Source: Oceanispirochaeta crateris (lineage in GTDB: Bacteria; Spirochaetota; Spirochaetia; DSM-2461). From it: a stretch of 64,000 nucleotides of DNA. The stretch lies in the NCBI RefSeq assembly GCF_008329965.1, contig NZ_CP036150.1, forward strand, positions 3,142,439-3,206,438, read 5' to 3'. The position numbers and the translations under genes are program-made. Numbering within the stretch: position 1 is the stretch's first letter; each line of letters begins with the position of its first letter. Below the pieces are notes generated by a model, which saw nothing but the letters and a program-made list of their open reading frames with translations, was not told where the DNA came from and did not search any database. Positions 1 through 64,000 of this stretch are shown in pieces.

Positions 1-1
1 G

Positions 2-394
2 ACTGCCTTAGCTTCCCGTGATAGAGACAAGGGCCATTTTGTACTTGGTCCAGTAACGCTTGGTATCGGTGCCTTGTCAGCATTGCTCCTATATCCTCAT
101 CCTGCTGCTTCGATTGCAATATACGCCTTGGCTTTTGGAGATGGACTATCTAGTCTGTCAGGAAAGCTCTTTGGAGGAGTTCAGATTCCTCTGACAGGGG
201 GAAAGACTCTGGCTGGATCTTTAACCTGTTTTATATCAGTTCTTACAGCAGGGCTGTTTATATCTCAACAACCCCTTTCTATTCTGCTTGTTGCTTTAAT
301 GGCAACATTCCTTGAAGCTCTACCCTCAAAAGATCTTGATAATATTATCATTCCCATGGGAACCGGTTTAACAGCCAGTCTGATTGCCTTCTAG
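2..394 (+). CDS. CTP-dependent lipid kinase / phosphatidate cytidylyltransferase family protein (C-terminal part)
   Basis: The reading frame is open from the first bases, so the N-terminus lies outside the window; about 130 residues are visible. The segment has hydrophobic helices and the family signature: a Ser-Arg-Asp patch followed by GPVTLG, then ALAFGDGLSSLSGKLFG, then GGKTLAGS. This GDG...KTLAGS pattern is typical of the dolichol/phytol kinase branch of the CTP-transferase family, integral membrane enzymes that phosphorylate or activate lipid alcohols or phosphatidate. The exact substrate cannot be read from the sequence. The stop codon sits in the palindrome CTAG, which also supplies the stop of the facing gene. 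The family call is fairly safe; the specific reaction is not. Confidence 0.75.
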   Translation, partial: TALASRDRDKGHFVLGPVTLGIGALSALLLYPHPAASIAIYALAFGDGLSSLSGKLFGGVQIPLTGGKTLAGSLTCFISVLTAGLFISQQPLSILLVALMATFLEALPSKDLDNIIIPMGTGLTASLIAF

Positions 395-1203
395 CTCCAT
401 AGAAAAAGTTTTCTGCTCGTTCTCGCTGAGAGAATTGTTCCAGGTATCAAACAGGCAAATCCTGGAATGATAAAGGGGACATGTAGGAAGAATAGTAACT
501 CATAACCGACGATCACAAGCATGTTCAGCAAGGCCAGTCTGTAATACTCGTTTCTCCCCTGATGTATCGCTGCAGAAACATAATTCAGAATTGTAAGAAT
601 TTCTAAGGTTATGCAGAAAAGAGCCAGGTGCTCCTCCCGGGCGATTCTGTTGATGAGAGCCCCTGTTACTATGCTGGTATTGACGGGAATCAATGATGCT
701 AAAGTAAAAGCTGTCAGAAATGAAATAAGGAGTACCATTCCAAATTTCTGTATTTGGAGGCCGGAGCTGAACAGAGATGCAGCGAAGAGAGAAGCAAGGC
801 TTAGAATCCTGCTGAAATAAACGATTCTTGTTATAAAACCGGTCGTTGTCAGCAAAGAGGGAAAGTTCTCTATCAAAAAGGGAACACGGAAGACCTGCAG
901 TGAAAATGTAAATAGAAAAAGATAGAAAAAAGACAACTCTGCTGAAGGATTTCTTTTGATTTGGCGTGATATGATAAATCCGGCAAAGAATGAAAAAAGA
1001 ATTTGCCCGCTTAGTGATATGTATTTCATCAATCCCGTTGCGGTAATCCCTGAAAATAGAGACCACCACAGTTGTTCTTCCTTCCAAGGAATTGAGAATC
1101 CATTCCCTTTTTGAAGAAAGAAAAAAACAATCATAAAGAGGAGAGACAGAAATGAGAGGTTCAGGAGTATCCTGACTATGTATTTTCTGAATATAAGGAT
1201 CAT
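391..1203 (-). CDS. Polytopic membrane protein of unknown function
   Basis: A 270-residue protein with about seven or eight strongly hydrophobic segments spread along its length and only short charged loops, so it is an inner-membrane protein. An N-terminal basic stretch (RKYIVR) precedes the first helix. I do not recognise a family signature, and transport or lipid-related roles are both possible. The start ATG follows an AGAGATT stretch that is a weak ribosome site. It converges on the lipid kinase fragment and the two share the CTAG palindrome as stop codons. No partner gene on the same strand is visible, so context gives no function. Confidence 0.6.
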   Translation of the reverse strand: MILIFRKYIVRILLNLSFLSLLFMIVFFFLQKGNGFSIPWKEEQLWWSLFSGITATGLMKYISLSGQILFSFFAGFIISRQIKRNPSAELSFFYLFLFTFSLQVFRVPFLIENFPSLLTTTGFITRIVYFSRILSLASLFAASLFSSGLQIQKFGMVLLISFLTAFTLASLIPVNTSIVTGALINRIAREEHLALFCITLEILTILNYVSAAIHQGRNEYYRLALLNMLVIVGYELLFFLHVPFIIPGFACLIPGTILSARTSRKLFLWS

Positions 1204-1300
1204 AATCTCTATTAAAGCTTAAATACTCTAAAACGTCAAAATAAGAAAAAAAATCTATAGAAAGTTTCCAGACGTTCGATAATAGTATTGAGGTAAAATC

Positions 1301-1993
1301 ATGAAGAAAAAACTTCTAACAGTAACGGTAATGATCCTTTTAATCATGACAGAGGTATATGCCGGAGATAAAGCTGAATTTGTGAACATGGGATTTTCTC
1401 CTGACGGGAGTTATTTCTTATTCGGTCAGTATGGTTTTGCAGCAGAAAAAACACAGTGCTATGCTGATATATATCTGGTGGATGTCAGAAATAACAAATT
1501 TGTACCGGCCTCTGTTTTCTCTGGTGAATACACAGCGACTCTGGAACCCGGTCAATCTCCTGACGGAGCCCTCTTTTCATTGCTGGAAACAGCCATTCCT
1601 GCTAGGAAAAAGTACAATATTGATTATCTGAAAAAGGGACGGCCCCTTTATATCAGGATCAGTGATACCGATGAATCGATGGATGTTCTGGATTTCAGGG
1701 ATTTTGAAACAGGTTCCCGTTTTTCTATGAAATTGATACAGGATGCGGTGAAAAACGAAGATGGACAAGCTGTTGAATCCTCCTTTTTTATTGAAATGAC
1801 ATTCACAGGATCTGGTGGTGTTAATGTTCCTTTTGTTATTGGACATCCAGATTTTAAGAGAAAAGGAATTGAAGAGTATCGAATTGAAAGGGTCTTAACA
1901 GATCCCTCAAATAAGTCCATCATCATTATTGTGGCCAAGATTGATAATGATCTTAATGTCCGGTATATGGTCGAGACTGTCAGAATCCGCTGA
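1301..1993 (+). CDS. Secreted DUF2259-family protein
   Basis: A 230-residue protein with a clear Sec signal peptide: KKK at the N-terminus, a hydrophobic core over residues 5-16, and probable cleavage after VYA-G near residue 21. The mature part begins with a segment containing FSPDGSYFLFGQYG, recalling predicted secreted proteins of the DUF2259 group known mainly from spirochaetes. No catalytic motif is evident; a periplasmic location is likely and the function is unknown. A GAGG ribosome site lies seven bases before ATG. A strong hairpin terminator follows 23 bases after the stop, so the gene is probably a single transcription unit ahead of proS. Confidence 0.7.
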   Translation: MKKKLLTVTVMILLIMTEVYAGDKAEFVNMGFSPDGSYFLFGQYGFAAEKTQCYADIYLVDVRNNKFVPASVFSGEYTATLEPGQSPDGALFSLLETAIPARKKYNIDYLKKGRPLYIRISDTDESMDVLDFRDFETGSRFSMKLIQDAVKNEDGQAVESSFFIEMTFTGSGGVNVPFVIGHPDFKRKGIEEYRIERVLTDPSNKSIIIIVAKIDNDLNVRYMVETVRIR

Positions 1994-2016
1994 TATTGTA
2001 ATCAGCTGAGCCCATG

Positions 2017-2043
2017 AAACCACCTTCAACAGGTGGTTTTTTT
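2017..2043 (+). terminator. Intrinsic terminator after the DUF2259 gene
   Basis: A perfect 9-bp stem (AAACCACCT with AGGTGGTTT) encloses a TCAAC loop and runs into a short T tract. It separates the DUF2259 gene from the proS promoter. Confidence 0.85.
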
Positions 2044-2074
2044 ATCTTTCGGGAAAAATCAAATCCTTCCTATA

Positions 2075-2102
2075 TTGAGATATACTCTTCTTTGGATATA
2101 AT
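2075..2102 (+). promoter_or_regulatory. Probable sigma-70-type promoter of proS
   Basis: TTGAGA at 2075-2080 and a perfect TATAAT at 2097-2102 are separated by 16 bp. Transcription would start near 2109 and leave a leader of about 38 nt before the proS start codon. Confidence 0.65.
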
Positions 2103-2146
2103 AGTCAGACTAACAGTAAATATTGTTTCTTATTCGAGGAGAATTT

Positions 2147-3868
2147 ATGCGAATCAGCCAGCTCTTTTATCAAACATTGAAAGAAGTCCCCCGGGACGCT
2201 CAGATCCCCAGCCATCAACTTATGTTTCGTGCTGGAATGATTCAGCAGCTTGCCAGTGGTATTTATAACTACCTGCCTTTGGCACAAAAGAGTCTTAGGA
2301 AGATAGAAACAATCATTCGTGAAGAATTGGAAAAAAAAGGGTGTCAGGAAGTTCTACTTCCTGTTGTACAGCCAGCAGAGCTTTGGGAAAAAAGTGGTCG
2401 GTGGGGATACTACGGCCCAGAGCTGCTACGATTCAAAGATCGCAAAAATGGTGATTTCTGTCTGGGCCCCACTCACGAGGAAGTCATTACCGACATGGTT
2501 TCCAAGGTTCTTAAATCCTATAAGCAGCTTCCCTGGAACCTCTTTCAGATACAAGGAAAATTCAGGGATGAAGTCCGTCCTCGGTTTGGATTGATGAGAG
2601 GACGTGAATTCATAATGAAAGACGGCTACAGTTTTGATACTGATGAAGAAGCCTCTAAGGAAACATACTGGAAAATGTATGAGGCCTATACTGCCATCTT
2701 TAAACGCTGTGGTTTGACATTCCGGGCCGTAGATGCCGCCACAGGAAATATTGGTGGTGATATGAGCCATGAGTTTCAGGTTCTGGCAAAATCTGGTGAG
2801 GATATGATTCTAAGCTGTGACAGCTGTGATTATGCTGCCAATGCAGAAAAAGCGTCCACCCCAAGGACTGCTTCAAATCTCACCGCTGAAGGACAGCTGC
2901 CTCTTGAAGATATCCATACTCCCGGCAGCAGGACCATAGAGGAAGTCTCGAGGTTTCTGAAGAAGGATGGTTCTGATTTTATCAAGTCTATTGTCTATAT
3001 GATTGATGATGAGGCTGTTCTCGTATTGATACGCGGTGACATGGAGATCAATGAGTCCAAGCTTCAGACCCTCTGTGAAGCCAATGCTGTTTTCCTGGCT
3101 GATGATCAGACCGTCCTTGATGTAACGGGTGCTGATACAGGTTTTGCCGGGCCTGTAGGCCTGCGTAAAGAGATCAAGATTGTTGCTGATTACTCTGTTA
3201 CTTCCAGTTTGAACCTGGTCAGCGGTGCAAATCGCAATGATTACCACAAGATCAATGTAAATTATAGTAGAGATTTTAAAGCCGATCTGCTGGGAGATCT
3301 GAGTTTTGCATCTGCCGGAGATCCTTGCCCTAAGTGTGCGGGGAAGCTTGAAGAGCACAGAGGTATTGAGGTCGGACAGGTCTTTTATCTAGGTACCAAA
3401 TACAGTATTCCCATGGAATGCAACTATCTGGATAAGGATGGTAAGGCTCATCCTGCAGTTATGGGATGTTATGGCATCGGTGTAGGCCGGACTCTGGCGG
3501 CTTCGATAGAGCAAAATCATGATGAAGACGGCATTATATGGCCTATGGCCATATCTCCATTTGAAGCCGTTATATTGCCTCTGCAGATGAATAAGGAAGA
3601 GGTTGTTGAAGCCGGGAACTCTCTGTACAATAACCTTGTTGCAGCCGGTATAGATGTCGCGCTGGATGACCGTGAGGAGCGTGCCGGGTTTAAATTCAAA
3701 GATGCAGACCTCATTGGATACCCGATTCAGATCATCATCGGAGCCCGGTCTCTGGAAGCAGGGGACGTTGAAATTAAAATTAGAAAAACAGGGGAAAAGA
3801 AGAACGTTCCCCTGGATGAGATCGAAATGTTTGTTCAGAAATTCATCAGGGAAGAAAAAGAAATCTGA
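2147..3868 (+). CDS. proS: Proline--tRNA ligase (bacterial type with editing domain)
   Basis: A class II aminoacyl-tRNA synthetase of 573 residues, matching the length of bacterial ProS with an inserted YbaK-like editing domain. Visible motifs: an N-terminal LFYQTLKEVP start, motif 2 around residues 138-155 (KFRDEVRPRFGLMRG), GPTHEE near 108-113, an editing insertion over roughly 225-405, and motif 3 with GCYGIGVGR near 445, followed by the anticodon-binding domain. It charges tRNA-Pro and probably hydrolyses mischarged Ala-tRNA-Pro. I chose ATG 2147 because GAGGAG lies five bases upstream; an in-frame TTG at 2123 lacks such a site. The gene has its own promoter and a strong terminator. Confidence 0.97.
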   Translation: MRISQLFYQTLKEVPRDAQIPSHQLMFRAGMIQQLASGIYNYLPLAQKSLRKIETIIREELEKKGCQEVLLPVVQPAELWEKSGRWGYYGPELLRFKDRKNGDFCLGPTHEEVITDMVSKVLKSYKQLPWNLFQIQGKFRDEVRPRFGLMRGREFIMKDGYSFDTDEEASKETYWKMYEAYTAIFKRCGLTFRAVDAATGNIGGDMSHEFQVLAKSGEDMILSCDSCDYAANAEKASTPRTASNLTAEGQLPLEDIHTPGSRTIEEVSRFLKKDGSDFIKSIVYMIDDEAVLVLIRGDMEINESKLQTLCEANAVFLADDQTVLDVTGADTGFAGPVGLRKEIKIVADYSVTSSLNLVSGANRNDYHKINVNYSRDFKADLLGDLSFASAGDPCPKCAGKLEEHRGIEVGQVFYLGTKYSIPMECNYLDKDGKAHPAVMGCYGIGVGRTLAASIEQNHDEDGIIWPMAISPFEAVILPLQMNKEEVVEAGNSLYNNLVAAGIDVALDDREERAGFKFKDADLIGYPIQIIIGARSLEAGDVEIKIRKTGEKKNVPLDEIEMFVQKFIREEKEI

Positions 3869-3890
3869 TCCATATTTGGACAAAGAGAGA

Positions 3891-3919
3891 AGCAGAGTTT
3901 AAACTCTGCTTTTTTTTTT
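3891..3919 (+). terminator. Intrinsic terminator after proS
   Basis: AGCAGAGTTT and AAACTCTGCT form a perfect 20-base palindrome, followed directly by nine T residues. It is a strong rho-independent terminator for proS. Confidence 0.92.
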
Positions 3920-3944
3920 GACTGAAGAGATATATATTGGATGT

Positions 3945-4601
3945 ATGAGAAAAATCTCTTACAGTCTATTGTTTTTATCTCTGCTGTCTCTGGCTCCTCT
4001 CATGGATGCTCTTGAATTAACGTATCAGGGAATTGATGGAGAAATGGGGTTCCTCTGGAAAAAAAATACGGCCTACGATTCCGAGCCAGGAGATAGCGGT
4101 CCGGATACACTCACTTTTATTCCGGGTGTCTCTATTTTTTATACAATAGATGATCATTGGTTTTTCAGACCTTCCGCCTATATTTATGGCCAGACCCTTG
4201 AGTACCTTCCCGAAAGGGAGTACACCATCCCAGTGGATTACTCGAATATTAACTCCCTCACAGTGACAGGGTTGTTATTACAGCCCGCAGTAGGATATCG
4301 GTGGACTCTAGCCGAACGGCATACTTTTGGATTACAAATGGCCCCGGGGGTGAATATTCAGATTCCCCTGACAGGGCCGGGTGAGGATGACCGTGAGGAG
4401 ATGTTCTCAACACTCATGAAGGAGTTTCTGTATTGGAATACAGCAGCCTGGTACTATAATCCACTGACTGAACGATTTGGATTTAATTTCAAGGTTGAAT
4501 TAGGGCTTCCTGTCTATAACTTCTGGCTTGATAACAATCTATCTTTCGTCAATGGTCTTATCGTGAACTTCCAGGTCGGGATAAGAGTGTTGGCACAGTA
4601 A
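3945..4601 (+). CDS. Probable outer-membrane or exported beta-rich protein
   Basis: A 218-residue protein starting MRKISYSLLFLSLLSLAPL, a signal peptide with probable cleavage after the DA pair near residue 24. The mature part has many alternating aromatic and hydrophobic stretches with Gly and Tyr (for example SIFYTI, FFRPSAYIYG, LLLQPAVGYRW, GLIVNFQVGIRV) and ends in a strand-like tail. This is the pattern of a small beta-barrel or porin-like protein, but I cannot name a family. The ATG at 3945 is preferred over an in-frame TTG at 3918 because it begins the signal peptide; the ribosome site is weak. It ends one base before the facing SDF symporter gene. Confidence 0.6.
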   Translation: MRKISYSLLFLSLLSLAPLMDALELTYQGIDGEMGFLWKKNTAYDSEPGDSGPDTLTFIPGVSIFYTIDDHWFFRPSAYIYGQTLEYLPEREYTIPVDYSNINSLTVTGLLLQPAVGYRWTLAERHTFGLQMAPGVNIQIPLTGPGEDDREEMFSTLMKEFLYWNTAAWYYNPLTERFGFNFKVELGLPVYNFWLDNNLSFVNGLIVNFQVGIRVLAQ

Positions 4602-4602
4602 G

Positions 4603-5856
4603 TCAAATATAATCTTCAACTTCCTCGGGGATTCTGAACTCTCTGTCACCGCTGAAAAGAAGAGACAGGTAGGCTGTATTGAATGAATCAATCAGTCCGG
4701 CTATGAGCAGGAGTATGGGAAGAACAGGAAGAATCAGTACATATCCGTCTTGGTGACCTCTTCCATAAAGAGTACAGGCCGTTATCAAAGCGGTATAAAT
4801 TCCCATATATGATTGTGAAAAAAGGATGAATGAAACCAAAATTGAGATTCCTATTACCCAGGAAATCTGAAAAGCCGTCAACTCCAGACTGGAATAGGAT
4901 TTGAGGATTGTCAGCATAGAAAGGGCCGTCACCATGGCGGAACCAGCTCTTGAAAAAAGCGTTAAATAGGGCAAAACCAATCCATTAATTTTCCTTTTCA
5001 TTCCAGAATTCTCTTTGAGGACTCTGGTCATCACTAGAAAATTGATAAAGTTATCGCCACTAAAAATAGAAACAATAATTCCCGGTAAAAAGGCTCTTAT
5101 CTCATGAAACGGATTTTTCCTCGTGATGATGAAATAGACTAGAGGCTGTAAAACTAACAGTATGACCGCACTAATGATCAGAACAAGACGAATAAGACTT
5201 AAATAGGATGAAAAATCGGAAATCCTCCGTATATGACTCAATGACTCATAGCTGAGGCTGAAGAGTGTCACAGAGAGAATCCTCGTATAGAGGGTATTCA
5301 TTCTGTAAAACATTCTGCTGAAGGAATCGAAAAGGTTATAAACCGGCTCTGCTTCTTCCCTGTCATAAAAGAGTTGAGTTCCTAAAAGGAAAGCAAATAA
5401 AAGTGCCGGCAACATATAGTCCGCAGGTTGGCTAAAAATCCGGAACGCATTTGCAGGTACCATTTCTCTTAATGATTCGACGAGTCCTGGTTGAAACAGT
5501 TCGTTTCTAAATGGGATTGCTGATTGCCAGCCCGTTGAATCTGCTAAAATCGGGATTCTGTTCACAGGCAATATAAAGGAGATTCCCACAGCCAGTAATG
5601 TGTAGAGAACAGCCGCACTGACAGAAAGGATCAGTAGTTTTAAAATCACCTTGCCCAGACGATGATCTCTTCTCAATTGACAAACTGAAACAGAGAGTGT
5701 GAAGAAAATCATGGGAAAGACCAAAAATCGCCCGGCTCTAAGTGAAAACTCAGCTACGAAGTGTAGGATTGAGGCCACTATTTGATTTTCAGGCAGTAAA
5801 AAAGCCAGTAATATACCTAAAATGGCAGAAATTGAATATTTCATCCATAATTTCAT
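4603..5856 (-). CDS. Dicarboxylate/amino acid:cation symporter (SDF family)
   Basis: A 417-residue membrane protein with the layout of the sodium:dicarboxylate symporter family: N-terminal helices, a long middle section, and a C-terminal core with SRAGSAMVTALSML and a hairpin-like hydrophobic segment. The usual serine-rich hairpin and NMDG motif are altered, so the substrate is uncertain; glutamate, aspartate or another organic acid would fit. A strong GGAGG lies five bases before ATG. It is the last gene of a minus-strand run with an SDR-like protein, a GH13 protein and lysA. It converges almost without a gap on the exported-protein gene. Confidence 0.75.
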   Translation of the reverse strand: MKLWMKYSISAILGILLAFLLPENQIVASILHFVAEFSLRAGRFLVFPMIFFTLSVSVCQLRRDHRLGKVILKLLILSVSAAVLYTLLAVGISFILPVNRIPILADSTGWQSAIPFRNELFQPGLVESLREMVPANAFRIFSQPADYMLPALLFAFLLGTQLFYDREEAEPVYNLFDSFSRMFYRMNTLYTRILSVTLFSLSYESLSHIRRISDFSSYLSLIRLVLIISAVILLVLQPLVYFIITRKNPFHEIRAFLPGIIVSIFSGDNFINFLVMTRVLKENSGMKRKINGLVLPYLTLFSRAGSAMVTALSMLTILKSYSSLELTAFQISWVIGISILVSFILFSQSYMGIYTALITACTLYGRGHQDGYVLILPVLPILLLIAGLIDSFNTAYLSLLFSGDREFRIPEEVEDYI

Positions 5857-5897
5857 GAAGTCCTCCAGGAGCAGACGGTCAATAAAACCGACAGGCG

Positions 5898-6560
5898 TTA
5901 TTTTCGTTTAAGAATGGGTAGGGACTGGAATAAATTTTTCTTTTCTGAAAAAAGCAGCCATTCTCCGTTTATTTTAGGATCATCCGATTCCAAAATCCCT
6001 CTGATGAATTGTGCATAGTCTTCCATTTCCGTCAAGCGGGAAGTAAAAGCACAACTTTTAAGGCCTTCTAAATCTGTTAAGAGTAAGCCTTCTACGGTGT
6101 TGTGAAAGCTTCCGCTGATTAGGGAGGGGAGCACCGCCGTCGGGGACAATCCTTTTTCGGTTTCGGCAAATACAAGAGTTCCACTTTCTTTAGATTTAAA
6201 ATAGTTCAGTATTTCCCTGATGAGATAGAGTGTCCCATGGATATAAATATTCAGTAATTCGTCCATGACCTCCGTATCGATATCTTCAAATGCGGGTGTT
6301 GATGAAAGTTCAGGATTTACAATGATGGCCTGATCCAGAGTTCCGAAGACTCTGATCGACTCTCTGTAGACCGTCTTTGCAGAAACGAGAGAGCCTCTAT
6401 TCCAGGGAATGACCAGCAAATTTTTCTTTTCAGACTCTTTCATCGTCTCCTGTGATGTCATAACAGGTGCAATGACTTTACAGCCAGAATTAAGATAAAC
6501 CTCTATCAATTTTCGCCCCAGGAGGGTCTCACTTCCGATTATTAAGACTGTTTTATTCAT
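5898..6560 (-). CDS. SDR-fold protein lacking the catalytic Tyr and Lys
   Basis: A 220-residue protein with a Rossmann start (TVLIIGSETLLGRKLIE), where the usual GxxxGxG turn is replaced by a degenerate one. Segments resembling the short-chain dehydrogenase core follow, including FGTLDQAIIVNPEL and the N-x-x-G-T helix. At the active-site position the typical YxxxK is replaced: the stretch ISGSFHNTVEGLL aligns so that Tyr becomes Ser and Lys becomes His. It therefore looks like a non-catalytic SDR relative, perhaps binding a nucleotide or serving as a scaffold. AAGGA lies seven bases before ATG. It lies between the GH13 and SDF genes and is probably co-transcribed with them. Confidence 0.6.
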   Translation of the reverse strand: MNKTVLIIGSETLLGRKLIEVYLNSGCKVIAPVMTSQETMKESEKKNLLVIPWNRGSLVSAKTVYRESIRVFGTLDQAIIVNPELSSTPAFEDIDTEVMDELLNIYIHGTLYLIREILNYFKSKESGTLVFAETEKGLSPTAVLPSLISGSFHNTVEGLLLTDLEGLKSCAFTSRLTEMEDYAQFIRGILESDDPKINGEWLLFSEKKNLFQSLPILKRK

Positions 6561-6588
6561 ATGAATTCCTTGTCATTTCTTTTTTTAA

Positions 6589-9500
6589 TCATACAAAGAT
6601 CTGAGAAATCCTGTACTCCGATTCTGCAATTGATTTTTGGAGGTCACTTAAGAATCTTGGTAATTCCTTCATCAGAATAAGATCTTGCTCTGACCCTTTT
6701 AGTGTTAGGAATTTAAGACCGCATAGGACGCTGAACCACCAAAACGCCTCATCCATCCTCTCTCTATTGAACCATATGATCTCTTTGTATTGATTGATCC
6801 CGAACCAGGAGTTAAAGTCTGCACTTAGGAGGGTTTCTTTCCAAAGACTCTTGAGGGAATCGATATCAACCGGGGATTCTTCTATCCATTTTTGGTAGAA
6901 CCGAGCCATATAAAAAAGGCGGGTATCATCTAGGTCGCAAAGCATGAGTGACATAAAGGAAGGCCGGACGATGTCTTCGAGGATGAGTCTTTCCTGAGTT
7001 CGCGGTTTTCGGTGATTTTCTTTGCGGTCGAGTATCTTCCTGATTCGGATTAGGGTCTTCGACAAGCTGGTGATCAAATCACTCATGACTGGTGTGTCGA
7101 TGACTCTGGACTCCAGGAAGGTTTTCATCATATGGATCAGCGGTTCCAATTCTGAGAACTTTAGAGCTCTATCCAAGTCTGGAACTCCGCGGCCCCCAGT
7201 CTTGAGTATTAGTTTTTCCAGTCTTTTTTCCTCGTCATCTTCCTGCTGCAGGATGGGATAAAAAACTTTGGATTGATATCCATATAGTTTGACAGGAAGG
7301 CCATATTTCAGGATTTCACTGTTTCTATGGATATACCAGAGTCTTTTCTTTGTTTCGAATAGAAGGGTGAACCCAGTAGGACTCAGATGCAATATTTCTC
7401 CAAGAGTCTCAGAGCTTTCTCCCTGATACTCTCCATCTTCTGAAATGATTCCCTTTATTGTTTCTTCCTGAATGAGCCCTTCAGCCAGTTTGTTACTGTT
7501 ATTAAACAGGACCAGAGCATGATCGTTCTCCCGAGAGTTTGAATAGGCGTAAACATCTTCATTCACCGTGTCACGTGATCGGAAATCAAAAAGGTGAAAC
7601 TTCCGGGCCCCTGCAAAGAGAATCCTTTTTTTCATAAGAGGATAGATTTCACGTTCATGTCTGTTCATCAGATCCTGATCAGCAACTTCATCGAAATAGG
7701 ACCGGCGGTATTCCATGCCATATTTTTCTGTAAGACCTTCAAATTGTCCATGTCCTATCATAGGAAGACCGGGAAGAGTCACGAGAAGAGTACATATACC
7801 AAAGTATTTATCACCCTTCCCAAACTGGCTGACCGCAGTATCCTCATCGGGATTATTCATAAAGTTCACAAAGCGCTTGAGTATCCGGGGATTTGATTTT
7901 AATGTTTCTTTTAAAATTTTCCTGAATTCCTGGTTGTCTTCTGTTTTTAGCAGATTCATAAACGCTGAATTATAGACTCGGTGCATCCCCAAGTTCCGAA
8001 CAAAATATCCTTCCATCATCCAAAACGCCTCTGCCAAAAGAAGTGTGTTGGGGGCCTCTTTGTTGATACGGTCTACGACTTCTCTCCAGAATTCTTCGGG
8101 CATATGCTCTCTGAATTCCTTTTCTGACATACTATAGGCCGATCTTGAGGGAATAGCTCCCCCGTCTCCTGGCTGGGGGTACCACAAACGCTGTATGTGT
8201 TTTCTTGCCAGAGTCATGGCGGCGTCAAAGCGAATAATCGGAAAATCTTCGGCAACCTGAAGGATCAGTTTGATCAGCTCTTCACGGACAAGGGGATTCA
8301 TAAAATCCAGCTGGGCAGTATCATTCCAAGGCATAGATGTACCGTCATTACCATGGTAGATGTACTGTTTTTCACCATTGCTGTTATCTTCTCTCAAGAA
8401 AACGACTGCCGCATCACTTCTGTTGTAGTATCCATCTTCAAGATAAAGGCTAATTCTGGAATCGGAACTCAGATCCATACCCTTAAAAGTATATCCTGGG
8501 TAAGGGCTAATTCTTGTTTGCAAGAAGTACTCTGGGTGCTCTATCATCCAGTCAGAATCAATCCCTGTATGGTTGGGGACCATATCGCTTGCCAGGCGTA
8601 TCCCTTTCTGAAAACAGCGCTCTTTCAGAGTCTGTAGAGCCTCCCAACCGCCAAGATCATCGGAAATCCTGTAATTTTTGAGAGAATAGGCAGACGCTTC
8701 GGCCTCTGGATTCCCACAGATTCTTTTAATTGTTTTGCTGGCAGTACTGCGTTCCCATATGCCTATGAGCCAGAGTCCAGTGATTCCTCGCCGGCTTAAT
8801 TCATCCAGTTCTTCTCCAGGTATTTCATTTAAATATCGAATGGGACGATTGTATTGTTCAGAGAGTTGATGGAGCCATACATAGCAATTCTTGGCAAGAA
8901 GAATCAGGTTGGGCATCCAGTCTGAGTCGATGCTGAAGTGGGCTGCATCATCTTCGTCGAAGGACAAGTCTATGCCTTCCACAGGTCCAGGACCGGTCAA
9001 ACCGATTTTGTTTTCCTCCCGAGAAAGGTCAAGGGCACTCAGATAAGCTGTTTTATTTTTTATAAAATCATATTTATTTGTAATAAAACGTATTTGCTCT
9101 TCCAGTGAGTCCGGATAGAGCTTGGATGGGGTCAGAAGCAGGTCTGTTAGAATGGTGTCCCAGCCGGGAAGAGGAGAAAATTGTGACAGAAGCTCTTCCA
9201 GTGAGTCCAAGATGTTATTGTAGGCTTTGCCATGTAGGGCCCGATCAGAAAATAAAAGTCTTAATCCGCGGCAGCCTTTGTTGCTGTTCAGTAATCGTAA
9301 AACCAAAATATCTGTCAACCGGCGTTCCAGGCTAAGAGGATCTGCTGTAAGATCATAAGTCTTTTCAGCAGGAAAGTGTTCATCCATCCGGGAGAGAAGA
9401 GAGTTCCAGGAACTTTCATTTTTTTTGAGGATTATATTACAGAGGGTGACAGGACCGTGGGCGCTTCGTAGGTCCTTCATATATTCTGAGATAGCCAGTG

Positions 9501-9681
9501 AGTAAAATTCTGAAATCACGGCTGTTAAGTAGAGCTCTCCAGCCTTAATGGGGGGTTGGAGAGCATATGTTTCATTGATGATGCCGGACAGTTGCCTAGC
9601 CTCCGACTGTGAACTCAGTTGAAGGCTTGTCATATTAAGAGTCTTTTGTTTCGATCTTTCAATAAACAGGCGTCCCGGCAT
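6589..9681 (-). CDS. Large alpha-amylase family (GH13) protein
   Basis: A 1030-residue protein with a GH13 TIM barrel in the middle, roughly residues 285-720. Conserved regions are visible: DMVPNH at 366-371, RFDAAM with nucleophile Asp486, LLAEAFW with acid/base Glu551, and a fourth region around NNPDED with Asp612. The usual NHD of region four is NPD here, so the substrate-binding His is lost although the three acids remain. No signal peptide is present, so it is cytoplasmic. The first 280 residues and the last 200 residues have no recognisable domain. It may act on alpha-glucans or transfer glucosyl units; the substrate is unknown. It lies 14 bp downstream of lysA. Confidence 0.8.
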   Translation of the reverse strand: MPGRLFIERSKQKTLNMTSLQLSSQSEARQLSGIINETYALQPPIKAGELYLTAVISEFYSLAISEYMKDLRSAHGPVTLCNIILKKNESSWNSLLSRMDEHFPAEKTYDLTADPLSLERRLTDILVLRLLNSNKGCRGLRLLFSDRALHGKAYNNILDSLEELLSQFSPLPGWDTILTDLLLTPSKLYPDSLEEQIRFITNKYDFIKNKTAYLSALDLSREENKIGLTGPGPVEGIDLSFDEDDAAHFSIDSDWMPNLILLAKNCYVWLHQLSEQYNRPIRYLNEIPGEELDELSRRGITGLWLIGIWERSTASKTIKRICGNPEAEASAYSLKNYRISDDLGGWEALQTLKERCFQKGIRLASDMVPNHTGIDSDWMIEHPEYFLQTRISPYPGYTFKGMDLSSDSRISLYLEDGYYNRSDAAVVFLREDNSNGEKQYIYHGNDGTSMPWNDTAQLDFMNPLVREELIKLILQVAEDFPIIRFDAAMTLARKHIQRLWYPQPGDGGAIPSRSAYSMSEKEFREHMPEEFWREVVDRINKEAPNTLLLAEAFWMMEGYFVRNLGMHRVYNSAFMNLLKTEDNQEFRKILKETLKSNPRILKRFVNFMNNPDEDTAVSQFGKGDKYFGICTLLVTLPGLPMIGHGQFEGLTEKYGMEYRRSYFDEVADQDLMNRHEREIYPLMKKRILFAGARKFHLFDFRSRDTVNEDVYAYSNSRENDHALVLFNNSNKLAEGLIQEETIKGIISEDGEYQGESSETLGEILHLSPTGFTLLFETKKRLWYIHRNSEILKYGLPVKLYGYQSKVFYPILQQEDDEEKRLEKLILKTGGRGVPDLDRALKFSELEPLIHMMKTFLESRVIDTPVMSDLITSLSKTLIRIRKILDRKENHRKPRTQERLILEDIVRPSFMSLMLCDLDDTRLFYMARFYQKWIEESPVDIDSLKSLWKETLLSADFNSWFGINQYKEIIWFNRERMDEAFWWFSVLCGLKFLTLKGSEQDLILMKELPRFLSDLQKSIAESEYRISQIFV

Positions 9682-9695
9682 ATTACAGGACCTGC

Positions 9696-10952
9696 TTAAA
9701 GATCTGAAAAGTCCAGGGTTGCAAAGTAATCATCGATTGTCTCTTTTCTTCTGATTTGGCGCACTGTTTTATCTTCATTGAGCAGGTATTCAGCATGACG
9801 AAGCTTACCGTTATAGTTGAAACCCATGGCATGTCCATGTGCTCCAGTATCATGGATCACAATGTAATCCCCGGTTTCGATGAGCGGAAGCTCCCGGTTA
9901 ATGGCAAATTTGTCATTATTCTCACAAAGAGATCCGGCGACATCATAGGTTTGGTCTTTAGGGAGAGACTCTTTACCGGGAATGGTGATGTGATGATAGG
10001 CTCCATACATTCCGGGTCTCATGAGGTCTGCCATACAGGCATCAACACCTATGTAATTTTTATAAGTATTCTTTTTATGGATGGCTTTCGTTACAAGGTA
10101 TCCATAGGGACCTGTGATCACACGTCCACACTCCATGAGGACTCTCAATTTTCCATCATGGATGGTTCCTCCGAGTTTCTCCTTGTAGGCTTTCTCGATT
10201 TCTCTTGAAATATAAGGAATGTCTACAGGAGAATCTTCGGGCTTGTAGGGAATCCCGACTCCTCCACCCAGATTGATAAATTCGAAGCTGATACCGCATT
10301 CCTGAGAGATTTCATTTACAAGATCAATGAGGAGCACGGCTGTTTCTACAAAATAGGAAGGATCCAGTTCGTTGGAAGCAACCATTGTATGGAGGCCGAA
10401 GCGTTTAACACCATAGGCCGCCGCTTTTTTATAACCCTCTTTTAACTGTTCCCGTGTGAAACCGTATTTGGCTTCTTCGGGAGAACCAATGATGGCATTT
10501 CCCTCTTTTAATGGACCGGGGTTGTATCGGAAGCAGATCAGTTGGGGAAGGCCTGGTCCTTCTTGGAGATAATCCAGGTGGGTTATATCATCCAGGTTGA
10601 TGATGGCTCCCATGGACAGTGCTTTTTCATACTCTTCCATGGGTGTGTCATTTGAGGTAAACATGATCTGTTCACCCCTGAGACCTGCTTTTTCTGCAAG
10701 AATCAACTCGGGAAGTGAGGAGCAGTCAGCACCCATACCCAACTCTGCCAGTAATTTAATGATATAGGGATTCGGCAGAGCCTTGACGGCAAAGTAATTT
10801 TTATAACCGCCGGGAACCCATGAAAAAGCCTTAATCATATCTTCGGCGTTCTTTAGAATCGCGGCTTTATCATATATGTGAAAAGGGGTTTCGTGATCCT
10901 GGCAGATTCGGTCAAGATCTTCTCTTGTGAAGGGTATTGTCTTATTATTCAT
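9696..10952 (-). CDS. lysA: Diaminopimelate decarboxylase family PLP enzyme
   Basis: A 418-residue fold-type III PLP enzyme. The PLP lysine is Lys57 in YFAVKALPNP; the phosphate-binding GGGVGIPY, the ECGR segment and the C-terminal Cys-Glu-Asn-Asn-Asp motif match diaminopimelate/ornithine decarboxylases. The last step of lysine synthesis (meso-DAP to lysine) is the most likely reaction. The CENND motif differs slightly from the common CESGD, so another basic amino acid substrate remains possible. AAGGA lies six bases before ATG. The start codon overlaps the stop of the preceding small gene as ATGA, which implies translational coupling. It is the second gene of a five-gene minus-strand run. 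Confidence 0.85.
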   Translation of the reverse strand: MNNKTIPFTREDLDRICQDHETPFHIYDKAAILKNAEDMIKAFSWVPGGYKNYFAVKALPNPYIIKLLAELGMGADCSSLPELILAEKAGLRGEQIMFTSNDTPMEEYEKALSMGAIINLDDITHLDYLQEGPGLPQLICFRYNPGPLKEGNAIIGSPEEAKYGFTREQLKEGYKKAAAYGVKRFGLHTMVASNELDPSYFVETAVLLIDLVNEISQECGISFEFINLGGGVGIPYKPEDSPVDIPYISREIEKAYKEKLGGTIHDGKLRVLMECGRVITGPYGYLVTKAIHKKNTYKNYIGVDACMADLMRPGMYGAYHHITIPGKESLPKDQTYDVAGSLCENNDKFAINRELPLIETGDYIVIHDTGAHGHAMGFNYNGKLRHAEYLLNEDKTVRQIRRKETIDDYFATLDFSDL

Positions 10953-11137
10953 TGTTGTTCCTTATTGATTTTTATGCACCAATTTCGGAAATCTGTTTCC
11001 GAAATCCGCTTTAATTGATCCAGATCCTCTTCCTGAAGTGTTTCAAGATTCTTTCTGACTCTATCGAGCAGGTCCTGGTCGTAACCGCACTCTTCGGCAC
11101 GAAGATGGATGTACCTGATGCTTTCAAATCTGGTCAT
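10949..11137 (-). CDS. Small conserved-looking protein coupled to lysA
   Basis: A 62-residue acidic, probably helical protein (MTRFESIRYIHLRAEECGYD...). It carries a strong ribosome site, AGGAGAG, a short distance before ATG, and its stop overlaps the lysA start as ATGA. No family is recognised. The good initiation signal and coupling argue that it is really translated rather than chance open frame. It could be a regulatory or stabilising partner of the decarboxylase, but that is only inference from position. Confidence 0.6.
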   Translation of the reverse strand: MTRFESIRYIHLRAEECGYDQDLLDRVRKNLETLQEEDLDQLKRISETDFRNWCIKINKEQQ

Positions 11138-11188
11138 GTCATCTCTCCTGATTAAGTGTTCTGAAATATCATTTTGGTGTTGATGAGT

Positions 11189-11217
11189 ATTTTATTCTAT
11201 TTCTGTTTCATTGGGAA
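11189..11217 (-). promoter_or_regulatory. Possible promoter of the lysA run
   Basis: On the minus strand TTCCCA (11217-11212) and TAAAAT (11194-11189) are 17 bp apart, matching four and five of six consensus positions. It lies about 50 bp upstream of the small gene that heads the lysA run. Confidence 0.4.
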
Positions 11218-11320
11218 GAACCGCATCCAAGGATTCTTGAGGGTATCCACGGTAAAATGTATTTCATTTAACTGGGGAATTCATTACAATAAGGTCAAAT
11301 TTTTAACCATGAGGATTCCT

Positions 11321-12292
11321 ATGAATCGATACCTTCTAGCTGCTCTTTTGAGCGCATTTGTCTTTGTTTCCTGCAATAATACCCTCTATCCTGTCTCCGA
11401 GAACGAAAAGGTTGGGTATATTGACCATAAAGGGATCATGATTATTGAGCCCGTTTTTGATAAGGGAGATGATTTTTCTGAAGGCTGGGCTCTGGTTTCG
11501 GAGGGTGAAACTCTTCGTTATATCAATGACAAAGGTGAGTTTATAAATTCTGAGTCTTATGAAATGGCAGCACCATTTCAAGATGGCATGGCTCTTGTTG
11601 TCAGAGATGGCCTTGTGGGATATATCAACAGAAAGGGGGAAGAGGTCATCCCTCCTTCTTATCTGAGAGGAGGAAATTTTTCCAATGGCGTCAGCTCAGT
11701 TTTCTCCCAGGAGGAAAAAACCTATCTTATCAACAAAAAAGGCGAACGGTTGAAGGAACTGCCTTATGAATATATGGGGGACTTTCAGGAAGGTCTGGCT
11801 CTTGTTATTGAAGATGGACTCTGTGGATTTATCAACACAAAAGGCGCTTTGGTCATTCCTACAGTCTATGAGTTTGCAGATAATTTTTCAGAAGGACTTG
11901 CCCTGGTTGTTTCCGAAAGTCTGGGTGGGTATATCAATACAAAGGGAAAACTTGTGATCCCTCATCAATACGTCTATTCTTCTAAATTTTCAGATGGTCT
12001 GGCACTCTTCGCTGAAGATGGGAAGGCCGGCTTTATAGACAAAAAAGGCAATACGATTATTCCTCCAAATTATGTTTTTGCGGGAGATTTCAACTACGGT
12101 TTGGCACGGGTCCAAATTGATGAAAAGATGGGATTCATCAACAAAGAAGGTGAGCTTGTCATTGATCCAGTTTACGACTATGGAGAGAATTTCAAGGAAG
12201 ATCTTGCCCTGATGGTTCAAGACAACACCCTGAGTTATATCAATCGTAAAGGAACGGTTGTCTGGACTGATAGGCCCGGGAAAGAGGAGTAA
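11321..12292 (+). CDS. WG-repeat lipoprotein
   Basis: A 323-residue lipoprotein. The signal peptide MNRYLLAALLSAFVFVSC ends in a lipobox with the lipidated Cys at residue 18. The mature part holds about nine tandem WG-type repeats of roughly 33 residues, each with a core such as VGYINRKG, CGFINTKG or AGFIDKKG followed by a short strand and an aromatic-rich F-x-x-G-L-A segment. The Trp that names the family is mostly replaced. Such repeats fold as beta units and are thought to mediate protein contacts. ATG 11321 is chosen because GAGG precedes it by six bases and it starts the signal peptide. The stop lies one base before pyrC, whose ribosome site lies inside this gene. Confidence 0.8.
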   Translation: MNRYLLAALLSAFVFVSCNNTLYPVSENEKVGYIDHKGIMIIEPVFDKGDDFSEGWALVSEGETLRYINDKGEFINSESYEMAAPFQDGMALVVRDGLVGYINRKGEEVIPPSYLRGGNFSNGVSSVFSQEEKTYLINKKGERLKELPYEYMGDFQEGLALVIEDGLCGFINTKGALVIPTVYEFADNFSEGLALVVSESLGGYINTKGKLVIPHQYVYSSKFSDGLALFAEDGKAGFIDKKGNTIIPPNYVFAGDFNYGLARVQIDEKMGFINKEGELVIDPVYDYGENFKEDLALMVQDNTLSYINRKGTVVWTDRPGKEE

Positions 12293-12293
12293 T

Positions 12294-13295
12294 ATGAGTA
12301 TTCTAAAAATAAGAAAACCCGATGATTTTCACCTGCACCTGAGACAGGGAGATGAAATGGGTCAATACGCCAGGGAAACGGCAGCTTCATTTGCCAGGGC
12401 ATTGATCATGCCCAATACTTTGCCTCCTGTTATCGATCCTCCCGGATTGTTTTCATACAAGGCTGCCATTGAGCGGGAAGCACCCGGTCTTGAGGCTCTC
12501 ATGGCTTTTAAACTGCTACCGAATATGAATCCTCTGATTGTCACCGAGATGAAAAAAGCAGGGGCCCTCATAGGGAAACTGTATCCAGCGGGTGCGACAA
12601 CCAATGCAGAGGATGGTATTTCTTCCTATGAGCAGATCAGAGATCTTCTTTCTGCAATGGAAGAAGCTGGTATGGTCCTGAGTATTCATGGAGAGCATCC
12701 AGAGGCACCCGTTCTTGAACGTGAAATTTCCTATCTTGGGGAACTGGAAAAAATCATAAGGGACTTCCCACGTCTTAAGATCGTCCTGGAACACCTCTCC
12801 TGCCGAGAGAGCATCAGCTTTATCGAAGAAATGCCCGATCATATTGCCGGAACAGTCACGACTCATCATCTCTTATATACACTGGATGATTTGATGGGTG
12901 GAGCCTTAAAACCCCATCTTTTTTGTAAGCCCGTTGTTAAAAAAGAGGAAGACAGGGCCGCCTTGGCTCAGGCTGTCTGCTCTGGCCATCCCAAACTGTT
13001 TTATGGTTCAGATAGTGCTCCTCATCCTAAAAATAAAAAAGAGTTTTCCAGCTGCAGCGCCGGGGCATTTTCTGCTACTGTTGCACTTCCTTTGCTGGCC
13101 GAGCTCTTTGAAAGGGAAGGGGCTCTTGAACAGTTGGAGTCCTTTACAAGCCGGATCGGAGCCGAATTTTATGGTTTACCCCTAAATACATCGTCAATCA
13201 CCCTGAAAAAAGAATCGTGGAAGGTTCCATCTCTGATCGGAGGTTCTGTTCCTTTGTGCGCCGGAGAAATGATGACCTGGAAAGTAATGAAATGA
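12294..13295 (+). CDS. pyrC: Dihydroorotase, PyrC type
   Basis: A 333-residue amidohydrolase that closes carbamoyl-aspartate to dihydroorotate in pyrimidine synthesis. The metal-binding DFHLHLRQG lies near the N-terminus, the carboxylated lysine sits in GKLYPAGATTN, further His residues occur in SIHGEHPE and LEHLSCRES, and the substrate loop GSDSAPHPKNKK is present. Length and motifs match the single-domain bacterial PyrC, not the longer multi-domain type. GAGGAG lies inside the end of the WG-repeat gene. The gene runs on into hisA after 22 bp. Confidence 0.95.
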   Translation: MSILKIRKPDDFHLHLRQGDEMGQYARETAASFARALIMPNTLPPVIDPPGLFSYKAAIEREAPGLEALMAFKLLPNMNPLIVTEMKKAGALIGKLYPAGATTNAEDGISSYEQIRDLLSAMEEAGMVLSIHGEHPEAPVLEREISYLGELEKIIRDFPRLKIVLEHLSCRESISFIEEMPDHIAGTVTTHHLLYTLDDLMGGALKPHLFCKPVVKKEEDRAALAQAVCSGHPKLFYGSDSAPHPKNKKEFSSCSAGAFSATVALPLLAELFEREGALEQLESFTSRIGAEFYGLPLNTSSITLKKESWKVPSLIGGSVPLCAGEMMTWKVMK

Positions 13296-13317
13296 CAAAA
13301 ATGAGAGGATAGAATAT

Positions 13318-14064
13318 ATGGTAATAATTCCCGCAATAGACCTGCTCGGAGCTGAGTGTGTACGTCTCTTTAAAGGCGACTATAACGATGTAAAATCGTA
13401 TGAGAAAGATCCAGCTGTAGCGGCAGCTGTCTTTGAAAAACTGGGTATCAAACGGCTCCATCTCGTTGACCTTGATGCGGCTAGAGGCGAAGGAAAAAAT
13501 AACCGTATGGCCCTTCAAAAGATTCGGAGTGTGTTCTCCGGGATCATTGAACTGGGCGGTGGGGTTCGGGAAGAAGCTGATGTCCGGGAACTCCTGGAGA
13601 TTGGTGTAGACCGGCTCATTGTCGGAACTGTTCTTGCAAAAAACCCGGAAAAAGTAGGGTTATGGATACAGAAATTCGGTCCCGTTTTCATAGCCGGCAT
13701 CGATGCACTGGATGGAGAGGTCAAGGTTTCCGGTTGGGAAAAAGGAACGGCTCTGCAGGATTCAGTCCTAGCGAAAAAATGTGCAGACATGGGGATTACC
13801 AATATCATTTATACAAATATTGACAGAGATGGCACCCTGGCGGGGCCGGACTTGGAAAATACAAATAGGATTGCCAGAGAATCCAAAATTGGGATTACCC
13901 TGTCCGGCGGGATCAGCAGCCAGGATGACCTAAAGGATGTGTTTCAGAAGGCTGACCCTCTTGTCAAAGGGGTCATCACGGGAAAAGCCTATTATGAAGG
14001 CAGATTGGATTTGGAAAAAGCAGTCCTGGATTTTCAAAAAAATGATGAGGAGTATGATTGGTGA
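13318..14064 (+). CDS. hisA: Phosphoribosylformimino-AICAR-P isomerase
   Basis: A 248-residue (beta/alpha)8 barrel that catalyses the Amadori rearrangement of ProFAR to PRFAR in histidine synthesis. The N-terminal IIPAIDLLGAECVRLFKGDY carries the catalytic Asp; GGGVREE and the C-terminal LSGGISS form the two phosphate-binding sites; the second Asp is in TNIDRDGTLAGPD. Length is normal. GAGGA lies ten bases before ATG. The stop codon overlaps the start of the next gene in a GTGA arrangement, so the two are probably translationally coupled. Confidence 0.95.
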   Translation: MVIIPAIDLLGAECVRLFKGDYNDVKSYEKDPAVAAAVFEKLGIKRLHLVDLDAARGEGKNNRMALQKIRSVFSGIIELGGGVREEADVRELLEIGVDRLIVGTVLAKNPEKVGLWIQKFGPVFIAGIDALDGEVKVSGWEKGTALQDSVLAKKCADMGITNIIYTNIDRDGTLAGPDLENTNRIARESKIGITLSGGISSQDDLKDVFQKADPLVKGVITGKAYYEGRLDLEKAVLDFQKNDEEYDW

Positions 14065-14639
14065 GCAGAGGGACAGTTCTAGCTCTCTTGATTGAGACGG
14101 AAAATGGCGGATTCAGTGCCGCCCTTATGGATGAAAAAGGATTTTCAAAAAGCCGGGAACAGGGAGTTCTTTGGGTCTCCCATCCAGTGACGGGCCGAAT
14201 TCTCCCTTTTGCCGGGGAGGGGAAATTCCTGCAGTTGGAAAAACGTAGAAATTGCTATTATGCGCTTCTGCCCGAAGGGGCCAAGGGTGAGGCGTACGAA
14301 GATGTCATCAAAGAAACAGATATCGAAGAGCATGATGCTCTTGAAGTTCTGGGAGAAGACCGGGAAAACAATGAAATCCTGACCTCCCTCAGCAGAACAA
14401 TTCAAAAAAGGCACATAGACATGCCTGCAGGATCCTATACAACCCATCTTTTCGAGAAGGGAAGCAATAAGATCAGAAAAAAATGCGGAGAAGAAGCGAT
14501 TGAACTGGTCTTGGCTTCTAGCCCTGAAGATCTTGTTTTTGAATCGGCTGATCTAATTTACCATATGATGGTTCTGCTGGAGGCGGAAGGTCTCTCCATC
14601 CAGGAAGTTCTGGCGGAGTTGAAAAAAAGAGACTCCTGA
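14061..14639 (+). CDS. hisE: HisIE-like protein: intact HisE domain, degenerate HisI domain
   Basis: A 192-residue protein. The C-terminal half (about 108-192) is a normal phosphoribosyl-ATP pyrophosphatase: SLSRTIQKR, KKCGEEAIEL and the ESADLIYHMMVLL helix. The N-terminal half aligns to phosphoribosyl-AMP cyclohydrolase (HisI) in length and strand pattern (VLALLIETENGGFSAALM...), but it lacks the Asp-Cys-Asp metal motif, the SRT/TSGN region and the C-terminal Cys pair. The cyclohydrolase step therefore needs another enzyme or an unrecognised one. GTG 14061 is preferred: it overlaps the hisA stop and GAGGAG lies eight bases upstream. A TTG three bases upstream of 14061 is also possible. Confidence 0.85.
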   Translation: MSRGTVLALLIETENGGFSAALMDEKGFSKSREQGVLWVSHPVTGRILPFAGEGKFLQLEKRRNCYYALLPEGAKGEAYEDVIKETDIEEHDALEVLGEDRENNEILTSLSRTIQKRHIDMPAGSYTTHLFEKGSNKIRKKCGEEAIELVLASSPEDLVFESADLIYHMMVLLEAEGLSIQEVLAELKKRDS

Positions 14640-14680
14640 TACCCCTTTTCCGGGATCAATATCCCCGGAGGCGGAGTCTC
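14629..14680. terminator. Bidirectional terminator between hisIE-like gene and nfnB
   Basis: GAGACTCC (14629-14636) pairs with GGAGTCTC (14673-14680), and an inner imperfect stem (CCGGGAT with ATCCCCGG) fills the loop. On the minus strand the stem is followed by a seven-T tract, giving a good terminator for the nfn operon. On the plus strand the tail is only moderately T-rich. The upstream arm lies inside the end of the HisIE-like gene. Confidence 0.7.
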
Positions 14681-14688
14681 CACTTCTC

Positions 14689-16173
14689 TTATTTTAATTC
14701 TTCATTTAGAGCGGCTGCAGCGCGGCGTCCATCTCCCATTGCCAGGATGACCGTAGCGGCGCCCTGAGAGATGTCTCCCCCGGCATAAACTCCATCGAGG
14801 GATGTTTTCTGCCTGTCGTCCACAACAACCGTACCCCATTTGGAGAAATCCAGTCCGGGAGTCGTTTGTTTGATCAGTGGGTTGGAAGAATTTCCAATAG
14901 CGGGAATACAGGTTTCCACTTCAATGAGGAATTCACTGCCCTCAATGGGGACTGGTCTGCGGCGTCCTGAATCATCAGGTTCTCCCAGCTCGTATTTTTG
15001 ACACTCTATAGCCCTGACGCGTCCATTTTCATCCCCCAGGATTCTAACAGGGTTGGTCAGTGTCTTGAAGATCACACCCTCTTCATGGGCATGGTGTACC
15101 TCTTCCACTCGGGCAGGCATCTCTTTTTCAGTCCGGCGATAGATGATGTAAACTTCTTCAGCACCCATTCTCACGGCTGTTCTGGCCGCATCCATGGCTA
15201 CATTTCCACCTCCGAAAACGGCAATTCTGCGTGCCTGGTATATGGGTGTTTCAGCATGCTCTTTATCATAGGCTTTCATCAAATTAGACCTAGTCAGGAA
15301 CTCATTGGCTGAAAAGACACCTACAAGATTCTCGCCTTCAATATGCATAAATTTTGGAAGCCCGGCTCCTGATGCGACGTAGACTGCATTGTATCCATCT
15401 TTTTCCATTAGATCTTTCAGTTTACGGGTCCGGCCGACAAGAAAGTTTGTTTCAAAGCGGACGCCCATTTTTTTGAGGCCTTCCACTTCCAGGTTTACAA
15501 TTTCTTTGGGTAATCTAAACTCGGGGATACCATACACTGTCACTCCACCGGGTTTATGAAAGGCCTCAAAAATTGTGACTTCATGACCGGCTTTTCGAAG
15601 GTCTGCTGCTGCGGTGAGGCCCGATGGGCCGCTCCCAACAATAGCCACCTTTTTACCTGTGGATGGAGCGATGGTTGTCTTACCATCCTTTCTGTTCTCT
15701 CTTTCCCAGTCGGCTAGGTAGCGTTCAATTCGACCAATGGCAACAGACTTTTCGGGATCCTTGAGGATTTTCCCCAGGGTACATTCGGCCATACACTGTT
15801 TTTCCTGGGGGCAAACGCGCCCACAGATTGCAGGGAGCATACTGCTCTCCTTGATCACATCTATAGCTTCTCCGAATTTTCCTTCCCCCGCCTTCAAAAT
15901 GAATTGGGGAATGTTGATACTTACCGGGCATCCTTTGATGCAGGGCTCATTTTTACATTGCAGGCAGCGGGCAGATTCTACAAGGACCTGTTTTTCGGTA
16001 TAACCAAGGGCCACTTCACCCATGTTCGCCCGTCTGATCGCAGGATTCTGACTGGGCATGTCCTGTTGTGGGATCTCTCTTCTCATTTTAGGAGTTAATT
16101 CGGCAGTATTGAGACCCTTCCAGATTTCTTCGGCTTCTTTATTCAATGTTTCTTTAGATTTAAACTCGCTCAT
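14689..16173 (-). CDS. nfnB: NfnB-like / glutamate synthase small subunit-type flavoprotein
   Basis: A 494-residue iron-sulfur flavoprotein of the GltD/NfnB family. The N-terminal Cys clusters (CLQCKNEPCIKGCP and CGRVCPQEKQCMAEC) bind two 4Fe-4S centres, GSGPSGLTAA binds FAD, and GGGNVAMDAART binds NAD(P)H. No glutamate synthase large subunit is nearby; instead the gene directly follows an NfnA-type subunit with a 4-nt ATGA overlap. Together they resemble NADH-dependent reduced ferredoxin:NADP oxidoreductase, which couples NADPH oxidation to ferredoxin and NAD reduction by flavin-based bifurcation. The start at 16173 is chosen for this overlap; upstream in-frame codons lie inside nfnA. Confidence 0.85.
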   Translation of the reverse strand: MSEFKSKETLNKEAEEIWKGLNTAELTPKMRREIPQQDMPSQNPAIRRANMGEVALGYTEKQVLVESARCLQCKNEPCIKGCPVSINIPQFILKAGEGKFGEAIDVIKESSMLPAICGRVCPQEKQCMAECTLGKILKDPEKSVAIGRIERYLADWERENRKDGKTTIAPSTGKKVAIVGSGPSGLTAAADLRKAGHEVTIFEAFHKPGGVTVYGIPEFRLPKEIVNLEVEGLKKMGVRFETNFLVGRTRKLKDLMEKDGYNAVYVASGAGLPKFMHIEGENLVGVFSANEFLTRSNLMKAYDKEHAETPIYQARRIAVFGGGNVAMDAARTAVRMGAEEVYIIYRRTEKEMPARVEEVHHAHEEGVIFKTLTNPVRILGDENGRVRAIECQKYELGEPDDSGRRRPVPIEGSEFLIEVETCIPAIGNSSNPLIKQTTPGLDFSKWGTVVVDDRQKTSLDGVYAGGDISQGAATVILAMGDGRRAAAALNEELK

Positions 16174-17024
16174 TTCTGCTTGGCCTCCAGTTTTTCTGCT
16201 TCTATATCCAGGTTGCATCGATGGGCTTCATGTTGTTTATATGCCTTTTGGCGGAGCATCATGTTATCAAAATCTACCAGATGGCCATCGAATTCAGGGC
16301 CGTCAACACAGACAAATTTTGTTTCGTTACCAATGGAAACACGGCAGCCACCACACATTCCAGTTCCGTCTACCATGATCGTATTTAATGACACCATTGT
16401 GGGAACCGCGAAGGGCCTCGTTGTTTCTGAGCAGAATTTCATCATGATGGGAGGACCAATGGCAAAAACTTCGGAGGGTATGTTTTCTGATTCACATAAC
16501 TCTTTGAGGGGAACAGTCACTAGGTCTTTTCGTCCATAAGATCCATCATCGGTGCAGATTATAAGTTCATCTGAAAGAGCTCTCATTTCATCTTCCATGA
16601 TAAGGAGCTCTTTGTTTCTCGCTCCCATGATGGTGATAACCTTGTTTCCAATTTTATGGTGAGCTTCGACAATAGGATGCATTGGGGCAACACCTATCCC
16701 ACCACCAACACAGACGACAGGGCCATCCCTTTTTTCAATATGGGTTGGTTTTCCCAGGGGACCTAGAACATTTTCAATGTAGTCTCCTGCATTCATCCGG
16801 CTTAATTTTTGTGTTGTAGCACCTACGGCCTGAAAAATAATCTCTATGAAACCTTCCTCAGCATCGGCATTGGCTATGGTGAGGGGAATCCTCTCTCCAT
16901 AATTTTGATCTACCTGAATGATCAGGAATTGACCTGCTTTTCTCTCTTCAGCTATGAGGGGAGCTTCTATTTTCATCCGGAAAACATCCGCAGAAAGCTG
17001 TTTTTTGTCTAGAATTCTTTTCAT
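16170..17024 (-). CDS. nfnA: NfnA-like FAD/NAD-binding, 2Fe-2S subunit
   Basis: A 284-residue protein of the ferredoxin:NADP reductase / dihydroorotate dehydrogenase electron-transfer family. Visible motifs: the FAD-binding R-I-P-L-T segment, GGGIGVAPMHP for nucleotide binding, and a C-terminal Cys cluster in GTGMCGGCRVSIG plus FVCVDGPEFDG for a 2Fe-2S centre. The DGPEFDGH tail is characteristic of the NfnA/SudB type. It forms the first subunit of the bifurcating complex with the next gene. GAGG lies nine bases before ATG 17024. A promoter with a palindromic -10 region lies immediately upstream, inside the end of the lrp gene. Confidence 0.85.
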   Translation of the reverse strand: MKRILDKKQLSADVFRMKIEAPLIAEERKAGQFLIIQVDQNYGERIPLTIANADAEEGFIEIIFQAVGATTQKLSRMNAGDYIENVLGPLGKPTHIEKRDGPVVCVGGGIGVAPMHPIVEAHHKIGNKVITIMGARNKELLIMEDEMRALSDELIICTDDGSYGRKDLVTVPLKELCESENIPSEVFAIGPPIMMKFCSETTRPFAVPTMVSLNTIMVDGTGMCGGCRVSIGNETKFVCVDGPEFDGHLVDFDNMMLRQKAYKQHEAHRCNLDIEAEKLEAKQK

Positions 17025-17082
17025 TTTTTTTCCTCGTCCCAGTGGTGAATCGGGAATCAATAACATAGTATATTTCTAATAT

Positions 17083-17117
17083 TACAATATTGTATAAGCA
17101 AATCAGTTTTTTGAAAA
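17083..17117 (-). promoter_or_regulatory. Probable nfnA promoter with palindromic operator over the -10 region
   Basis: On the minus strand TTTTCA (17117-17112) and TACAAT (17094-17089) are 17 bp apart. The -10 hexamer is half of a perfect 12-bp palindrome, TACAATATTGTA, at 17083-17094. A symmetric site over the -10 box suggests control by a dimeric regulator; the Lrp-family protein encoded just upstream is a candidate but this is unproven. Confidence 0.5.
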
Positions 17118-17118
17118 G

Positions 17119-17553
17119 CTACACGTACTTGTTGAAGCTTTTCAGCATCAGGAAACTCTCAGTAGAACTGACACCCTTGACGACAGCAAGCTCCTTTGTC
17201 AGAAAGCTGACAAGGCCATGATTGGAGTCGACAAGAACCTGCACAAACAGGTCATAGCGACCTGATGTAATGGAGACATCCAGGACATTGGGAAGCTCTG
17301 CAATCTCTCTGGCTTTTGATTCAAGCTGAGAGGATTCTGTCACATTCACCGCCACCGTCGCTAGCTGCTGATTTTCAAGAGCTTCGGGATTGATGAGGGC
17401 TTTTATCTTCACAATTCCGAGATCTTTCATTTTTTTGAGACGCTGCCGAACAGTCCCCTCGGAGATCCCCATAATCCTGGCAACGGCATTGTTGTTCTGG
17501 TATTTCTCTCTGAGGAGGTTAATGATTTTCCAATCTATCTCGTCGGGCTGCAT
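17119..17553 (-). CDS. Lrp/AsnC-family transcriptional regulator
   Basis: A 144-residue regulator with an N-terminal helix-turn-helix (DEIDWKIINLL ... NNAVARIMGISEGTVRQRLKKM) and a C-terminal RAM/ligand domain ending in a conserved strand pattern (TSGRYDLFVQVLV). Such proteins bind DNA as dimers or octamers in response to amino acids. I chose the ATG at 17553 because AGGAG lies nine bases upstream; an in-frame ATG at 17577 overlaps the end of the activase gene but has no clear ribosome site. It lies between the CoA-dehydratase activase and nfnAB, so it may regulate either. The ligand is unknown. Confidence 0.85.
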   Translation of the reverse strand: MQPDEIDWKIINLLREKYQNNNAVARIMGISEGTVRQRLKKMKDLGIVKIKALINPEALENQQLATVAVNVTESSQLESKAREIAELPNVLDVSITSGRYDLFVQVLVDSNHGLVSFLTKELAVVKGVSSTESFLMLKSFNKYV

Positions 17554-17569
17554 CGGGGCATACTCCTGA

Positions 17570-20500
17570 TCAATCATTGCCGGACACTTTTACATCTTTT
17601 AATACTACGTCAGGTTCATCCTGTTCAATAAGATTGGTTGTGTCCGGATTCGATCTGAAACGCATCACATTCATCATAAAAATATTCAGTTTGTTGACAA
17701 TATTGGGAGGAAGAATATTCCCGTCAACTTCCAGAGAAAAAACAGGATAGTTCCGTTCTCTTGCCCAGGGAGTTATCAATCCTTCTATGACCCTACCAAT
17801 GAGACAGGCAAAAGGAGAAATATTGACAATTCCCGAGTATCCCTCTTCCATGGCCGTGGCGGCGACACCGCTGGATATGGCAATTTCTGAGTTCAATTCA
17901 AGGTTTACAAAATTCTCAGATGTATTTTTCATGATCTTTTTCATATCATGAGGCGTATGTGGGATGAGGCCGGATTTCCCAAGACGGTTTTTTATTCCCT
18001 TTTCTACTGTGTGTTTCCAGGTTTCTTCCAAGTGAAGGATCAATAAATCCTTCAGCTCCGCAGAAAAGGGGCGTTTGTACCAGGGTTTCAGTTTGATGCG
18101 CTTTTTTAGATCATAATTACGCACGAAATCTAGGTAGTGAATCCATTCAGAAATCCCCGAAACCTTGGCTATGATATTTTTACGGCTCATGAGTTCTACC
18201 AGTTCATCAACGGCAAAATCATCTCTTCTGACATAGATTTCTCCGACAATCAGTACCCGGGGGACCTCTTTTATCGTTTTTTTCAAGGGGATCTCAGCAA
18301 CCTTCCGGGCTATATTCTTGAGTGCCTTGTAGACTTTATTGAAATCATTTTCAATAACATCAATCATCTCATGCCAAAGTGCATTGTAAATCCTCATGGC
18401 TTCATCAGTATCCTGTGCACAGGCTCTCAGAGAGGTCTGAATATCTTTCATATAATCGGCGATGACCAATCCACGCCACATATACTTGCTGAAATCCGGG
18501 CCCAGTTCATTGTAGGAATTATCTGCACTCATTGTCACAACAATCACATTTTCAAGACGCATGTCTTTGAATAGGTTTTCATAAAAGACAAAGTATTGAC
18601 CCGTCCGGCAGGGACCGGTTGTGATGGGAACAAAGAGCAGATAAATCTCATCCTTTCTGTACTCCTTGGAGTTCAGAAATTTTAGTGCACTTCCCAATAC
18701 CAGGTGGGACGGAACACACTCTTTTCCGGAAGCATGGCTCCTAGCCAATTGTAAAGTCTTGGTGTCGGCCACAGGAAGAGCCTGGGCATTGATTCCCGTG
18801 GTGCGGATAATCAAGGCCATCATAGCCGTGGACAGGTCTCCCATATTGGACAGGAGCATTTTGACCTTTTTATTGTCTTTGACAGGGATGGTTTCTCCGG
18901 TGACTTCATTTTTAAGATGAAGAGGATCTTTCCCGTTGTTGATGAACCTGAGACCGTTATCATAGCGGTCCTTGGTCTGTGTTGAGAGGCGGGCTCTGTA
19001 TCCTTCTATGATGTCCAGGAAGGCCTCAATCCGGGTATCCACTCCAGCATCGGCAGAGTGTGAGTCCAGTTCTAGGATCAGGAAGGGCTTGGTGCCCATC
19101 ATCCACTTAATATAATGCAGTATAAATGAGTCGGGAGCACAGGAGAAGTTGGTAATATAGGTGATATAGACATTGGGCTCGTCTTTGAGCCTTGCGGCTG
19201 TCTTCATGTCCAGCTGTCCATAATACCAATACATATTATCAAAAATTTTCTCATCCCCTTCGGGGAGAATATCAAAAGGTATGATTGAATAACCACGACT
19301 GCTGAATTTCCGGGGAATTCCCATGTTGGCTTCGGGGGTGAAGGCGTTATAGGGGCGTCCCAACAGGGCAATGACAGGATGATTCTGTTCCCTGGCAAGT
19401 TTAAGAGCTTCCTGGCCCAGAGCCTTTGAGGCTTTGAGGTATTCCTGTTGCATTTCCAATGCTTTATGGAACGCTTTCTTAATCTCAACGGCCGGAATAG
19501 AGAGTTGTTCTCCCAGTTTATAGAAAAACTCCAGTGCCTTGGACTCTCCGAATTTAAAGGTCACAATCAGGGGGATTATTTTATTCTCCGGAATGTCTGG
19601 AAAGGCTTTTTTTATGTAGTACGGGAGGCTCTGTGTGATGGGACAGAAGTTGGCATGAACATCTTCTTCCATACTGGGCATGTCTCTGAAATGGGGTACA
19701 AAAATATAGTCGCACTTCTTGTTGAGAATATCCTGAACCGCCCCATGAGCTATTTCGGCAGGAAAGCAGTAGGCGCTTTCTACTCTAGCCACACCCTCAT
19801 GGGCAATTTCGTCAGAGAGAACCGTTTTTATACCCAGTTCATGGAAAAACCAGGAATAAAGAGGGTAGAGAGTATGAACTGAAAAACAGCGGGGAATTCC
19901 CACGGTGTAGTCTCTTTTAGGCTTGAGATCCTGGGCCGGAGCTGCAAAAGTTTTAAAGAGCAGGTCGTTGCGCTTATCTATGTAGTTGATAATCTTATCA
20001 TCGGATTTGATGTTTTTGCTCGTGTTTGTATATTTACTGCAGCGTCCGCCAAACATATACTTGTGTCCATTGACCTTAAGAACCTGAATGGAACAGAAAT
20101 TTTCGCAGGATTTGCAGTTGAAGACCCGGTCATACTCTATTTGTGTATCTAATACAGCATCGAGATCAATATTGATTTTTTGAAGGAGTCCATCCTGAAG
20201 TTTCTGACGGGCCAGAATCCCCACTCCGAAGGCCCCCATCAGTTCGGGAGCGGGTGGAACCAGAATCTCCTTGTCCAAAAGCATGGCAAAAGCCAGAGGA
20301 ACAGCCTTATTTTTGGCAACACCACCCTGGAGGAAAATCTTCCGGCCGATGGTGCGGTTCCCAACAACTCTATTCAAATAGTTAGAGACGATGGATGTCA
20401 CAATCCCGGCGGTTATGTCTTCCCTTTTGGCTCCCTGCTGAATTGCCTTGCGGATATCAGAGTTGATAAAGGCACTGCAGTGTTCTCCGAATTTAAGGGG

Positions 20501-21886
20501 ATTATCCGCTTTCAGGGCGATCTCTCCAATTTCACGGGCGTGGGGAATATTCAGATCTCCGGCAGCAGACTCTTCCAGAAAGGATCCGGTTCCTGCTGAA
20601 CAGGCTTCATTCATGGCGTAATCGATGGGGACCTTGTTTTCAAGGAGCACATATTTGGCATCCTGACCCCCAATTTCGAAGATTGTGTCCACATCGTTGC
20701 TGAAATGGGTTGTTCCATAGGCATGGGCTATGATTTCGTTATAGACCGCTGGAGTCTCCATGAACACTCCCAGAATTTCACGGGATGAACCCGTTGTGGA
20801 GGCCAGGGAGATGGTGATAGAAGATTCATCACCTATATCTTTATGGATCTTTTTGCGCAGTTCGATGATGCAGTTTTTGAGAGCCTGTACGGGGTCTCCA
20901 TGGGTCCGCCCGTAATGGGCAGCCACAACATCACTTGTTTCCATATCAATGAGACAGGCTTTTGTGGTTGTTGAACCGCCGTCAATTCCGAGGATATACT
21001 CCCGGCCTTTCCTGACGGGTTTGATTTCAGATTGAAAATACTGAACCTTGTCAACGGCCTTCTTAAGATCATCATAGCGGTCAAATCTGACCTTGCTGTC
21101 TTTGAGAATTTTATCTATGGGAGGAAGAGGAGCACCATTGTCCACGGCCAGATGAGCCGCACCGAAGGCCTCGAAATAAGACGCTTCTTTGGGAATTATA
21201 TATTCAATTTCAGGAGTCTTTTCCTTCATAAACCGGAGGATATGCTTATTCTTTGTGATGCCTCCGCATAAAAGAACTCGGCCTGAATTGATTTTTGCAC
21301 GGCTTAGGAAATCACTTACCTTCGTGGCCATCACATCCGAGAGGGAGAGGACTATATCGTCTTTCGTGGCTTCTTTTTTGTTTAATTTGTGGGTGCAGTC
21401 ACTCTTCATGAAGACCGAGCAGCGTGCTGAAAGAGGGCGAACCTGGCTATCCTCTGCGAGGTGGTTTACATTGTCCAGGGTCATATCCATCCTGGCCAGC
21501 TGCTGTTTAAAAAATTCACCGGTACCGGAAGCACATTTGCTCCCTGAAAAATTGTTTGTGATTTTTCCAAGATCATTCACTGCATAAACAACCAGGTCTT
21601 CTCCACCCATACTGACCACAGCATTGACCTGATGACCAGTCACTTCCAGGGCTTTCTCAATGCAGACTGGCTCAATGACAGACGGGGATGATAGGAGATA
21701 ACGGCCATCTGTTCCTGTGACCAGAAGAGGCGTTCCTTCTTCAAACTCTTTATTTTTTAATTCACTGAGAACCGCATTGAGGAAGTCGCCCTCATGGGGA
21801 ACCACGTGGCTCCAAATCTCTTGTCCATTTTCTAGAAGAACTGTTTTCAGGCTGGAACTGCCTATATTAATACCTATGCTTTTCAT
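17570..21886 (-). CDS. Giant 2-hydroxyacyl-CoA dehydratase activase-type protein (BadF/HgdC + DUF2229)
   Basis: A 1438-residue cytoplasmic protein with two ASKHA ATPase domains. The first (about 1-250) starts IGINIGSSSLKTVLL; the second (about 297-560) starts GIDGGSTTTKACLID. Each has the Cys-x-Gly-Thr-Gly iron-sulfur signature: CASGTG at 118 and CSAGTG at 429. A Cys cluster CKSCENFC at 591-598 follows, then a long region matching the CoA-substrate enzyme activase (DUF2229) part and dehydratase-like segments. Known relatives inject an electron at low potential into 2-hydroxyacyl-CoA dehydratases or benzoyl-CoA-type reductases; the function of these large fusions is not settled. GAGGAAG precedes ATG. 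It heads a cluster with lrp and nfnAB. Confidence 0.85.
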   Translation of the reverse strand: MKSIGINIGSSSLKTVLLENGQEIWSHVVPHEGDFLNAVLSELKNKEFEEGTPLLVTGTDGRYLLSSPSVIEPVCIEKALEVTGHQVNAVVSMGGEDLVVYAVNDLGKITNNFSGSKCASGTGEFFKQQLARMDMTLDNVNHLAEDSQVRPLSARCSVFMKSDCTHKLNKKEATKDDIVLSLSDVMATKVSDFLSRAKINSGRVLLCGGITKNKHILRFMKEKTPEIEYIIPKEASYFEAFGAAHLAVDNGAPLPPIDKILKDSKVRFDRYDDLKKAVDKVQYFQSEIKPVRKGREYILGIDGGSTTTKACLIDMETSDVVAAHYGRTHGDPVQALKNCIIELRKKIHKDIGDESSITISLASTTGSSREILGVFMETPAVYNEIIAHAYGTTHFSNDVDTIFEIGGQDAKYVLLENKVPIDYAMNEACSAGTGSFLEESAAGDLNIPHAREIGEIALKADNPLKFGEHCSAFINSDIRKAIQQGAKREDITAGIVTSIVSNYLNRVVGNRTIGRKIFLQGGVAKNKAVPLAFAMLLDKEILVPPAPELMGAFGVGILARQKLQDGLLQKINIDLDAVLDTQIEYDRVFNCKSCENFCSIQVLKVNGHKYMFGGRCSKYTNTSKNIKSDDKIINYIDKRNDLLFKTFAAPAQDLKPKRDYTVGIPRCFSVHTLYPLYSWFFHELGIKTVLSDEIAHEGVARVESAYCFPAEIAHGAVQDILNKKCDYIFVPHFRDMPSMEEDVHANFCPITQSLPYYIKKAFPDIPENKIIPLIVTFKFGESKALEFFYKLGEQLSIPAVEIKKAFHKALEMQQEYLKASKALGQEALKLAREQNHPVIALLGRPYNAFTPEANMGIPRKFSSRGYSIIPFDILPEGDEKIFDNMYWYYGQLDMKTAARLKDEPNVYITYITNFSCAPDSFILHYIKWMMGTKPFLILELDSHSADAGVDTRIEAFLDIIEGYRARLSTQTKDRYDNGLRFINNGKDPLHLKNEVTGETIPVKDNKKVKMLLSNMGDLSTAMMALIIRTTGINAQALPVADTKTLQLARSHASGKECVPSHLVLGSALKFLNSKEYRKDEIYLLFVPITTGPCRTGQYFVFYENLFKDMRLENVIVVTMSADNSYNELGPDFSKYMWRGLVIADYMKDIQTSLRACAQDTDEAMRIYNALWHEMIDVIENDFNKVYKALKNIARKVAEIPLKKTIKEVPRVLIVGEIYVRRDDFAVDELVELMSRKNIIAKVSGISEWIHYLDFVRNYDLKKRIKLKPWYKRPFSAELKDLLILHLEETWKHTVEKGIKNRLGKSGLIPHTPHDMKKIMKNTSENFVNLELNSEIAISSGVAATAMEEGYSGIVNISPFACLIGRVIEGLITPWARERNYPVFSLEVDGNILPPNIVNKLNIFMMNVMRFRSNPDTTNLIEQDEPDVVLKDVKVSGND

Positions 21887-22091
21887 AATGCTTCCTCAAA
21901 CAATATTTGTAAAATTGGAGGGCAGTTATCATTTTGACAAAAAGACGATAATTGTCCACTAAAAGCTGATTATAAGTCATTATTGTGGATCTTTTAGATT
22001 TTGTCTATCTGTAAAAATGGTACTATTGCAAGCTCATTAGAGTCTCTCGGTCTCTTGCCAAAGAGATTCAAGTCTGAAAGAATCTGAAGGT

Positions 22092-23144
22092 ATGAAAATT
22101 GCCGTATTATTGTCCGGTGGAGTCGACAGTTCTGTTGCGCTTTACCGTCTTTTGGAAGAAGGGTATACCGATATAACCGCCTATTATCTTAAAATCTGGC
22201 TGGAAGATGAACTCAGTTTTATGGGTACCTGTCCGTGGGAAGAGGACTTGGAGTATGCCAGGGCTGTGTGTGAAGCAAAATCCATCCCCCTTAAAATTTT
22301 ACCCTTGCAGCAGGAATACTATGACCGTGTTGTCTCTTATACTATTTCCGAACTGAAAAAAGGACGGACGCCCAGTCCGGACATATTCTGTAATCAAAGG
22401 GTCAAATTCGGTGCTTTTTATGATAAAGTCAACGAACAATATGACAAGGTTGCCACAGGTCATTATGGTGTTGTTGAAGAAATAGAAGGTTTGACATGGC
22501 TGCGCAGGTCTCCGGATCCAGTGAAAGATCAGAGTTATTTTCTATCCCACCTTTCTCAGCAGCAGATTGGTAAAATCATATTTCCCATAGGTTCTTTTAT
22601 GAAGGAGGAGGTCCGTGCTCTGGCACAGAAATATGATCTTCCCAATAAAGATAGAAAAGACAGCCAGGGAATCTGTTTTCTTGGGAAAATAAAATATTCC
22701 GATTTTGTAAAACACTATCTGGGAGAACAGGATGGAGAGATCCGGGAGCTCGAGAGTGGAGAGGTTCTGGGCCATCATAAGGGATTCTGGTTTCATACCA
22801 TTGGGCAGCGTCAGGGATTGGGGCTAAGCAATGGTCCCTGGTATGTGACATCCAAAGATCTGGAAAAGAATATCATCTATGTTTCTTCAAGCAAGAATGT
22901 CTTAGAACAGAATCGTACGGTCTTTACCGTTTGTGAACCCAATTGGATTAGCAGGAAACCTTCCGGGGATAAACTGACTCTGAAGCTGAGACATGGACCT
23001 AGACTTCACGATTGCCGCATCAAATGGCTGGATTCCGATCGTCTTGAGGTGACTTTGGATGAGGGAGACCGGGGCATTGCTCCGGGACAGTTTGCCGTAT
23101 TCTATGAGGATGACTATTGCCTTGGCGGTGCCAGGATCGAATAG
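22092..23144 (+). CDS. mnmA: tRNA-specific 2-thiouridylase MnmA
   Basis: A 350-residue enzyme that thiolates U34 of tRNA Glu, Gln and Lys. The PP-loop SGGVDSS lies at 8-14; the two catalytic cysteines are Cys100 in SPDIFCNQRVKF and Cys195 in DSQGICFLG; the C-terminal beta domain with HTIGQRQGLG is present. Length is slightly short of the usual 360-370. The ribosome site before ATG is poor (AAGG only one base away), so initiation may be weak or the start slightly different. It is divergent from the activase gene, with a 205-bp intergenic region in which I see no convincing promoter. Confidence 0.95.
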   Translation: MKIAVLLSGGVDSSVALYRLLEEGYTDITAYYLKIWLEDELSFMGTCPWEEDLEYARAVCEAKSIPLKILPLQQEYYDRVVSYTISELKKGRTPSPDIFCNQRVKFGAFYDKVNEQYDKVATGHYGVVEEIEGLTWLRRSPDPVKDQSYFLSHLSQQQIGKIIFPIGSFMKEEVRALAQKYDLPNKDRKDSQGICFLGKIKYSDFVKHYLGEQDGEIRELESGEVLGHHKGFWFHTIGQRQGLGLSNGPWYVTSKDLEKNIIYVSSSKNVLEQNRTVFTVCEPNWISRKPSGDKLTLKLRHGPRLHDCRIKWLDSDRLEVTLDEGDRGIAPGQFAVFYEDDYCLGGARIE

Positions 23145-23150
23145 ATCGAG

Positions 23151-23963
23151 TTAGTATTCGGGCTTCTCGATCATCTTCCGGCTCACCCTGATCACATCCT
23201 CGGGAATATCAGAAAACAAACCGTCCACACCCTCTTGGTATAGCTCTTTCATTTTTTCTGCGTCATTGATGGTCCAGACCTGGAGAGCAAGGTGATTGCG
23301 GCGGCACCATTTAAAGAAAGAGGGCCTGAGTATTCTGTAGGGGCCGGCGTATTCTGGAATCTGAACAGCCTTTATTCTCTTATTCTTCACATCGGAAGGA
23401 ACCCATCCGGTCCTGTATAACAGGAGGCTCAGAACCATTTCCCTGCGGGAGAGGGAGCTGGCCGCAGATGGAAGAGATTTTCTAAAAGACTTCAATACCT
23501 TGTGATGAAAAGATGCGACGCAGACCCGGTTTTCAGCTCCTTCGTCTATTATGATCCTGGCTGTCGCCATGGCCAGGCTTTCACTGGGGTCTTTTAAATC
23601 TATGTTGAATCTTGTTTCGGGGAAGAGTTGGAAGGCATCTTTCAAGAGGAGAGGTTTGACTCCCTTATTCCGGAAAGGATGACTATGTCCCCCATCTTTT
23701 GAAAATAGATATCCCGTATCTATTGCTTCCAGATCGCTTATACATAATGAAGATATTGGCCTATTGTCCCCCGATAGCCTATAAAAATCTGGATCATGAG
23801 AAATCAGAACCTGTCCATCCTTCATCAATCTGACATCTGTTTCCACGACATCTATGCCCATTTCAATGGCTGACCGGAAGGCTATTTCTGTGTTTTCCGG
23901 GAAGTCTCTGCTGTTGCCCCTGTGCCCTAAAGCCCTGGGAGGTGGTGTAAAAAAATCATTCAT
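23151..23963 (-). CDS. Glycerophosphodiester phosphodiesterase family protein
   Basis: A 270-residue TIM-barrel hydrolase with the GDPD signature: ALGHRGN near the N-terminus, PENTEIAF, DVVETDVRLMKDGQVLISHDP, and later NIDLKD and WTINDAEKM. The HRG...PENT...E-x-D...H pattern carries the catalytic His and metal ligands. It releases glycerol-3-phosphate from deacylated phospholipids. No signal peptide is visible, so it is probably cytoplasmic. ATG 23963 lies one base after the stop of the upstream dehydrogenase gene, so the two are co-transcribed. Confidence 0.9.
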   Translation of the reverse strand: MNDFFTPPPRALGHRGNSRDFPENTEIAFRSAIEMGIDVVETDVRLMKDGQVLISHDPDFYRLSGDNRPISSLCISDLEAIDTGYLFSKDGGHSHPFRNKGVKPLLLKDAFQLFPETRFNIDLKDPSESLAMATARIIIDEGAENRVCVASFHHKVLKSFRKSLPSAASSLSRREMVLSLLLYRTGWVPSDVKNKRIKAVQIPEYAGPYRILRPSFFKWCRRNHLALQVWTINDAEKMKELYQEGVDGLFSDIPEDVIRVSRKMIEKPEY

Positions 23964-23964
23964 A

Positions 23965-25131
23965 TCAATAGACCGATTTGAGTATGGCAAGACGTTCTTC
24001 CTGGGAGAAGGTGTATGGATTGTTCTTGTTTCCTGATTTTCCGGCCGCCTCAATAAGCTGTTCTTCTGTAAAACCAAACTTCCTGAGTCCTGGAAGGGAT
24101 GCCAGAGAAGCCCAGTTTTCCAGTTCTTCCATTAAAACTCCTATGGATTCTCCGGTGGTCATTTCCATGTTACCCGAGAGGAACTGACCAAGTCCTGCGG
24201 CTTTCTCCAGGGCAGGATGGTTCTCATCCTGTTTTATCAGTGCTTCAAAAGTTTTGTCCATGACAGGGGGCAAGAGGAGTCCGCAGGCCACACCATGGGG
24301 AATGTTGTTCATTCCACCCAAGATACCTGCTATGCCGTGTACTGTTCCCAGCCCTGCATTGGTAAGGGTGAGGCCCGAGAGTGAGGCTCCAAGAGCGATT
24401 GAGGAAAACTCATCCTTGCCCGGCTTGCCTTCCAGTAGGGAGGGGAAGGCGTCTAGGAATTCCAAAAGCCCCTCTTCTGCAAGGGCATCGCTCATGGGGG
24501 ACGCCTCTGTGGAAATGTAGGATTCCAAGAGTTGTGAAAAGGCGTCCATTCCACAGGATACAGCAAGTCCCGGAGGAAGGCTCTCCAGCCATTCAGGATC
24601 TACCAGTGCCAGATCGGGAATGTAATTGTCATGGCGGAGAGATTTTTTAAAACCAGTTGGTCCCGGTTTGCTTATCACAGCATTTTTTGTGCATTCGCTG
24701 CCCGTTCCAGCCGTGGAGGGGAGGGCTATGAACGGGATTTTTTCACCACTGGGAATTTTTGTGCCTATGCCCTCTAGAAAATCCATGACAGAACCTGTTT
24801 CTTTCAACATGGCAGAGACCGCTTTCCCCGCATCCAGAACACTGCCTCCACCCAGAGCCACAATGACCGCAGGGGGAGCCTTTTTGTATTTTTCACAAAG
24901 AGAATCTATGACATCAGGAGATGGTTCTCCCATAATGGTTTCAAAATCGGAGGGGATGCCTTCTTTGGTCAGGCCAAGCTCAAGGGCTTTCCACAGAGGG
25001 TTCTCTCGGACTGATCTTCCAGTAATAAAGAGTGCTCTTCCTCTGAATTCCTTTAATAACTGAGGCAGAGATTCTGTTTTTCCACAGCCGAAAAGAATTT
25101 CTTTATTGGCTGAAAAGGAGAATCTTACCAC
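23965..25131 (-). CDS. Iron-containing alcohol dehydrogenase family protein
   Basis: A 388-residue type III (iron-family) dehydrogenase. The NAD(P)-binding ALGGGSVLDAGKA and PSTAGTGSE segments are present, and metal ligands are seen as Asp in GMDAFSQLLESY and two His in GTVHGIAGILGG and NIPHGVACG. The ligand normally found four residues after the Asp is Gln here instead of His, so metal binding may be altered. The GTG start at 25131 has GGAGG seven bases upstream and overlaps the stop of the ABM gene by 7 nt. The substrate is unknown. Confidence 0.85.
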   Translation of the reverse strand: MVRFSFSANKEILFGCGKTESLPQLLKEFRGRALFITGRSVRENPLWKALELGLTKEGIPSDFETIMGEPSPDVIDSLCEKYKKAPPAVIVALGGGSVLDAGKAVSAMLKETGSVMDFLEGIGTKIPSGEKIPFIALPSTAGTGSECTKNAVISKPGPTGFKKSLRHDNYIPDLALVDPEWLESLPPGLAVSCGMDAFSQLLESYISTEASPMSDALAEEGLLEFLDAFPSLLEGKPGKDEFSSIALGASLSGLTLTNAGLGTVHGIAGILGGMNNIPHGVACGLLLPPVMDKTFEALIKQDENHPALEKAAGLGQFLSGNMEMTTGESIGVLMEELENWASLASLPGLRKFGFTEEQLIEAAGKSGNKNNPYTFSQEERLAILKSVY

Positions 25132-25433
25132 TTGGAAACCTCCAGGGGAGCACAGACCTTGTGGGATGTTCCTTTCCGCGGCTCTGCCATCCAGGGAGCA
25201 ACCAGATCTCGCCATTTCAGGTAATGGGCTGTCTGTTTGTGTGCCAGTACGGAATCGGAATTGCTGTAAGCTTCATATAAAAAGAATGAAGTTGGATCAT
25301 CATTTTGTTGAAGAACATCGAATCTCAGATTCCCAGACTCCTTCCTCGTTTCTAATCTATTTTCCAGAGTTGCCTTTTCGAATTCCGCTTCTTTTCCAGG
25401 TAATACTTTTACCTCAACACAATAAATGACCAT
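25125..25433 (-). CDS. Antibiotic biosynthesis monooxygenase (ABM) domain protein
   Basis: A 102-residue ferredoxin-like protein with the ABM pattern: VIYCVEVKVLPGKEAEFEKA, then RKESGNLRFDVLQQNDDPTSFFLYEAY and a final HYLKWRD segment. Family members such as YgiN act as small cofactor-free oxygenases or detoxify quinones, usually as dimers. ATG 25433 has AAGGAG eight bases upstream. It sits between the NAD(P)HX repair gene and the dehydrogenase, with the latter overlapping its stop, so it is co-translated. The substrate is unknown. Confidence 0.85.
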   Translation of the reverse strand: MVIYCVEVKVLPGKEAEFEKATLENRLETRKESGNLRFDVLQQNDDPTSFFLYEAYSNSDSVLAHKQTAHYLKWRDLVAPWMAEPRKGTSHKVCAPLEVSKW

Positions 25434-25471
25434 ACATTGATCTCCTTTGAATTGTATTTTTAAAAACCTCA

Positions 25472-27004
25472 TTAAGGAATCATTTTCATTTTCCCTAAAA
25501 AGGTCTGTTTCATTTCGTTGTAATTGTTTTTGTACTCCAGAAGGCATCGGGGCAGGGCCTCGATGATGTCTGACGCTGTAAAGCTCTCCCTGGCTCCAGG
25601 GTATCTTTCTGCTGTGAGTCCGTGAAGAAGAACAGCCTTACAAACACCCTGAATCACAGACTCCTGGGTCGCTATGAGGGTTGCGACCATACCTGCCAGG
25701 ACATCGCCGGATCCTGCTGTACCCAGGGCGTCATTTCCGGTGAGGTTTATATATTCTTTACCATCACTCTGGCAGATCCTACTCCTTGGTCCCTTATAAA
25801 CACAGATGACTCCGTATCTTTCTTCAAGACTCTGATCCTCTGTTAATCCTAAGCGCAATCTTTTTTGTTCTCCCAAGTGGGGGGTAATGACGGTTTGGAA
25901 TTTTCTTTTACTCGTTAGATCGGGTGATCCTGCCAGAGCATTGAGACCATCCGCATCCAGCACCAGAGGAACGGGAATCAATGGAATTAATTTTCGGATA
26001 AGAGAGACCGTTTCCTCCTGACCTGTCATGCCCGGCCCCATAAGGACCACATCGTGCTTTGATGCCAGATCCAGAAGAAGGGTTTCATTTTTTTCAGAGA
26101 TCGTCTTTTCTGTTGTTTCCTGCAACTCCTGTATCACCGCTTCGGGACAGTGGGCTGAGAACCCGGATGCCTGTGACTGTGGAACTGCCGCAGTCACATA
26201 ACCCGCCCCGGATCTGTAGGCGGCCTGTGCGGCCAGAGCGGGGGCTCCCTGATAATTTTTTCCTCCTCCGATGATCAGGATACGGCCGAAGCTATTTTTG
26301 TATCCCAGAGGATCTCTTTGGATCAGGGGGGAAGGAATATTGAATTCGGTTTTGCCGGGCCAGTCTCTGATGAGTGGGGGGGGAAAGGATATTCTGGAAC
26401 AAAACAGTTCTCCGTTGTATACATATCCGGGACTGAGTATGTTTCCTCTCTTGGGAGCTCCAAAACAGATTGTTTTGTCTGCCCGGATAGAGATTCCCCG
26501 GGGCTGGGCCGTTGTTCCGTCTATGCCCGAAGGAATATCCAAGGAGAAGATAGGCGCTCCGCTGTGATTCATTCTTTCAATAATGGCCTTATACTTCTCA
26601 CTGACAGTTCTATTGAGACCTATCCCCAGAAGAGCGTCGACAATGAGCCGATTCGGTTTAAAGCTGAGTTCTTCATCATTTGGATTGAGAGACAGGGGGA
26701 TACCAATCTCTCTTACAGCCCTGTAATTTTGAGACGTTTCTTTTGAAAAATGATCTGGATTGCCCAGGAGCAGAACCTCAACATCTTTTTCAAGGGAGAA
26801 TAGAATTCTGGCCAGGGCCAGTCCATCCCCTCCGTTGTTTCCGCTGCCGCACACCAGTAAAACAGAGTGATGGGGATACTCTTCTTGAATGACGGAGAGA
26901 GCAGATAAGGCCGCATTTTCCATAAGGATCTGGGCGGGAACCTTGTATTTATGGATGCAGGTCTCATCCATCCGACGCATTTCATCAGGATTGAGGACCT
27001 TCAT
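25472..27004 (-). CDS. nnr: Bifunctional NAD(P)HX epimerase/ADP-dependent dehydratase
   Basis: A 510-residue fusion of the two NAD(P)H-hydrate repair activities. The N-terminal YjeF/NnrE epimerase domain (about 1-220) has GSGNNGGDGL and LDIPSGIDG; the C-terminal NnrD dehydratase (about 235-500) has IIGGGKNYQGAPALAA, GPGMTG, DADGLNAL, TPHLGE and GTAGSGDVLAG. It re-forms NAD(P)H from its hydrated forms. The start at 27004 begins the conserved MKVLNPDEMRRMD; its ribosome site is weak, so coupling to the small upstream gene that ends 4 bp before is likely. Confidence 0.93.
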   Translation of the reverse strand: MKVLNPDEMRRMDETCIHKYKVPAQILMENAALSALSVIQEEYPHHSVLLVCGSGNNGGDGLALARILFSLEKDVEVLLLGNPDHFSKETSQNYRAVREIGIPLSLNPNDEELSFKPNRLIVDALLGIGLNRTVSEKYKAIIERMNHSGAPIFSLDIPSGIDGTTAQPRGISIRADKTICFGAPKRGNILSPGYVYNGELFCSRISFPPPLIRDWPGKTEFNIPSPLIQRDPLGYKNSFGRILIIGGGKNYQGAPALAAQAAYRSGAGYVTAAVPQSQASGFSAHCPEAVIQELQETTEKTISEKNETLLLDLASKHDVVLMGPGMTGQEETVSLIRKLIPLIPVPLVLDADGLNALAGSPDLTSKRKFQTVITPHLGEQKRLRLGLTEDQSLEERYGVICVYKGPRSRICQSDGKEYINLTGNDALGTAGSGDVLAGMVATLIATQESVIQGVCKAVLLHGLTAERYPGARESFTASDIIEALPRCLLEYKNNYNEMKQTFLGKMKMIP

Positions 27005-27008
27005 GGAA

Positions 27009-27281
27009 TTATTCCGGATCCATTCCTGCAAACTTGAAAATTTCGGATTGAACCCACATGAAATTCTGATTTTCAGTGGGAACAAGAAATTGGGATGTTT
27101 CGATTACCGAATCATCATCGGCAATGATTGTAACATCTTTGACCGCCAGAACCGGATATTTCTTACCGGGTTTGAAGTTCTTGGCAATTTTCACATATTC
27201 TGACGATATATAGGGAAAAAAATCATTATGATCGGTGTCATAGTTCTCTCTGTTCACAACGTAAAAGACACTGCTTTTCAT
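27009..27281 (-). CDS. Small protein of unknown function
   Basis: A 90-residue soluble protein beginning MKSSVFYVVNRENYDTDHNDFFPYISSEYVKIAKNF in two parts, with alternating strand-like segments and an acidic middle (ADDDSVIE). No family is recognised. A strong GGAGG lies five bases before ATG, and the stop is 4 bp before the NAD(P)HX repair gene. Real translation is likely; the role is unknown. Confidence 0.6.
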   Translation of the reverse strand: MKSSVFYVVNRENYDTDHNDFFPYISSEYVKIAKNFKPGKKYPVLAVKDVTIIADDDSVIETSQFLVPTENQNFMWVQSEIFKFAGMDPE

Positions 27282-27381
27282 TAAATCCTCCAGGATGCTG
27301 TATTTAATGTAATTTCATAATCATTATACAGGATCATAGGGAATTTCTCCTGTATTTTTATAAATAACAGCCAGAAAATGA

Positions 27382-29196
27382 TTATTCTGTCGTTTCAGTT
27401 GTTCCGGCTTGTGTTATTGATTCTCCTGATATTGCCGTCGTTGGAGTATTGGCTGCTGTTTCAGGGCTTTCGGTGAGAGGGATCTCTTCGACAGGCGGAT
27501 TAAATTGAATCCGGATCGTCTCTTCTTCAACCCTGTGTTTTAATTTAACGAAGAGGGTCTTATTCACGGCGTCGTAGACCCATCCGTCAGAATATCTTTG
27601 AAAGCGAGGGTCGCTCTTCCACCGGATGTTGTGTAGAAAAACCCGGTCAAAGGGTTCGACACCTTTGATGATCAGATGGTGGATCTGTCCTCGTGGAAAC
27701 CTCACTTTCACGTCCATAAATTGATCTGTCAATTGTGAAGAAATACTTCTAGATGCCGTATAGATCCACACTTCTTTCTGGGGATCATTACTCATGTTGA
27801 TGACCCGGGGAGTAAAGGCCGCATCCTGAAACAGGCTGTAAACATCTTCCGGCGGAAGTGCGCCTTCACCCAGGGATGCCCGTTCCCTTGAAAATTTAAT
27901 CTTTTCAGGAAGAACTCCGTTCTCATCGGCCCGGCTCAGTATGGTCGCCCTAATCATCGAAGAGATTGACCGGATGTTTTTATCACCGGTTCTATCCGCC
28001 GCCATTTTTAAGAGTTCTGCTGCTTCCAGGGTGAAAAGAGTGTTGCTTTCGGGTTGATCGGGATGGAGTATATACAGCCCCTCTTCAAGCCAAACAATGA
28101 GGGGATAAATGTTTTCTTCAATCCAGGGAACAGGGTCAGAGATCCCGGGATCATCCAGGATTTTTTTCAACTCCAGAATTTCACGATAGGGTGAAATATC
28201 AGGATTGGCTGTTACTTTCAAGGAGGTCTTTCCCTGAAGGAGGCTGGAGTAGCTGCTGCGCAACAAGGGGGCTGTCTTGTTGACTATGTCCCCGGTAAAA
28301 GGACTGGAATACCAGCTCAATACAGAACTGTTTTTTTCCGCAGCCTTCAGCAAATCTGCCGATAGGAGGGTTTGTTCCCCCCGTCTGTAGGATTCTGATA
28401 GGGACAGAACTAGTGCTTTTTCGCTGAACATCGGGGCTCCGGCAGGCATTGTCCAGTTTCCTGTGGTCTTGTCAAACCGTGATTTCCAGCCGGAATAGCT
28501 TTTATCAGAAAATCGGGTAATTGTTTCTTTCTCAGAAGGAATCGTCTTCTGGCCCTCCGCCAGCCATTCTCTAACAGATCTTCCCAGTCCAGGAGCTTCA
28601 TCTTCAAGTGTAATGGTATTACTCACTCGGTCTGCCATGGAAATTATGAGAGTAGAATCCTTAAAATCAAGAATTCCGCTGCTGTTCATAAAGTATGTAC
28701 TCGTCCCATCGCTCAGGATGATTCTATCCTGATCATCCCTGTTCAGAAGATAGCTCTCTTGGGGAAGAGCCTTGATTCTCAGCTCTTTTATGGGAGGAAT
28801 CGTCTGAGGAACAGCGATATTAATAGAACTGTCACTGCTCTGGGACATATTTTGTATGGCAATGGATATATCATATTTAAAATGGAGGACTATACCAGTA
28901 TCGGTTCTTTCCAGGCTCTCCAGGGCCAGTTCTCTGATGATGTCGTCTTCTGTGATGACCTTCATCGGCTCCGAGGAAGAAATGTTAAGTTTCAGTCCAT
29001 TTGTAAACACAGCCATTTTAGAGATCTTTGCAGGAGCAAAAGCCGTGGCCATGGTTTTTGTCCCCTTGAAAGAGACATTGTCAATGACCAGTGAAATCTC
29101 TTCAAATCGTGAAAAATGATGGAACAGAAAAAAGAGTATTATTAGGGCATAAAAGACAGGGACTACTGTCAAGAATGATCCGGGTTTTCTTTTCAT
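27382..29196 (-). CDS. Membrane-anchored large exported protein of unknown function
   Basis: A 604-residue protein with a short basic N-terminus (KRKPGS) and one hydrophobic helix at about 8-27, then a long hydrophilic region. The probable topology is an N-terminal anchor with a periplasmic body. The body has strand-rich segments near the start, helical stretches in the middle (about 270-470) and a low-complexity Thr/Glu-rich tail (ETAANTPTTAISG). I recognise no catalytic motif. It lies 100 bp upstream of the small 90-residue gene on the same strand. The ribosome site before ATG is weak. Confidence 0.55.
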   Translation of the reverse strand: MKRKPGSFLTVVPVFYALIILFFLFHHFSRFEEISLVIDNVSFKGTKTMATAFAPAKISKMAVFTNGLKLNISSSEPMKVITEDDIIRELALESLERTDTGIVLHFKYDISIAIQNMSQSSDSSINIAVPQTIPPIKELRIKALPQESYLLNRDDQDRIILSDGTSTYFMNSSGILDFKDSTLIISMADRVSNTITLEDEAPGLGRSVREWLAEGQKTIPSEKETITRFSDKSYSGWKSRFDKTTGNWTMPAGAPMFSEKALVLSLSESYRRGEQTLLSADLLKAAEKNSSVLSWYSSPFTGDIVNKTAPLLRSSYSSLLQGKTSLKVTANPDISPYREILELKKILDDPGISDPVPWIEENIYPLIVWLEEGLYILHPDQPESNTLFTLEAAELLKMAADRTGDKNIRSISSMIRATILSRADENGVLPEKIKFSRERASLGEGALPPEDVYSLFQDAAFTPRVINMSNDPQKEVWIYTASRSISSQLTDQFMDVKVRFPRGQIHHLIIKGVEPFDRVFLHNIRWKSDPRFQRYSDGWVYDAVNKTLFVKLKHRVEEETIRIQFNPPVEEIPLTESPETAANTPTTAISGESITQAGTTETTE

Positions 29197-29372
29197 ATGG
29201 GACGAATCTTACCAGCAGGAAACTAAAAAAGCAACCTTGCCCAAATCGTCTTCGGGAGGTATATTATCTGTATTCTGAAGGTTTATCCTTCAAGTTATTC
29301 AAACCATCTTAATCACCCTGAAAGTTGATATTTCTTTTTAAGAATCCTTTCAGTCTATTATTAGGAGACTAA

Positions 29373-30779
29373 ATGAATCTGAGCCGACTGACTCTATTCG
29401 GAGCATTCCTCCTGGCCGTTGTTTTCTTTCTGCCACTATCATGCTCCAGTACTGTCTCTGAAAAACCAGATGAAAATGCTGCTGAATCTGCTGAATCCAC
29501 TCTGCCCGATGTTAAACCGGAAGAGCCTGAACCATCTCTGGTTGAATCCCTCAATGAGCTTAGCTCCGTAGAAGACGCAGAAAAAGCCTTGGCCCTCTTA
29601 GAGAGTGCGGAAAAGCTGACATTGGAAGAACGAATTGTAAAATCGGCTCTTATGATTTCAGAGGGATTCTGGGATGAAGCCCGGGAAGAACTGAACTCCT
29701 TACTCGATGAGAATCCGGGACATCCTGATGTTCTGTATAATCTGGCTCTCTTAGAAAATGCAGAAGGGAATACTGTTGCCAGAGATGACAGAATCCAGGA
29801 ACTCCTGGAGATTTCTCCCAATCACGAAGACGGTCTATTGCTGAAAGGGACCATAGATCTGGCTGCCAGAAGGTACAAAGAGGCCGACAAGAGTTTTAGC
29901 CTCATCCTGGAAAAAAATCCTACAAATTTTTTGGCCCTTTCGGGAGCTGGATCTTCCCAGATGAATCTGGACAATCTTGAAGGTGCGGTGAAACTTCTGA
30001 ATAGAGCCATCGAGCTGCAACCCGATTTTGCTTATCTCTATGTTGATAGAGCCCGGGCGTTCCGCGGTCTTAAGAAATATGGTAAAGCCGAGGATGATTA
30101 CACACGAGCCATTGAGCTCGAACCGGATGTTGAATGGCATTATCTGGATCGTTCCAGAATTGCTATTCAGTACTTTCATAATCTGGAACGTGCCTGGGAA
30201 GATCTGGAGCAGATTGAAAGGATCAATCCAGACAATCTTTTTGCCAACATATACAAAGCTGGAATCCTGGATGAATGGAAGCGTTTTGATGAGGCTGAAG
30301 TCTATTATGAAAAAGTCTTAGCAGCCCGTCCGGGGTATGGGTATGCCCATGAACCACTGGCAAAATATGCGTACATGAAGGGTGATTTTGTAAAAGCAAA
30401 GGATCATTTCTTGCAGGCCTATGAGTTTGAAAGCCGGGATGTCCTGTTTGTGCTGGCGGCTGCCGTGTGTATGGAAAAGGTTGGAGACCGCAAGGATGCT
30501 GAGAAACTCCTCAAGGAAGTGGCTCCCCGTGTGACGAGAGACAGCCTGGAATATGAGATGTTTCGATACTTTCTCCAGCCAGGATCAAATTATTTTATAA
30601 CAGACAAGATTGCTAAAGAAAAAAATGAAGACCTGCGCAGCCGGATGTACTTTTATCTGGGAGCCCGTGATGATCTTAAAGGGCTGAGAAGAAGTGCCCT
30701 GGCCAGCTATGAGCAGGTTGATGAGAATACCGGCTTTTTTGAATCAGAACTGGCTGCCTGGGAAAGGAACCATCCATGA
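29373..30779 (+). CDS. Tetratricopeptide-repeat lipoprotein
   Basis: A 468-residue lipoprotein: the signal peptide ends LPLSC with the lipidated Cys at residue 24, followed by an acidic, Ser/Glu-rich linker. The remainder is a run of TPR units; clear ones include the segments around PDFAYLYVDRARAFRGLKKY and PDVEWHYLDRSR. It is likely an envelope scaffold or assembly factor. AGGAG lies five bases before ATG. The stop overlaps the next gene as ATGA. Confidence 0.85.
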   Translation: MNLSRLTLFGAFLLAVVFFLPLSCSSTVSEKPDENAAESAESTLPDVKPEEPEPSLVESLNELSSVEDAEKALALLESAEKLTLEERIVKSALMISEGFWDEAREELNSLLDENPGHPDVLYNLALLENAEGNTVARDDRIQELLEISPNHEDGLLLKGTIDLAARRYKEADKSFSLILEKNPTNFLALSGAGSSQMNLDNLEGAVKLLNRAIELQPDFAYLYVDRARAFRGLKKYGKAEDDYTRAIELEPDVEWHYLDRSRIAIQYFHNLERAWEDLEQIERINPDNLFANIYKAGILDEWKRFDEAEVYYEKVLAARPGYGYAHEPLAKYAYMKGDFVKAKDHFLQAYEFESRDVLFVLAAAVCMEKVGDRKDAEKLLKEVAPRVTRDSLEYEMFRYFLQPGSNYFITDKIAKEKNEDLRSRMYFYLGARDDLKGLRRSALASYEQVDENTGFFESELAAWERNHP

Positions 30780-31981
30780 GTGAAGAGATAAAAATTGAAC
30801 ATGAAGGGGATACGGTTAGCCGCATCCATCTGGGAGAAAGGGAGATCCTGCTTCTGGGTACGGCTCATGTCTCATTAGACAGTGTCGAAGAAGTGACGAA
30901 TGCCATTCGGGAAGAACTGCCTGACCGGATCTGTGTCGAGATTGATGCCGGACGTTATCAATCCCTATCCAAGAATGAAAAATGGCAACAAATGAATCTG
31001 ACAAAGGTCTTTCGTGAAAAAAAAGGATTTCTTCTTCTGGCCAACCTGGTACTGACCTCTTTTCAGAGAAAGGTTGGTATGAATACGGGAATCAAGCCCG
31101 GGGAAGAGATGAAAATGGCCATAGAAGTGGCTGATGAACTCTCTATTCCCTATTCCTTCAGTGACAGACCCGTCCAAATGACGCTGCAGCGAGCCTGGGG
31201 GAAGAGCAGTCTCTGGAATAAAATGAAACTTCTGGCTTCTCTCCTCAGTTCTGTTTTTTCAACAGAAAATGTGGATGCAGAAGAGGTCGAGTCTTTGAAA
31301 GAAAAAGGAGCTCTCCAGGACATGATGGAAGAACTTTCGAGTTTTCTCCCTTCAGTCAAAGAAGTTCTCATAGATGAACGGGATCAATACCTGGCAACAA
31401 ATATTTTTGAAGCCCCCGGGAACAAGATCATTGCCGTTGTCGGTGCGGGTCATATGGAAGGGATTATCCGCTGGATTGAAGACTTGCATTCCGGTAAAAA
31501 AGAAGCCGATCTTAAAGAGATCTCCGCTCTTCCTGTCCGGGGAGTCGGCAGTAAGATGCTTCCCTGGATTATCCCTGCCCTGATTTTAGCTATTGTTGTG
31601 ACAGGTTTTATTACTTCGGGATTAGATGTGGGTCTTCGTATGCTTTTGGTTTGGGTTCTGGCGAATGGAACTCTGGCGGCTCTGGGAGCCATTTTAGCAC
31701 TGGCGCACCCTCTTACCATATTGGGATCCTTCCTCGCAGCACCCATTACCAGTATGAATCCTACCATTGGTGTGGGGATGGTTTCGGGTATCATGGAGTA
31801 TTTTTTCAGAAAACCCAGGGTGAGCGATATGGAATCTCTTCAGGATGATGTGACCAGCCTGAAAGGATGGTATCGAAACAGAATCTCACGAATCCTGCTT
31901 GTCTTTTTCTTCTCTTCCCTAGGCAGTTCCATCGGTACGTTCTATGCGTTACCGCGGATTTCAATGCTTCTGGGGGGCTGA
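30776..31981 (+). CDS. TraB-family membrane protein
   Basis: A 401-residue protein of the TraB/PrgY family. The N-terminal domain has GTAHVSLDSVEEV and the matching GAGHMEGI segment, both diagnostic and holding residues proposed to be catalytic in the related peptidase-like clan. The C-terminal third holds about four membrane helices (around 255-395). PrgY-type proteins limit pheromone activity in enterococci; in most bacteria the role is unknown. It overlaps the TPR lipoprotein gene by 4 nt, so they may act together. Its 3-prime end overlaps radA by 21 bp in the opposite orientation. Confidence 0.85.
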   Translation: MSEEIKIEHEGDTVSRIHLGEREILLLGTAHVSLDSVEEVTNAIREELPDRICVEIDAGRYQSLSKNEKWQQMNLTKVFREKKGFLLLANLVLTSFQRKVGMNTGIKPGEEMKMAIEVADELSIPYSFSDRPVQMTLQRAWGKSSLWNKMKLLASLLSSVFSTENVDAEEVESLKEKGALQDMMEELSSFLPSVKEVLIDERDQYLATNIFEAPGNKIIAVVGAGHMEGIIRWIEDLHSGKKEADLKEISALPVRGVGSKMLPWIIPALILAIVVTGFITSGLDVGLRMLLVWVLANGTLAALGAILALAHPLTILGSFLAAPITSMNPTIGVGMVSGIMEYFFRKPRVSDMESLQDDVTSLKGWYRNRISRILLVFFFSSLGSSIGTFYALPRISMLLGG

Positions 31982-33337
31982 AAAAACCTGCTTAATGGCT
32001 TCTTTGATGTCCTTGGCTATTATGGGTGGGGATCCTGTCCATTCCTGAGTCTCGTCTGACTTGCCGGGAATGAGAATCCGTTTAAACCCCATCTCCTCGG
32101 CGGCTTTCAGGCGACGACGGATTTGGGGGACTGGCCTGATTTCTCCGGTGAGGCTCATTTCTCCCAGGGCTATCAAATCCGATGGTATCCGAATTCCTGT
32201 TCTGGCTGAGTAGATCGCCAATGCCAGGGGGAGTTCCATGCCTATCTCGGCTATCTTCATACCTCCGGCAACATTGATATAGATATCCTGATCAGAAAAT
32301 TTAATTCCAAGATGTTTTTCCATTATAGCGGCTACCCGGGATACCCGGCTGCCCTCTACCCTGTCTGAGAAAATCCTGGATACTGCTCCTTTCGCGGGGA
32401 CAGTCAGAGATTGAATCTCTACAAGCAAGACCCTGGAACCCTCAAACACGGGTGCGACAGAGATGCCCGGAGGCAGTTCTCCCTCTCTGTTTTCAAGAAA
32501 AAGGCCTTCCGGGTGACTCACTTGGCTCAACCCTTCTGAGCCCATTTGAAAAAGGCCGACCTCATCCACAGAGCCGAATCGATTTTTTGTTGCTCTCAGG
32601 ACCCTCAGCTCACTGCCAGAGTGGTCAAAGTAAAGTACCGTATCCACCATATGCTCGATGACCTTTGGTCCTGCAATGGCTCCATCTTTGGTTACATGAG
32701 CTATGAGAAAGAGGACGGCTCCTCTTTTTCTGACCCAGTTGATGAGTTCAAAGCATCCGTATTTGAGCTGGTTTACCGTCCCGGGAACCATTCCCTGTGA
32801 AGGAGACTGAATGGTCTGTATGGAATCCATGACCACCAGGCCGGGTTTTCTTTCTTCCAGGGTCCTGAGAATCTCCTCTACTCTGGATTCACAGTAGAGG
32901 ATGAGCTTGTCCGAATTGATTCCAAGGCGGTTGGCCCGGAGTTTTATCTGGCGGGGTGATTCTTCCCCGGAGATGTAGAGTACTTCTCTGTCCTGGGAGG
33001 CCATCATGGCGATTTGAAGCATGAGAGTTGATTTTCCTATCCCCGGCTCTCCCCCCAGAAGTACAGCGGATCCTTCAACAAGTCCTCCTCCCAGGACCTG
33101 ATCGGCCTCTGGTATCCCCGTTGATTGGCGGGTGACATCTTCTAGAATTATGCTGCTGATTTTTTGAGGTACTGCGGCCTCTTCAAAGAGGCCGGAGGGA
33201 GTGGGAGCGGCAGTAGGAAGAACCTTTTCTTTAAAACTGTTCCATTCACCGCAGCCGGGACAGCGTCCCAGCCACTTCGGCTCTTCATGCCCACAGGAGG
33301 AACAGTAGAAAACGGATTTACTCTTTGCTTTTGCCAT
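31961..33337 (-). CDS. radA: DNA repair protein RadA
   Basis: A 458-residue RecA-like ATPase that promotes branch migration in recombination. It has the N-terminal four-Cys zinc finger (CSSCGHEEPKWLGRCPGCGEWNSF in parts), Walker A GGEPGIGKST, the RadA-specific KNRFG motif near the middle, and a C-terminal Lon-protease-like domain. Length is typical. It lies 4 bp downstream of the second PPIase gene and probably shares its transcript. Confidence 0.96.
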   Translation of the reverse strand: MAKAKSKSVFYCSSCGHEEPKWLGRCPGCGEWNSFKEKVLPTAAPTPSGLFEEAAVPQKISSIILEDVTRQSTGIPEADQVLGGGLVEGSAVLLGGEPGIGKSTLMLQIAMMASQDREVLYISGEESPRQIKLRANRLGINSDKLILYCESRVEEILRTLEERKPGLVVMDSIQTIQSPSQGMVPGTVNQLKYGCFELINWVRKRGAVLFLIAHVTKDGAIAGPKVIEHMVDTVLYFDHSGSELRVLRATKNRFGSVDEVGLFQMGSEGLSQVSHPEGLFLENREGELPPGISVAPVFEGSRVLLVEIQSLTVPAKGAVSRIFSDRVEGSRVSRVAAIMEKHLGIKFSDQDIYINVAGGMKIAEIGMELPLALAIYSARTGIRIPSDLIALGEMSLTGEIRPVPQIRRRLKAAEEMGFKRILIPGKSDETQEWTGSPPIIAKDIKEAIKQVFSAPQKH

Positions 33338-33341
33338 GGAC

Positions 33342-34358
33342 TTACTGGAAGTCGATCAGCTCAATTTCAAAGATGAGCCAGGAATTGGGAGGGATTGGAC
33401 CGTATCCATTTTCTCCGTAGGCTAATTCCGGTGGCAGGATGATGACTCTTTTCTCTCCGGCCTGCATGCTCAAAGCCGTTTCTATCCAGCCTGGAATGAC
33501 ACCATCTCTGCCAATAACAAACTGAAATGGTTCGCCCCTTGAGTAGGAGTTATCGAATTCTTCACCTGTGATCAAACGTCCTGAATAATGCATTCTTACA
33601 GTATTTCCAGGGCGGGGTTTTCCACCATTGCCTTGCTGAACCGTCTTGTAATAGATTCCTGTTTCTGATTTCTGAACGTTGTCACCCAGTTGATTCAAAA
33701 TAGAGGCAACTCTGGGATACTCTTCTGCAAAGACCTCTCTGGATTCATCATAGGCCGACTGTATCATCTGTCTTACCGATTCATTGTCTGGAAGGAAAGA
33801 TTCGGCCTCACTGCCTATTCTGATGATTTTCACAGAATCTACGAGATCTCCCCTTTTTAGCTTTGAAAGGGTTTTGTCTCCTGCTATCAGTTTACCGAAT
33901 GTTGTGTATTTCTGATCAAGAAATGAATCACCTTCAATCAATATCATGATCTGGCTTCCATGATCTTCATTTTGTCTGGAAACCATCATCAGAGAACCGG
34001 GTGATTCCGAAGTATAAGAGGAGCCTTCTTCCCTGGGGATGGTATAGCCCACTCCGCCCTCTCCAGTTCCAGTTGGATCTCCTAGAAACAGGGCATATCC
34101 TCTGACTTCTCTGTAAATATTTTGATTTGAATAGTAGGGACCACTGGCGTCTTCAAGTTCCATTTTCCCTTCTGCCAATGCCACAAAATTAGACACCGTC
34201 CGGGGAAGCTGCTCGTAGTCCAGTTGAAAAAGGATATCTCCCTTTATGGTACTGAACCGGGCAAATAGACCCGGAGGCAGAACTTCATCCTGAGCCGAGA
34301 GCATCAGGGGACTCAACATTAATAACAATACTAAACAGTACAGGTTTTTGTTTTTCAT
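33342..34358 (-). CDS. Exported cyclophilin-FKBP fusion with degenerate cyclophilin domain
   Basis: A 338-residue protein with a signal peptide (hydrophobic core CLVLLLMLSPLMLSA). The N-terminal domain (about 35-185) is cyclophilin-like but key residues are changed relative to the neighbouring paralogue: Phe60 is Tyr, Gln63 is Phe, Phe113 is Met, Trp121 is Phe and His126 is Tyr (human CypA numbering); only Arg55 seems kept. The C-terminal FKBP domain (about 245-338) has VRMHYSGRL, GVIPGWIE and LPPELAYG and looks active. GGAG lies near ATG 34358. It seems to have arisen by duplication of the upstream gene, keeping only FKBP activity. Confidence 0.85.
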   Translation of the reverse strand: MKNKNLYCLVLLLMLSPLMLSAQDEVLPPGLFARFSTIKGDILFQLDYEQLPRTVSNFVALAEGKMELEDASGPYYSNQNIYREVRGYALFLGDPTGTGEGGVGYTIPREEGSSYTSESPGSLMMVSRQNEDHGSQIMILIEGDSFLDQKYTTFGKLIAGDKTLSKLKRGDLVDSVKIIRIGSEAESFLPDNESVRQMIQSAYDESREVFAEEYPRVASILNQLGDNVQKSETGIYYKTVQQGNGGKPRPGNTVRMHYSGRLITGEEFDNSYSRGEPFQFVIGRDGVIPGWIETALSMQAGEKRVIILPPELAYGENGYGPIPPNSWLIFEIELIDFQ

Positions 34359-34384
34359 TCTTGTCTCCAGGTCTTTTGTCATTC

Positions 34385-35413
34385 TTAGAAATCGAGAAGT
34401 TCTACTTCAAAAAGAAGCCATGCATCGGGGGGGATGACGCCGCCGGCGCCTCTGCTGCCATAGGCCAGTTCGGGAGGAAGAATGATGGTTCTCTTTTCAC
34501 CTTTCTTCATATCCAGAATGGTTTCGTCCCATCCGGCTATGACTCGTCCGCCGCCAGCAGGGAATTCAAAGGGGGTTCCCCGGTCTACAGAACTGTCAAA
34601 TTTACGCCCATCCAGGAACATACCAGTGTAGTGAACTTTAACGTTTGTACCTGTGGTCGGTTTACTACCGCTTCCTTCTTTTTCGATAATATAGCGGATG
34701 CCTGATTTGGAAACCTGTGCATCAGGCCATTTTTTGTTGATTTCTTCAAGAATACTTTTCTGGGCTTCTGCCTTTTTTCTCATTTCAGCGCCGGCTAACT
34801 TTTCTAGGGCTGCATCAAATGCTTTTTGATCGTTTTCGAAGGCTTCAGCCTTGGCACCGACTCTGATGACTTCAATTGTATTAATTTTATCATTGGCCTT
34901 AATGGCATTGACAACATCTTGTCCTTCTAAAACCTTACCAAAAATGGTGTGCTTACCCTGAAGCCAGGAGGTCTCTACATGGGTTATGAAAAACTGACTT
35001 CCATTTGTACCGGGGCCGGCGTTGGCCATTGCCAAAATTCCGGGACCATCAAACTGAAGGGAATTGTCAATTTCGTCGGGGAAATTATATCCAGGACCAC
35101 CTGATCCTGTTCCTGTGGGGTCGCCGCCCTGAATCATGAAGTCGTCAATGACTCTGTGGAACTTTATACCATCATAATAGTTCCCTTTCTTGTTTGCATC
35201 AATTTTTCCTTCGGCCAAGCCGGTGAAGTTGATGACTGTCAGGGGAGTTTTTTCAAACTCTAGATTCACAAGGATTTCTCCCCGGTTGGTATCAATTAGG
35301 GCGTAAAGTCCATCTTTTAGTGAACTCTTATCTACTGCTACTGCACTCATAGTTGTTGTCATGAGCAGCACGCCTGCCAGCAAAACTGTTTTCAATGTGG
35401 GTTGCCGCTTCAT
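34385..35413 (-). CDS. Exported dual-domain peptidyl-prolyl isomerase (cyclophilin-FKBP fusion)
   Basis: A 342-residue protein with a signal peptide ending near MSAVA. The N-terminal cyclophilin domain (about 35-190) has [27 protein letters not shown] and [10 protein letters not shown], so all usual catalytic residues are present. A charged, probably helical linker (about 195-240) leads to an FKBP domain (about 255-342) with [16 protein letters not shown] and [11 protein letters not shown]. It should catalyse proline isomerisation with two different folds in the periplasm. AGGAGG lies four or five bases before ATG. It heads a run with its paralogue and radA. Confidence 0.92.
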
Positions 35414-35420
35414 AATTCCT

Positions 35421-35474
35421 CCTGTAATAATTTAGAAACCTGTAAAGGTAAGTTTGTTACAGATTTACCTGTAA
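35421..35474 (-). repeat. Three direct CCTGTAA repeats and one inverted copy in the PPIase leader
   Basis: CCTGTAA occurs at 35421-35427, 35439-35445 and 35468-35474; TTACAG at 35457-35462 is inverted and with the last copy forms TTACAG-6-CTGTAA. In the minus-strand transcript these are TTACAGG boxes; the one nearest the gene overlaps the ribosome site. The arrangement could form an RNA hairpin or a protein-binding array. Confidence 0.5.
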
Positions 35475-35484
35475 TTTTTAAAAG

Positions 35485-35513
35485 AGCATAACATTTAAAA
35501 CTTGTAGAATCAA
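35485..35513 (-). promoter_or_regulatory. Possible promoter of the PPIase-radA run
   Basis: On the minus strand TTGATT (35513-35508) and TATGCT (35490-35485) are 17 bp apart, each matching four of six consensus positions. It lies about 70 bp upstream of the first PPIase gene, just outside the CCTGTAA repeats. Confidence 0.45.
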
Positions 35514-35571
35514 TTCACAGATGCTCTACCATGGGTATGATAATTGCTTTTGGAATGGCCGGTTCCTTTTA

Positions 35572-35600
35572 TTGACAGCTCTCTGAGAACTCTATAAAAT
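35572..35600 (+). promoter_or_regulatory. Strong promoter of the pheST leader
   Basis: A perfect TTGACA at 35572-35577 and TAAAAT at 35595-35600 are exactly 17 bp apart. Transcription should begin near 35607, only about five bases before the ATG of the Phe-rich leader peptide. The 402-bp region between the PPIase and pheS genes is accounted for by the PPIase leader repeats, two promoters, the leader peptide and the attenuator. Confidence 0.75.
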
Positions 35601-35611
35601 CTAATTAAATT

Positions 35612-35692
35612 ATGAGAATCCCGAATTTCTTCTTTATTTATTTTTTGAACTTTTACTTTTTTTCCGGAGGGGAAACCCCGGGGCTTTCATAA
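35612..35692 (+). CDS. Phenylalanine-rich leader peptide of pheST
   Basis: A 26-codon frame reads MRIPNFFFIYFLNFYFFS and then GGETPGLS before TAA. Seven of the 26 residues are Phe and two are Tyr, clustered at positions 6-17. It starts about five bases downstream of the predicted transcription start, so it would be translated without a usual ribosome site, as a leaderless message. It is followed by a terminator and by pheS, as in the enterobacterial pheM-pheST attenuator, though the sequence is not similar. Ribosome stalling at uncharged Phe codons would sense low Phe-tRNA. It is too short for normal gene finding and likely unannotated. Confidence 0.75.
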   Translation: MRIPNFFFIYFLNFYFFSGGETPGLS

Positions 35693-35729
35693 AGAACAGA
35701 TGTTCATAAGAGCCGCAGAGGGTTTCCCC
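35669..35729 (+). promoter_or_regulatory. Antiterminator pairing in the pheST leader
   Basis: GGGGAAACCC at 35669-35678 is the exact reverse complement of GGGTTTCCCC at 35720-35729, which is the inner 5-prime arm of the terminator. The two pairings exclude each other. The first element lies just after the Phe codons, so a stalled ribosome leaves it free, whereas a ribosome reaching the stop codon at 35690 covers its surroundings. The same element can also fold locally as GGGG-AAA-CCCC. Confidence 0.65.
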
Positions 35730-35759
35730 ATAAGGGAGACCCGCTGCGGCTCTTTTTTT
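35709..35759 (+). terminator. Attenuator terminator before pheS
   Basis: AGAGCCGCAG (35709-35718) pairs with CTGCGGCTCT (35744-35753); inside it GGGTTTCCC (35720-35728) pairs with GGGAGACCC (35734-35742) with one G-U pair and a five-base loop. A run of T follows to 35759. No gene ends upstream on this strand, so it can only act on the pheST leader transcript. Confidence 0.9.
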
Positions 35760-35815
35760 GCATCATCGAAAATACAGGGCTTTTTGGTCCTAATCAAATA
35801 TTTGCGAGGTCCGGA

Positions 35816-36859
35816 ATGCTACAAAATCTGGAAGATCTGAAGAACGAATTTTCCACAGCCCTGAATGAGGTGAAAGATCAATCCTCATTGGTGAACCTGA
35901 AGGCTGATTTCCTGGGAAAAAAGGGAAAACTGAATAACATCCTCAAATCTCTGAAGGATGCCACGCCAGAAGTTCGAAAAACTCTGGGGATGAAATCTAA
36001 CCAGCTCAAAGAAACGATACTGGCTGACATAGAGAAAAAGATGACAGCTTTGGAGCTCTTTGAGATCAATGAAAGACTTAAAAAGAACTGGCAGGATATT
36101 ACTTACCGTTCGTCACTTCGGGATCAGGGGCTGACTGCGGCAGGGTATCATCCTGTGACGATCATTCAGAGAGAAATCGAAGATATTTTTACATCCATGG
36201 GTTTTGAGATCCTCGATGGTCCTCATATCGAAAATGAATACTATAACTTTGAAGCATTGAACATTCCCGATACCCATCCGGCAAGAGACATGCAGGATAC
36301 GTTCTGGTTTAAAGACATGAAGCATCTTTTGAGAACCCATACATCTTGTATTCAGGCTCGTGGCATGGAGAAGAGAACTCCTCCTTTTAAATTCATCGGG
36401 CCTGGAAAAGTATTTCGCTGTGAAGCGACCGATGCCTCTCATGAGGCTGCCTTTCATCAGTTGGAAGGGATGATGGTAGGCAAGGATATATCTGTTGCCA
36501 ACTTGATTTACTTCATGAAAACACTCCTGAGTGAAATCTTTAGAAAAGAGGTCAATGTGAGACTTCGTCCGGGGTTCTTTCCTTTTGTAGAACCCGGATT
36601 TGAACTAGATATCGAGTGTCTTATTTGCGGCGGTTCGGGTTGTTCTGTTTGTAAACAGTCCGGATGGGTTGAACTTCTTCCCTGCGGGATGGTCCATCCC
36701 AATGTCTTAAGACATGGGAATGTTAATCCCGATGAATACAATGGATTCGCCTTTGGTCTGGGATTAGACCGGCTGGTCATGATGCGTTACGGTATCGATG
36801 ATATCCGGCACCTTCATAGCGGAAACCTTTCTTTCGTTTCTCAGTTCAAAACATTTTAA
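35816..36859 (+). CDS. pheS: Phenylalanine--tRNA ligase alpha subunit
   Basis: A 347-residue class II synthetase subunit. The N-terminal coiled-coil arm is followed by the catalytic core with HPARDMQDTFW, LLRTHTS and the C-terminal GFAFGLGLDRLVMM motif 3; FFPFVEPGFELD marks the Phe pocket. A Cys-rich insertion (CLICGGSGCSVC) near residue 275 may bind zinc and is unusual in length and pattern but occurs in some bacterial PheS. GAGGT lies six bases before ATG. It is expressed from the attenuated promoter upstream. Confidence 0.97.
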   Translation: MLQNLEDLKNEFSTALNEVKDQSSLVNLKADFLGKKGKLNNILKSLKDATPEVRKTLGMKSNQLKETILADIEKKMTALELFEINERLKKNWQDITYRSSLRDQGLTAAGYHPVTIIQREIEDIFTSMGFEILDGPHIENEYYNFEALNIPDTHPARDMQDTFWFKDMKHLLRTHTSCIQARGMEKRTPPFKFIGPGKVFRCEATDASHEAAFHQLEGMMVGKDISVANLIYFMKTLLSEIFRKEVNVRLRPGFFPFVEPGFELDIECLICGGSGCSVCKQSGWVELLPCGMVHPNVLRHGNVNPDEYNGFAFGLGLDRLVMMRYGIDDIRHLHSGNLSFVSQFKTF

Positions 36860-36873
36860 TTCAAGGAAGCACC

Positions 36874-39288
36874 ATGTATATATCAATAGAATGGATCAAA
36901 GATTTTGTAGATCTTCCCGAGATCAGCCCCGAAAAACTAGCCGAACGTTTCACCATGGCCACCTGTGAAGTAGATGATGTTCTGACCACAGGGGAACTGC
37001 TGAAACGAGTGCGTGTCGTAGAGATCACTCAAGTGGAGGACCATCCCGATTCCGACCATCTTCATTTGGTTCGGTTTACAGACGGTAAAGAAGAGCGTCA
37101 GGTTGTTTGCGGAGCTCCCAACGTGGCTGTGGGTAAAAAGGTTCCTTTTGCTCCATTGGGAACAACTTTTTCCGGTGGATTTACTCTGACCCCCAAGAAA
37201 ATCCGGGGCATTGTTTCCGAGGGCATGCTCTGCAGTGAAACAGAACTGGAGATAGGGGATGATGACTCCGGGCTTAAAATCTTTCCGGATGATGCCCCTC
37301 TTGGACAATCAGTAGGCGATTATATTGGTCAGAAAAATGACATCCTCTTTGACATAGATAACAAATCCATCACCCACCGACCCGACCTTTGGGGGCATTA
37401 TGGAATGGCGCGTGAGTTTGCCGCGGTTTTTGGAAACCCCTTAAAGGATATCTGGAATTCTGAATGGGAGAAGACCATCCGGTCTTGGATGAACGATGAA
37501 AAACCACCGGTAAGCATCTCGGTAGATCCCGATTCAGCCAATCTTGGGTTCACTGGGATTTCCATGGATAATATCACAGTCAAAAATAGCCCGCAATGGA
37601 TGCAGGACCGTTTGAATGCCTGCGGTATGAGGCCCATCAATAACATCGTTGATATTTCAAATTATGTCATGCTGGAATTGGGAATCCCCAATCATATTTA
37701 TGATAGAAATACAATCCGGGGAGAAGAAATCATTGTCCGCCGAGCCGGTGATGACAAAGAGTTCGTAACCCTTGACGAAGTTACAAGGGAGCTTCTCCCT
37801 ACGGATACCATGGTTTGTGATGCCCAGGGGCCCTCCGGGATTGCCGGAATCATGGGAGGACTGGACAGCAGTATTGCCGATACGACGTCCCGGATATTTA
37901 TAGAAGTAGCCAACTGGAAGGATTCGGAAGTCCGCAGGACAGCCACCAGATTGGGTCTCAGGACCGATGCTCTGCAACGCTATGAGAAGTCTCTGGATTC
38001 ACAGCTTCTAGAAAGAACCCTGCTTCGCTTGGTTGAACTGGTTCGGGAGAGCTGTCCAGAAGCTAAGGTGAGAGGCTCTGTTGTCATGGCAAATATGCCT
38101 GAATACAGCCCCATGGTTATCAATGTCAGTCCTCAGCGGATTTGCCATGTTCTGGGAAAGGATGTTCCTGCCGACGAGATTGTCAAAATTCTAAGAGCCC
38201 TGGATTTTACTGTTGTTCAATCAGAGACGGGTCTATCTGTGACAGTCCCCTCTTACAGGGCCACAAAAGACATTGAATGTGATGCGGATATCATCGAGGA
38301 GATTGGACGGGTTATCGGGTATGACAATATTACTCCCGAATCTCCTTTGAATACCATATCGGCGGTCAGGCTGTCAGAAGCCAAGGTGAAAAGCCGAAAG
38401 ATTCAGGATTTTATGGTCAACCGGGTAGGTGCCCTTGAGATCATGACCTATCCCATGGTAGGTGAGAAGCTTTTGGATCAGGCTTACTGGCCCGTAAAAA
38501 ATGAATCTTTAGTTCTGGTGAATGCCATGAGTCCTGAATCAGATAGGATGAGACCTTCGTTGATTCCCAGTCTGATGGCTTCTACGGCTCTGAATCAGAA
38601 GAGTTACAGCTCTTTTAGAATGTTTGAACTGGGACGGAGTTATCAGGAAGATACCAAGGAATTCTCCAATGAACGCTATCAGTTTGGTTTTGTGGCTTTT
38701 GATAAAAAGAAGTCCCCCTACCTGGAAGTGGCCAATGCCATGGAAGAACTTTTAAATTCCCTGAATATTTCCTTCCGCATGGTTCCCGGGGCAAATGACC
38801 GGAATCCCTTATACCCTCAGAACTGGGAAGGTCTTCATCCCTACGAAACCATGGATATTCAGATCATGGGTAAGAGTCGGGGATATATTGGAACCATTCA
38901 CCCTCTGGTCTGCAGAAATTTCAAGATCAAGGGCCAGTTGGTCATCGCCGTATTGGACCTCACAGACTTTCAGGATCAGAGGATGAAGGATAAGACCAGG
39001 TACCAACCCTTAGACAGATTTCCTTCTTCTTTGTTTGACTGTACTGTCCTGGCTGACGCTCAGACTCCTGTGGAGGATGTGGTGAAAGCCTTAAAGACCA
39101 TGAAGATGAAAGAATTGGACTGGGTTAAAGTGGCCGATGTGTTTGTTATGTCAGAAGAACAAAAGGCTGTTACCTTAAGGATGTCTTTCAAGGATCCGGA
39201 AAAAACACTGGCAGGTGATTTTATCAAAGAGGCCGAAGACCTGGCGGTGAAGACCCTGGAGAGCAAAGGATTTCCATTAAAAGTTTAA
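36874..39288 (+). CDS. pheT: Phenylalanine--tRNA ligase beta subunit
   Basis: An 804-residue subunit of the alpha2-beta2 enzyme. It begins MYISIEWIKDFVDLP, has an EMAP-II-like tRNA-binding domain (about 40-150, with DHPDSDHLHLV and GAPNV), the B3/B4 editing domain, B5 and the catalytic-like domain, and ends in the ferredoxin-fold anticodon-binding domain (RYQPLDRFPSSLFDCTV onward). Length is typical. AAGGA lies eight bases before ATG and the gene starts 14 bp after pheS, so the two form one operon. Confidence 0.97.
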   Translation: MYISIEWIKDFVDLPEISPEKLAERFTMATCEVDDVLTTGELLKRVRVVEITQVEDHPDSDHLHLVRFTDGKEERQVVCGAPNVAVGKKVPFAPLGTTFSGGFTLTPKKIRGIVSEGMLCSETELEIGDDDSGLKIFPDDAPLGQSVGDYIGQKNDILFDIDNKSITHRPDLWGHYGMAREFAAVFGNPLKDIWNSEWEKTIRSWMNDEKPPVSISVDPDSANLGFTGISMDNITVKNSPQWMQDRLNACGMRPINNIVDISNYVMLELGIPNHIYDRNTIRGEEIIVRRAGDDKEFVTLDEVTRELLPTDTMVCDAQGPSGIAGIMGGLDSSIADTTSRIFIEVANWKDSEVRRTATRLGLRTDALQRYEKSLDSQLLERTLLRLVELVRESCPEAKVRGSVVMANMPEYSPMVINVSPQRICHVLGKDVPADEIVKILRALDFTVVQSETGLSVTVPSYRATKDIECDADIIEEIGRVIGYDNITPESPLNTISAVRLSEAKVKSRKIQDFMVNRVGALEIMTYPMVGEKLLDQAYWPVKNESLVLVNAMSPESDRMRPSLIPSLMASTALNQKSYSSFRMFELGRSYQEDTKEFSNERYQFGFVAFDKKKSPYLEVANAMEELLNSLNISFRMVPGANDRNPLYPQNWEGLHPYETMDIQIMGKSRGYIGTIHPLVCRNFKIKGQLVIAVLDLTDFQDQRMKDKTRYQPLDRFPSSLFDCTVLADAQTPVEDVVKALKTMKMKELDWVKVADVFVMSEEQKAVTLRMSFKDPEKTLAGDFIKEAEDLAVKTLESKGFPLKV

Positions 39289-39305
39289 AATCATGTGAGC
39301 TGATA

Positions 39306-39348
39306 AGGGTAAGAAGCCAAAATGCATCTTACCCTAATCATCTTTTTT
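39306..39348 (+). terminator. Possible terminator after pheT
   Basis: AGGGTAAGA (39306-39314) pairs with TCTTACCCT (39327-39335) around a 12-base loop; a six-T run follows after seven bases. The gap before the T run makes it imperfect. It lies between convergent genes and its downstream arm overlaps the stop of the facing gene. Confidence 0.5.
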
Positions 39349-39930
39349 GAGGAGACTGGTGGATGAAATACTGCCCATCAGAGCAAAACCCTCCACCTCT
39401 ATGCGGGGGCCCGATGGATCAGATTCAACCCGGTTTTCAATGGCACCCATGAAGGGGAGGCCAGTAGTGTTGACCTGTACTCCAGGGGGAAATTTCAATT
39501 CTATACTGCCCATGACGGCACAGGCCTGAATCCTGACCGTCTTGCGGGGGAACCGGGCTTCTCTGAAATCTAGAATCTGGCTTCCCAAGAGGGCACAAAC
39601 TTCCAGTTTTTCAGGAACATTCCAGATTCCTGTTCTTAAGTTACTACCCATAAGAGAGAAATAGTTCTCTTTTTTCTTGCCGGTCCCGCTATGATACCTG
39701 CTGCCTTTTTCATCATCCTTCTCTTTGTTTCCGGAACTTTCCGGGGTAGGGAGGTCTTCTACAAGGGAGATGATTTTGCTCTTCTCTTCCGTTTCATATA
39801 GATTTTTAAGACGGTTTTCCAGAGATTCAATGCTGATATGCCCATGAGCATAACTCCACTGAAGCCGTTCTTCTGCTTCCTTTCGAAGAGTTGAAATATC
39901 AATAGACATGTAATCATCGATCATAGACAT
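39334..39930 (-). CDS. DUF1707/LiaF-like protein
   Basis: A 198-residue soluble protein. Residues 1-55 form a SHOCT/DUF1707-like helical domain (RKEAEERLQWSYAHGHISIESLENRL), followed by a charged linker (about 60-90). Residues 95-198 match the C-terminal beta domain of LiaF and cell-wall stress response proteins, with repeated MGS/LGS turns (SLMGSN, ALLGSQ, AVMGSI, ALMGSI). No membrane helix is present, unlike typical LiaF. A role in envelope stress sensing is inferred only from the family. GGAG lies seven bases before ATG. Confidence 0.75.
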   Translation of the reverse strand: MSMIDDYMSIDISTLRKEAEERLQWSYAHGHISIESLENRLKNLYETEEKSKIISLVEDLPTPESSGNKEKDDEKGSRYHSGTGKKKENYFSLMGSNLRTGIWNVPEKLEVCALLGSQILDFREARFPRKTVRIQACAVMGSIELKFPPGVQVNTTGLPFMGAIENRVESDPSGPRIEVEGFALMGSISSTSLLKKDD

Positions 39931-40012
39931 GGGTTACTCCGGTAAAAAATGGGGTTTTGGATTTAATCTATTATAACATCCCGAGACCGATAATGTTATG
40001 AAAGTTCACGAA

Positions 40013-40738
40013 TCAGTCCTTGTAGAGTTCATTCCCTGCCTTTAAGAAGAGAGTGGCGATGGTTTCCTTTCCGTTTGTGTCCACATTCAGAGCGTCGTCT
40101 CCAAAGCCGAGGTTATTCAAAAGCTGTAGGATCATGACGAGGCCCAAACCGGCTCCTTCACTGTAGTCTTCCAGTGCTTCATAGGCTTCGGGTATGCTAC
40201 TGTAGTTTTTCATCGTTTCAAATTTCTTATGGATACGTGTTTTTTCTTCTTCCGTAAGAGGTGTGTTATTCCTGACTCTGATGCGAAGGGTTTCATCCTT
40301 CAATTGAAAATCAATCTTGATGTAAAGACCGGCTGCCTTTTGTTTAGTATGAAACCTTTCAATTTGGCTGAAGGTGTCCTGTCTAAACGTAGAGATCCCG
40401 GTGGTGTAGTCTCCGGGACAGTGAATGTCCAAACCTTGTTCTTTAAAATATACGCGCTTTGCATTGGCTCTATTGGCATTTCCTGCCAGTTCATGTAGGC
40501 AATAGGCTACCTGATTTACTAAAAATGGTTTTTCAATTTCATCCAGATATTGTTTGAGAACACGGTCAATGTAGTCTCGTTCTCTGGAAAGGTATGAGAC
40601 AGTTTTAACTGTCAGAGTCTTAGATTCACTGATGGCATATTCAACAAGGTTTCGGCTCATGTCTGTATTGCTCGATATTTTTTTCACTATCTTATCACGG
40701 GGGAGATCTTTTGCAATTAAGTTATATTTTTTTTTCAT
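40013..40738 (-). CDS. Orphan HATPase-type ATP-binding protein
   Basis: A 241-residue protein with a GHKL ATPase fold: an N-box-like HELAGNANRANAKR near residue 85 and a G-box-like GAGLGLVMILQLL near 195. There is no His phosphoacceptor domain, no sensor and no membrane segment. The usual DxGxG box is replaced by an N-N-T-P stretch. It could be an anti-sigma-type kinase, a degenerate histidine kinase or an ATP-dependent partner protein. The ribosome site is weak. It stands on the same strand as the LiaF-like gene 82 bp downstream and may share its transcript. Confidence 0.7.
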   Translation of the reverse strand: MKKKYNLIAKDLPRDKIVKKISSNTDMSRNLVEYAISESKTLTVKTVSYLSRERDYIDRVLKQYLDEIEKPFLVNQVAYCLHELAGNANRANAKRVYFKEQGLDIHCPGDYTTGISTFRQDTFSQIERFHTKQKAAGLYIKIDFQLKDETLRIRVRNNTPLTEEEKTRIHKKFETMKNYSSIPEAYEALEDYSEGAGLGLVMILQLLNNLGFGDDALNVDTNGKETIATLFLKAGNELYKD

Positions 40739-40825
40739 TAAAAGTTACTCTAAGGGCTAAATTGATCGTTCCGACACATCCATTTATTCTTGAAAATCAG
40801 TTTTCTAAGAACCATACTCATCAGG

Positions 40826-41407
40826 ATGAGAAAGAATAAATTAGACTTTGACCAGATCACGACCCGGGGCGGGGACAGTGGTGACACTTCACTCTTTAAT
40901 GGAGAGCGGCGACGTAAAGATGACCCTCTCTTTTATCTTCTGGGAGACTTGGATGAATTCTCAAGTTCTTTAGGAGTTGTAAAGGCGGGGTTACGCCAGT
41001 TCGGGCCACTGTCAAACGATGACATTCGAAAGGTAAAGTGGTTGGCCCTTATTGAAAAAATCCAGGCAGATTTAATCATTCTGGGGGGGATGGTGGCAGA
41101 TCCTGATAATAGAAGCAAACTCAGAAACACTGCCCTGGGCGAAAAAGAGACGGTCTATTTAGAAGAGTTTCAAAAGAAGATGATGGAAATCACTCATTTT
41201 CCAAGAGAGTTTATCCATCCGGGAGAAACCATTTATTCCGCCTGGATTGATGTGTCCAGGACGGTCTGTCGCCGTTGTGAGCGCCAGATTGTCAGTCTGA
41301 TCAGGAATGGTGTGATGACTCATCTCATTCCAGGCCAGGTGTATTTGAACAGACTTTCGGATCTACTTTTTGTTTCGGCCCGGTACTGGGAACAAGTCGT
41401 AGACTGA
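40826..41407 (+). CDS. PduO-type cob(I)alamin adenosyltransferase
   Basis: A 193-residue enzyme that makes adenosylcobalamin. The N-terminal TRGGDSGDTSLFNGERRRKDDP aligns with the ATP-binding motif of the PduO class, and the C-terminal SRTVCRRCERQIVSL and LNRLSDLLFVSAR helices are characteristic. The second residue of TRTGDKGTT-type motifs is altered, as in some subfamilies. ATG 40826 begins the family-like N-terminus but lacks a good ribosome site; an in-frame TTG at 40790 is the alternative. It has no neighbouring B12-dependent enzyme or cobalamin riboswitch in view. Confidence 0.85.
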   Translation: MRKNKLDFDQITTRGGDSGDTSLFNGERRRKDDPLFYLLGDLDEFSSSLGVVKAGLRQFGPLSNDDIRKVKWLALIEKIQADLIILGGMVADPDNRSKLRNTALGEKETVYLEEFQKKMMEITHFPREFIHPGETIYSAWIDVSRTVCRRCERQIVSLIRNGVMTHLIPGQVYLNRLSDLLFVSARYWEQVVD

Positions 41408-41417
41408 TTCTTTACAA

Positions 41418-42155
41418 TTATGACAACAGTTCGGGAAGCATGGTCTGAGCCGCCAGACGGGCTCCTGCACTATTCAGATGTGCCCCATCTATGGTCAACA
41501 TCAGATTTCGCTCCTGGCAAAGGACTTCTTCCCCCTCTGTTTCAAGACGTTGGCTGTCCTTGCCCAGATCTTCGGGAGTTCGGAACAGGTAGGATGACCC
41601 CGGTTGTGAGGGCCTCAGCTCATTTTCGAATATAAGGCCCCAATCCAGACAACGACAGTCAAAGATGGCTCCATTAAAATGATTACAGCATTCCTTAATG
41701 ATGCGGTTATACTCCTGTCTTTGTCGGTTGAGTGATGAGGATAGATCTTCACCAAGGCAGGGAATTGTGCAGAAAAGAATTTCGGGGATCTTCATATCGA
41801 AGGCCTTGGAGAGAGTCATTTTAACAGTTTCCCTGAAGGCCTGGGCATTGTCTGCCGGGACAGAGCCATGGCGCTTTAGTTTTCTTATGAAGGGGTCCCA
41901 CTCCGGTCCCATGGATTGCATATAGGGGAGGAGAATGTCGTTTGCTCCTCCCCCGAGGATCATCTTTTCAGGCTGTGAGCTTTCTTTTAGAGTAGCCGCC
42001 ATTTTCAGACGAATCCCTTCCATTGTAAATCCATTAACACCGGCATTGATGAGTGAGTGTTCTGCCATCTGGGGTTCTTTTTTTAGAACTTCCACAAAAC
42101 TACAACCCAGATTTCCTGCTGTCAGACTGTCTCCCAGAAATAAATACTGCGCCAT
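41418..42155 (-). CDS. SGNH/GDSL-family hydrolase
   Basis: A 245-residue hydrolase with all SGNH blocks: GDSLTAG with Ser near residue 10, the Gly of AGVNG, GGGANDIL with Asn, and the Asp-Gly-Ala-His dyad at 223-226. It has no signal peptide, so it is cytoplasmic. The ester or acyl substrate is unknown. GGAGGAGG lies inside the end of sbcC, 2 bp upstream, so it is the last gene of the long minus-strand run. Confidence 0.85.
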   Translation of the reverse strand: MAQYLFLGDSLTAGNLGCSFVEVLKKEPQMAEHSLINAGVNGFTMEGIRLKMAATLKESSQPEKMILGGGANDILLPYMQSMGPEWDPFIRKLKRHGSVPADNAQAFRETVKMTLSKAFDMKIPEILFCTIPCLGEDLSSSLNRQRQEYNRIIKECCNHFNGAIFDCRCLDWGLIFENELRPSQPGSSYLFRTPEDLGKDSQRLETEGEEVLCQERNLMLTIDGAHLNSAGARLAAQTMLPELLS

Positions 42156-42157
42156 GG

Positions 42158-45100
42158 TCAGGCCTCCTCCTTTCTTTTCCAGCTACTCTGTATCCGGCTT
42201 CCCAGTTCATCATCCCGGCTGACTCTGAGCCATACATCCAGATCCTGCTGCAGGTCTTCTACGTGGGATATCAGTCCAATAATTCGCCCTTCCCTGCTCA
42301 ATTGGCGTAATGAAGCCATCACTGTCTCCAGGGAGGCGCTGTCCAGGGAGCCAAATCCTTCATCCAGAAAAAAGAAGCTTCCCTTGCCGCGGCCGGTTTG
42401 TTCGGCCAGAGCCAGTGCCAGGCAGAGAGCTGCCTGAAAGGTCTGCCCTCCCGAGAGTGTTTTAATATGCCTGAGCCTGCCTTCGTTTAGAAAGTCTCTG
42501 ACCAGAATTTGATTATCCTGAAAAACCAGTTCCAGGCTTCTGTTGCTCATTGAAGAGAATCGAATGTTTGCCAACTGACAGAGTTCGTTGAGGTAGACGG
42601 CTGCAATGAATTCCACAAACTTTCTTCCCTTGAACAAAGAGGCCATCTCCTTGAGATTATCGAGGCGGATTTTCTGTTTTTCCAGGGAGAGAGCGAGGGT
42701 CCTTTTCTGATCGAGCTTTATCTTCAGGTCCTCTCTTTGTGTTTTTAGGGCTCCCACCCTGCGTTGATCCTGCAGAATTGAGAACTCTAATTCATTTAGG
42801 CTGTTTTTCAATTCCAGAGGGTCCGCCTGAATCTCATTTTTCCCCTGCAAGGCTACTGTGATCTTTTTCTTTTTTTCTCCCAGGAGCTGCACTGCATTGT
42901 AATAGGTTTCAATGATCTTTCTTTCCTTCTCATCATCCGGAGGCTGTGAGAGTATCTTTTCAATTCTTTCCAGGCTGGGAGACTCTTCAGATTGCATTTT
43001 TTCTGCAATGCTTTGTTCTAGAAGGGATTTTTCTTTTCTGTTGTTCTGCAAGGATATTTCCAGAGAATATTTCTCATTCCTGAGGATCTGTAACTCCTCT
43101 TCTTTCGCTCTTCTAGACGATTTAAGGCTCTGATAATCCCGGTTGAGGTCTTCAAGTCTTGTATTCAGATCTTCCAGTTGACCCGATGGGAGCTCCTGTC
43201 TATGTTCAGGGATAATTTTGCTCTCCAGAGTTCTCATTTGAAGGGTTATGCTCTTCAGCTCGGCGTGAATTTTAGTCTTTTCATTTTCTCTGTTGTGTAG
43301 CTTACTTCCTGATTCTCTTGTTTTTTGTTCCAGAGCCCTGCGCTTCTTTCGAAGATCCTTTAATCTATTCTTGCTGGCAGCAAGGTCTTTTTCCAACTGT
43401 AATAATTGATCCTTGTTATCCCGGTCATAGTCTTTCCAAATGAACTCATTATTGAGTGTCATTTTCTCTGCTTTCATATTTTTGAGGAGAGCCTGTTGTT
43501 TTTCTTCTTCGGATTCCAGGTGTTCCAGGCGGTTTAAGACCTCAAGGATACCTTCCTTCTTTGTCTGCACCTCGTTCTGTGAGACCCTTAAGACCTCTTC
43601 TGCCTCATCAATGCTTGCTTCTTGGGCTGTGGAAATCACTTCAGGATGATGAGTGGCTCCGCAAAGAGGGCAGGGCTTACCTTCCTGTAGGGACTCTGCC
43701 ATTTCCGCAAGGAGTTTCAGATGGTATTGACGGCCCTTTCGCTCTTCTAGAGAGTTTCGTTTTTTTTCCAGTTCATCCGCTTCTTTTTGTAAGACCTCCA
43801 TCAGTTTTTCCTTGAGGATCGAAGCTGTATCTTCGGGTTGAATCCTCACATCAGGAATAAGCTCTTTTAGTCGGGACAGAGAGCTTCTCTTCTGTTCCTG
43901 TGTTTCTTTGATGTTTTCATTCTGATTAAGGAGGCGCTCTTTTAGAAAGGAAGAGCGGCTGTACCAGTCCTGAAGTGGCTTGATTTGCTCTCCTGTCTCA
44001 ACTTTTTCTTCGATGGACACAATTTCCTGATCCAAATTTTCCAGATGCAGTATCATTTCATTATGTTCTGATTCCAATCCTTTCATGGATTGTTCCAGTT
44101 CTTTCAAAACTAAGACTGATCGCTCTTTTAGCTCCTGCATCTCTTTGTACTTCACTGCGGATTCAAGAGAGTCCCTGGTTTTGATCAGGTCTCCATATTG
44201 TTCCTGATCTTTCAGTAGTCTCTGCCAGTAGGCTTCCTGTTTTTTCAGAGACTGTTCGGCGGATGATATCTCTGAGGTCAAATCCTCTTTTTTCTGAAGG
44301 ATTTCCTGGTTCTGGCGGGTCAACTCTTTTTGGCGGGTCAGGTCTTGAGAAAAGAGTCTGTCCAGACGGCGGAATTGTACAAGCTCCTCTTCTTTCCGGC
44401 GGATCTCATCCCTGCGGGATTCCATTTCAAGTAGATCCTTTTCAATCTCTGAGAGTTCCTGTTTCAGGCTTAAGATTTCTTCCAATTCCTTCAATTGATC
44501 TGCCTGTTTCTTTCTGTCCGAAGTTTTTTGGATGATCACTTCATTGAGGAGGTCTAATTCCTGATCCATTGTTTCTAAATTTTCAGGAGACAGGCCCTGA
44601 AGATCATCCAGTTTTCCTTCTAAAAAGGAGCATTCCTCGCGGCATCGGGCCAGCAAAACAGAGGTTTTGGATGAGAGATTGAATCGTTCCAGCCCAAAGA
44701 GTGTTTCAATCATACCAGTTCTACCCGAGGGGGGGAGCATGATGAATTCCTGAAATTTGCCCTGGGGAATGATCACCGTTTTTCTGAAGTGTTCATAACT
44801 GAGACCCATGACTGCTTCAGCGGAGATTCCTCCCCGGATTCCTTCGTCTGGTAGGGGGACCCATTGAGAGTCTTTTTTAATATACCCTGAGCGTTCGGGA
44901 CTCTGGACTTTATTGAAGTCTTTTTTATGTCTCTTTGCGGTCACTGTAAAGCGGTAGACTTCATTGTTATGGTTAAACTCAAAGTCTATATAGAGAGAGG
45001 AGGACTGGAGGTTCATGATATTGTAGCCTCTTTGTTCCTTCTCATTGAGTCTTTCGATTTGACCGTACAGTGCGTAGGTCATGGATTCTAATATGGCTGA

Positions 45101-45223
45101 TTTCCCACTTCCAACAGAGCCAAATACTCCGAACAGCCCTGCTTCACTGAGGGTCTGAAAGTCAATGATCTGCCGGGTTCTGTAGGAATAAACACCTTCT
45201 AGAGTGAGTTTCAATGGAATCAT
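42158..45223 (-). CDS. sbcC: Exonuclease subunit SbcC
   Basis: A 1021-residue SMC-like ATPase that works with SbcD on hairpin and double-strand DNA ends. The Walker A motif GSVGSGKSAI is near the N-terminus, two long coiled coils flank a zinc hook GKPCPLCG in the centre (about residue 518), and the C-terminal part has the signature LSGGQTFQAAL and Walker B FFFLDEGFGSLD. It overlaps sbcD by 4 nt. Confidence 0.96.
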   Translation of the reverse strand: MIPLKLTLEGVYSYRTRQIIDFQTLSEAGLFGVFGSVGSGKSAILESMTYALYGQIERLNEKEQRGYNIMNLQSSSLYIDFEFNHNNEVYRFTVTAKRHKKDFNKVQSPERSGYIKKDSQWVPLPDEGIRGGISAEAVMGLSYEHFRKTVIIPQGKFQEFIMLPPSGRTGMIETLFGLERFNLSSKTSVLLARCREECSFLEGKLDDLQGLSPENLETMDQELDLLNEVIIQKTSDRKKQADQLKELEEILSLKQELSEIEKDLLEMESRRDEIRRKEEELVQFRRLDRLFSQDLTRQKELTRQNQEILQKKEDLTSEISSAEQSLKKQEAYWQRLLKDQEQYGDLIKTRDSLESAVKYKEMQELKERSVLVLKELEQSMKGLESEHNEMILHLENLDQEIVSIEEKVETGEQIKPLQDWYSRSSFLKERLLNQNENIKETQEQKRSSLSRLKELIPDVRIQPEDTASILKEKLMEVLQKEADELEKKRNSLEERKGRQYHLKLLAEMAESLQEGKPCPLCGATHHPEVISTAQEASIDEAEEVLRVSQNEVQTKKEGILEVLNRLEHLESEEEKQQALLKNMKAEKMTLNNEFIWKDYDRDNKDQLLQLEKDLAASKNRLKDLRKKRRALEQKTRESGSKLHNRENEKTKIHAELKSITLQMRTLESKIIPEHRQELPSGQLEDLNTRLEDLNRDYQSLKSSRRAKEEELQILRNEKYSLEISLQNNRKEKSLLEQSIAEKMQSEESPSLERIEKILSQPPDDEKERKIIETYYNAVQLLGEKKKKITVALQGKNEIQADPLELKNSLNELEFSILQDQRRVGALKTQREDLKIKLDQKRTLALSLEKQKIRLDNLKEMASLFKGRKFVEFIAAVYLNELCQLANIRFSSMSNRSLELVFQDNQILVRDFLNEGRLRHIKTLSGGQTFQAALCLALALAEQTGRGKGSFFFLDEGFGSLDSASLETVMASLRQLSREGRIIGLISHVEDLQQDLDVWLRVSRDDELGSRIQSSWKRKEEA

Positions 45224-46449
45224 GAGTCTTGTCCACTGAGAATTTCATCAAGGAGGTTCATCAGTTCCTCTCCCGGGGGGGTGTTTTGTCGGCTGCTGCG
45301 GTAGTATTCATCAAAAACTTCTCTTATGGACTTTCCGGAAAAGTTCCTCTTTTTGAAAATTTCTTCCCCTCCTTTGTTTTTCAATTCGGGGATAATCGCA
45401 AGAATCCGCTCATGGCTTTGGAGGATCTTTTGTTTTTCAGCTCCCCTGAGGTATTCTTCTGTTTTCATTGTTATTTCAACATAACCCCGTGGATGTTCCT
45501 GAAGCCAGGTTACGGCCTCATCGGCACTACTGAAGGTTTTGCGGTACAAGGGCCATGGACTTTGTAGAGGATGAAATCGGTACTTTGCTTTTCCGCCGGG
45601 CTGGACAGTGATGAGAACCACAGATTTGCCTTCTGATTTTTCACTCAGACTGTAGGCTCCGGGACTGCCGGAATACACCGCCGGGACAGGGGAGCTTGCC
45701 ACAGGAAACCCTCTGTGGAGATGGCCCAGTGCCATGTACTGACATTCTCCGGGGAGAGATTCGGTATAAATCTGCTCAAGACCTCCGGGATGCAGTATGG
45801 ACTTTTCACCTTCGGGTTCTTCTTCTGCCAGAAGTTCTGAGCGGCTGCCCATAAAGAGGTGGGCTGCCATCAGGTTGATTCCCTGGTCATTAAAATATTT
45901 TGTTGCCAGATTTTTCCAGCGCTTGGTCAGCACGGTTCTCAGGGCGTCTTCTTTGTTTTCCACATCGAGGTAGCGTCTCATCCTCGTTTCGCTGGCATAG
46001 GGAGTACAGATGATTCTCACTTCTTCCCTGACTCCCGGCAATCCCTTGAAGAGGACCATTCCAGGATCGGGAAAGGAGGCAGAGAGTCCCGAATCTAAGC
46101 TTATGTCTTCAGGTTGGCTCTCAGGATATCCCATGAAGAAAATACCGCACTCCCTGGCCAGAGCATCGGGAGCCTCCACATGTTCGGGAGCGTCGTGGTT
46201 TCCAGCCAGGGCCAGGATGATCCTTTTGCCTCCTCCCGTCATCCTGTGGAGGCTGCGGTAGAGGAGTTCTATGGCTTCGTGGGGCGGATTCCAACTGTCA
46301 TATAGATCTCCCGAAAGGAGAATCAGGTCGGGTTCTTCTATCCGGCAGATCTCTATGATTTCATCCAGAATCTCTTTCTGTTCTTCCAGGCGTGACCAGT
46401 TCCCTAGTTTTTTTCCGAGGTGCCAGTCTGATGTGTGTAGAATTTTCAT
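45220..46449 (-). CDS. sbcD: Exonuclease subunit SbcD
   Basis: A 409-residue metallophosphatase-fold nuclease. Motifs: HTSDWHLGK (start), LLSGDLYD, ALAGNHDAPE, and MALGHLHRGF, all conserved in SbcD/Mre11. Together with SbcC it cleaves DNA hairpins. It starts 4 bp after yedF and lacks a strong ribosome site, suggesting coupling to the selenium genes upstream. Confidence 0.95.
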   Translation of the reverse strand: MKILHTSDWHLGKKLGNWSRLEEQKEILDEIIEICRIEEPDLILLSGDLYDSWNPPHEAIELLYRSLHRMTGGGKRIILALAGNHDAPEHVEAPDALARECGIFFMGYPESQPEDISLDSGLSASFPDPGMVLFKGLPGVREEVRIICTPYASETRMRRYLDVENKEDALRTVLTKRWKNLATKYFNDQGINLMAAHLFMGSRSELLAEEEPEGEKSILHPGGLEQIYTESLPGECQYMALGHLHRGFPVASSPVPAVYSGSPGAYSLSEKSEGKSVVLITVQPGGKAKYRFHPLQSPWPLYRKTFSSADEAVTWLQEHPRGYVEITMKTEEYLRGAEKQKILQSHERILAIIPELKNKGGEEIFKKRNFSGKSIREVFDEYYRSSRQNTPPGEELMNLLDEILSGQDS

Positions 46450-46453
46450 GGGT

Positions 46454-47092
46454 TTATGTTAAGGTCAAAACTCCCGCAGGGGCATGCAGTTTTTCCGCAA
46501 TCTCGTACATGTTGGAAATTTGGCCGGTCTGTAATCGATCTCCTACCTTTAGAAAATCCAGACATGTTCCGCATACCAGAACATGAACACCTTTGCCTTC
46601 AAGTATCTTTATATCCTCCAGACTCTCTGAGTCATCCAGAGCCAGAGTGACTCCTGCGTTCATGAAAATCAGGCAAGAGGGAGGTGTTTCCAACTGGGTG
46701 AGGGTATAGATGTAGCCTTTCATTAAAAGGCGTCCCAGATCATCATCACCCAATCCGATTCTTGTACTGGCAATGAGAACTGTTTTTCCGGAAGCCGGTT
46801 CAGGGTTTCTCTCGGGGATTGTGGTTCCTCTGCTTTCTGGGTTGGTTTTTTCTGGAAGTGATTTCTCACCCGGTTTTGAACTTATGGAGAACTCACCCTC
46901 TGCCTCTCCAGCCTTCCAGGAGATATCCTGAAAGCCGATGTGATTGAGAAAACGAAGGACATTTTCTCTGGCGGCTTCGTTACTGACCAGCACAGTCAGG
47001 CTGTCGAATACCTGATCACTGATGACCTGCTTCGTCCTCAATAGCGGTTTGGGACAGGCCAGTCCCCGGGCATCCAGTTTATACTCTTTCAT
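46454..47092 (-). CDS. yedF: Selenium metabolism protein YedF (TusA-like + DsrE-like)
   Basis: A 212-residue fusion. The N-terminal TusA-like domain (1-75) has LDARGLACPKPLLRTK with the reactive Cys; a linker (about 80-110) leads to a DsrE-like C-terminal domain with VLIASTRIGLGDDDLGR and a Cys in VLVCGTCLDFL. YedF is associated with selenium use, probably in carrying or delivering reactive selenium. It starts inside the DUF3343 gene (14-nt overlap) and lies 4 bp upstream of sbcD. Confidence 0.88.
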   Translation of the reverse strand: MKEYKLDARGLACPKPLLRTKQVISDQVFDSLTVLVSNEAARENVLRFLNHIGFQDISWKAGEAEGEFSISSKPGEKSLPEKTNPESRGTTIPERNPEPASGKTVLIASTRIGLGDDDLGRLLMKGYIYTLTQLETPPSCLIFMNAGVTLALDDSESLEDIKILEGKGVHVLVCGTCLDFLKVGDRLQTGQISNMYEIAEKLHAPAGVLTLT

Positions 47093-47333
47093 AATGTTTC
47101 TTTCCTCCACTTTCCTGAATAATGAGATAACAATCGGCATGGAGCCAGTTTTTATCATTTTTCACTTTTTCCAATCCCTCTTCTCCCAGTTGCACAGCCA
47201 GGCTAAAACCGCATTCGGCAAATATTTCAAAAGGGGTGGGAATCAATTTTACCTTATAACTGAGGCTTTTTAGATATTTTTCCCCCTTCAGAGCCTGGTG
47301 AGTGGTCTCGAAGGTGAATAAAAAGTCATGCAT
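47079..47333 (-). CDS. DUF3343 putative Se/S carrier-like protein
   Basis: An 84-residue protein beginning MHDFLFTFETTHQALKGEKYLK, with the family's central P-T-P-F-E-I-F-A-E-C-G-F motif that holds a reactive Cys. Proteins of this type are annotated as possible selenium or sulfur carriers and sit in selenium clusters. It overlaps selD by 8 nt and yedF by 14 nt, so it belongs to the same translationally coupled unit. Confidence 0.8.
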   Translation of the reverse strand: MHDFLFTFETTHQALKGEKYLKSLSYKVKLIPTPFEIFAECGFSLAVQLGEEGLEKVKNDKNWLHADCYLIIQESGGKKHYERV

Positions 47334-48366
47334 TCAGTATAATCCTATCAGAACCTTTTTCTACCCTTCCTATGATTGAAGCCTTCATGCCTTCTTCTTG
47401 GCACTCCTTGAGAAATTCAAGGCCTGATTTTTCAGGTAAGGCTACGAGAAGTCCTCCTGATGTTTGAGGATCAAAGAGCAGATCCAGCATTTCGGGTGGA
47501 ACGTCTTTGGGGTTTTTGATCCTCGATAATCGAAACTCCTTATTTCTATAGGTTCCTTCGGGTACGAGTCCCATGGAAATATAGTCCATGGCTTCCGGAA
47601 GGAGAGGCAGGCCGGAAATGGAAATATGCAGATCCATACCGCTTTCCAAGGCCATTTCGGCAGCATGTCCGGCCAAGCCGAAGCCGGTGACATCGGTGCA
47701 GGCTGAGACATTTCGGCGGAGCATGAATTCAGAGGCTTTTTTGTTGAGCATCCGCATACTCTCTTCGGAGGCTCTGACTGCCTCTGGAGTAGACATTTCT
47801 GCCTTCATTGCCGTGTTAATAGTTCCCGTTCCCAGGGGTTTTGTCAAAATCAGTAGGTCTCCCTCTTTCGGGGTGTTATTGCGGATAATCTTATCGGGAT
47901 GGATTAAACCATTCACAGAAAATCCGAATTTGAGTTCCCTGTCGCTCACGCTGTGACCACCTAGGAGGGCTGTGTCCGCTTCTGTCAGCTTGGAGAGTGC
48001 CCCTTCCATAATCTGCCTCAAATATTCTAAGGGCAAGTCTTCATCGGGATAGCAGAGAACATTGACCGCCGTGACGGGACGACCACCCATGGCGTAAATA
48101 TCCGAGAGGGCGTTGGCCGCGGCGATTTCACCGAATAAACGGGAGTCATCCACGATGGGCGGGAAAAAATCGATGGTCTGCACCAGGGCAGTTTCTTCGT
48201 TGATTTTGTAAACACCTGCATCTTCGCTTCCTGCGAAATCAGCCAGAACCTCGGGTCGGCTTGGCTGGGCCAGGCCGCAGAGAGCCTTATCCAACAAGGC
48301 CGGCCCCAGTTTGGCCCCGCAACCTGAAAATCGGGAATATCCGCTTAGTTTTTCTGGATTTGCCAT
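47326..48366 (-). CDS. selD: Selenide, water dikinase
   Basis: A 346-residue enzyme making selenophosphate from selenide and ATP. The catalytic motif is GCGAK: Cys16 and Lys19 are kept, while the second Cys of GCGCK is Ala. No selenocysteine is used here. The AIR-synthase-like ATP-binding domains follow (QTIDFFPPIVDD, GGHSVSDRE, TDVTGFGLAGHA). AAGGAG lies five bases before ATG. It overlaps the aminotransferase gene by 22 nt. Confidence 0.96.
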   Translation of the reverse strand: MANPEKLSGYSRFSGCGAKLGPALLDKALCGLAQPSRPEVLADFAGSEDAGVYKINEETALVQTIDFFPPIVDDSRLFGEIAAANALSDIYAMGGRPVTAVNVLCYPDEDLPLEYLRQIMEGALSKLTEADTALLGGHSVSDRELKFGFSVNGLIHPDKIIRNNTPKEGDLLILTKPLGTGTINTAMKAEMSTPEAVRASEESMRMLNKKASEFMLRRNVSACTDVTGFGLAGHAAEMALESGMDLHISISGLPLLPEAMDYISMGLVPEGTYRNKEFRLSRIKNPKDVPPEMLDLLFDPQTSGGLLVALPEKSGLEFLKECQEEGMKASIIGRVEKGSDRIILNA

Positions 48367-49496
48367 ATGTACTCCTTCAGTGTCAATATTGTTTCATCGA
48401 GTTCTTCATTCGTGGTAAAAAGGCCGGGAGAGAGACGCAAGGTTCCCCCTGAGTGAAATGTCATGAGTGTTTTGTGAGCCGAAGGTGCACATTGCAGGCC
48501 GGAACGAACAGCAATATTTTTGCTGTTTAAATAGGCCGTCAATTCTGTGAGAGTGCCCAAGGTTGGCAGAAGGGAAATGACCCTTGTAAAACCTGGCCCT
48601 GATGGCCTGCCAATGAGACGGAAGCCATCCAGTTCTCTGAGGTCTTCAATAAACTTGAGAGTTTTTAACTCAGCCTCAGTACGGATTTCTTCAGAATGAA
48701 GGAGAAATTTCAGACTGTGGAGAAGTCCGGCCAATCCCGGGATGTTGGGAGTACCGCTTTCAAATTTATCCGGTATGGTTTCTGGCTGTTCTTCTTCTTT
48801 GGAACGGCTGCCTGTTCCTCCCCTAATCAGGGGATCGATGCATTGATAGTCTTTAATATAGAAGCCCCCTGTTCCTCCAGGACCCAAAAGACCCTTATGC
48901 CCGGCAAAACAAAGGAAATCGATTCCCCATCTTTCAGGATATAAGGGGATCTCGCCACCACCCTGAGCGGCATCTACACAAAGGGGTACTCCCGCTTTTC
49001 TTGTCAGATGCGCCATCTCTTCGATGGGGAAAATCACACCATTCACATTAGACGCTGCGGTAACAACCACCAGGTCGGGATGATCCTGCAGCTCTTTTGA
49101 AAACTGTTTCAAGTCAGGATAACCGCTAAGAGAATCCGATGGGAAACGCCTCAACTGTAGATTTCTCTGGTCTTGAAGGTGCATCAGAGGGCGCATTACA
49201 CTATTGTGCTCCATGGAGCTCGTCAGTACCTTCATCCCCGGTTTCAGGAATCCCGATAAAACAGTATTCAGGGATTCGGTGGCCCCTGAGTTGAAAATGA
49301 TAGTGCTGCTGTCATTGACCTTCAAGAGCTCTGCCATGGTCTCTCTGAGTTCAAAGAGTATCCTGTCGGCGCTGATGCCCGCTTCATGAGAACTCCGGCC
49401 GGGATTCCCCATAGGAGTCTCTACTGCTTCTGCCAGTGCCGCTGCCAGCCCGGGAGCTTTGGGCCAGCTCGTGGCGGCGTTATCCAGATAAATCAT
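48345..49496 (-). CDS. Cysteine desulfurase/selenocysteine lyase-type aminotransferase
   Basis: A 383-residue class V PLP enzyme. YLDNAATSWPK at the start, HNSV-type SSMEHNSV, DAAQGGGEIPL, the PLP lysine in FAGHKGLLGPGG and the active-site Cys in RSGLQCAPSAH are visible. It belongs to the desulfurase group found with selenium and molybdenum hydroxylase maturation genes; it could supply selenium or sulfur from cysteine. It overlaps the XdhC fusion by 4 nt and selD by 22 nt. Confidence 0.9.
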   Translation of the reverse strand: MIYLDNAATSWPKAPGLAAALAEAVETPMGNPGRSSHEAGISADRILFELRETMAELLKVNDSSTIIFNSGATESLNTVLSGFLKPGMKVLTSSMEHNSVMRPLMHLQDQRNLQLRRFPSDSLSGYPDLKQFSKELQDHPDLVVVTAASNVNGVIFPIEEMAHLTRKAGVPLCVDAAQGGGEIPLYPERWGIDFLCFAGHKGLLGPGGTGGFYIKDYQCIDPLIRGGTGSRSKEEEQPETIPDKFESGTPNIPGLAGLLHSLKFLLHSEEIRTEAELKTLKFIEDLRELDGFRLIGRPSGPGFTRVISLLPTLGTLTELTAYLNSKNIAVRSGLQCAPSAHKTLMTFHSGGTLRLSPGLFTTNEELDETILTLKEYIWQIQKN

Positions 49497-51115
49497 GTTT
49501 CTGTGCCTTTCAATATCCCCGGGGAGAGCTGCAACAGTGCTTCTAGGACACCTCCAGCCACGGCACGGGCTTTATCAGAAACCTGACGGCAGTAGGAGAC
49601 TTCTCCCCGGGGGTCTACATCGGCCATTTTTAAACCTTTTTTAACCCGGGTACCCGGTGCAATCATACCCCTGACGACACCATCCAGGGGGGAGAGCACC
49701 TCTGTTTCCCCTATCCTAGCCAGGACTTCTCCTTTTTTAACGATGCTTTCTATGTCACAAAGAACATCAATAACACCTTCTGCGGGTGCCTTGATCACCC
49801 TCTCTGAAGTATATCCTCCGATGGTACCGGGGATGCCCGTGTTGGGGAGCGGATCTCCCTCTAGGATAACCTGACCCAAACTGTGTCCTCTCATTGTTTC
49901 GATCACGCAATGCACATCTTTGCCAGCGGTAAATCCCGGGCCAAGGGCTATGACAACCGGGGCCATGTCTATTCGGGTTCCCAGGTTCCTCTTGGCCAAA
50001 ATCGCATCCACAACACAAAGGGGTTTTAGTTTCTCAATCCAGAGACCGTGAGGGTCGCAGAGCAAGGGTATCTTCTGATCAGAAATGATTCTTTTCAGGT
50101 CGTCTTCATTGTCCACTCTGACGGCTTGTATTCCTTCAACAGTGGCAGACTTAAAACGGAGGGCATCGGCAAAAGAGACGGTGCGGCGGATCACAGTCGG
50201 TTCTTCTGTTTCAAGGGCAACAACCCTGAATCCGCTATTTTTCAGCCGGCAGATGACTCCACTGGCGATATCGCCTGCTCCTCTCACGATAACCAGAGGC
50301 GGTTCATTCATAGAGAGACGCTTGAGTGATTGCCCGCTGCTGTTTGTGCGGAGTTTCATGATTTCTGCCAGAATACTGACGGCTATTTCATGGGGAGTTT
50401 CCGCACCAAGGTCCAGGCCGATGGGAGAATACACCCGGGCCAGATCCTTTTCAGAAAACCCCAAGTCCTTCATCTTATTCATGAATAGATGAACCTTACG
50501 TTTACTCCCCAGCATACCAATGTAGGAACTCTCTGTTTTGAGGGCTGCTTCTAAGGCGGAGTCATCATGATTGTGAGTCGCAATGATTAAAGAAGTTTCC
50601 TTGCCTATCAAGCCTCTGGCAGACGCGGTGGCAAATAAAGAAGGGGAGTCGGGTTCACAGATATGACCAAGGGCTTCGGGAAACCGATCTTTCGAGGCAA
50701 TGCCTGGGCGGGTGTCGGCTACCACATAGGGATAGTTCAGTTTTTCTGCCAGCTCTGCCAGAGCCAGATTTACATGGCCGCCTCCCGCCAGAAAAAGGGC
50801 TGGTCTGGGTTGGAATACTTCAATGAAAAATTCCATATTCCCACCGCAGACCATATCGATGCTATTGGCAGAATTCCCACTGTCCAGTCTGTAGCTGACC
50901 GATCGGGATACACCTTCTTTCAGACATTTCAATCCCTCTTTCATGACGAGTCTTTCTGCAGGGCCCCCGCCAATGGTTCCAAAAATTGTTCCGTCAGGGA
51001 GGAGGATCATTCGCCCAGAATTTCTGGGAGCCGAACCATCAGAGCCTGTAATGGTAATGAGGGCAAAGGCTTTATTCTGTTTTTCAAGCTCAGCAGCTTT
51101 GTTAAATAGGGACAT
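49493..51115 (-). CDS. XdhC-YqeB fusion protein, molybdenum hydroxylase maturation
   Basis: A 540-residue protein in two parts. Residues 1-265 are XdhC-like: GSAPRNSGRMILLPDGTIFGTIGGG in the N-terminal piece, then a Rossmann part with FLAGGGHVNLALAELA and TPHEIAVSILAEI. Residues 270-540 match the selenium-associated YqeB family (VIVRGAGDIASGVICRL and a C-terminal biotinyl-like domain with KKGEVLARIGETEVLSPLDGVVRG). XdhC inserts or sulfurates the molybdenum cofactor in hydroxylases; YqeB is linked to the selenium-dependent form. The two are usually separate genes. AAGGAG lies before ATG. Confidence 0.88.
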   Translation of the reverse strand: MSLFNKAAELEKQNKAFALITITGSDGSAPRNSGRMILLPDGTIFGTIGGGPAERLVMKEGLKCLKEGVSRSVSYRLDSGNSANSIDMVCGGNMEFFIEVFQPRPALFLAGGGHVNLALAELAEKLNYPYVVADTRPGIASKDRFPEALGHICEPDSPSLFATASARGLIGKETSLIIATHNHDDSALEAALKTESSYIGMLGSKRKVHLFMNKMKDLGFSEKDLARVYSPIGLDLGAETPHEIAVSILAEIMKLRTNSSGQSLKRLSMNEPPLVIVRGAGDIASGVICRLKNSGFRVVALETEEPTVIRRTVSFADALRFKSATVEGIQAVRVDNEDDLKRIISDQKIPLLCDPHGLWIEKLKPLCVVDAILAKRNLGTRIDMAPVVIALGPGFTAGKDVHCVIETMRGHSLGQVILEGDPLPNTGIPGTIGGYTSERVIKAPAEGVIDVLCDIESIVKKGEVLARIGETEVLSPLDGVVRGMIAPGTRVKKGLKMADVDPRGEVSYCRQVSDKARAVAGGVLEALLQLSPGILKGTET

Positions 51116-51151
51116 GGCGGCTCCTTGTTCCGGTAGTTTCGGATAATCGGT

Positions 51152-51886
51152 TCAAATCAAAGACAATGCCAGGAATTGGTGAGAGGGACAATCTCTTTTG
51201 AAATCCTCGAGCATCTTTTCTATTTCAAATGGTGAATCCAGACAATCCAGTTTATTAAAAATGACCGTCTTAGTGGAATCCACAGGAGAATTCTTGAAAA
51301 GGCCTTCGGGATGTCTGATCAGTTCCATCAGTATTTCAGGATCTATCATTTGTTGACCGGTCCTGCAAAATCTTTCTCTGAACAGTTCGGGACGATGCAC
51401 CCAGGGGGGCTCAATTTTCTTTCCCAGGGCATCCAAACCGATGCATCCGATCACCCTGTTGATTCTCTCGGGAATGACTGGTTCTCCCTCATTGGGCGCT
51501 TTGACGGGTCTTCCTGCGGCACCATCTGCTTCTATGACTAGAATAGGCCAGGCTTCTGTACTTTTCCAGTTGTTTATCCTGTTGTTCGACAAGCCGATAA
51601 CCTTGGGTTTCGTTCCTTTCATTCTCCCTGATGCAATAAAACAGCTTTCAATCTTCTGCAGGGGTAGAGGGCAGTCCTCCTCCTGCCAGTTTAACAGGAG
51701 ACGGTGAAAAGGATGTGTCCCCGAAGAAGGGTCATACATCTTTGTGCTTGTCGTATAAAGTCCTCTAGAGTAAATGTTTTCTTTAGCCAAGGTGTAGAGA
51801 ATGCTGGTTTTCCCTCCCCCTCCGACCAGGGCCAAACGATCTCCCATTTGCAGATTCATGGCTTTTGACAAACTTTGGTTTTTCAT
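51152..51886 (-). CDS. yqeC: YqeC, selenium-dependent hydroxylase accessory protein
   Basis: A 244-residue P-loop protein: LVGGGGKTSILYTLA near the N-terminus binds nucleotide; ADGAAGRPVKAPNEGEPVIP and KLDCL follow. It matches the YqeC family found with XdhC, YqeB and SelD in selenium-dependent molybdenum hydroxylase clusters. ATG 51886 overlaps the preceding stop by one base as TGATG, and 36 bp separate it from the xdhC-yqeB gene. The molecular role is not known. Confidence 0.85.
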   Translation of the reverse strand: MKNQSLSKAMNLQMGDRLALVGGGGKTSILYTLAKENIYSRGLYTTSTKMYDPSSGTHPFHRLLLNWQEEDCPLPLQKIESCFIASGRMKGTKPKVIGLSNNRINNWKSTEAWPILVIEADGAAGRPVKAPNEGEPVIPERINRVIGCIGLDALGKKIEPPWVHRPELFRERFCRTGQQMIDPEILMELIRHPEGLFKNSPVDSTKTVIFNKLDCLDSPFEIEKMLEDFKRDCPSHQFLALSLI

Positions 51887-52482
51887 CACGGTTTCAATCC
51901 CTTTTCCCATGCTGTTAAAAGGTTCTCAAATGTCTGGGTCAGTGGAAAAGACCAGAGGAATTGGGAATCCTCTTCATTCTGTGAGAGGAGGGTGTAATAT
52001 CTTTTTTCAAAATCCAGTTCTTTTGCCAGAGATGCTTTTTCCTCTTCAATATTCAGTACCCGGATTCCCGAAGACCCAGGGCAACCCGGGTGAGGCAGGG
52101 TATAGGTAAATTCATCTTCACCGGTTTTCAGGTCAAGCTTCCGGCTGAAGGGAGCCAACTGGCAGATCAGAGGCTTGTGTTCTTTGTGGAGTGAACACAG
52201 CCCTCTTAAGCCAAGATCCTCCTGAAGGTCGTTTATCAGATGAGGGCAGAAGGGGAAGGGCTTGGTTTTGAACCGGATTCTGGGAAGATTTAGGGTATTC
52301 TGACCCTGGTCTAAAATGACAAAATGTCTTTTGAAAAGTTCATCACTGTGATTCATTTTTAAAAACGACGCCATCTTGAAGAGATCGTAACTATTCAAAA
52401 AGACTTTCATTGAACCACAGCAGCACTCTCCGCAAAGGGTACAGTCAAAGTGGATTTTCGGCGTTACTGCGTCCATTTGCAT
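51886..52482 (-). CDS. YkgJ-family cysteine cluster protein
   Basis: A 198-residue protein with the CxxCxxCC motif at CTLCGECCC near residue 15, and further Cys in PFCPHL, GLCSLH and ICQLAPF, as in the YkgJ family. These are thought to bind zinc or an iron-sulfur cluster. It is the first gene of the selenium run and overlaps yqeC by one base. No ribosome site is apparent before its ATG; a possible promoter region of about 100 bp separates it from the divergent zinc-ribbon gene. Confidence 0.8.
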   Translation of the reverse strand: MQMDAVTPKIHFDCTLCGECCCGSMKVFLNSYDLFKMASFLKMNHSDELFKRHFVILDQGQNTLNLPRIRFKTKPFPFCPHLINDLQEDLGLRGLCSLHKEHKPLICQLAPFSRKLDLKTGEDEFTYTLPHPGCPGSSGIRVLNIEEEKASLAKELDFEKRYYTLLSQNEEDSQFLWSFPLTQTFENLLTAWEKGLKP

Positions 52483-52583
52483 AGTCTATAAAATCTTGAT
52501 TTTTGGATGACTTTCATCATGATCATACTATCACTATACTAAAATAGAATTAAATCAAAAAGTCTTTCTTCAAGGAGTCTGGT

Positions 52584-52790
52584 ATGGAAAGTAATTGGCG
52601 ATGTCCCAAATGTGGCAATAACAGTTATGAAACGGATCAATTTGCGGCAACCGGCGGGGCTTTCTCTAAAATTTTTGATGTCCAAAATAAGAAATTTACG
52701 ACTGTCTCCTGCAGCCGCTGCCGCTTTACAGAATTGTATAAGGCTGAATCCAGTGCCCTGGGCAATCTCTTTGACTTTTTTACAAATTAG
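52584..52790 (+). CDS. Small zinc-ribbon protein
   Basis: A 68-residue protein with CPKCGNNSYE near residue 7 and CSRCRFTELY near 44, the four-Cys ribbon of nucleic-acid-binding DUF2082-type proteins. Gly and Phe residues in between (ATGGAFSKIFD) are typical. AAGGAG lies seven bases before ATG. It is followed after 15 bp by the flavoprotein gene and is divergent from the selenium run. The function is unknown. Confidence 0.85.
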   Translation: MESNWRCPKCGNNSYETDQFAATGGAFSKIFDVQNKKFTTVSCSRCRFTELYKAESSALGNLFDFFTN

Positions 52791-52805
52791 GGAACAGGTG
52801 GTTTT

Positions 52806-54023
52806 ATGGTTTTTGATCTTGTCATCATTGGCGGCGGTGCTGCTGGACTCTTTGCCGGAGCCCGTGCGGCAGAAGCCGGACTAAATTTCTGCATCATAGA
52901 AAGCATGAAAGAGTGCGGCTTAAAGCTCCTAGCCAGTGGCTCTGGGCAGTGTAATCTCACACAAGGCGGATCTATTCGGGATTTTCCCGAAAAATACGGT
53001 GTGGCCTTGCAGTTTGTAAAACCCTCTTTATTTGAACTGGATAACAGTGCTCTTGTTTTATATTTTGAGCAGCAGGGCCTCCCCTGCGAAGACCGGGGAG
53101 ATGGAAAAATCTTCCCGGTCAGTCGAAAAAGCCGGGATGTCCGGGATCTTTTGCTTCGGCTCTGCCGGGGGGGAGGACAGATCTGTTGGAATCAAACAGT
53201 ACGCTCCCTTCAAAAAGAGGAAAATCTCTTCATTCTGAAGACAGATTCGGAGGACTATCGGTCAAAAAACATTCTTCTAGCCAGTGGAGGTCAGTCTTAT
53301 CCAAGTACTGGTTCAACAGGGGAGGCCTTCAATCTGCCCCGTCTCTTAGGCCATAGGATTGTCACCCCACGCCCGGCATTAACACCGGTTTTTATAAATC
53401 CATTTCCCCTTAGCTCTTGTTCCGGTACGGCTCTATCAGTGTCTTTGGATCTCTTCCGGAACAACCGTAAAGTCAGTTCTGTCGAAGGTGATCTGTTGGT
53501 CACCCATAAGGGATTTTCAGGGCCGGTTATTTTGAACAACAGCCGGCTGATGGACGGGGGAGACCGGCTTCAGATTTGCTGGGTTCCCGGGTTGGACCGG
53601 GAGGATCTTGAGAAGGATCTACTTGAAAGGATCAGGGTTTCAGGGAAGAAAAAAGTACGTCGTGGCCTTTCTTTTAAGGGGCTGACTGAAGGATTAACCG
53701 TCCAACTTCTAAAGCGGAGCGGTATTGATATAGAGAAGAATCTGTCTCAGCTGAGCCGCACAGAGCGAATTTCCTGGTTGGATACTCTGACAAAGGATCC
53801 TTATATCATTGCCGCCAAGGGTGGATTTAATCAGGCTATGGTCACTGCCGGGGGCGTTTCCCTGAAAGAGGTAAAACAGGGAACACTGGAGTCCCGCCTA
53901 TGTCCCGGCCTGTATTTTGCCGGTGAAGTCCTGGATGTGGATGGCGAAACCGGAGGGTATAACCTCCAGTTTGCCTTCTCATCGGCTACCCTGGCGGTAA
54001 AGAGCATTCATTCTACTCTTTAA
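52806..54023 (+). CDS. HI0933/BaiN-family flavoprotein
   Basis: A 405-residue FAD-dependent oxidoreductase. The FAD motif IIGGGAAGLFAG begins the protein; KLLASGSGQCNLTQ and GGQSYPSTGSTGEA are hallmark segments, and GEVLDVDGETGGYNLQFAFSSA closes it. Members reduce unsaturated steroids or have unknown oxidoreductase roles. AGGTGG lies just before ATG. It ends 3 bp from the facing pyk gene. Confidence 0.9.
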   Translation: MVFDLVIIGGGAAGLFAGARAAEAGLNFCIIESMKECGLKLLASGSGQCNLTQGGSIRDFPEKYGVALQFVKPSLFELDNSALVLYFEQQGLPCEDRGDGKIFPVSRKSRDVRDLLLRLCRGGGQICWNQTVRSLQKEENLFILKTDSEDYRSKNILLASGGQSYPSTGSTGEAFNLPRLLGHRIVTPRPALTPVFINPFPLSSCSGTALSVSLDLFRNNRKVSSVEGDLLVTHKGFSGPVILNNSRLMDGGDRLQICWVPGLDREDLEKDLLERIRVSGKKKVRRGLSFKGLTEGLTVQLLKRSGIDIEKNLSQLSRTERISWLDTLTKDPYIIAAKGGFNQAMVTAGGVSLKEVKQGTLESRLCPGLYFAGEVLDVDGETGGYNLQFAFSSATLAVKSIHSTL

Positions 54024-54026
54024 GGA

Positions 54027-55442
54027 TTATTCTCTTCCGCCGAGGAAATGTGAGGCTTCTCCTACTTCTATAAAGTTTGTAACAGATCCCCGGTTAGGAG
54101 AAGAACCGACAAGAACGACCATGTCACTGTTCCCAATGATTCCTGCATCTAACACTGTTTTAACCGATTCATGGACCATTTCATCCAATGTCTTCTGAGA
54201 TTTTAACAGGAATGGACTCACTCCGTAACTCATTGCCAACTGTCTGACGACAGTGGGATTCGGTGAGAGTGCCAGGATGGGCGTTTTTCCCCGGAAGGAA
54301 GATAGGATGCAGGCTGAACGGCCTGTGTCTGTTTGGACTATAATGGCTTTGGCCCCCAGTTTTCGGGAGGTTTCCTCGGCTGATGCAATCATTTGCAGTC
54401 GAACAGGATTGAATTTAAGCTGGTTCTTCCGCCGGTCCTTGTTCTTTCTTTGTATTTCGCTGGCACTGGCAATATTGGACATGGTTTTCACCGCTTCTAA
54501 AGCATAATTTCCGTAGGCAGTTTCTCCTGAGAGCATCAAAGCATCCGTTCCATCCATGACAGCGTTAGCCACATCGCTGACCTCGGCTCTGGTAGGGCGG
54601 GGATTCTGAATCATGGAATGGAGCATCTGGGTTGCCGTGATCGAAATCTTGCTCCTCTTGATGCACTTCCTTATGATTCTTTTCTGAACGAGAGGAACCT
54701 CTTCAGCAGGAAGTTCTATTCCCAGATCCCCTCTGGCGATCATGACACCATGGCAGTGATCCAGTATCTCGTTGATATTTTCGATGCCTTCTGTGTTTTC
54801 AATTTTGGCAATCAGGCGGATAGGGCTGTTGTATTTATCCAGAATTTTCTGAACCGCAATGAGATCTTCCTTGTTACGGACAAAGGAGTGGGCAATGAAA
54901 TCCACAGCGATCTTGGCGGCAAAATGAATGTACTCTTCATCTTTTTTTGACAGTGATGGAAGAGCAATGGGGATATCTGGAACATTGACGCTTTTTTTAT
55001 TCTGGATCTTACCGGAATTGTTGGCGATACAGCGGAGGCGGTCATCGTTCATATCTATGACAATGAGAGACATGTCGCCATCGTCTATCAGAATTTCAGT
55101 GCCCCTGTTCATAGATTCGCAGAAATGATTATAGCTTACGGAAAAGTGAGGTTCTGACATTTCGGTTCCCTTGGGAACAATAAAGATCTCTTCTCCTTCT
55201 TTGACTTCTAAGGTAGCAGGAATATCGACAGTTCGGATCTCTGGACCTTTTGTATCTATGAGTATGGCCGCCTTTTCGGAGACTTCTCGAATCCGGAGGA
55301 TGATTTGTTCCGTTTCATCGGGAGTTTGATGGGCTGTATTTAATCTGAAGATACCTGCTCCGGCTTTGTAAAGCTGCTTGATAAATTTCAGATCGTTGTG
55401 CTTTCCGATGGTGGCGACAATTTTAGTTCTGTTGGATTTCAT
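54027..55442 (-). CDS. pyk: Pyruvate kinase
   Basis: A 471-residue enzyme converting PEP and ADP to pyruvate and ATP, the last step of glycolysis. Motifs: KIVATIG start, RLNTAH, IDTKGPEIRT, IAKIENTEGI, MIARGDLGIELP, and TATQMLHSM. The C-terminal regulatory domain with IVQTDTGRSA is present. The MTRAEVSDVANAV-type segment appears as RPTRAEVSDVANAVMDGTDALMLSGE in parts. AGGAAAG lies before ATG. Confidence 0.96.
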   Translation of the reverse strand: MKSNRTKIVATIGKHNDLKFIKQLYKAGAGIFRLNTAHQTPDETEQIILRIREVSEKAAILIDTKGPEIRTVDIPATLEVKEGEEIFIVPKGTEMSEPHFSVSYNHFCESMNRGTEILIDDGDMSLIVIDMNDDRLRCIANNSGKIQNKKSVNVPDIPIALPSLSKKDEEYIHFAAKIAVDFIAHSFVRNKEDLIAVQKILDKYNSPIRLIAKIENTEGIENINEILDHCHGVMIARGDLGIELPAEEVPLVQKRIIRKCIKRSKISITATQMLHSMIQNPRPTRAEVSDVANAVMDGTDALMLSGETAYGNYALEAVKTMSNIASASEIQRKNKDRRKNQLKFNPVRLQMIASAEETSRKLGAKAIIVQTDTGRSACILSSFRGKTPILALSPNPTVVRQLAMSYGVSPFLLKSQKTLDEMVHESVKTVLDAGIIGNSDMVVLVGSSPNRGSVTNFIEVGEASHFLGGRE

Positions 55443-55496
55443 TTTCTTTCCTATTTGTGGTTGAATTTAGAGTCATATTCTGAGTTTTTGTATTTT

Positions 55497-56189
55497 TCAT
55501 GTCTTAACACCTTGTATCATATGCCTTTTTGTTCCGAATCCTTTTTTTCTTTTTATAAAGAATCCAGCCTCTCTCAAAGGGCGTTTTACAACACCCGAAG
55601 CCGTGAAGCTGGCCAATGTTCCTCCCAGAGCGGTTTTCTCGTATACAGACTGCATCACCGAAGGCGCCCAGATATCAGGGTTTTTTTCAGGACTGTGTCC
55701 ATCCAAAAACCAGGCATCCACTTGCTTGGGATTCTTCTGTTGACTCCAGTCTCCGGCATCTCCTACATACAGGCTGAATTCAACCTTAACTTTTGGAAAA
55801 TCCCAAGCACATTGATTCCATCCAGGAGTAAGGGTGTTATAAAAAGGTTTCCAATAGTACAAAAAAAGAGCAAAATTTGAACCCAAGGAGTCCTCAAAGG
55901 GACTCAAAAGTTCTTTTATTCTCTCAGAAGAGAGAGGGTATTTCTCCAAACTTGAATATTTGACACTTATTTTTTTAGAAACAGCAGTAGAAAAAAAATT
56001 CATCAGGCATAGTAGATTTAAGCCTGTACCGAATCCTGTTTCACCTATATGGAGAACCTCTTCTTCATTGAGACGGCGGGGCAGATCGTTCCCCTCAATA
56101 AAGATGTAATGAGCCTCTGCCTGGCCATCAGTGTCTGAAAAATAACAGTCCTGATAATGAGGATTCAAATTAATTTGAGTCTTTTGCAT
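55497..56189 (-). CDS. mnmD: MnmD-type tRNA methyltransferase (MnmC2 domain)
   Basis: A 230-residue SAM-dependent methyltransferase lacking the FAD domain of the fused MnmC. IGETGFGTGLNLL is the SAM-binding motif; DAWFLDGHSPEKNPDIW and the SFTASGVVKRPL segment are diagnostic of MnmC2/MnmD. It completes the methylaminomethyl group at U34 of tRNA, the same base thiolated by MnmA. ATG 56189 has GAGG eight bases upstream. It is divergent from galE. Confidence 0.88.
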   Translation of the reverse strand: MQKTQINLNPHYQDCYFSDTDGQAEAHYIFIEGNDLPRRLNEEEVLHIGETGFGTGLNLLCLMNFFSTAVSKKISVKYSSLEKYPLSSERIKELLSPFEDSLGSNFALFLYYWKPFYNTLTPGWNQCAWDFPKVKVEFSLYVGDAGDWSQQKNPKQVDAWFLDGHSPEKNPDIWAPSVMQSVYEKTALGGTLASFTASGVVKRPLREAGFFIKRKKGFGTKRHMIQGVKT

Positions 56190-56275
56190 CTGAATTTCCT
56201 CTTTTATAATAATCTTTTCATGCCTATCTCTGCAATTGTATTTTAGTAAACTTCTTGGTAATATCTTTTTCGAAA

Positions 56276-56289
56276 AGTACACGTGTACT
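56276..56289. promoter_or_regulatory. 14-bp perfect palindrome upstream of galE
   Basis: AGTACACGTGTACT is a perfect inverted repeat between the divergent mnmD and galE genes. Its right end touches the expected -35 position (56289-56294) of a galE promoter whose TATACT lies at 56312-56317. It could be an operator; the regulator is unknown. Confidence 0.5.
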
Positions 56290-56350
56290 AGAAGGCCCCT
56301 TCCGTTTGGTGTATACTCATGGGTATTCATTCCTTTTAGGAGATTTTTCA

Positions 56351-57367
56351 ATGAGCAAGATTCTGATCACCGGAGGAGCAGGTTATATTGCTTCTCATAC
56401 AAATATAGAGCTTCTGGAAGCCGGTTACGATGTCGTACTGGCAGACAACCTATGCAATTCTTCCATGGAAGCAGTCCGCCGGGTAGAGGAGCTGAGCGGA
56501 AAGAATCTCCCGTTCTATAAAGTGGATCTGAAAGATGTAGATGCCCTCAGAAAGGTCTTTGATCAAGAACCAGAGATAACAGCTGTAATTCATTTTGCGG
56601 CATTAAAGGCCGTAGGAGAATCCGTTGAAAAACCCCTCATGTACTATGAAAATAACATTGCCGGGTCATTGAATCTTTATAAAGTCATGGATGAACGGGG
56701 AGTGAAACAGCTTGTCTTTTCTTCCTCTGCCACCGTCTATGGTGATCCGGAGTCTGTTCCTGTCAAAGAAGATGCCCGGCTTCAGGCAACCAATCCATAT
56801 GGTCAAACCAAACTGATGATGGAACAGATCCTCATTGATGCAGCAAAAGCCAAGGGATGGGATGTGACCATCCTAAGGTATTTCAATCCCGTTGGGGCTC
56901 ATCCCTCAGGAAGAATTGGAGAAGATCCGGAATATCCAAACAACCTGCTGCCCTTTATTTCCCAGGTGGCCGCGGGGGTTCGGGAAAAAGTAATGATTTT
57001 TGGTAATGACTGGCCAACCCCGGATGGAACAGGAGTGAGAGACTATATTCACGTTGTTGATCTGGCAAAGGCCCATGTCAAAGCTCTGGACAAGCTTAAA
57101 GTGAAAAAAGGGGTTTCTATCTATAATATTGGTACAGGTGTTGGTTTCTCTGTCCTCGAAATGATCAAAGCCTTTGAAAACGTTTGCGGGCATGCTATTC
57201 CCTGGGAATTCGGACCACGAAGAGCCGGTGATATTGCCTCTGTTTATGGAGATCCTGCTTTTGCAGAGAAAGAGTTGAACTGGAAGGCTGAGTTAGGTTT
57301 AAACGAAATGGTAAGTTCCGCCTGGAAATGGCAGAGTGACAATCCAAAAGGTTATAAAAAGGAGTAG
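56351..57367 (+). CDS. galE: UDP-glucose 4-epimerase
   Basis: A 338-residue extended SDR enzyme interconverting UDP-glucose and UDP-galactose. GGAGYIASHT is the NAD-binding motif, FSSSATVYGDP holds the catalytic Ser, NPYGQTK the Tyr/Lys pair, and ILRYFNPVGAHPSGRIGEDP the nucleotide-sugar loop. Length is normal. AGGAG lies eight bases before ATG 56351, which begins the Rossmann strand; an upstream in-frame start is unlikely. Confidence 0.95.
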   Translation: MSKILITGGAGYIASHTNIELLEAGYDVVLADNLCNSSMEAVRRVEELSGKNLPFYKVDLKDVDALRKVFDQEPEITAVIHFAALKAVGESVEKPLMYYENNIAGSLNLYKVMDERGVKQLVFSSSATVYGDPESVPVKEDARLQATNPYGQTKLMMEQILIDAAKAKGWDVTILRYFNPVGAHPSGRIGEDPEYPNNLLPFISQVAAGVREKVMIFGNDWPTPDGTGVRDYIHVVDLAKAHVKALDKLKVKKGVSIYNIGTGVGFSVLEMIKAFENVCGHAIPWEFGPRRAGDIASVYGDPAFAEKELNWKAELGLNEMVSSAWKWQSDNPKGYKKE

Positions 57368-57445
57368 ATACTTTCCGTAAAGATTGTGGATCTTGTCAGG
57401 CAGGTCTATACTTAGATATGTTCAATCGTAGCTATAGGTACTCCA

Positions 57446-59728
57446 ATGCCTGAGTATCAGGATAAAAACAGCTCATTTCTGAATGAGAATATGTCTCACC
57501 AGTACCGTGTTCAGATGTTGCTGTTTCTTCTGTTCAATATCACAGGAACCCTTGTTCTTGTTTTTTCAGGTTTTGAAAAGTCAGGAGGGTTGAGGACTGT
57601 CATAGTGAACTCGGGACTCCTCTTTTTCTGCATGTTCCTGCTTTATATTAAAAGAAAATTTGAAAGACATAATAATCTCTTAAGTCTTGCCTACTTTACA
57701 TCAATCCTTGTTTACATCCTCTACCTACAGTTTTTAACACGTGATTATGGTCTTGTCTCTATCATGACTTCTCTCTTGGGCGGGATTCTACTTGTTCAGA
57801 TTAACTGCAGTAAGAGGTTTCTTTATCTTCTTACGGCTTTATACCTGGGGATGTTTTTTTACCAATTCTCTACTATGCCCTTTGTATCTTTAACCCTGGG
57901 AACATCCTATTGGGTGATTAGTTTCTTACTCATACTCTTGGCTTTTGGAATCAGTTATCTCAAAATTGGTGTGAATAAAAAATATGAGGAACTGATCTTA
58001 GGCAAAATTAATGCGATGGACGATCAGCATCAGATGATTAAAGAACTGAATGTTCAATCGAATAAAGTCCTGGAAATGTTCGAATCCGTGTTGGAGGCTT
58101 CTCACGATGGTATCGTAGATATTGAAGTATCCAGCGGAAAAGTTCTCATGTCTTCAAGGAGTTGTGAAATCCTGGGATTCAACTGCACAGATTTGAAAAC
58201 TCTGGAAACAGGACTCTCGAGTCACCTTGAGGTCGGCAAAGATGACGACTTTTTTCTTAACTGGGAAGAACTCAAGACTAAAGGAGATAGAACCTTTTCT
58301 CATGAGTGTCATTATCAGTTATCTGTGAACCGGAAGTTCTTGAAATTCAGTCTCCTTGCCTATACGTCATCTGAAGATGGTTCAAGGCATTTAATCCTTG
58401 TTGTCAAAGATGTGACCAATGAGGCAGAACAGGCTGAAATGATTTACAAATCTGCCAATGAAGACTCTTTGACCGGATTGATGAACCGACGGGCACTTGT
58501 CGAATATATTGAAAAATACAGAGAGAAATATTTTGTGTCCTGCGTCGCCATATTGGATATTGATAATTTCCGTTTCATCAACGATTCCTTTGGTTATGAA
58601 ATTGGAGACAGGCTTTTAAAAGCCATTGGCGAATCAATGAGTAAGGACAATAATCCCTTTATTAAGGCTGCAGCACGTTTGAGTAGCAATGACTTTGCTC
58701 TGTATTTAGATACTATTGTTGATGAAGAAAAGATGTATGCCCAAATTCAAAATAATTTTAGTCAGTATACCTTGGATGATATTGAAATCAAGTTAAATTA
58801 CAGTGTTGGTTTCGCCTACTTTTCTGATGCAGATGCCAATGCAGACGGCTTGATTAAAAAAGCAGAAATAGCCATGTATAAGGCTAAGGAGCGGGGGAAA
58901 AAGGGCATCTGTGTTTATTCTGATGATATGAATGAAGAGATAAATCGGCGTCTGGAAATTACAAATGAGTTGGAAAATGCCATAAGCCAGAAAGAGTTTT
59001 ATCTGAATTACCAGCCTAAAATTGATGTAAGAACTGGGCGAGTCGTCGGTTTTGAGTCACTGATCCGTTGGAATTCTCCCCGTTTAGGGCCTGTTCCTCC
59101 TTTTGAGTTTATTGAACTGGCAGAGCAATCAGGGTTGATCCATATGATTGGTGAATTTGTCCTTCGAGAATCCTGTCAATTTGTGAAACGAATCATGGTA
59201 GATTACGGGCCATTAGATGATTTTAGGATCTCAGTGAATGTCTCAGCAGTACAGCTATTGAACTCGGGTTTTTATCAGTCTTTTTTCAGAATTCTGGATG
59301 AAGCTCAGGTCCCCTACTACATGATCGGACTGGAAGTCACAGAAACAGCCGTGATGGAGAATAAGGCCTATGTGTGTAATCAGTTGGAAAAGTTTCGGGC
59401 CAAGGGTGTCCACATTTACCTGGATGACTTTGGAACAGGCTATTCTTCCTTAAATTACCTCACCATGCTACCAATAGATATTTTAAAAATTGATAAAAGC
59501 TTTGTGGATCATATCACTGTGAAGCATCGTGAATACCAGGTTGTCAAAATGATACTGGCTTTAGCTTCTGTATTTTCGTTTACGACCATAGCCGAAGGGG
59601 TGGAAACAAAAGAGCAACTGGATATATTACAGGAAATGGATTGTCACATTATTCAGGGATATTACTTTAGCAAACCCCTCCTTGAGGTGGATGCCTATAA
59701 GATGGTTTTGGAAAGGAATCCGCTGTAA
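57446..59728 (+). CDS. Membrane GGDEF-EAL protein, probably a c-di-GMP phosphodiesterase
   Basis: A 760-residue protein with about six N-terminal membrane helices (to about 180), a PAS-like domain (about 205-325), a degenerate GGDEF domain and a C-terminal EAL domain. The GGDEF motif is replaced by SSNDF, so cyclase activity is unlikely. The EAL domain has FESLIRW in place of EAL, NVSAVQLL, EVTETAV, DDFGTGYSS, KIDKSFV and AEGVET with a later QGYYFSKP, so the catalytic residues seem present. It should degrade cyclic di-GMP, perhaps with GTP binding by the degenerate domain. Confidence 0.88.
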   Translation: MPEYQDKNSSFLNENMSHQYRVQMLLFLLFNITGTLVLVFSGFEKSGGLRTVIVNSGLLFFCMFLLYIKRKFERHNNLLSLAYFTSILVYILYLQFLTRDYGLVSIMTSLLGGILLVQINCSKRFLYLLTALYLGMFFYQFSTMPFVSLTLGTSYWVISFLLILLAFGISYLKIGVNKKYEELILGKINAMDDQHQMIKELNVQSNKVLEMFESVLEASHDGIVDIEVSSGKVLMSSRSCEILGFNCTDLKTLETGLSSHLEVGKDDDFFLNWEELKTKGDRTFSHECHYQLSVNRKFLKFSLLAYTSSEDGSRHLILVVKDVTNEAEQAEMIYKSANEDSLTGLMNRRALVEYIEKYREKYFVSCVAILDIDNFRFINDSFGYEIGDRLLKAIGESMSKDNNPFIKAAARLSSNDFALYLDTIVDEEKMYAQIQNNFSQYTLDDIEIKLNYSVGFAYFSDADANADGLIKKAEIAMYKAKERGKKGICVYSDDMNEEINRRLEITNELENAISQKEFYLNYQPKIDVRTGRVVGFESLIRWNSPRLGPVPPFEFIELAEQSGLIHMIGEFVLRESCQFVKRIMVDYGPLDDFRISVNVSAVQLLNSGFYQSFFRILDEAQVPYYMIGLEVTETAVMENKAYVCNQLEKFRAKGVHIYLDDFGTGYSSLNYLTMLPIDILKIDKSFVDHITVKHREYQVVKMILALASVFSFTTIAEGVETKEQLDILQEMDCHIIQGYYFSKPLLEVDAYKMVLERNPL

Positions 59729-59767
59729 TCCTGATTGCATCAAAAACTGTTCAAGGATTTTGTAATT

Positions 59768-60607
59768 ATGCATAAAACAATCAACTCCCTCATTGTCGAA
59801 GGGGGAGCTATGAGAGGTATTTTCTCTGCAGGCGTTTTGGATGGCTTCCTCCAGGAAGATTATAATCCTTATGATTTTTGTATCGGAGTCTCCGCCGGGG
59901 CCACCAATCTGGCTGCATGGCTTTGCGGGCAGCAAGGTAGAAATTACAAGGTCATCACAGATTATTCCTGCAGACCGGAGTTCATCTCTTTTAGAAAGTA
60001 TTTGCTTGGTGGTCATGCCATTGATTTGGACTGGCTCTGGGAAATCACCATTCGTGAAATAACTTTGGATCTTCATGAATTCAAGAAGAAAAAAACCGAT
60101 TTCTATGTGGGTGTTACAAATGCCATCACTGGCCAGGCAGAGTATCTTGTTCCAGAAGACCAAAGCCTTATCAGTATTATAAAAGGCTCATGTGCTCTTC
60201 CCGGATTATATCGTGATTTTCCCGAGTATAATGGGCTTATTATGTCCGATGGAGGGGTGGCCGATCCTATCCCCGTATTACAGGCCTATAATCTGGGCTC
60301 CAGAGACATTACAGTTATCCTTTCAAGACCGGCTGGTTACAGGAAGAAGAAAGGAGTGTCTGCTTCTCTTTCTGCTTTGATGATTCCCGGGAAAAAAGAA
60401 TTGGCCAAAACAATGAAGAACAGATGGCAAATATATAACAATGCTATTGATTTTCTTGAAAATCCCCCTGCAGACTGCCGTGTGAATATTATTACACCCC
60501 CTCAAAATTTTGAAGTAAACAGGCTTACAAAGGATGCAGGCAAGCTTGACGCGAGGTATCGAATGGGCCTTGAAGCGGCACAACAAGTGATGAATCATTC
60601 TGCGTAG
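59768..60607 (+). CDS. Patatin-like phospholipase
   Basis: A 279-residue lipid acyl hydrolase. EGGAMRG at 11-17 forms the oxyanion hole, GVSAG at 40-44 holds the nucleophile Ser42, and SDGG near 165 provides the Asp of the dyad. No signal peptide is visible, so it is probably cytoplasmic and may act on membrane lipids from inside. ATG 59768 starts the conserved strand; AAGGA lies somewhat far upstream. It stands between two c-di-GMP genes without a visible functional link. Confidence 0.88.
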   Translation: MHKTINSLIVEGGAMRGIFSAGVLDGFLQEDYNPYDFCIGVSAGATNLAAWLCGQQGRNYKVITDYSCRPEFISFRKYLLGGHAIDLDWLWEITIREITLDLHEFKKKKTDFYVGVTNAITGQAEYLVPEDQSLISIIKGSCALPGLYRDFPEYNGLIMSDGGVADPIPVLQAYNLGSRDITVILSRPAGYRKKKGVSASLSALMIPGKKELAKTMKNRWQIYNNAIDFLENPPADCRVNIITPPQNFEVNRLTKDAGKLDARYRMGLEAAQQVMNHSA

Positions 60608-60662
60608 AAACTATTTAAGATGAAAGTATCTGTTAAATTTGGGGCTATATTTGTTTTTTTTT

Positions 60663-62435
60663 ATGAGATTTGAAACTGGATTTAAATCCAAACTTGTACT
60701 AGCTGCAATGATTACATTTTTAATCGCATTCTTACCTTCTTTGGTTTTTGGAAGTGGGATTAAAGAAAATAGAGTTTTTGCAGAAACCGGGGTGATTGAT
60801 CTTTCCTCTATTAATTTTAACAACCATCCTCCGGTAGGTTTAGACGGAATGTGGGAATTCCGGTGGAATGAACTCCTAGAGCCTGAAGATGCCAGATGGG
60901 GCATGCATAGGGAAGAATCACAGTTTTACCCAGTCCCTCTTTTTTGGACATCCTATGGTGATCATCAGTATGATTCTATTGGTCAGGGTACATATCGTTT
61001 GATAGTCAGGACATCAGGTCAGACTGACTATTACGGTATAAGTCTTCCCGAAATTTTTTCGGAGTATAAGTTCTGGATCAATGATGATCTTATCGACCAA
61101 AGATGGGATGCGGAAGGAACGCATGTCAAGTTTTTGAAACCATCGGTTTTTGTCATATATTCTGATTCTGATACCCTGGAATTAATACTTCAAGTCAGAA
61201 ATCGCTCTCATAGCAATGCCGGAATTGGGCAGAGTATCCTGTTTGGATCGGAGCAGAGTGTTTTCCGGAGTCAAATATTCAGTCTCTCCCTTGATTTGAT
61301 CCTTATTGCCATTTGCCTTTTTGCCGGTATATATCACAGCATCATTTATATCTTCAGGAAAGAGGAAAAAGAACTTCTATTCTTTGGGATATTCTGTTTT
61401 ATTCTGTCTTTGCGGACTTTTTCAACGGGTACTACACTCTTGACTCAAGCCCTGCCAGATCTTTCATTTCTTGTCGGTTCTCGGATTGCCACAGCTGTTA
61501 TTCCCTTAGCGGTGATAAGTTTTCAAATATTTGCCTATTATTTTTTCAAGAAATACACAGCTCGAAAAGCTTTTTTGATTCTCCTCGCTTTCAATTCTGC
61601 ATATTTAGTGATGGTTTTTGTAGTCGATTCTTTTGCATACTCCTCAGCGTATGCGTATTATCTTCTTATTATTTTGGCTACATGTGGATTTATTATTGGG
61701 ATAGATATTTATGCCATCATTAAAAGAGAGAAGTTTGCACTTCTTTTCTTGTTAGGCTTTGTTCTTTTATTTGTAGGTATCGCCAATGATATGATGCATT
61801 ATCTTCAGATTATAATCACAGGGTATTATCTTTCTGCTTTTTTTGCTGGGTTTATTTTATTGGAGTCTCTGATCCTTTCAATTAAATTTTCTCAAGATCA
61901 TATGATGATTTCAGTCCTTTCTGAGCGACTCGAGTCGGCCGTTAATAAATCTAATCTTGACCCGCTTACAGGCATCTACAACCGGAGGTTCCTGATTCTT
62001 TCAGGACAGCGTGAATTGGAAATGTCTAGAAGAAATGGACAATCTTTTTCGCTCGTTATGATGGATGTCGATTATTTTAAGGAAATTAATGATACCTACG
62101 GACATGATATTGGGGACCATGTCATCATTGAACTTACCAGGGTAATTTCATCCAGTATTCGAGGAAGTGATATTTTGACAAGGTTTGGGGGAGATGAGTT
62201 CGTTCTTCTTTTACCTCAGACAGGAATCAATGAAGCTTTTCTTGTTGCTGAGAAGTTGAGAGGGATGGTCGAAAAGTCTGCTATACCAATAAACAAAGAT
62301 GCAGATATAAAAATTACTCTTAGTTTGGGAGTGTCCTGTACAAGCGATGAGGTTCAATCTTTTGATGAACTCATGCGACTAGCGGATCAAATGCTATATA
62401 AATCCAAGGAAAAGGGCAGAAATTCGGTTTGTTGA
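60663..62435 (+). CDS. 7TM-DISM diguanylate cyclase
   Basis: A 590-residue membrane protein. A signal-anchor helix (about 8-30) leads to an extracytoplasmic 7TMR-DISM-type beta domain (about 40-210, with GMWEFRWN and YRLIVRT), then seven helices (about 210-410), and a C-terminal GGDEF domain with DPLTGIYNRRF, DVDYFKEINDTYGHDIGD and an intact GGDEF. An I-site Arg-Gly-Ser-Asp lies five residues before it. It should make cyclic di-GMP in response to an external ligand, possibly a carbohydrate. The start has no clear ribosome site. Confidence 0.88.
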   Translation: MRFETGFKSKLVLAAMITFLIAFLPSLVFGSGIKENRVFAETGVIDLSSINFNNHPPVGLDGMWEFRWNELLEPEDARWGMHREESQFYPVPLFWTSYGDHQYDSIGQGTYRLIVRTSGQTDYYGISLPEIFSEYKFWINDDLIDQRWDAEGTHVKFLKPSVFVIYSDSDTLELILQVRNRSHSNAGIGQSILFGSEQSVFRSQIFSLSLDLILIAICLFAGIYHSIIYIFRKEEKELLFFGIFCFILSLRTFSTGTTLLTQALPDLSFLVGSRIATAVIPLAVISFQIFAYYFFKKYTARKAFLILLAFNSAYLVMVFVVDSFAYSSAYAYYLLIILATCGFIIGIDIYAIIKREKFALLFLLGFVLLFVGIANDMMHYLQIIITGYYLSAFFAGFILLESLILSIKFSQDHMMISVLSERLESAVNKSNLDPLTGIYNRRFLILSGQRELEMSRRNGQSFSLVMMDVDYFKEINDTYGHDIGDHVIIELTRVISSSIRGSDILTRFGGDEFVLLLPQTGINEAFLVAEKLRGMVEKSAIPINKDADIKITLSLGVSCTSDEVQSFDELMRLADQMLYKSKEKGRNSVC

Positions 62436-62507
62436 GTTTTTAAAATGTAAGCGGATTACTATTATTAGAAAATAAGTATTCATTTATATTTGTTGAAATC
62501 CTCCAAT

Positions 62508-62534
62508 TTGCGATATTTTAATATTGAGTATAAT
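62508..62534 (+). promoter_or_regulatory. Possible promoter of the small Cys-rich gene
   Basis: TTGCGA (62508-62513) and a perfect TATAAT (62529-62534) are 15 bp apart, slightly short of optimal. The -10 match is good; the -35 is weak. Confidence 0.35.
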
Positions 62535-62586
62535 ATGGCTGGTAACTAAAATGAACTATCGATTAAAATTTGCTTTGGAGATACTA

Positions 62587-62805
62587 ATGGCTGATTGTAA
62601 AAATTTAGCGGGTTGTCCGTTTTTCAATGATAAAATGTCCGAGAAACCTGCTCTGGCTTCAATGATGAAAAAAAGGTATTGCCTGGGAGAGAGTACACTC
62701 TGCGCCCGATATATTGTATGTGAAGCTCTTGGTAAGGATAATGTACCAGGTAACCTCTTTCCTAATATGCAGGACAAAGCTCAAGTATTAATCGGAGCAA
62801 AATAG
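62587..62805 (+). CDS. Small Cys-rich protein (CPFFN type)
   Basis: A 72-residue protein beginning MADCKNLAGCPFFNDKM with Cys at 4, 10, 32, 39 and 45; the second half has RYCLGESTLCARYIVCEALG. This C-x5-C-P-F-F-N ... Y-C-x-G ... C-A-R-Y layout recurs in small proteins and C-terminal tails of signalling proteins in anaerobes and spirochaetes. Binding of iron-sulfur or zinc is likely but unproven. GGAG lies seven bases before ATG 62587. It lies between a diguanylate cyclase and a chemotaxis-type protein. Confidence 0.7.
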   Translation: MADCKNLAGCPFFNDKMSEKPALASMMKKRYCLGESTLCARYIVCEALGKDNVPGNLFPNMQDKAQVLIGAK

Positions 62806-62942
62806 ATTATTAACAAATCTTCCATTTGGTAGGCAGTCCCCAAGATTGTCCAGACTTATGATCACATTGGCAGAAATGAATGCAATTATAGGGAATGGAC
62901 CGGGGAATCAATAATCATAGTAGTCTCTTCATAGAAAATTGC

Positions 62943-64000
62943 TTAGGAATTATTTTTTATCGTCTGTGTGATTATACCGTACCAGCCGGTTGCATAAGTT
63001 TCAAACCCTGGAGAGTATCCGAAGGCGGTAATCTGAATCGTATCATCGATATGAGTCAGGAAATGCCCCATACTATTGCTATCCAGAATTTTATTCAGGT
63101 TCTTGTTTGATAAAATTTTACCACTCTCTCCTTTCTCAGAAGAGGCAAGAATTTTGCCGGTTTCATCGATAATACGGGATTCTGTTTTCAACCTCAGAAC
63201 CTTAATATCATCATGTAGGTCTATTGTACTTATTTTCTCCAGAACGGCTTCTCCCAGGCTTTTCCAGTTAAAGTAGATCCCCAGTGCACCAAGAGGGGCC
63301 TTACCAGTAGTTTCTTCATTATCCACCCGGCAGCCATAAATAAGAACTTCCTGCCCATTCAGAAGTTCGCTTTGATGTGTGGACGTAAAACTATATTCTT
63401 GTCCATTAGGAGAAGACATTGCTTCTTTAAACCAGGACTCATCCTTTATTGTTTTTCCTTTGACAAAGAAGTGCTCCGGTCGGCCATTGGCAACAATACA
63501 GCCGTCTTTATTCACAAGAAAGAGGTCCAAATAGACCGTATAAGCATCAAGGATGACAGCTAGTCTTTTACTTGCAAAGTTTTCTTTCTGTTCTCCAGGC
63601 TGTTCCAGGGCTTCTACAACAGAGGAGTCTGTAGCCCACCATCGAACATCACAGGTCCTCTCGTAGAGGTTTCTATCCACAACATCCATAATGGATAGGC
63701 TGATTTGAGAGAGTCTGTCTCCTCGTACCTGTTTTGCCATGCCGTCGCTTAATTCCATAAGGATTTGGGTTTCATTGCTAATGCTTTCGCCCAGGGTTCT
63801 TGAAATCTGAGCAATCTCATTGTTTAGGTTTCCGAATTCATCAGCTACTATCTTGAATCCCAAGCCGTGGACTCCACTTCTTGCAGCCTCAATCCTGGCA
63901 TTGATAGAGAGTACGTGAGTCCGTTCATGCACATCTTGAATTTCATGAATGGATTGTTGTAACTGTTTCTGTATGGAAGAGGCAATGTCAAAGATATGCT
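62943..64000 (-). CDS. Methyl-accepting-type signalling protein with C-terminal cache domain (N-terminus beyond the window)
   Basis: The frame is open to the right edge, so the N-terminus is missing; about 351 residues are visible. The first part is the MCP signalling tip, with HVLSINARIEAARSGVHGLGFKIVADEFGNL. It is followed by a linker and a cache-like sensor domain (about 90-351) starting RNLYERTCDVRWWATDSS. No membrane helix appears between them, so this is an inverted layout with the sensor after the signalling domain, probably cytoplasmic. It probably signals to CheA or modulates receptor arrays; the ligand is unknown. Confidence 0.8.
   Translation of the reverse strand, partial: HIFDIASSIQKQLQQSIHEIQDVHERTHVLSINARIEAARSGVHGLGFKIVADEFGNLNNEIAQISRTLGESISNETQILMELSDGMAKQVRGDRLSQISLSIMDVVDRNLYERTCDVRWWATDSSVVEALEQPGEQKENFASKRLAVILDAYTVYLDLFLVNKDGCIVANGRPEHFFVKGKTIKDESWFKEAMSSPNGQEYSFTSTHQSELLNGQEVLIYGCRVDNEETTGKAPLGALGIYFNWKSLGEAVLEKISTIDLHDDIKVLRLKTESRIIDETGKILASSEKGESGKILSNKNLNKILDSNSMGHFLTHIDDTIQITAFGYSPGFETYATGWYGIITQTIKNNS

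Follow-up and report, generated by a model that had tools for sequence, protein, structure and literature searches.

The question raised by this locus is whether the pheST operon of Oceanispirochaeta crateris is controlled through the translation of a short leader peptide. The first-pass annotation of the window (the whole stretch of 64,000 nucleotides that was analysed) had read the region in front of pheS in this way. Its basic observations held: a 26-codon frame with seven Phe codons lies at 35612-35692, a strong terminator stands between this frame and pheS, the gene downstream of the terminator is pheS (TIGR00468), and an Rfam search gave no T-box in the leader. On the sequence comparisons given below, we consider it highly probable that a ribosome-mediated transcription attenuator operates here and ties the expression of pheST to the amount of Phe-tRNA available. 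The parts of the locus and its neighbours are:

34385-35413, minus strand: left neighbour, a relative of FKBP-type prolyl isomerases, divergent from pheS
35572-35600, plus strand: sigma-70-type promoter TTGACA-N17-TAAAAT, 11/12 consensus matches, the top one in the 5.8 kb scanned
About 35606-35608, plus strand: predicted transcript start, from the position of the promoter
35612-35692, plus strand: leader peptide frame, MRIPNFFFIYFLNFYFFSGGETPGLS and a stop, 26 codons, 7 Phe
35627-35662, plus strand: Phe control region, Phe codons 6, 7, 8, 11, 14, 16 and 17 and two Tyr codons
35690-35692, plus strand: stop codon of the leader frame
35708-35759, plus strand: intrinsic terminator (helix 3:4) and U7 tract, -38.8 kcal/mol
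35816-36859, plus strand: pheS, bacterial type, TIGR00468, 293.8 bits (NCBIfam, above cut-off)
36874-39288, plus strand: pheT, bacterial type, TIGR00472, 623 bits (NCBIfam, above cut-off)

The terminator hairpin occupies 35708-35754 and begins 15 nt past the leader stop codon; its U7 tract lies at 35753-35759. From the leader stop codon to pheS there are 123 nt, and the Shine-Dalgarno sequence of pheS is GAGG at 35806-35809. The folding energy of the 244-nt leader was 4.65 standard deviations below that of dinucleotide shuffles. Because the left gene is divergent, the terminator can act only on the transcript from the promoter at 35572-35600. On this left side, the minus strand at 33342-35413 carries two adjacent genes with FKBP-type prolyl isomerase domains. 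The N-terminal half of the one adjoining the attenuator also matches cyclophilin-type models, so it is apparently a fused two-type isomerase. A pairing of 7 nt between 35662-35668 and the pheS start is absent from the other members of the genus and was taken as chance.

PheS searches were made in the family, the class, the phylum and a named genome collection, and the upstream regions were compared. The comparative set comprised 27 Spirochaetia loci of six families (genera g1, g2, g3, g4 and g6 of the same family as the window, and families f4, f6, f19, f24 and f31), all with bacterial-type pheS. The order of the parts was the same in 27/27 loci: a promoter equivalent to that of the window at the same place, an ATG, a frame of 20-29 codons, a stop and a terminator. 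The distance from stop to terminator was 15-33 nt in all loci. Terminators were found by computed detection in 26 loci, and that of L092 was picked by hand. With up to 11 Phe codons, these frames are longer than the pheM frame. The number of leader Phe codons was 6-11 in 24 of the 27 loci and 4-5 in the other three, which belong to genus g6. The leader peptides vary between genera (for example, MKSRFFAFTSFSFFSFFFFFRNK, MTGTTFFFSFFFSFFFFGKGC, MENRSRFFSFFFFFSNSADEGQRFSLK and MTGMQGIFFSFFFFFFSTQEGPGLP), and between most genera only the Phe content is kept.

The leaders of genus g6 were considered separately. The loci L097, L098, L099, L100 and L105 have the promoter-terminator layout of the other members, with 2-5 Phe codons in the frame and a conserved motif, SVYS[LQ]F; L097 and L105, which were read later, have fewer Phe codons than the other three. 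The g6 leader may encode an arrest peptide or may sense Tyr/Phe. That the layout works in g6 by nascent-peptide arrest and not by codon starvation is unlikely in our opinion, although it deserves serious attention, since so few Phe codons stand beside a conserved motif, promoter and terminator. The motif could also be kept for RNA pairing, the genomes are few, and an arrest mechanism in g6 would have no bearing on the genus of the window.

The start of the leader frame is unusual in its position. In 27/27 loci, 6-12 nt separate the end of the -10 box from the ATG, and the transcripts are predicted to carry a 5' leader of about 0-6 nt; in the window, about 4-6 nt lie between the predicted 5' end and the start codon. 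A Shine-Dalgarno site is absent before the leader ATG in all 27 loci, and the -10 box occupies its place. One study takes a TA-like signal located about 10-12 bp upstream of the start codon as the mark of leaderless bacterial genes (PMC3160421), and a TA-like -10 signal of this kind precedes the leader frame in 27/27 loci. The leader peptide therefore looks leaderless or nearly so, and its translation would rest on near-leaderless initiation because the Shine-Dalgarno site is missing. The exact consensus promoter with a near-leaderless ATG, used as a search pattern, had 0 matches in the genome because the -10 box of the window is TAAAAT.

A leaderless attenuator RNA with functions in trans is known (PMC7298713), and the terminated RNA predicted here, of about 150 nt, has the same build. 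There is thus a small chance that, besides cis attenuation, this RNA or its peptide acts in trans like rnTrpL/peTrpL of Sinorhizobium meliloti. The poor conservation of the peptide beyond its Phe content between most genera argues against such a role.

Attenuation requires that the RNA can fold in alternative ways, and the following elements were found in the leader:

35610-35623, plus strand: region 1, 5' arm of helix 1:2, contains the start codon, inverted repeat
35669-35686, plus strand: region 2, 5' arm of antiterminator 2:3
35679-35692, plus strand: 3' part of region 2 at the frame end, 3' arm of helix 1:2, inverted repeat, covaries in relatives
35694-35705, plus strand: small hairpin GAAC-AGAU-GUUC, nested in the antiterminator
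35708-35729, plus strand: region 3, 5' arm of the terminator and 3' arm of the antiterminator

In the window, the helix 1:2 duplex had an energy of -16.0 kcal/mol (p = 0.003 against shuffles). The core of the antiterminator is a perfect 10-bp complementarity between 35669-35678 and 35720-35729. For an RNA ending at 35735, the minimum-energy fold was the antiterminator, with 35669-35686 paired to 35708-35729 around the small hairpin. Once the second arm of the terminator was present, the terminator outcompeted the antiterminator in folding. The three helices are mutually exclusive: region 2 is common to 1:2 and 2:3, and region 3 to 2:3 and 3:4. By eye, a small inverted repeat just past the leader stop recurs in f24, f6 and g6 loci with different sequences (GAAC..GUUC in the window; CCCUG..CAGGG, GAUC..GAUC and AUCUG..CAGAU in the others).

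The pairing was then compared across families. The mean pairing energy of region 2 was -15.6 kcal/mol with its own terminator 5' arm and -11.9 ± 0.7 when the arm came from another family; that of region 1 was -17.4 kcal/mol with its own region 2 and -11.8 ± 0.9 with a region 2 from another family. Own-locus pairing of 1:2 and 2:3 was equalled by 0/20,000 family permutations, also after correction for composition, in a test that takes families as exchangeable though their ancestry is shared. Several single loci failed to beat shuffles individually. Both helix 1:2 and the antiterminator were weak or not found in genus g4, where the 2:3 pairing was at chance level in two of three loci.

In an alignment of nine sequences, helix 1:2 was 85.9% paired, the antiterminator 88.7% and the terminator 98%; the alignment was not fitted to the structures and the structures came from one member, so these percentages lean favourable. 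The changes on both sides of a pair are better evidence than the percentage paired. Helix 1:2 has seven such pairs, against 2.2 ± 1.1 in shuffles (0/500 as high). In the antiterminator, pair 90-134 changes from C-G to U-A in three loci, and base 134 is still paired in the terminator. As far as sequence can establish it, the anatomy of the switch is in place: its elements, their conservation, the mutual exclusivity of the predicted helices and the compensatory changes. The first-pass annotation had asked for Phe-rich frames before pheS in relatives and for covariation in the hairpins. The 24 of 27 terminator-bearing loci with 6-11 Phe codons (4-5 in the three of g6) answer the first and the seven two-sided pairs of helix 1:2 the second. 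Together with the antiterminator, they support its view of pheST as probably governed by a leader-peptide attenuator. Its refuting case, relatives that keep the terminator but lack a Phe-rich frame, was checked on the same loci, and the outcome favoured the attenuator. The promoter, the near-leaderless start without a Shine-Dalgarno site, the antiterminator and the restriction to bacterial-type pheST go beyond that annotation.

Two further explanations were weighed against the attenuator. The terminator could be an ordinary one, belonging to a stand-alone small RNA or another transcript, and a T-rich tract could by chance read as a Phe-rich frame. Phe-rich short frames are indeed common. The same genome was scanned over 1.66 Mb (41%), 269 kb of it outside long ORFs, for short frames with at least six Phe and at least 20% Phe and an intrinsic terminator within 110 nt. 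The scan gave 52 Phe-rich short frames, and only 1/52, that of the window, had a terminator within 110 nt. A Phe-rich frame alone is weak evidence, but its combination with a terminator is not. No convincing leader frame rich in another single amino acid was found in the 1.66 Mb scanned. In the tracts from the first to the last Phe codon of the 27 loci, there were 157 TTT, 63 TTC, 7 TCT and 1 CTT codons. TTT and TTC are far above TCT and CTT; therefore, the Phe coding frame is kept and not a T tract. The Phe run persists in the relatives with the T/C variation at third codon positions, and insertions within the tracts are multiples of three. The gene upstream is on the opposite strand, and 27 loci retain promoter, frame and terminator as a set. 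The two ends of the frame pair both mutually and with the terminator, and these pairings show compensatory changes. We regard this explanation as very improbable.

The leader had no match to any Rfam family at the gathering threshold. For the T-box, there was no match at the gathering threshold in the window and none at E<=5 in the leader. Membership of RF01859 (Phe_leader) was rejected: the window scored 31.1 bits against a gathering score of 55 bits, scores of 28-34 bits are background in this genome, other places of which reach 30-34 bits, and 0/18 relative loci matched. A direct reading of the leader by a protein or a tRNA, T-box-like or by PheRS autoregulation and with no ribosome, would suit the strong alternative structures and a tRNA synthetase gene, a common T-box target, but it is scarcely credible beside the lack of a T-box or other Rfam match and the fact that the feature kept between families is a Phe-rich frame of changing sequence.

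For the ribosome-mediated attenuator, we infer from this anatomy that the frame is translated, that it starts at the predicted site, that ribosomes stall on it and that readthrough is regulated. RNA polymerase would initiate only a few nucleotides ahead of the AUG, and the exposed 5' end would take up a ribosome with no help from a Shine-Dalgarno site. When Phe-tRNA is scarce, the ribosome would stall in the Phe run and leave region 2 (35669-35686) free. Free region 2 would pair with region 3 (35708-35729), the terminator would not form, and pheST would be transcribed. When Phe-tRNA is plentiful, the ribosome would reach the stop at 35690-35692 and mask region 2, so that the terminator forms and transcription ends. 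If no ribosome is loaded, region 2 and the start codon would both be sequestered in helix 1:2, and the terminator would form; termination without translation is thus expected because of helix 1:2. A ribosome covers about 12-15 nt ahead of its A site. With the A site on an early Phe codon (6 to about 14), 35669 onwards would be left free, and a ribosome at the stop codon would extend to about 35705-35707, immediately before the terminator. The stop-to-terminator distance of 15-33 nt in the relatives fits the idea that the terminator stays free while a ribosome occupies the stop codon.

We also propose, tentatively and with more doubt than confidence, that the mechanism makes use of the near-leaderless start. 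The element would in that case sense two quantities, the supply of Phe-tRNA and the capacity to initiate on leaderless messages; it would have evolved once, as an ancestral spirochaete attenuator, and would travel with bacterial-type pheST. The AUG would be the first part out of the polymerase and would later be buried in helix 1:2; therefore, a ribosome would have to load before region 2 is made, or termination would be committed.

Judged as a classical attenuator, the locus has repeated operon-linked amino-acid codons (7/26 Phe; 6-11 in 24/27 loci), an intrinsic terminator between the leader frame and the first gene, and exclusive 1:2, 2:3 and 3:4 helices with region 2 masked at the stop, the last being weak in g4. 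A leader frame led by a Shine-Dalgarno site, a usual but non-defining trait, is absent in 27/27 loci; leaderless leaders are known (PMC7298713). The pheM-pheST attenuator of E. coli and other gamma-proteobacteria is a classical case (PMC1262725) and has the Phe-rich leader peptide, terminator and pheST operon in common with the spirochaete element. The spirochaete element differs in phylum, in its missing Shine-Dalgarno site and in its start codon near the 5' end. It also stays below the cut-off of RF01859.

Other known systems share single traits. The trpL leader RNA of S. meliloti begins at the ATG of the leader frame and has a terminator/antiterminator switch (PMC7298713). The trpL-trpE(G) attenuator resembles our element in both respects; it senses Trp, serves a biosynthetic operon and belongs to an alpha-proteobacterium. 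The polycysteine short frames of mycobacteria (Canestrari et al. 2020, cited in PMC13236596) are leaderless, rich in one amino acid and upstream of related genes. They differ in the amino acid, and the passage of PMC13236596 that cites them speaks of translation attenuation, without a terminator switch. Attenuators predicted before trpS and leuS in Streptomyces (PMC1262725) are also cases of leader-peptide attenuation of a tRNA synthetase gene outside the Proteobacteria, for other amino acids and in another phylum. In Rhodobacterales, uORFC-8-2 precedes cysS (PMC8632094) and is likewise a leader frame with cognate codons before a tRNA synthetase gene, for cysteine and in alpha-proteobacteria. 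No report of leader-peptide attenuation in spirochaetes was found in the literature searched; the survey of Lopatovskaya et al. 2010 (cited in PMC4833913) lies outside it and could contain one. As far as found, pheST attenuation is known from E. coli, and what is new is its presence in this phylum and its form with almost no leader.

The distribution of the element follows the type of PheS. Among the loci compared, the attenuator goes with bacterial-type pheST only. No element was found before archaeal-type pheS in 16 genomes, for which the pheS start codons had been assigned by a mechanical rule. It was likewise not found before pheS in L101, L104, L107 (only 260 nt), L109, L117, L118, L124-L126 and L128-L130. 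The 19 genomes examined from the phylum's other classes (one with only 59 nt) gave no convincing Phe leader, and neither did Bdellovibrionota, Acidobacteriota and others with similar PheS. Neither frame nor terminator precedes pheS of genus g5 (L094, L095 and L096). In the PheS tree, g5 groups with the attenuator-bearing g4, an apparent loss. On this tree, which has long branches, the trait takes 6 changes compared with 14.7 for shuffled labels; the attenuator is clustered, and losses are possible. The core AGCTTTTTTTTCTTTTTTAGC is common to several families and suggests one origin, but the Phe run restricts the sequences that are possible. The PheS of L008 (Desulfogranum marinum) groups with the spirochaete g3/f4 sequences. 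Upstream of its pheS are a promoter and a terminator, with an ATA 10 nt past the -10 box followed by QRVYFFLFLVYRDG and a stop. L008 may carry a transferred attenuator that is decaying or has a non-standard start.

A 2011 description treats archaeal PheRS as a derived character that Spirochaeta, Borrelia and Treponema share (PMC3191353). Our class-wide PheS search split the Spirochaetia into bacterial and archaeal types, with the bacterial type in at least 10 families, which suggests that the split within the class exceeds that implied by the 2011 description. The attenuator marks off the bacterial-type from the archaeal-type PheRS lineages within the Spirochaetia.

Overall, free-living spirochaetes appear to switch on pheST by means of a ribosome stalled on a Phe-rich frame at the very start of the message. 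This would extend leader-peptide attenuation of a tRNA synthetase operon to the Spirochaetota. In the comparative set of 27 members, the start, the sensor, the antiterminator and the terminator can each be tested, and the conserved absence of a Shine-Dalgarno site would offer a natural system for how leaderless initiation keeps pace with the polymerase.
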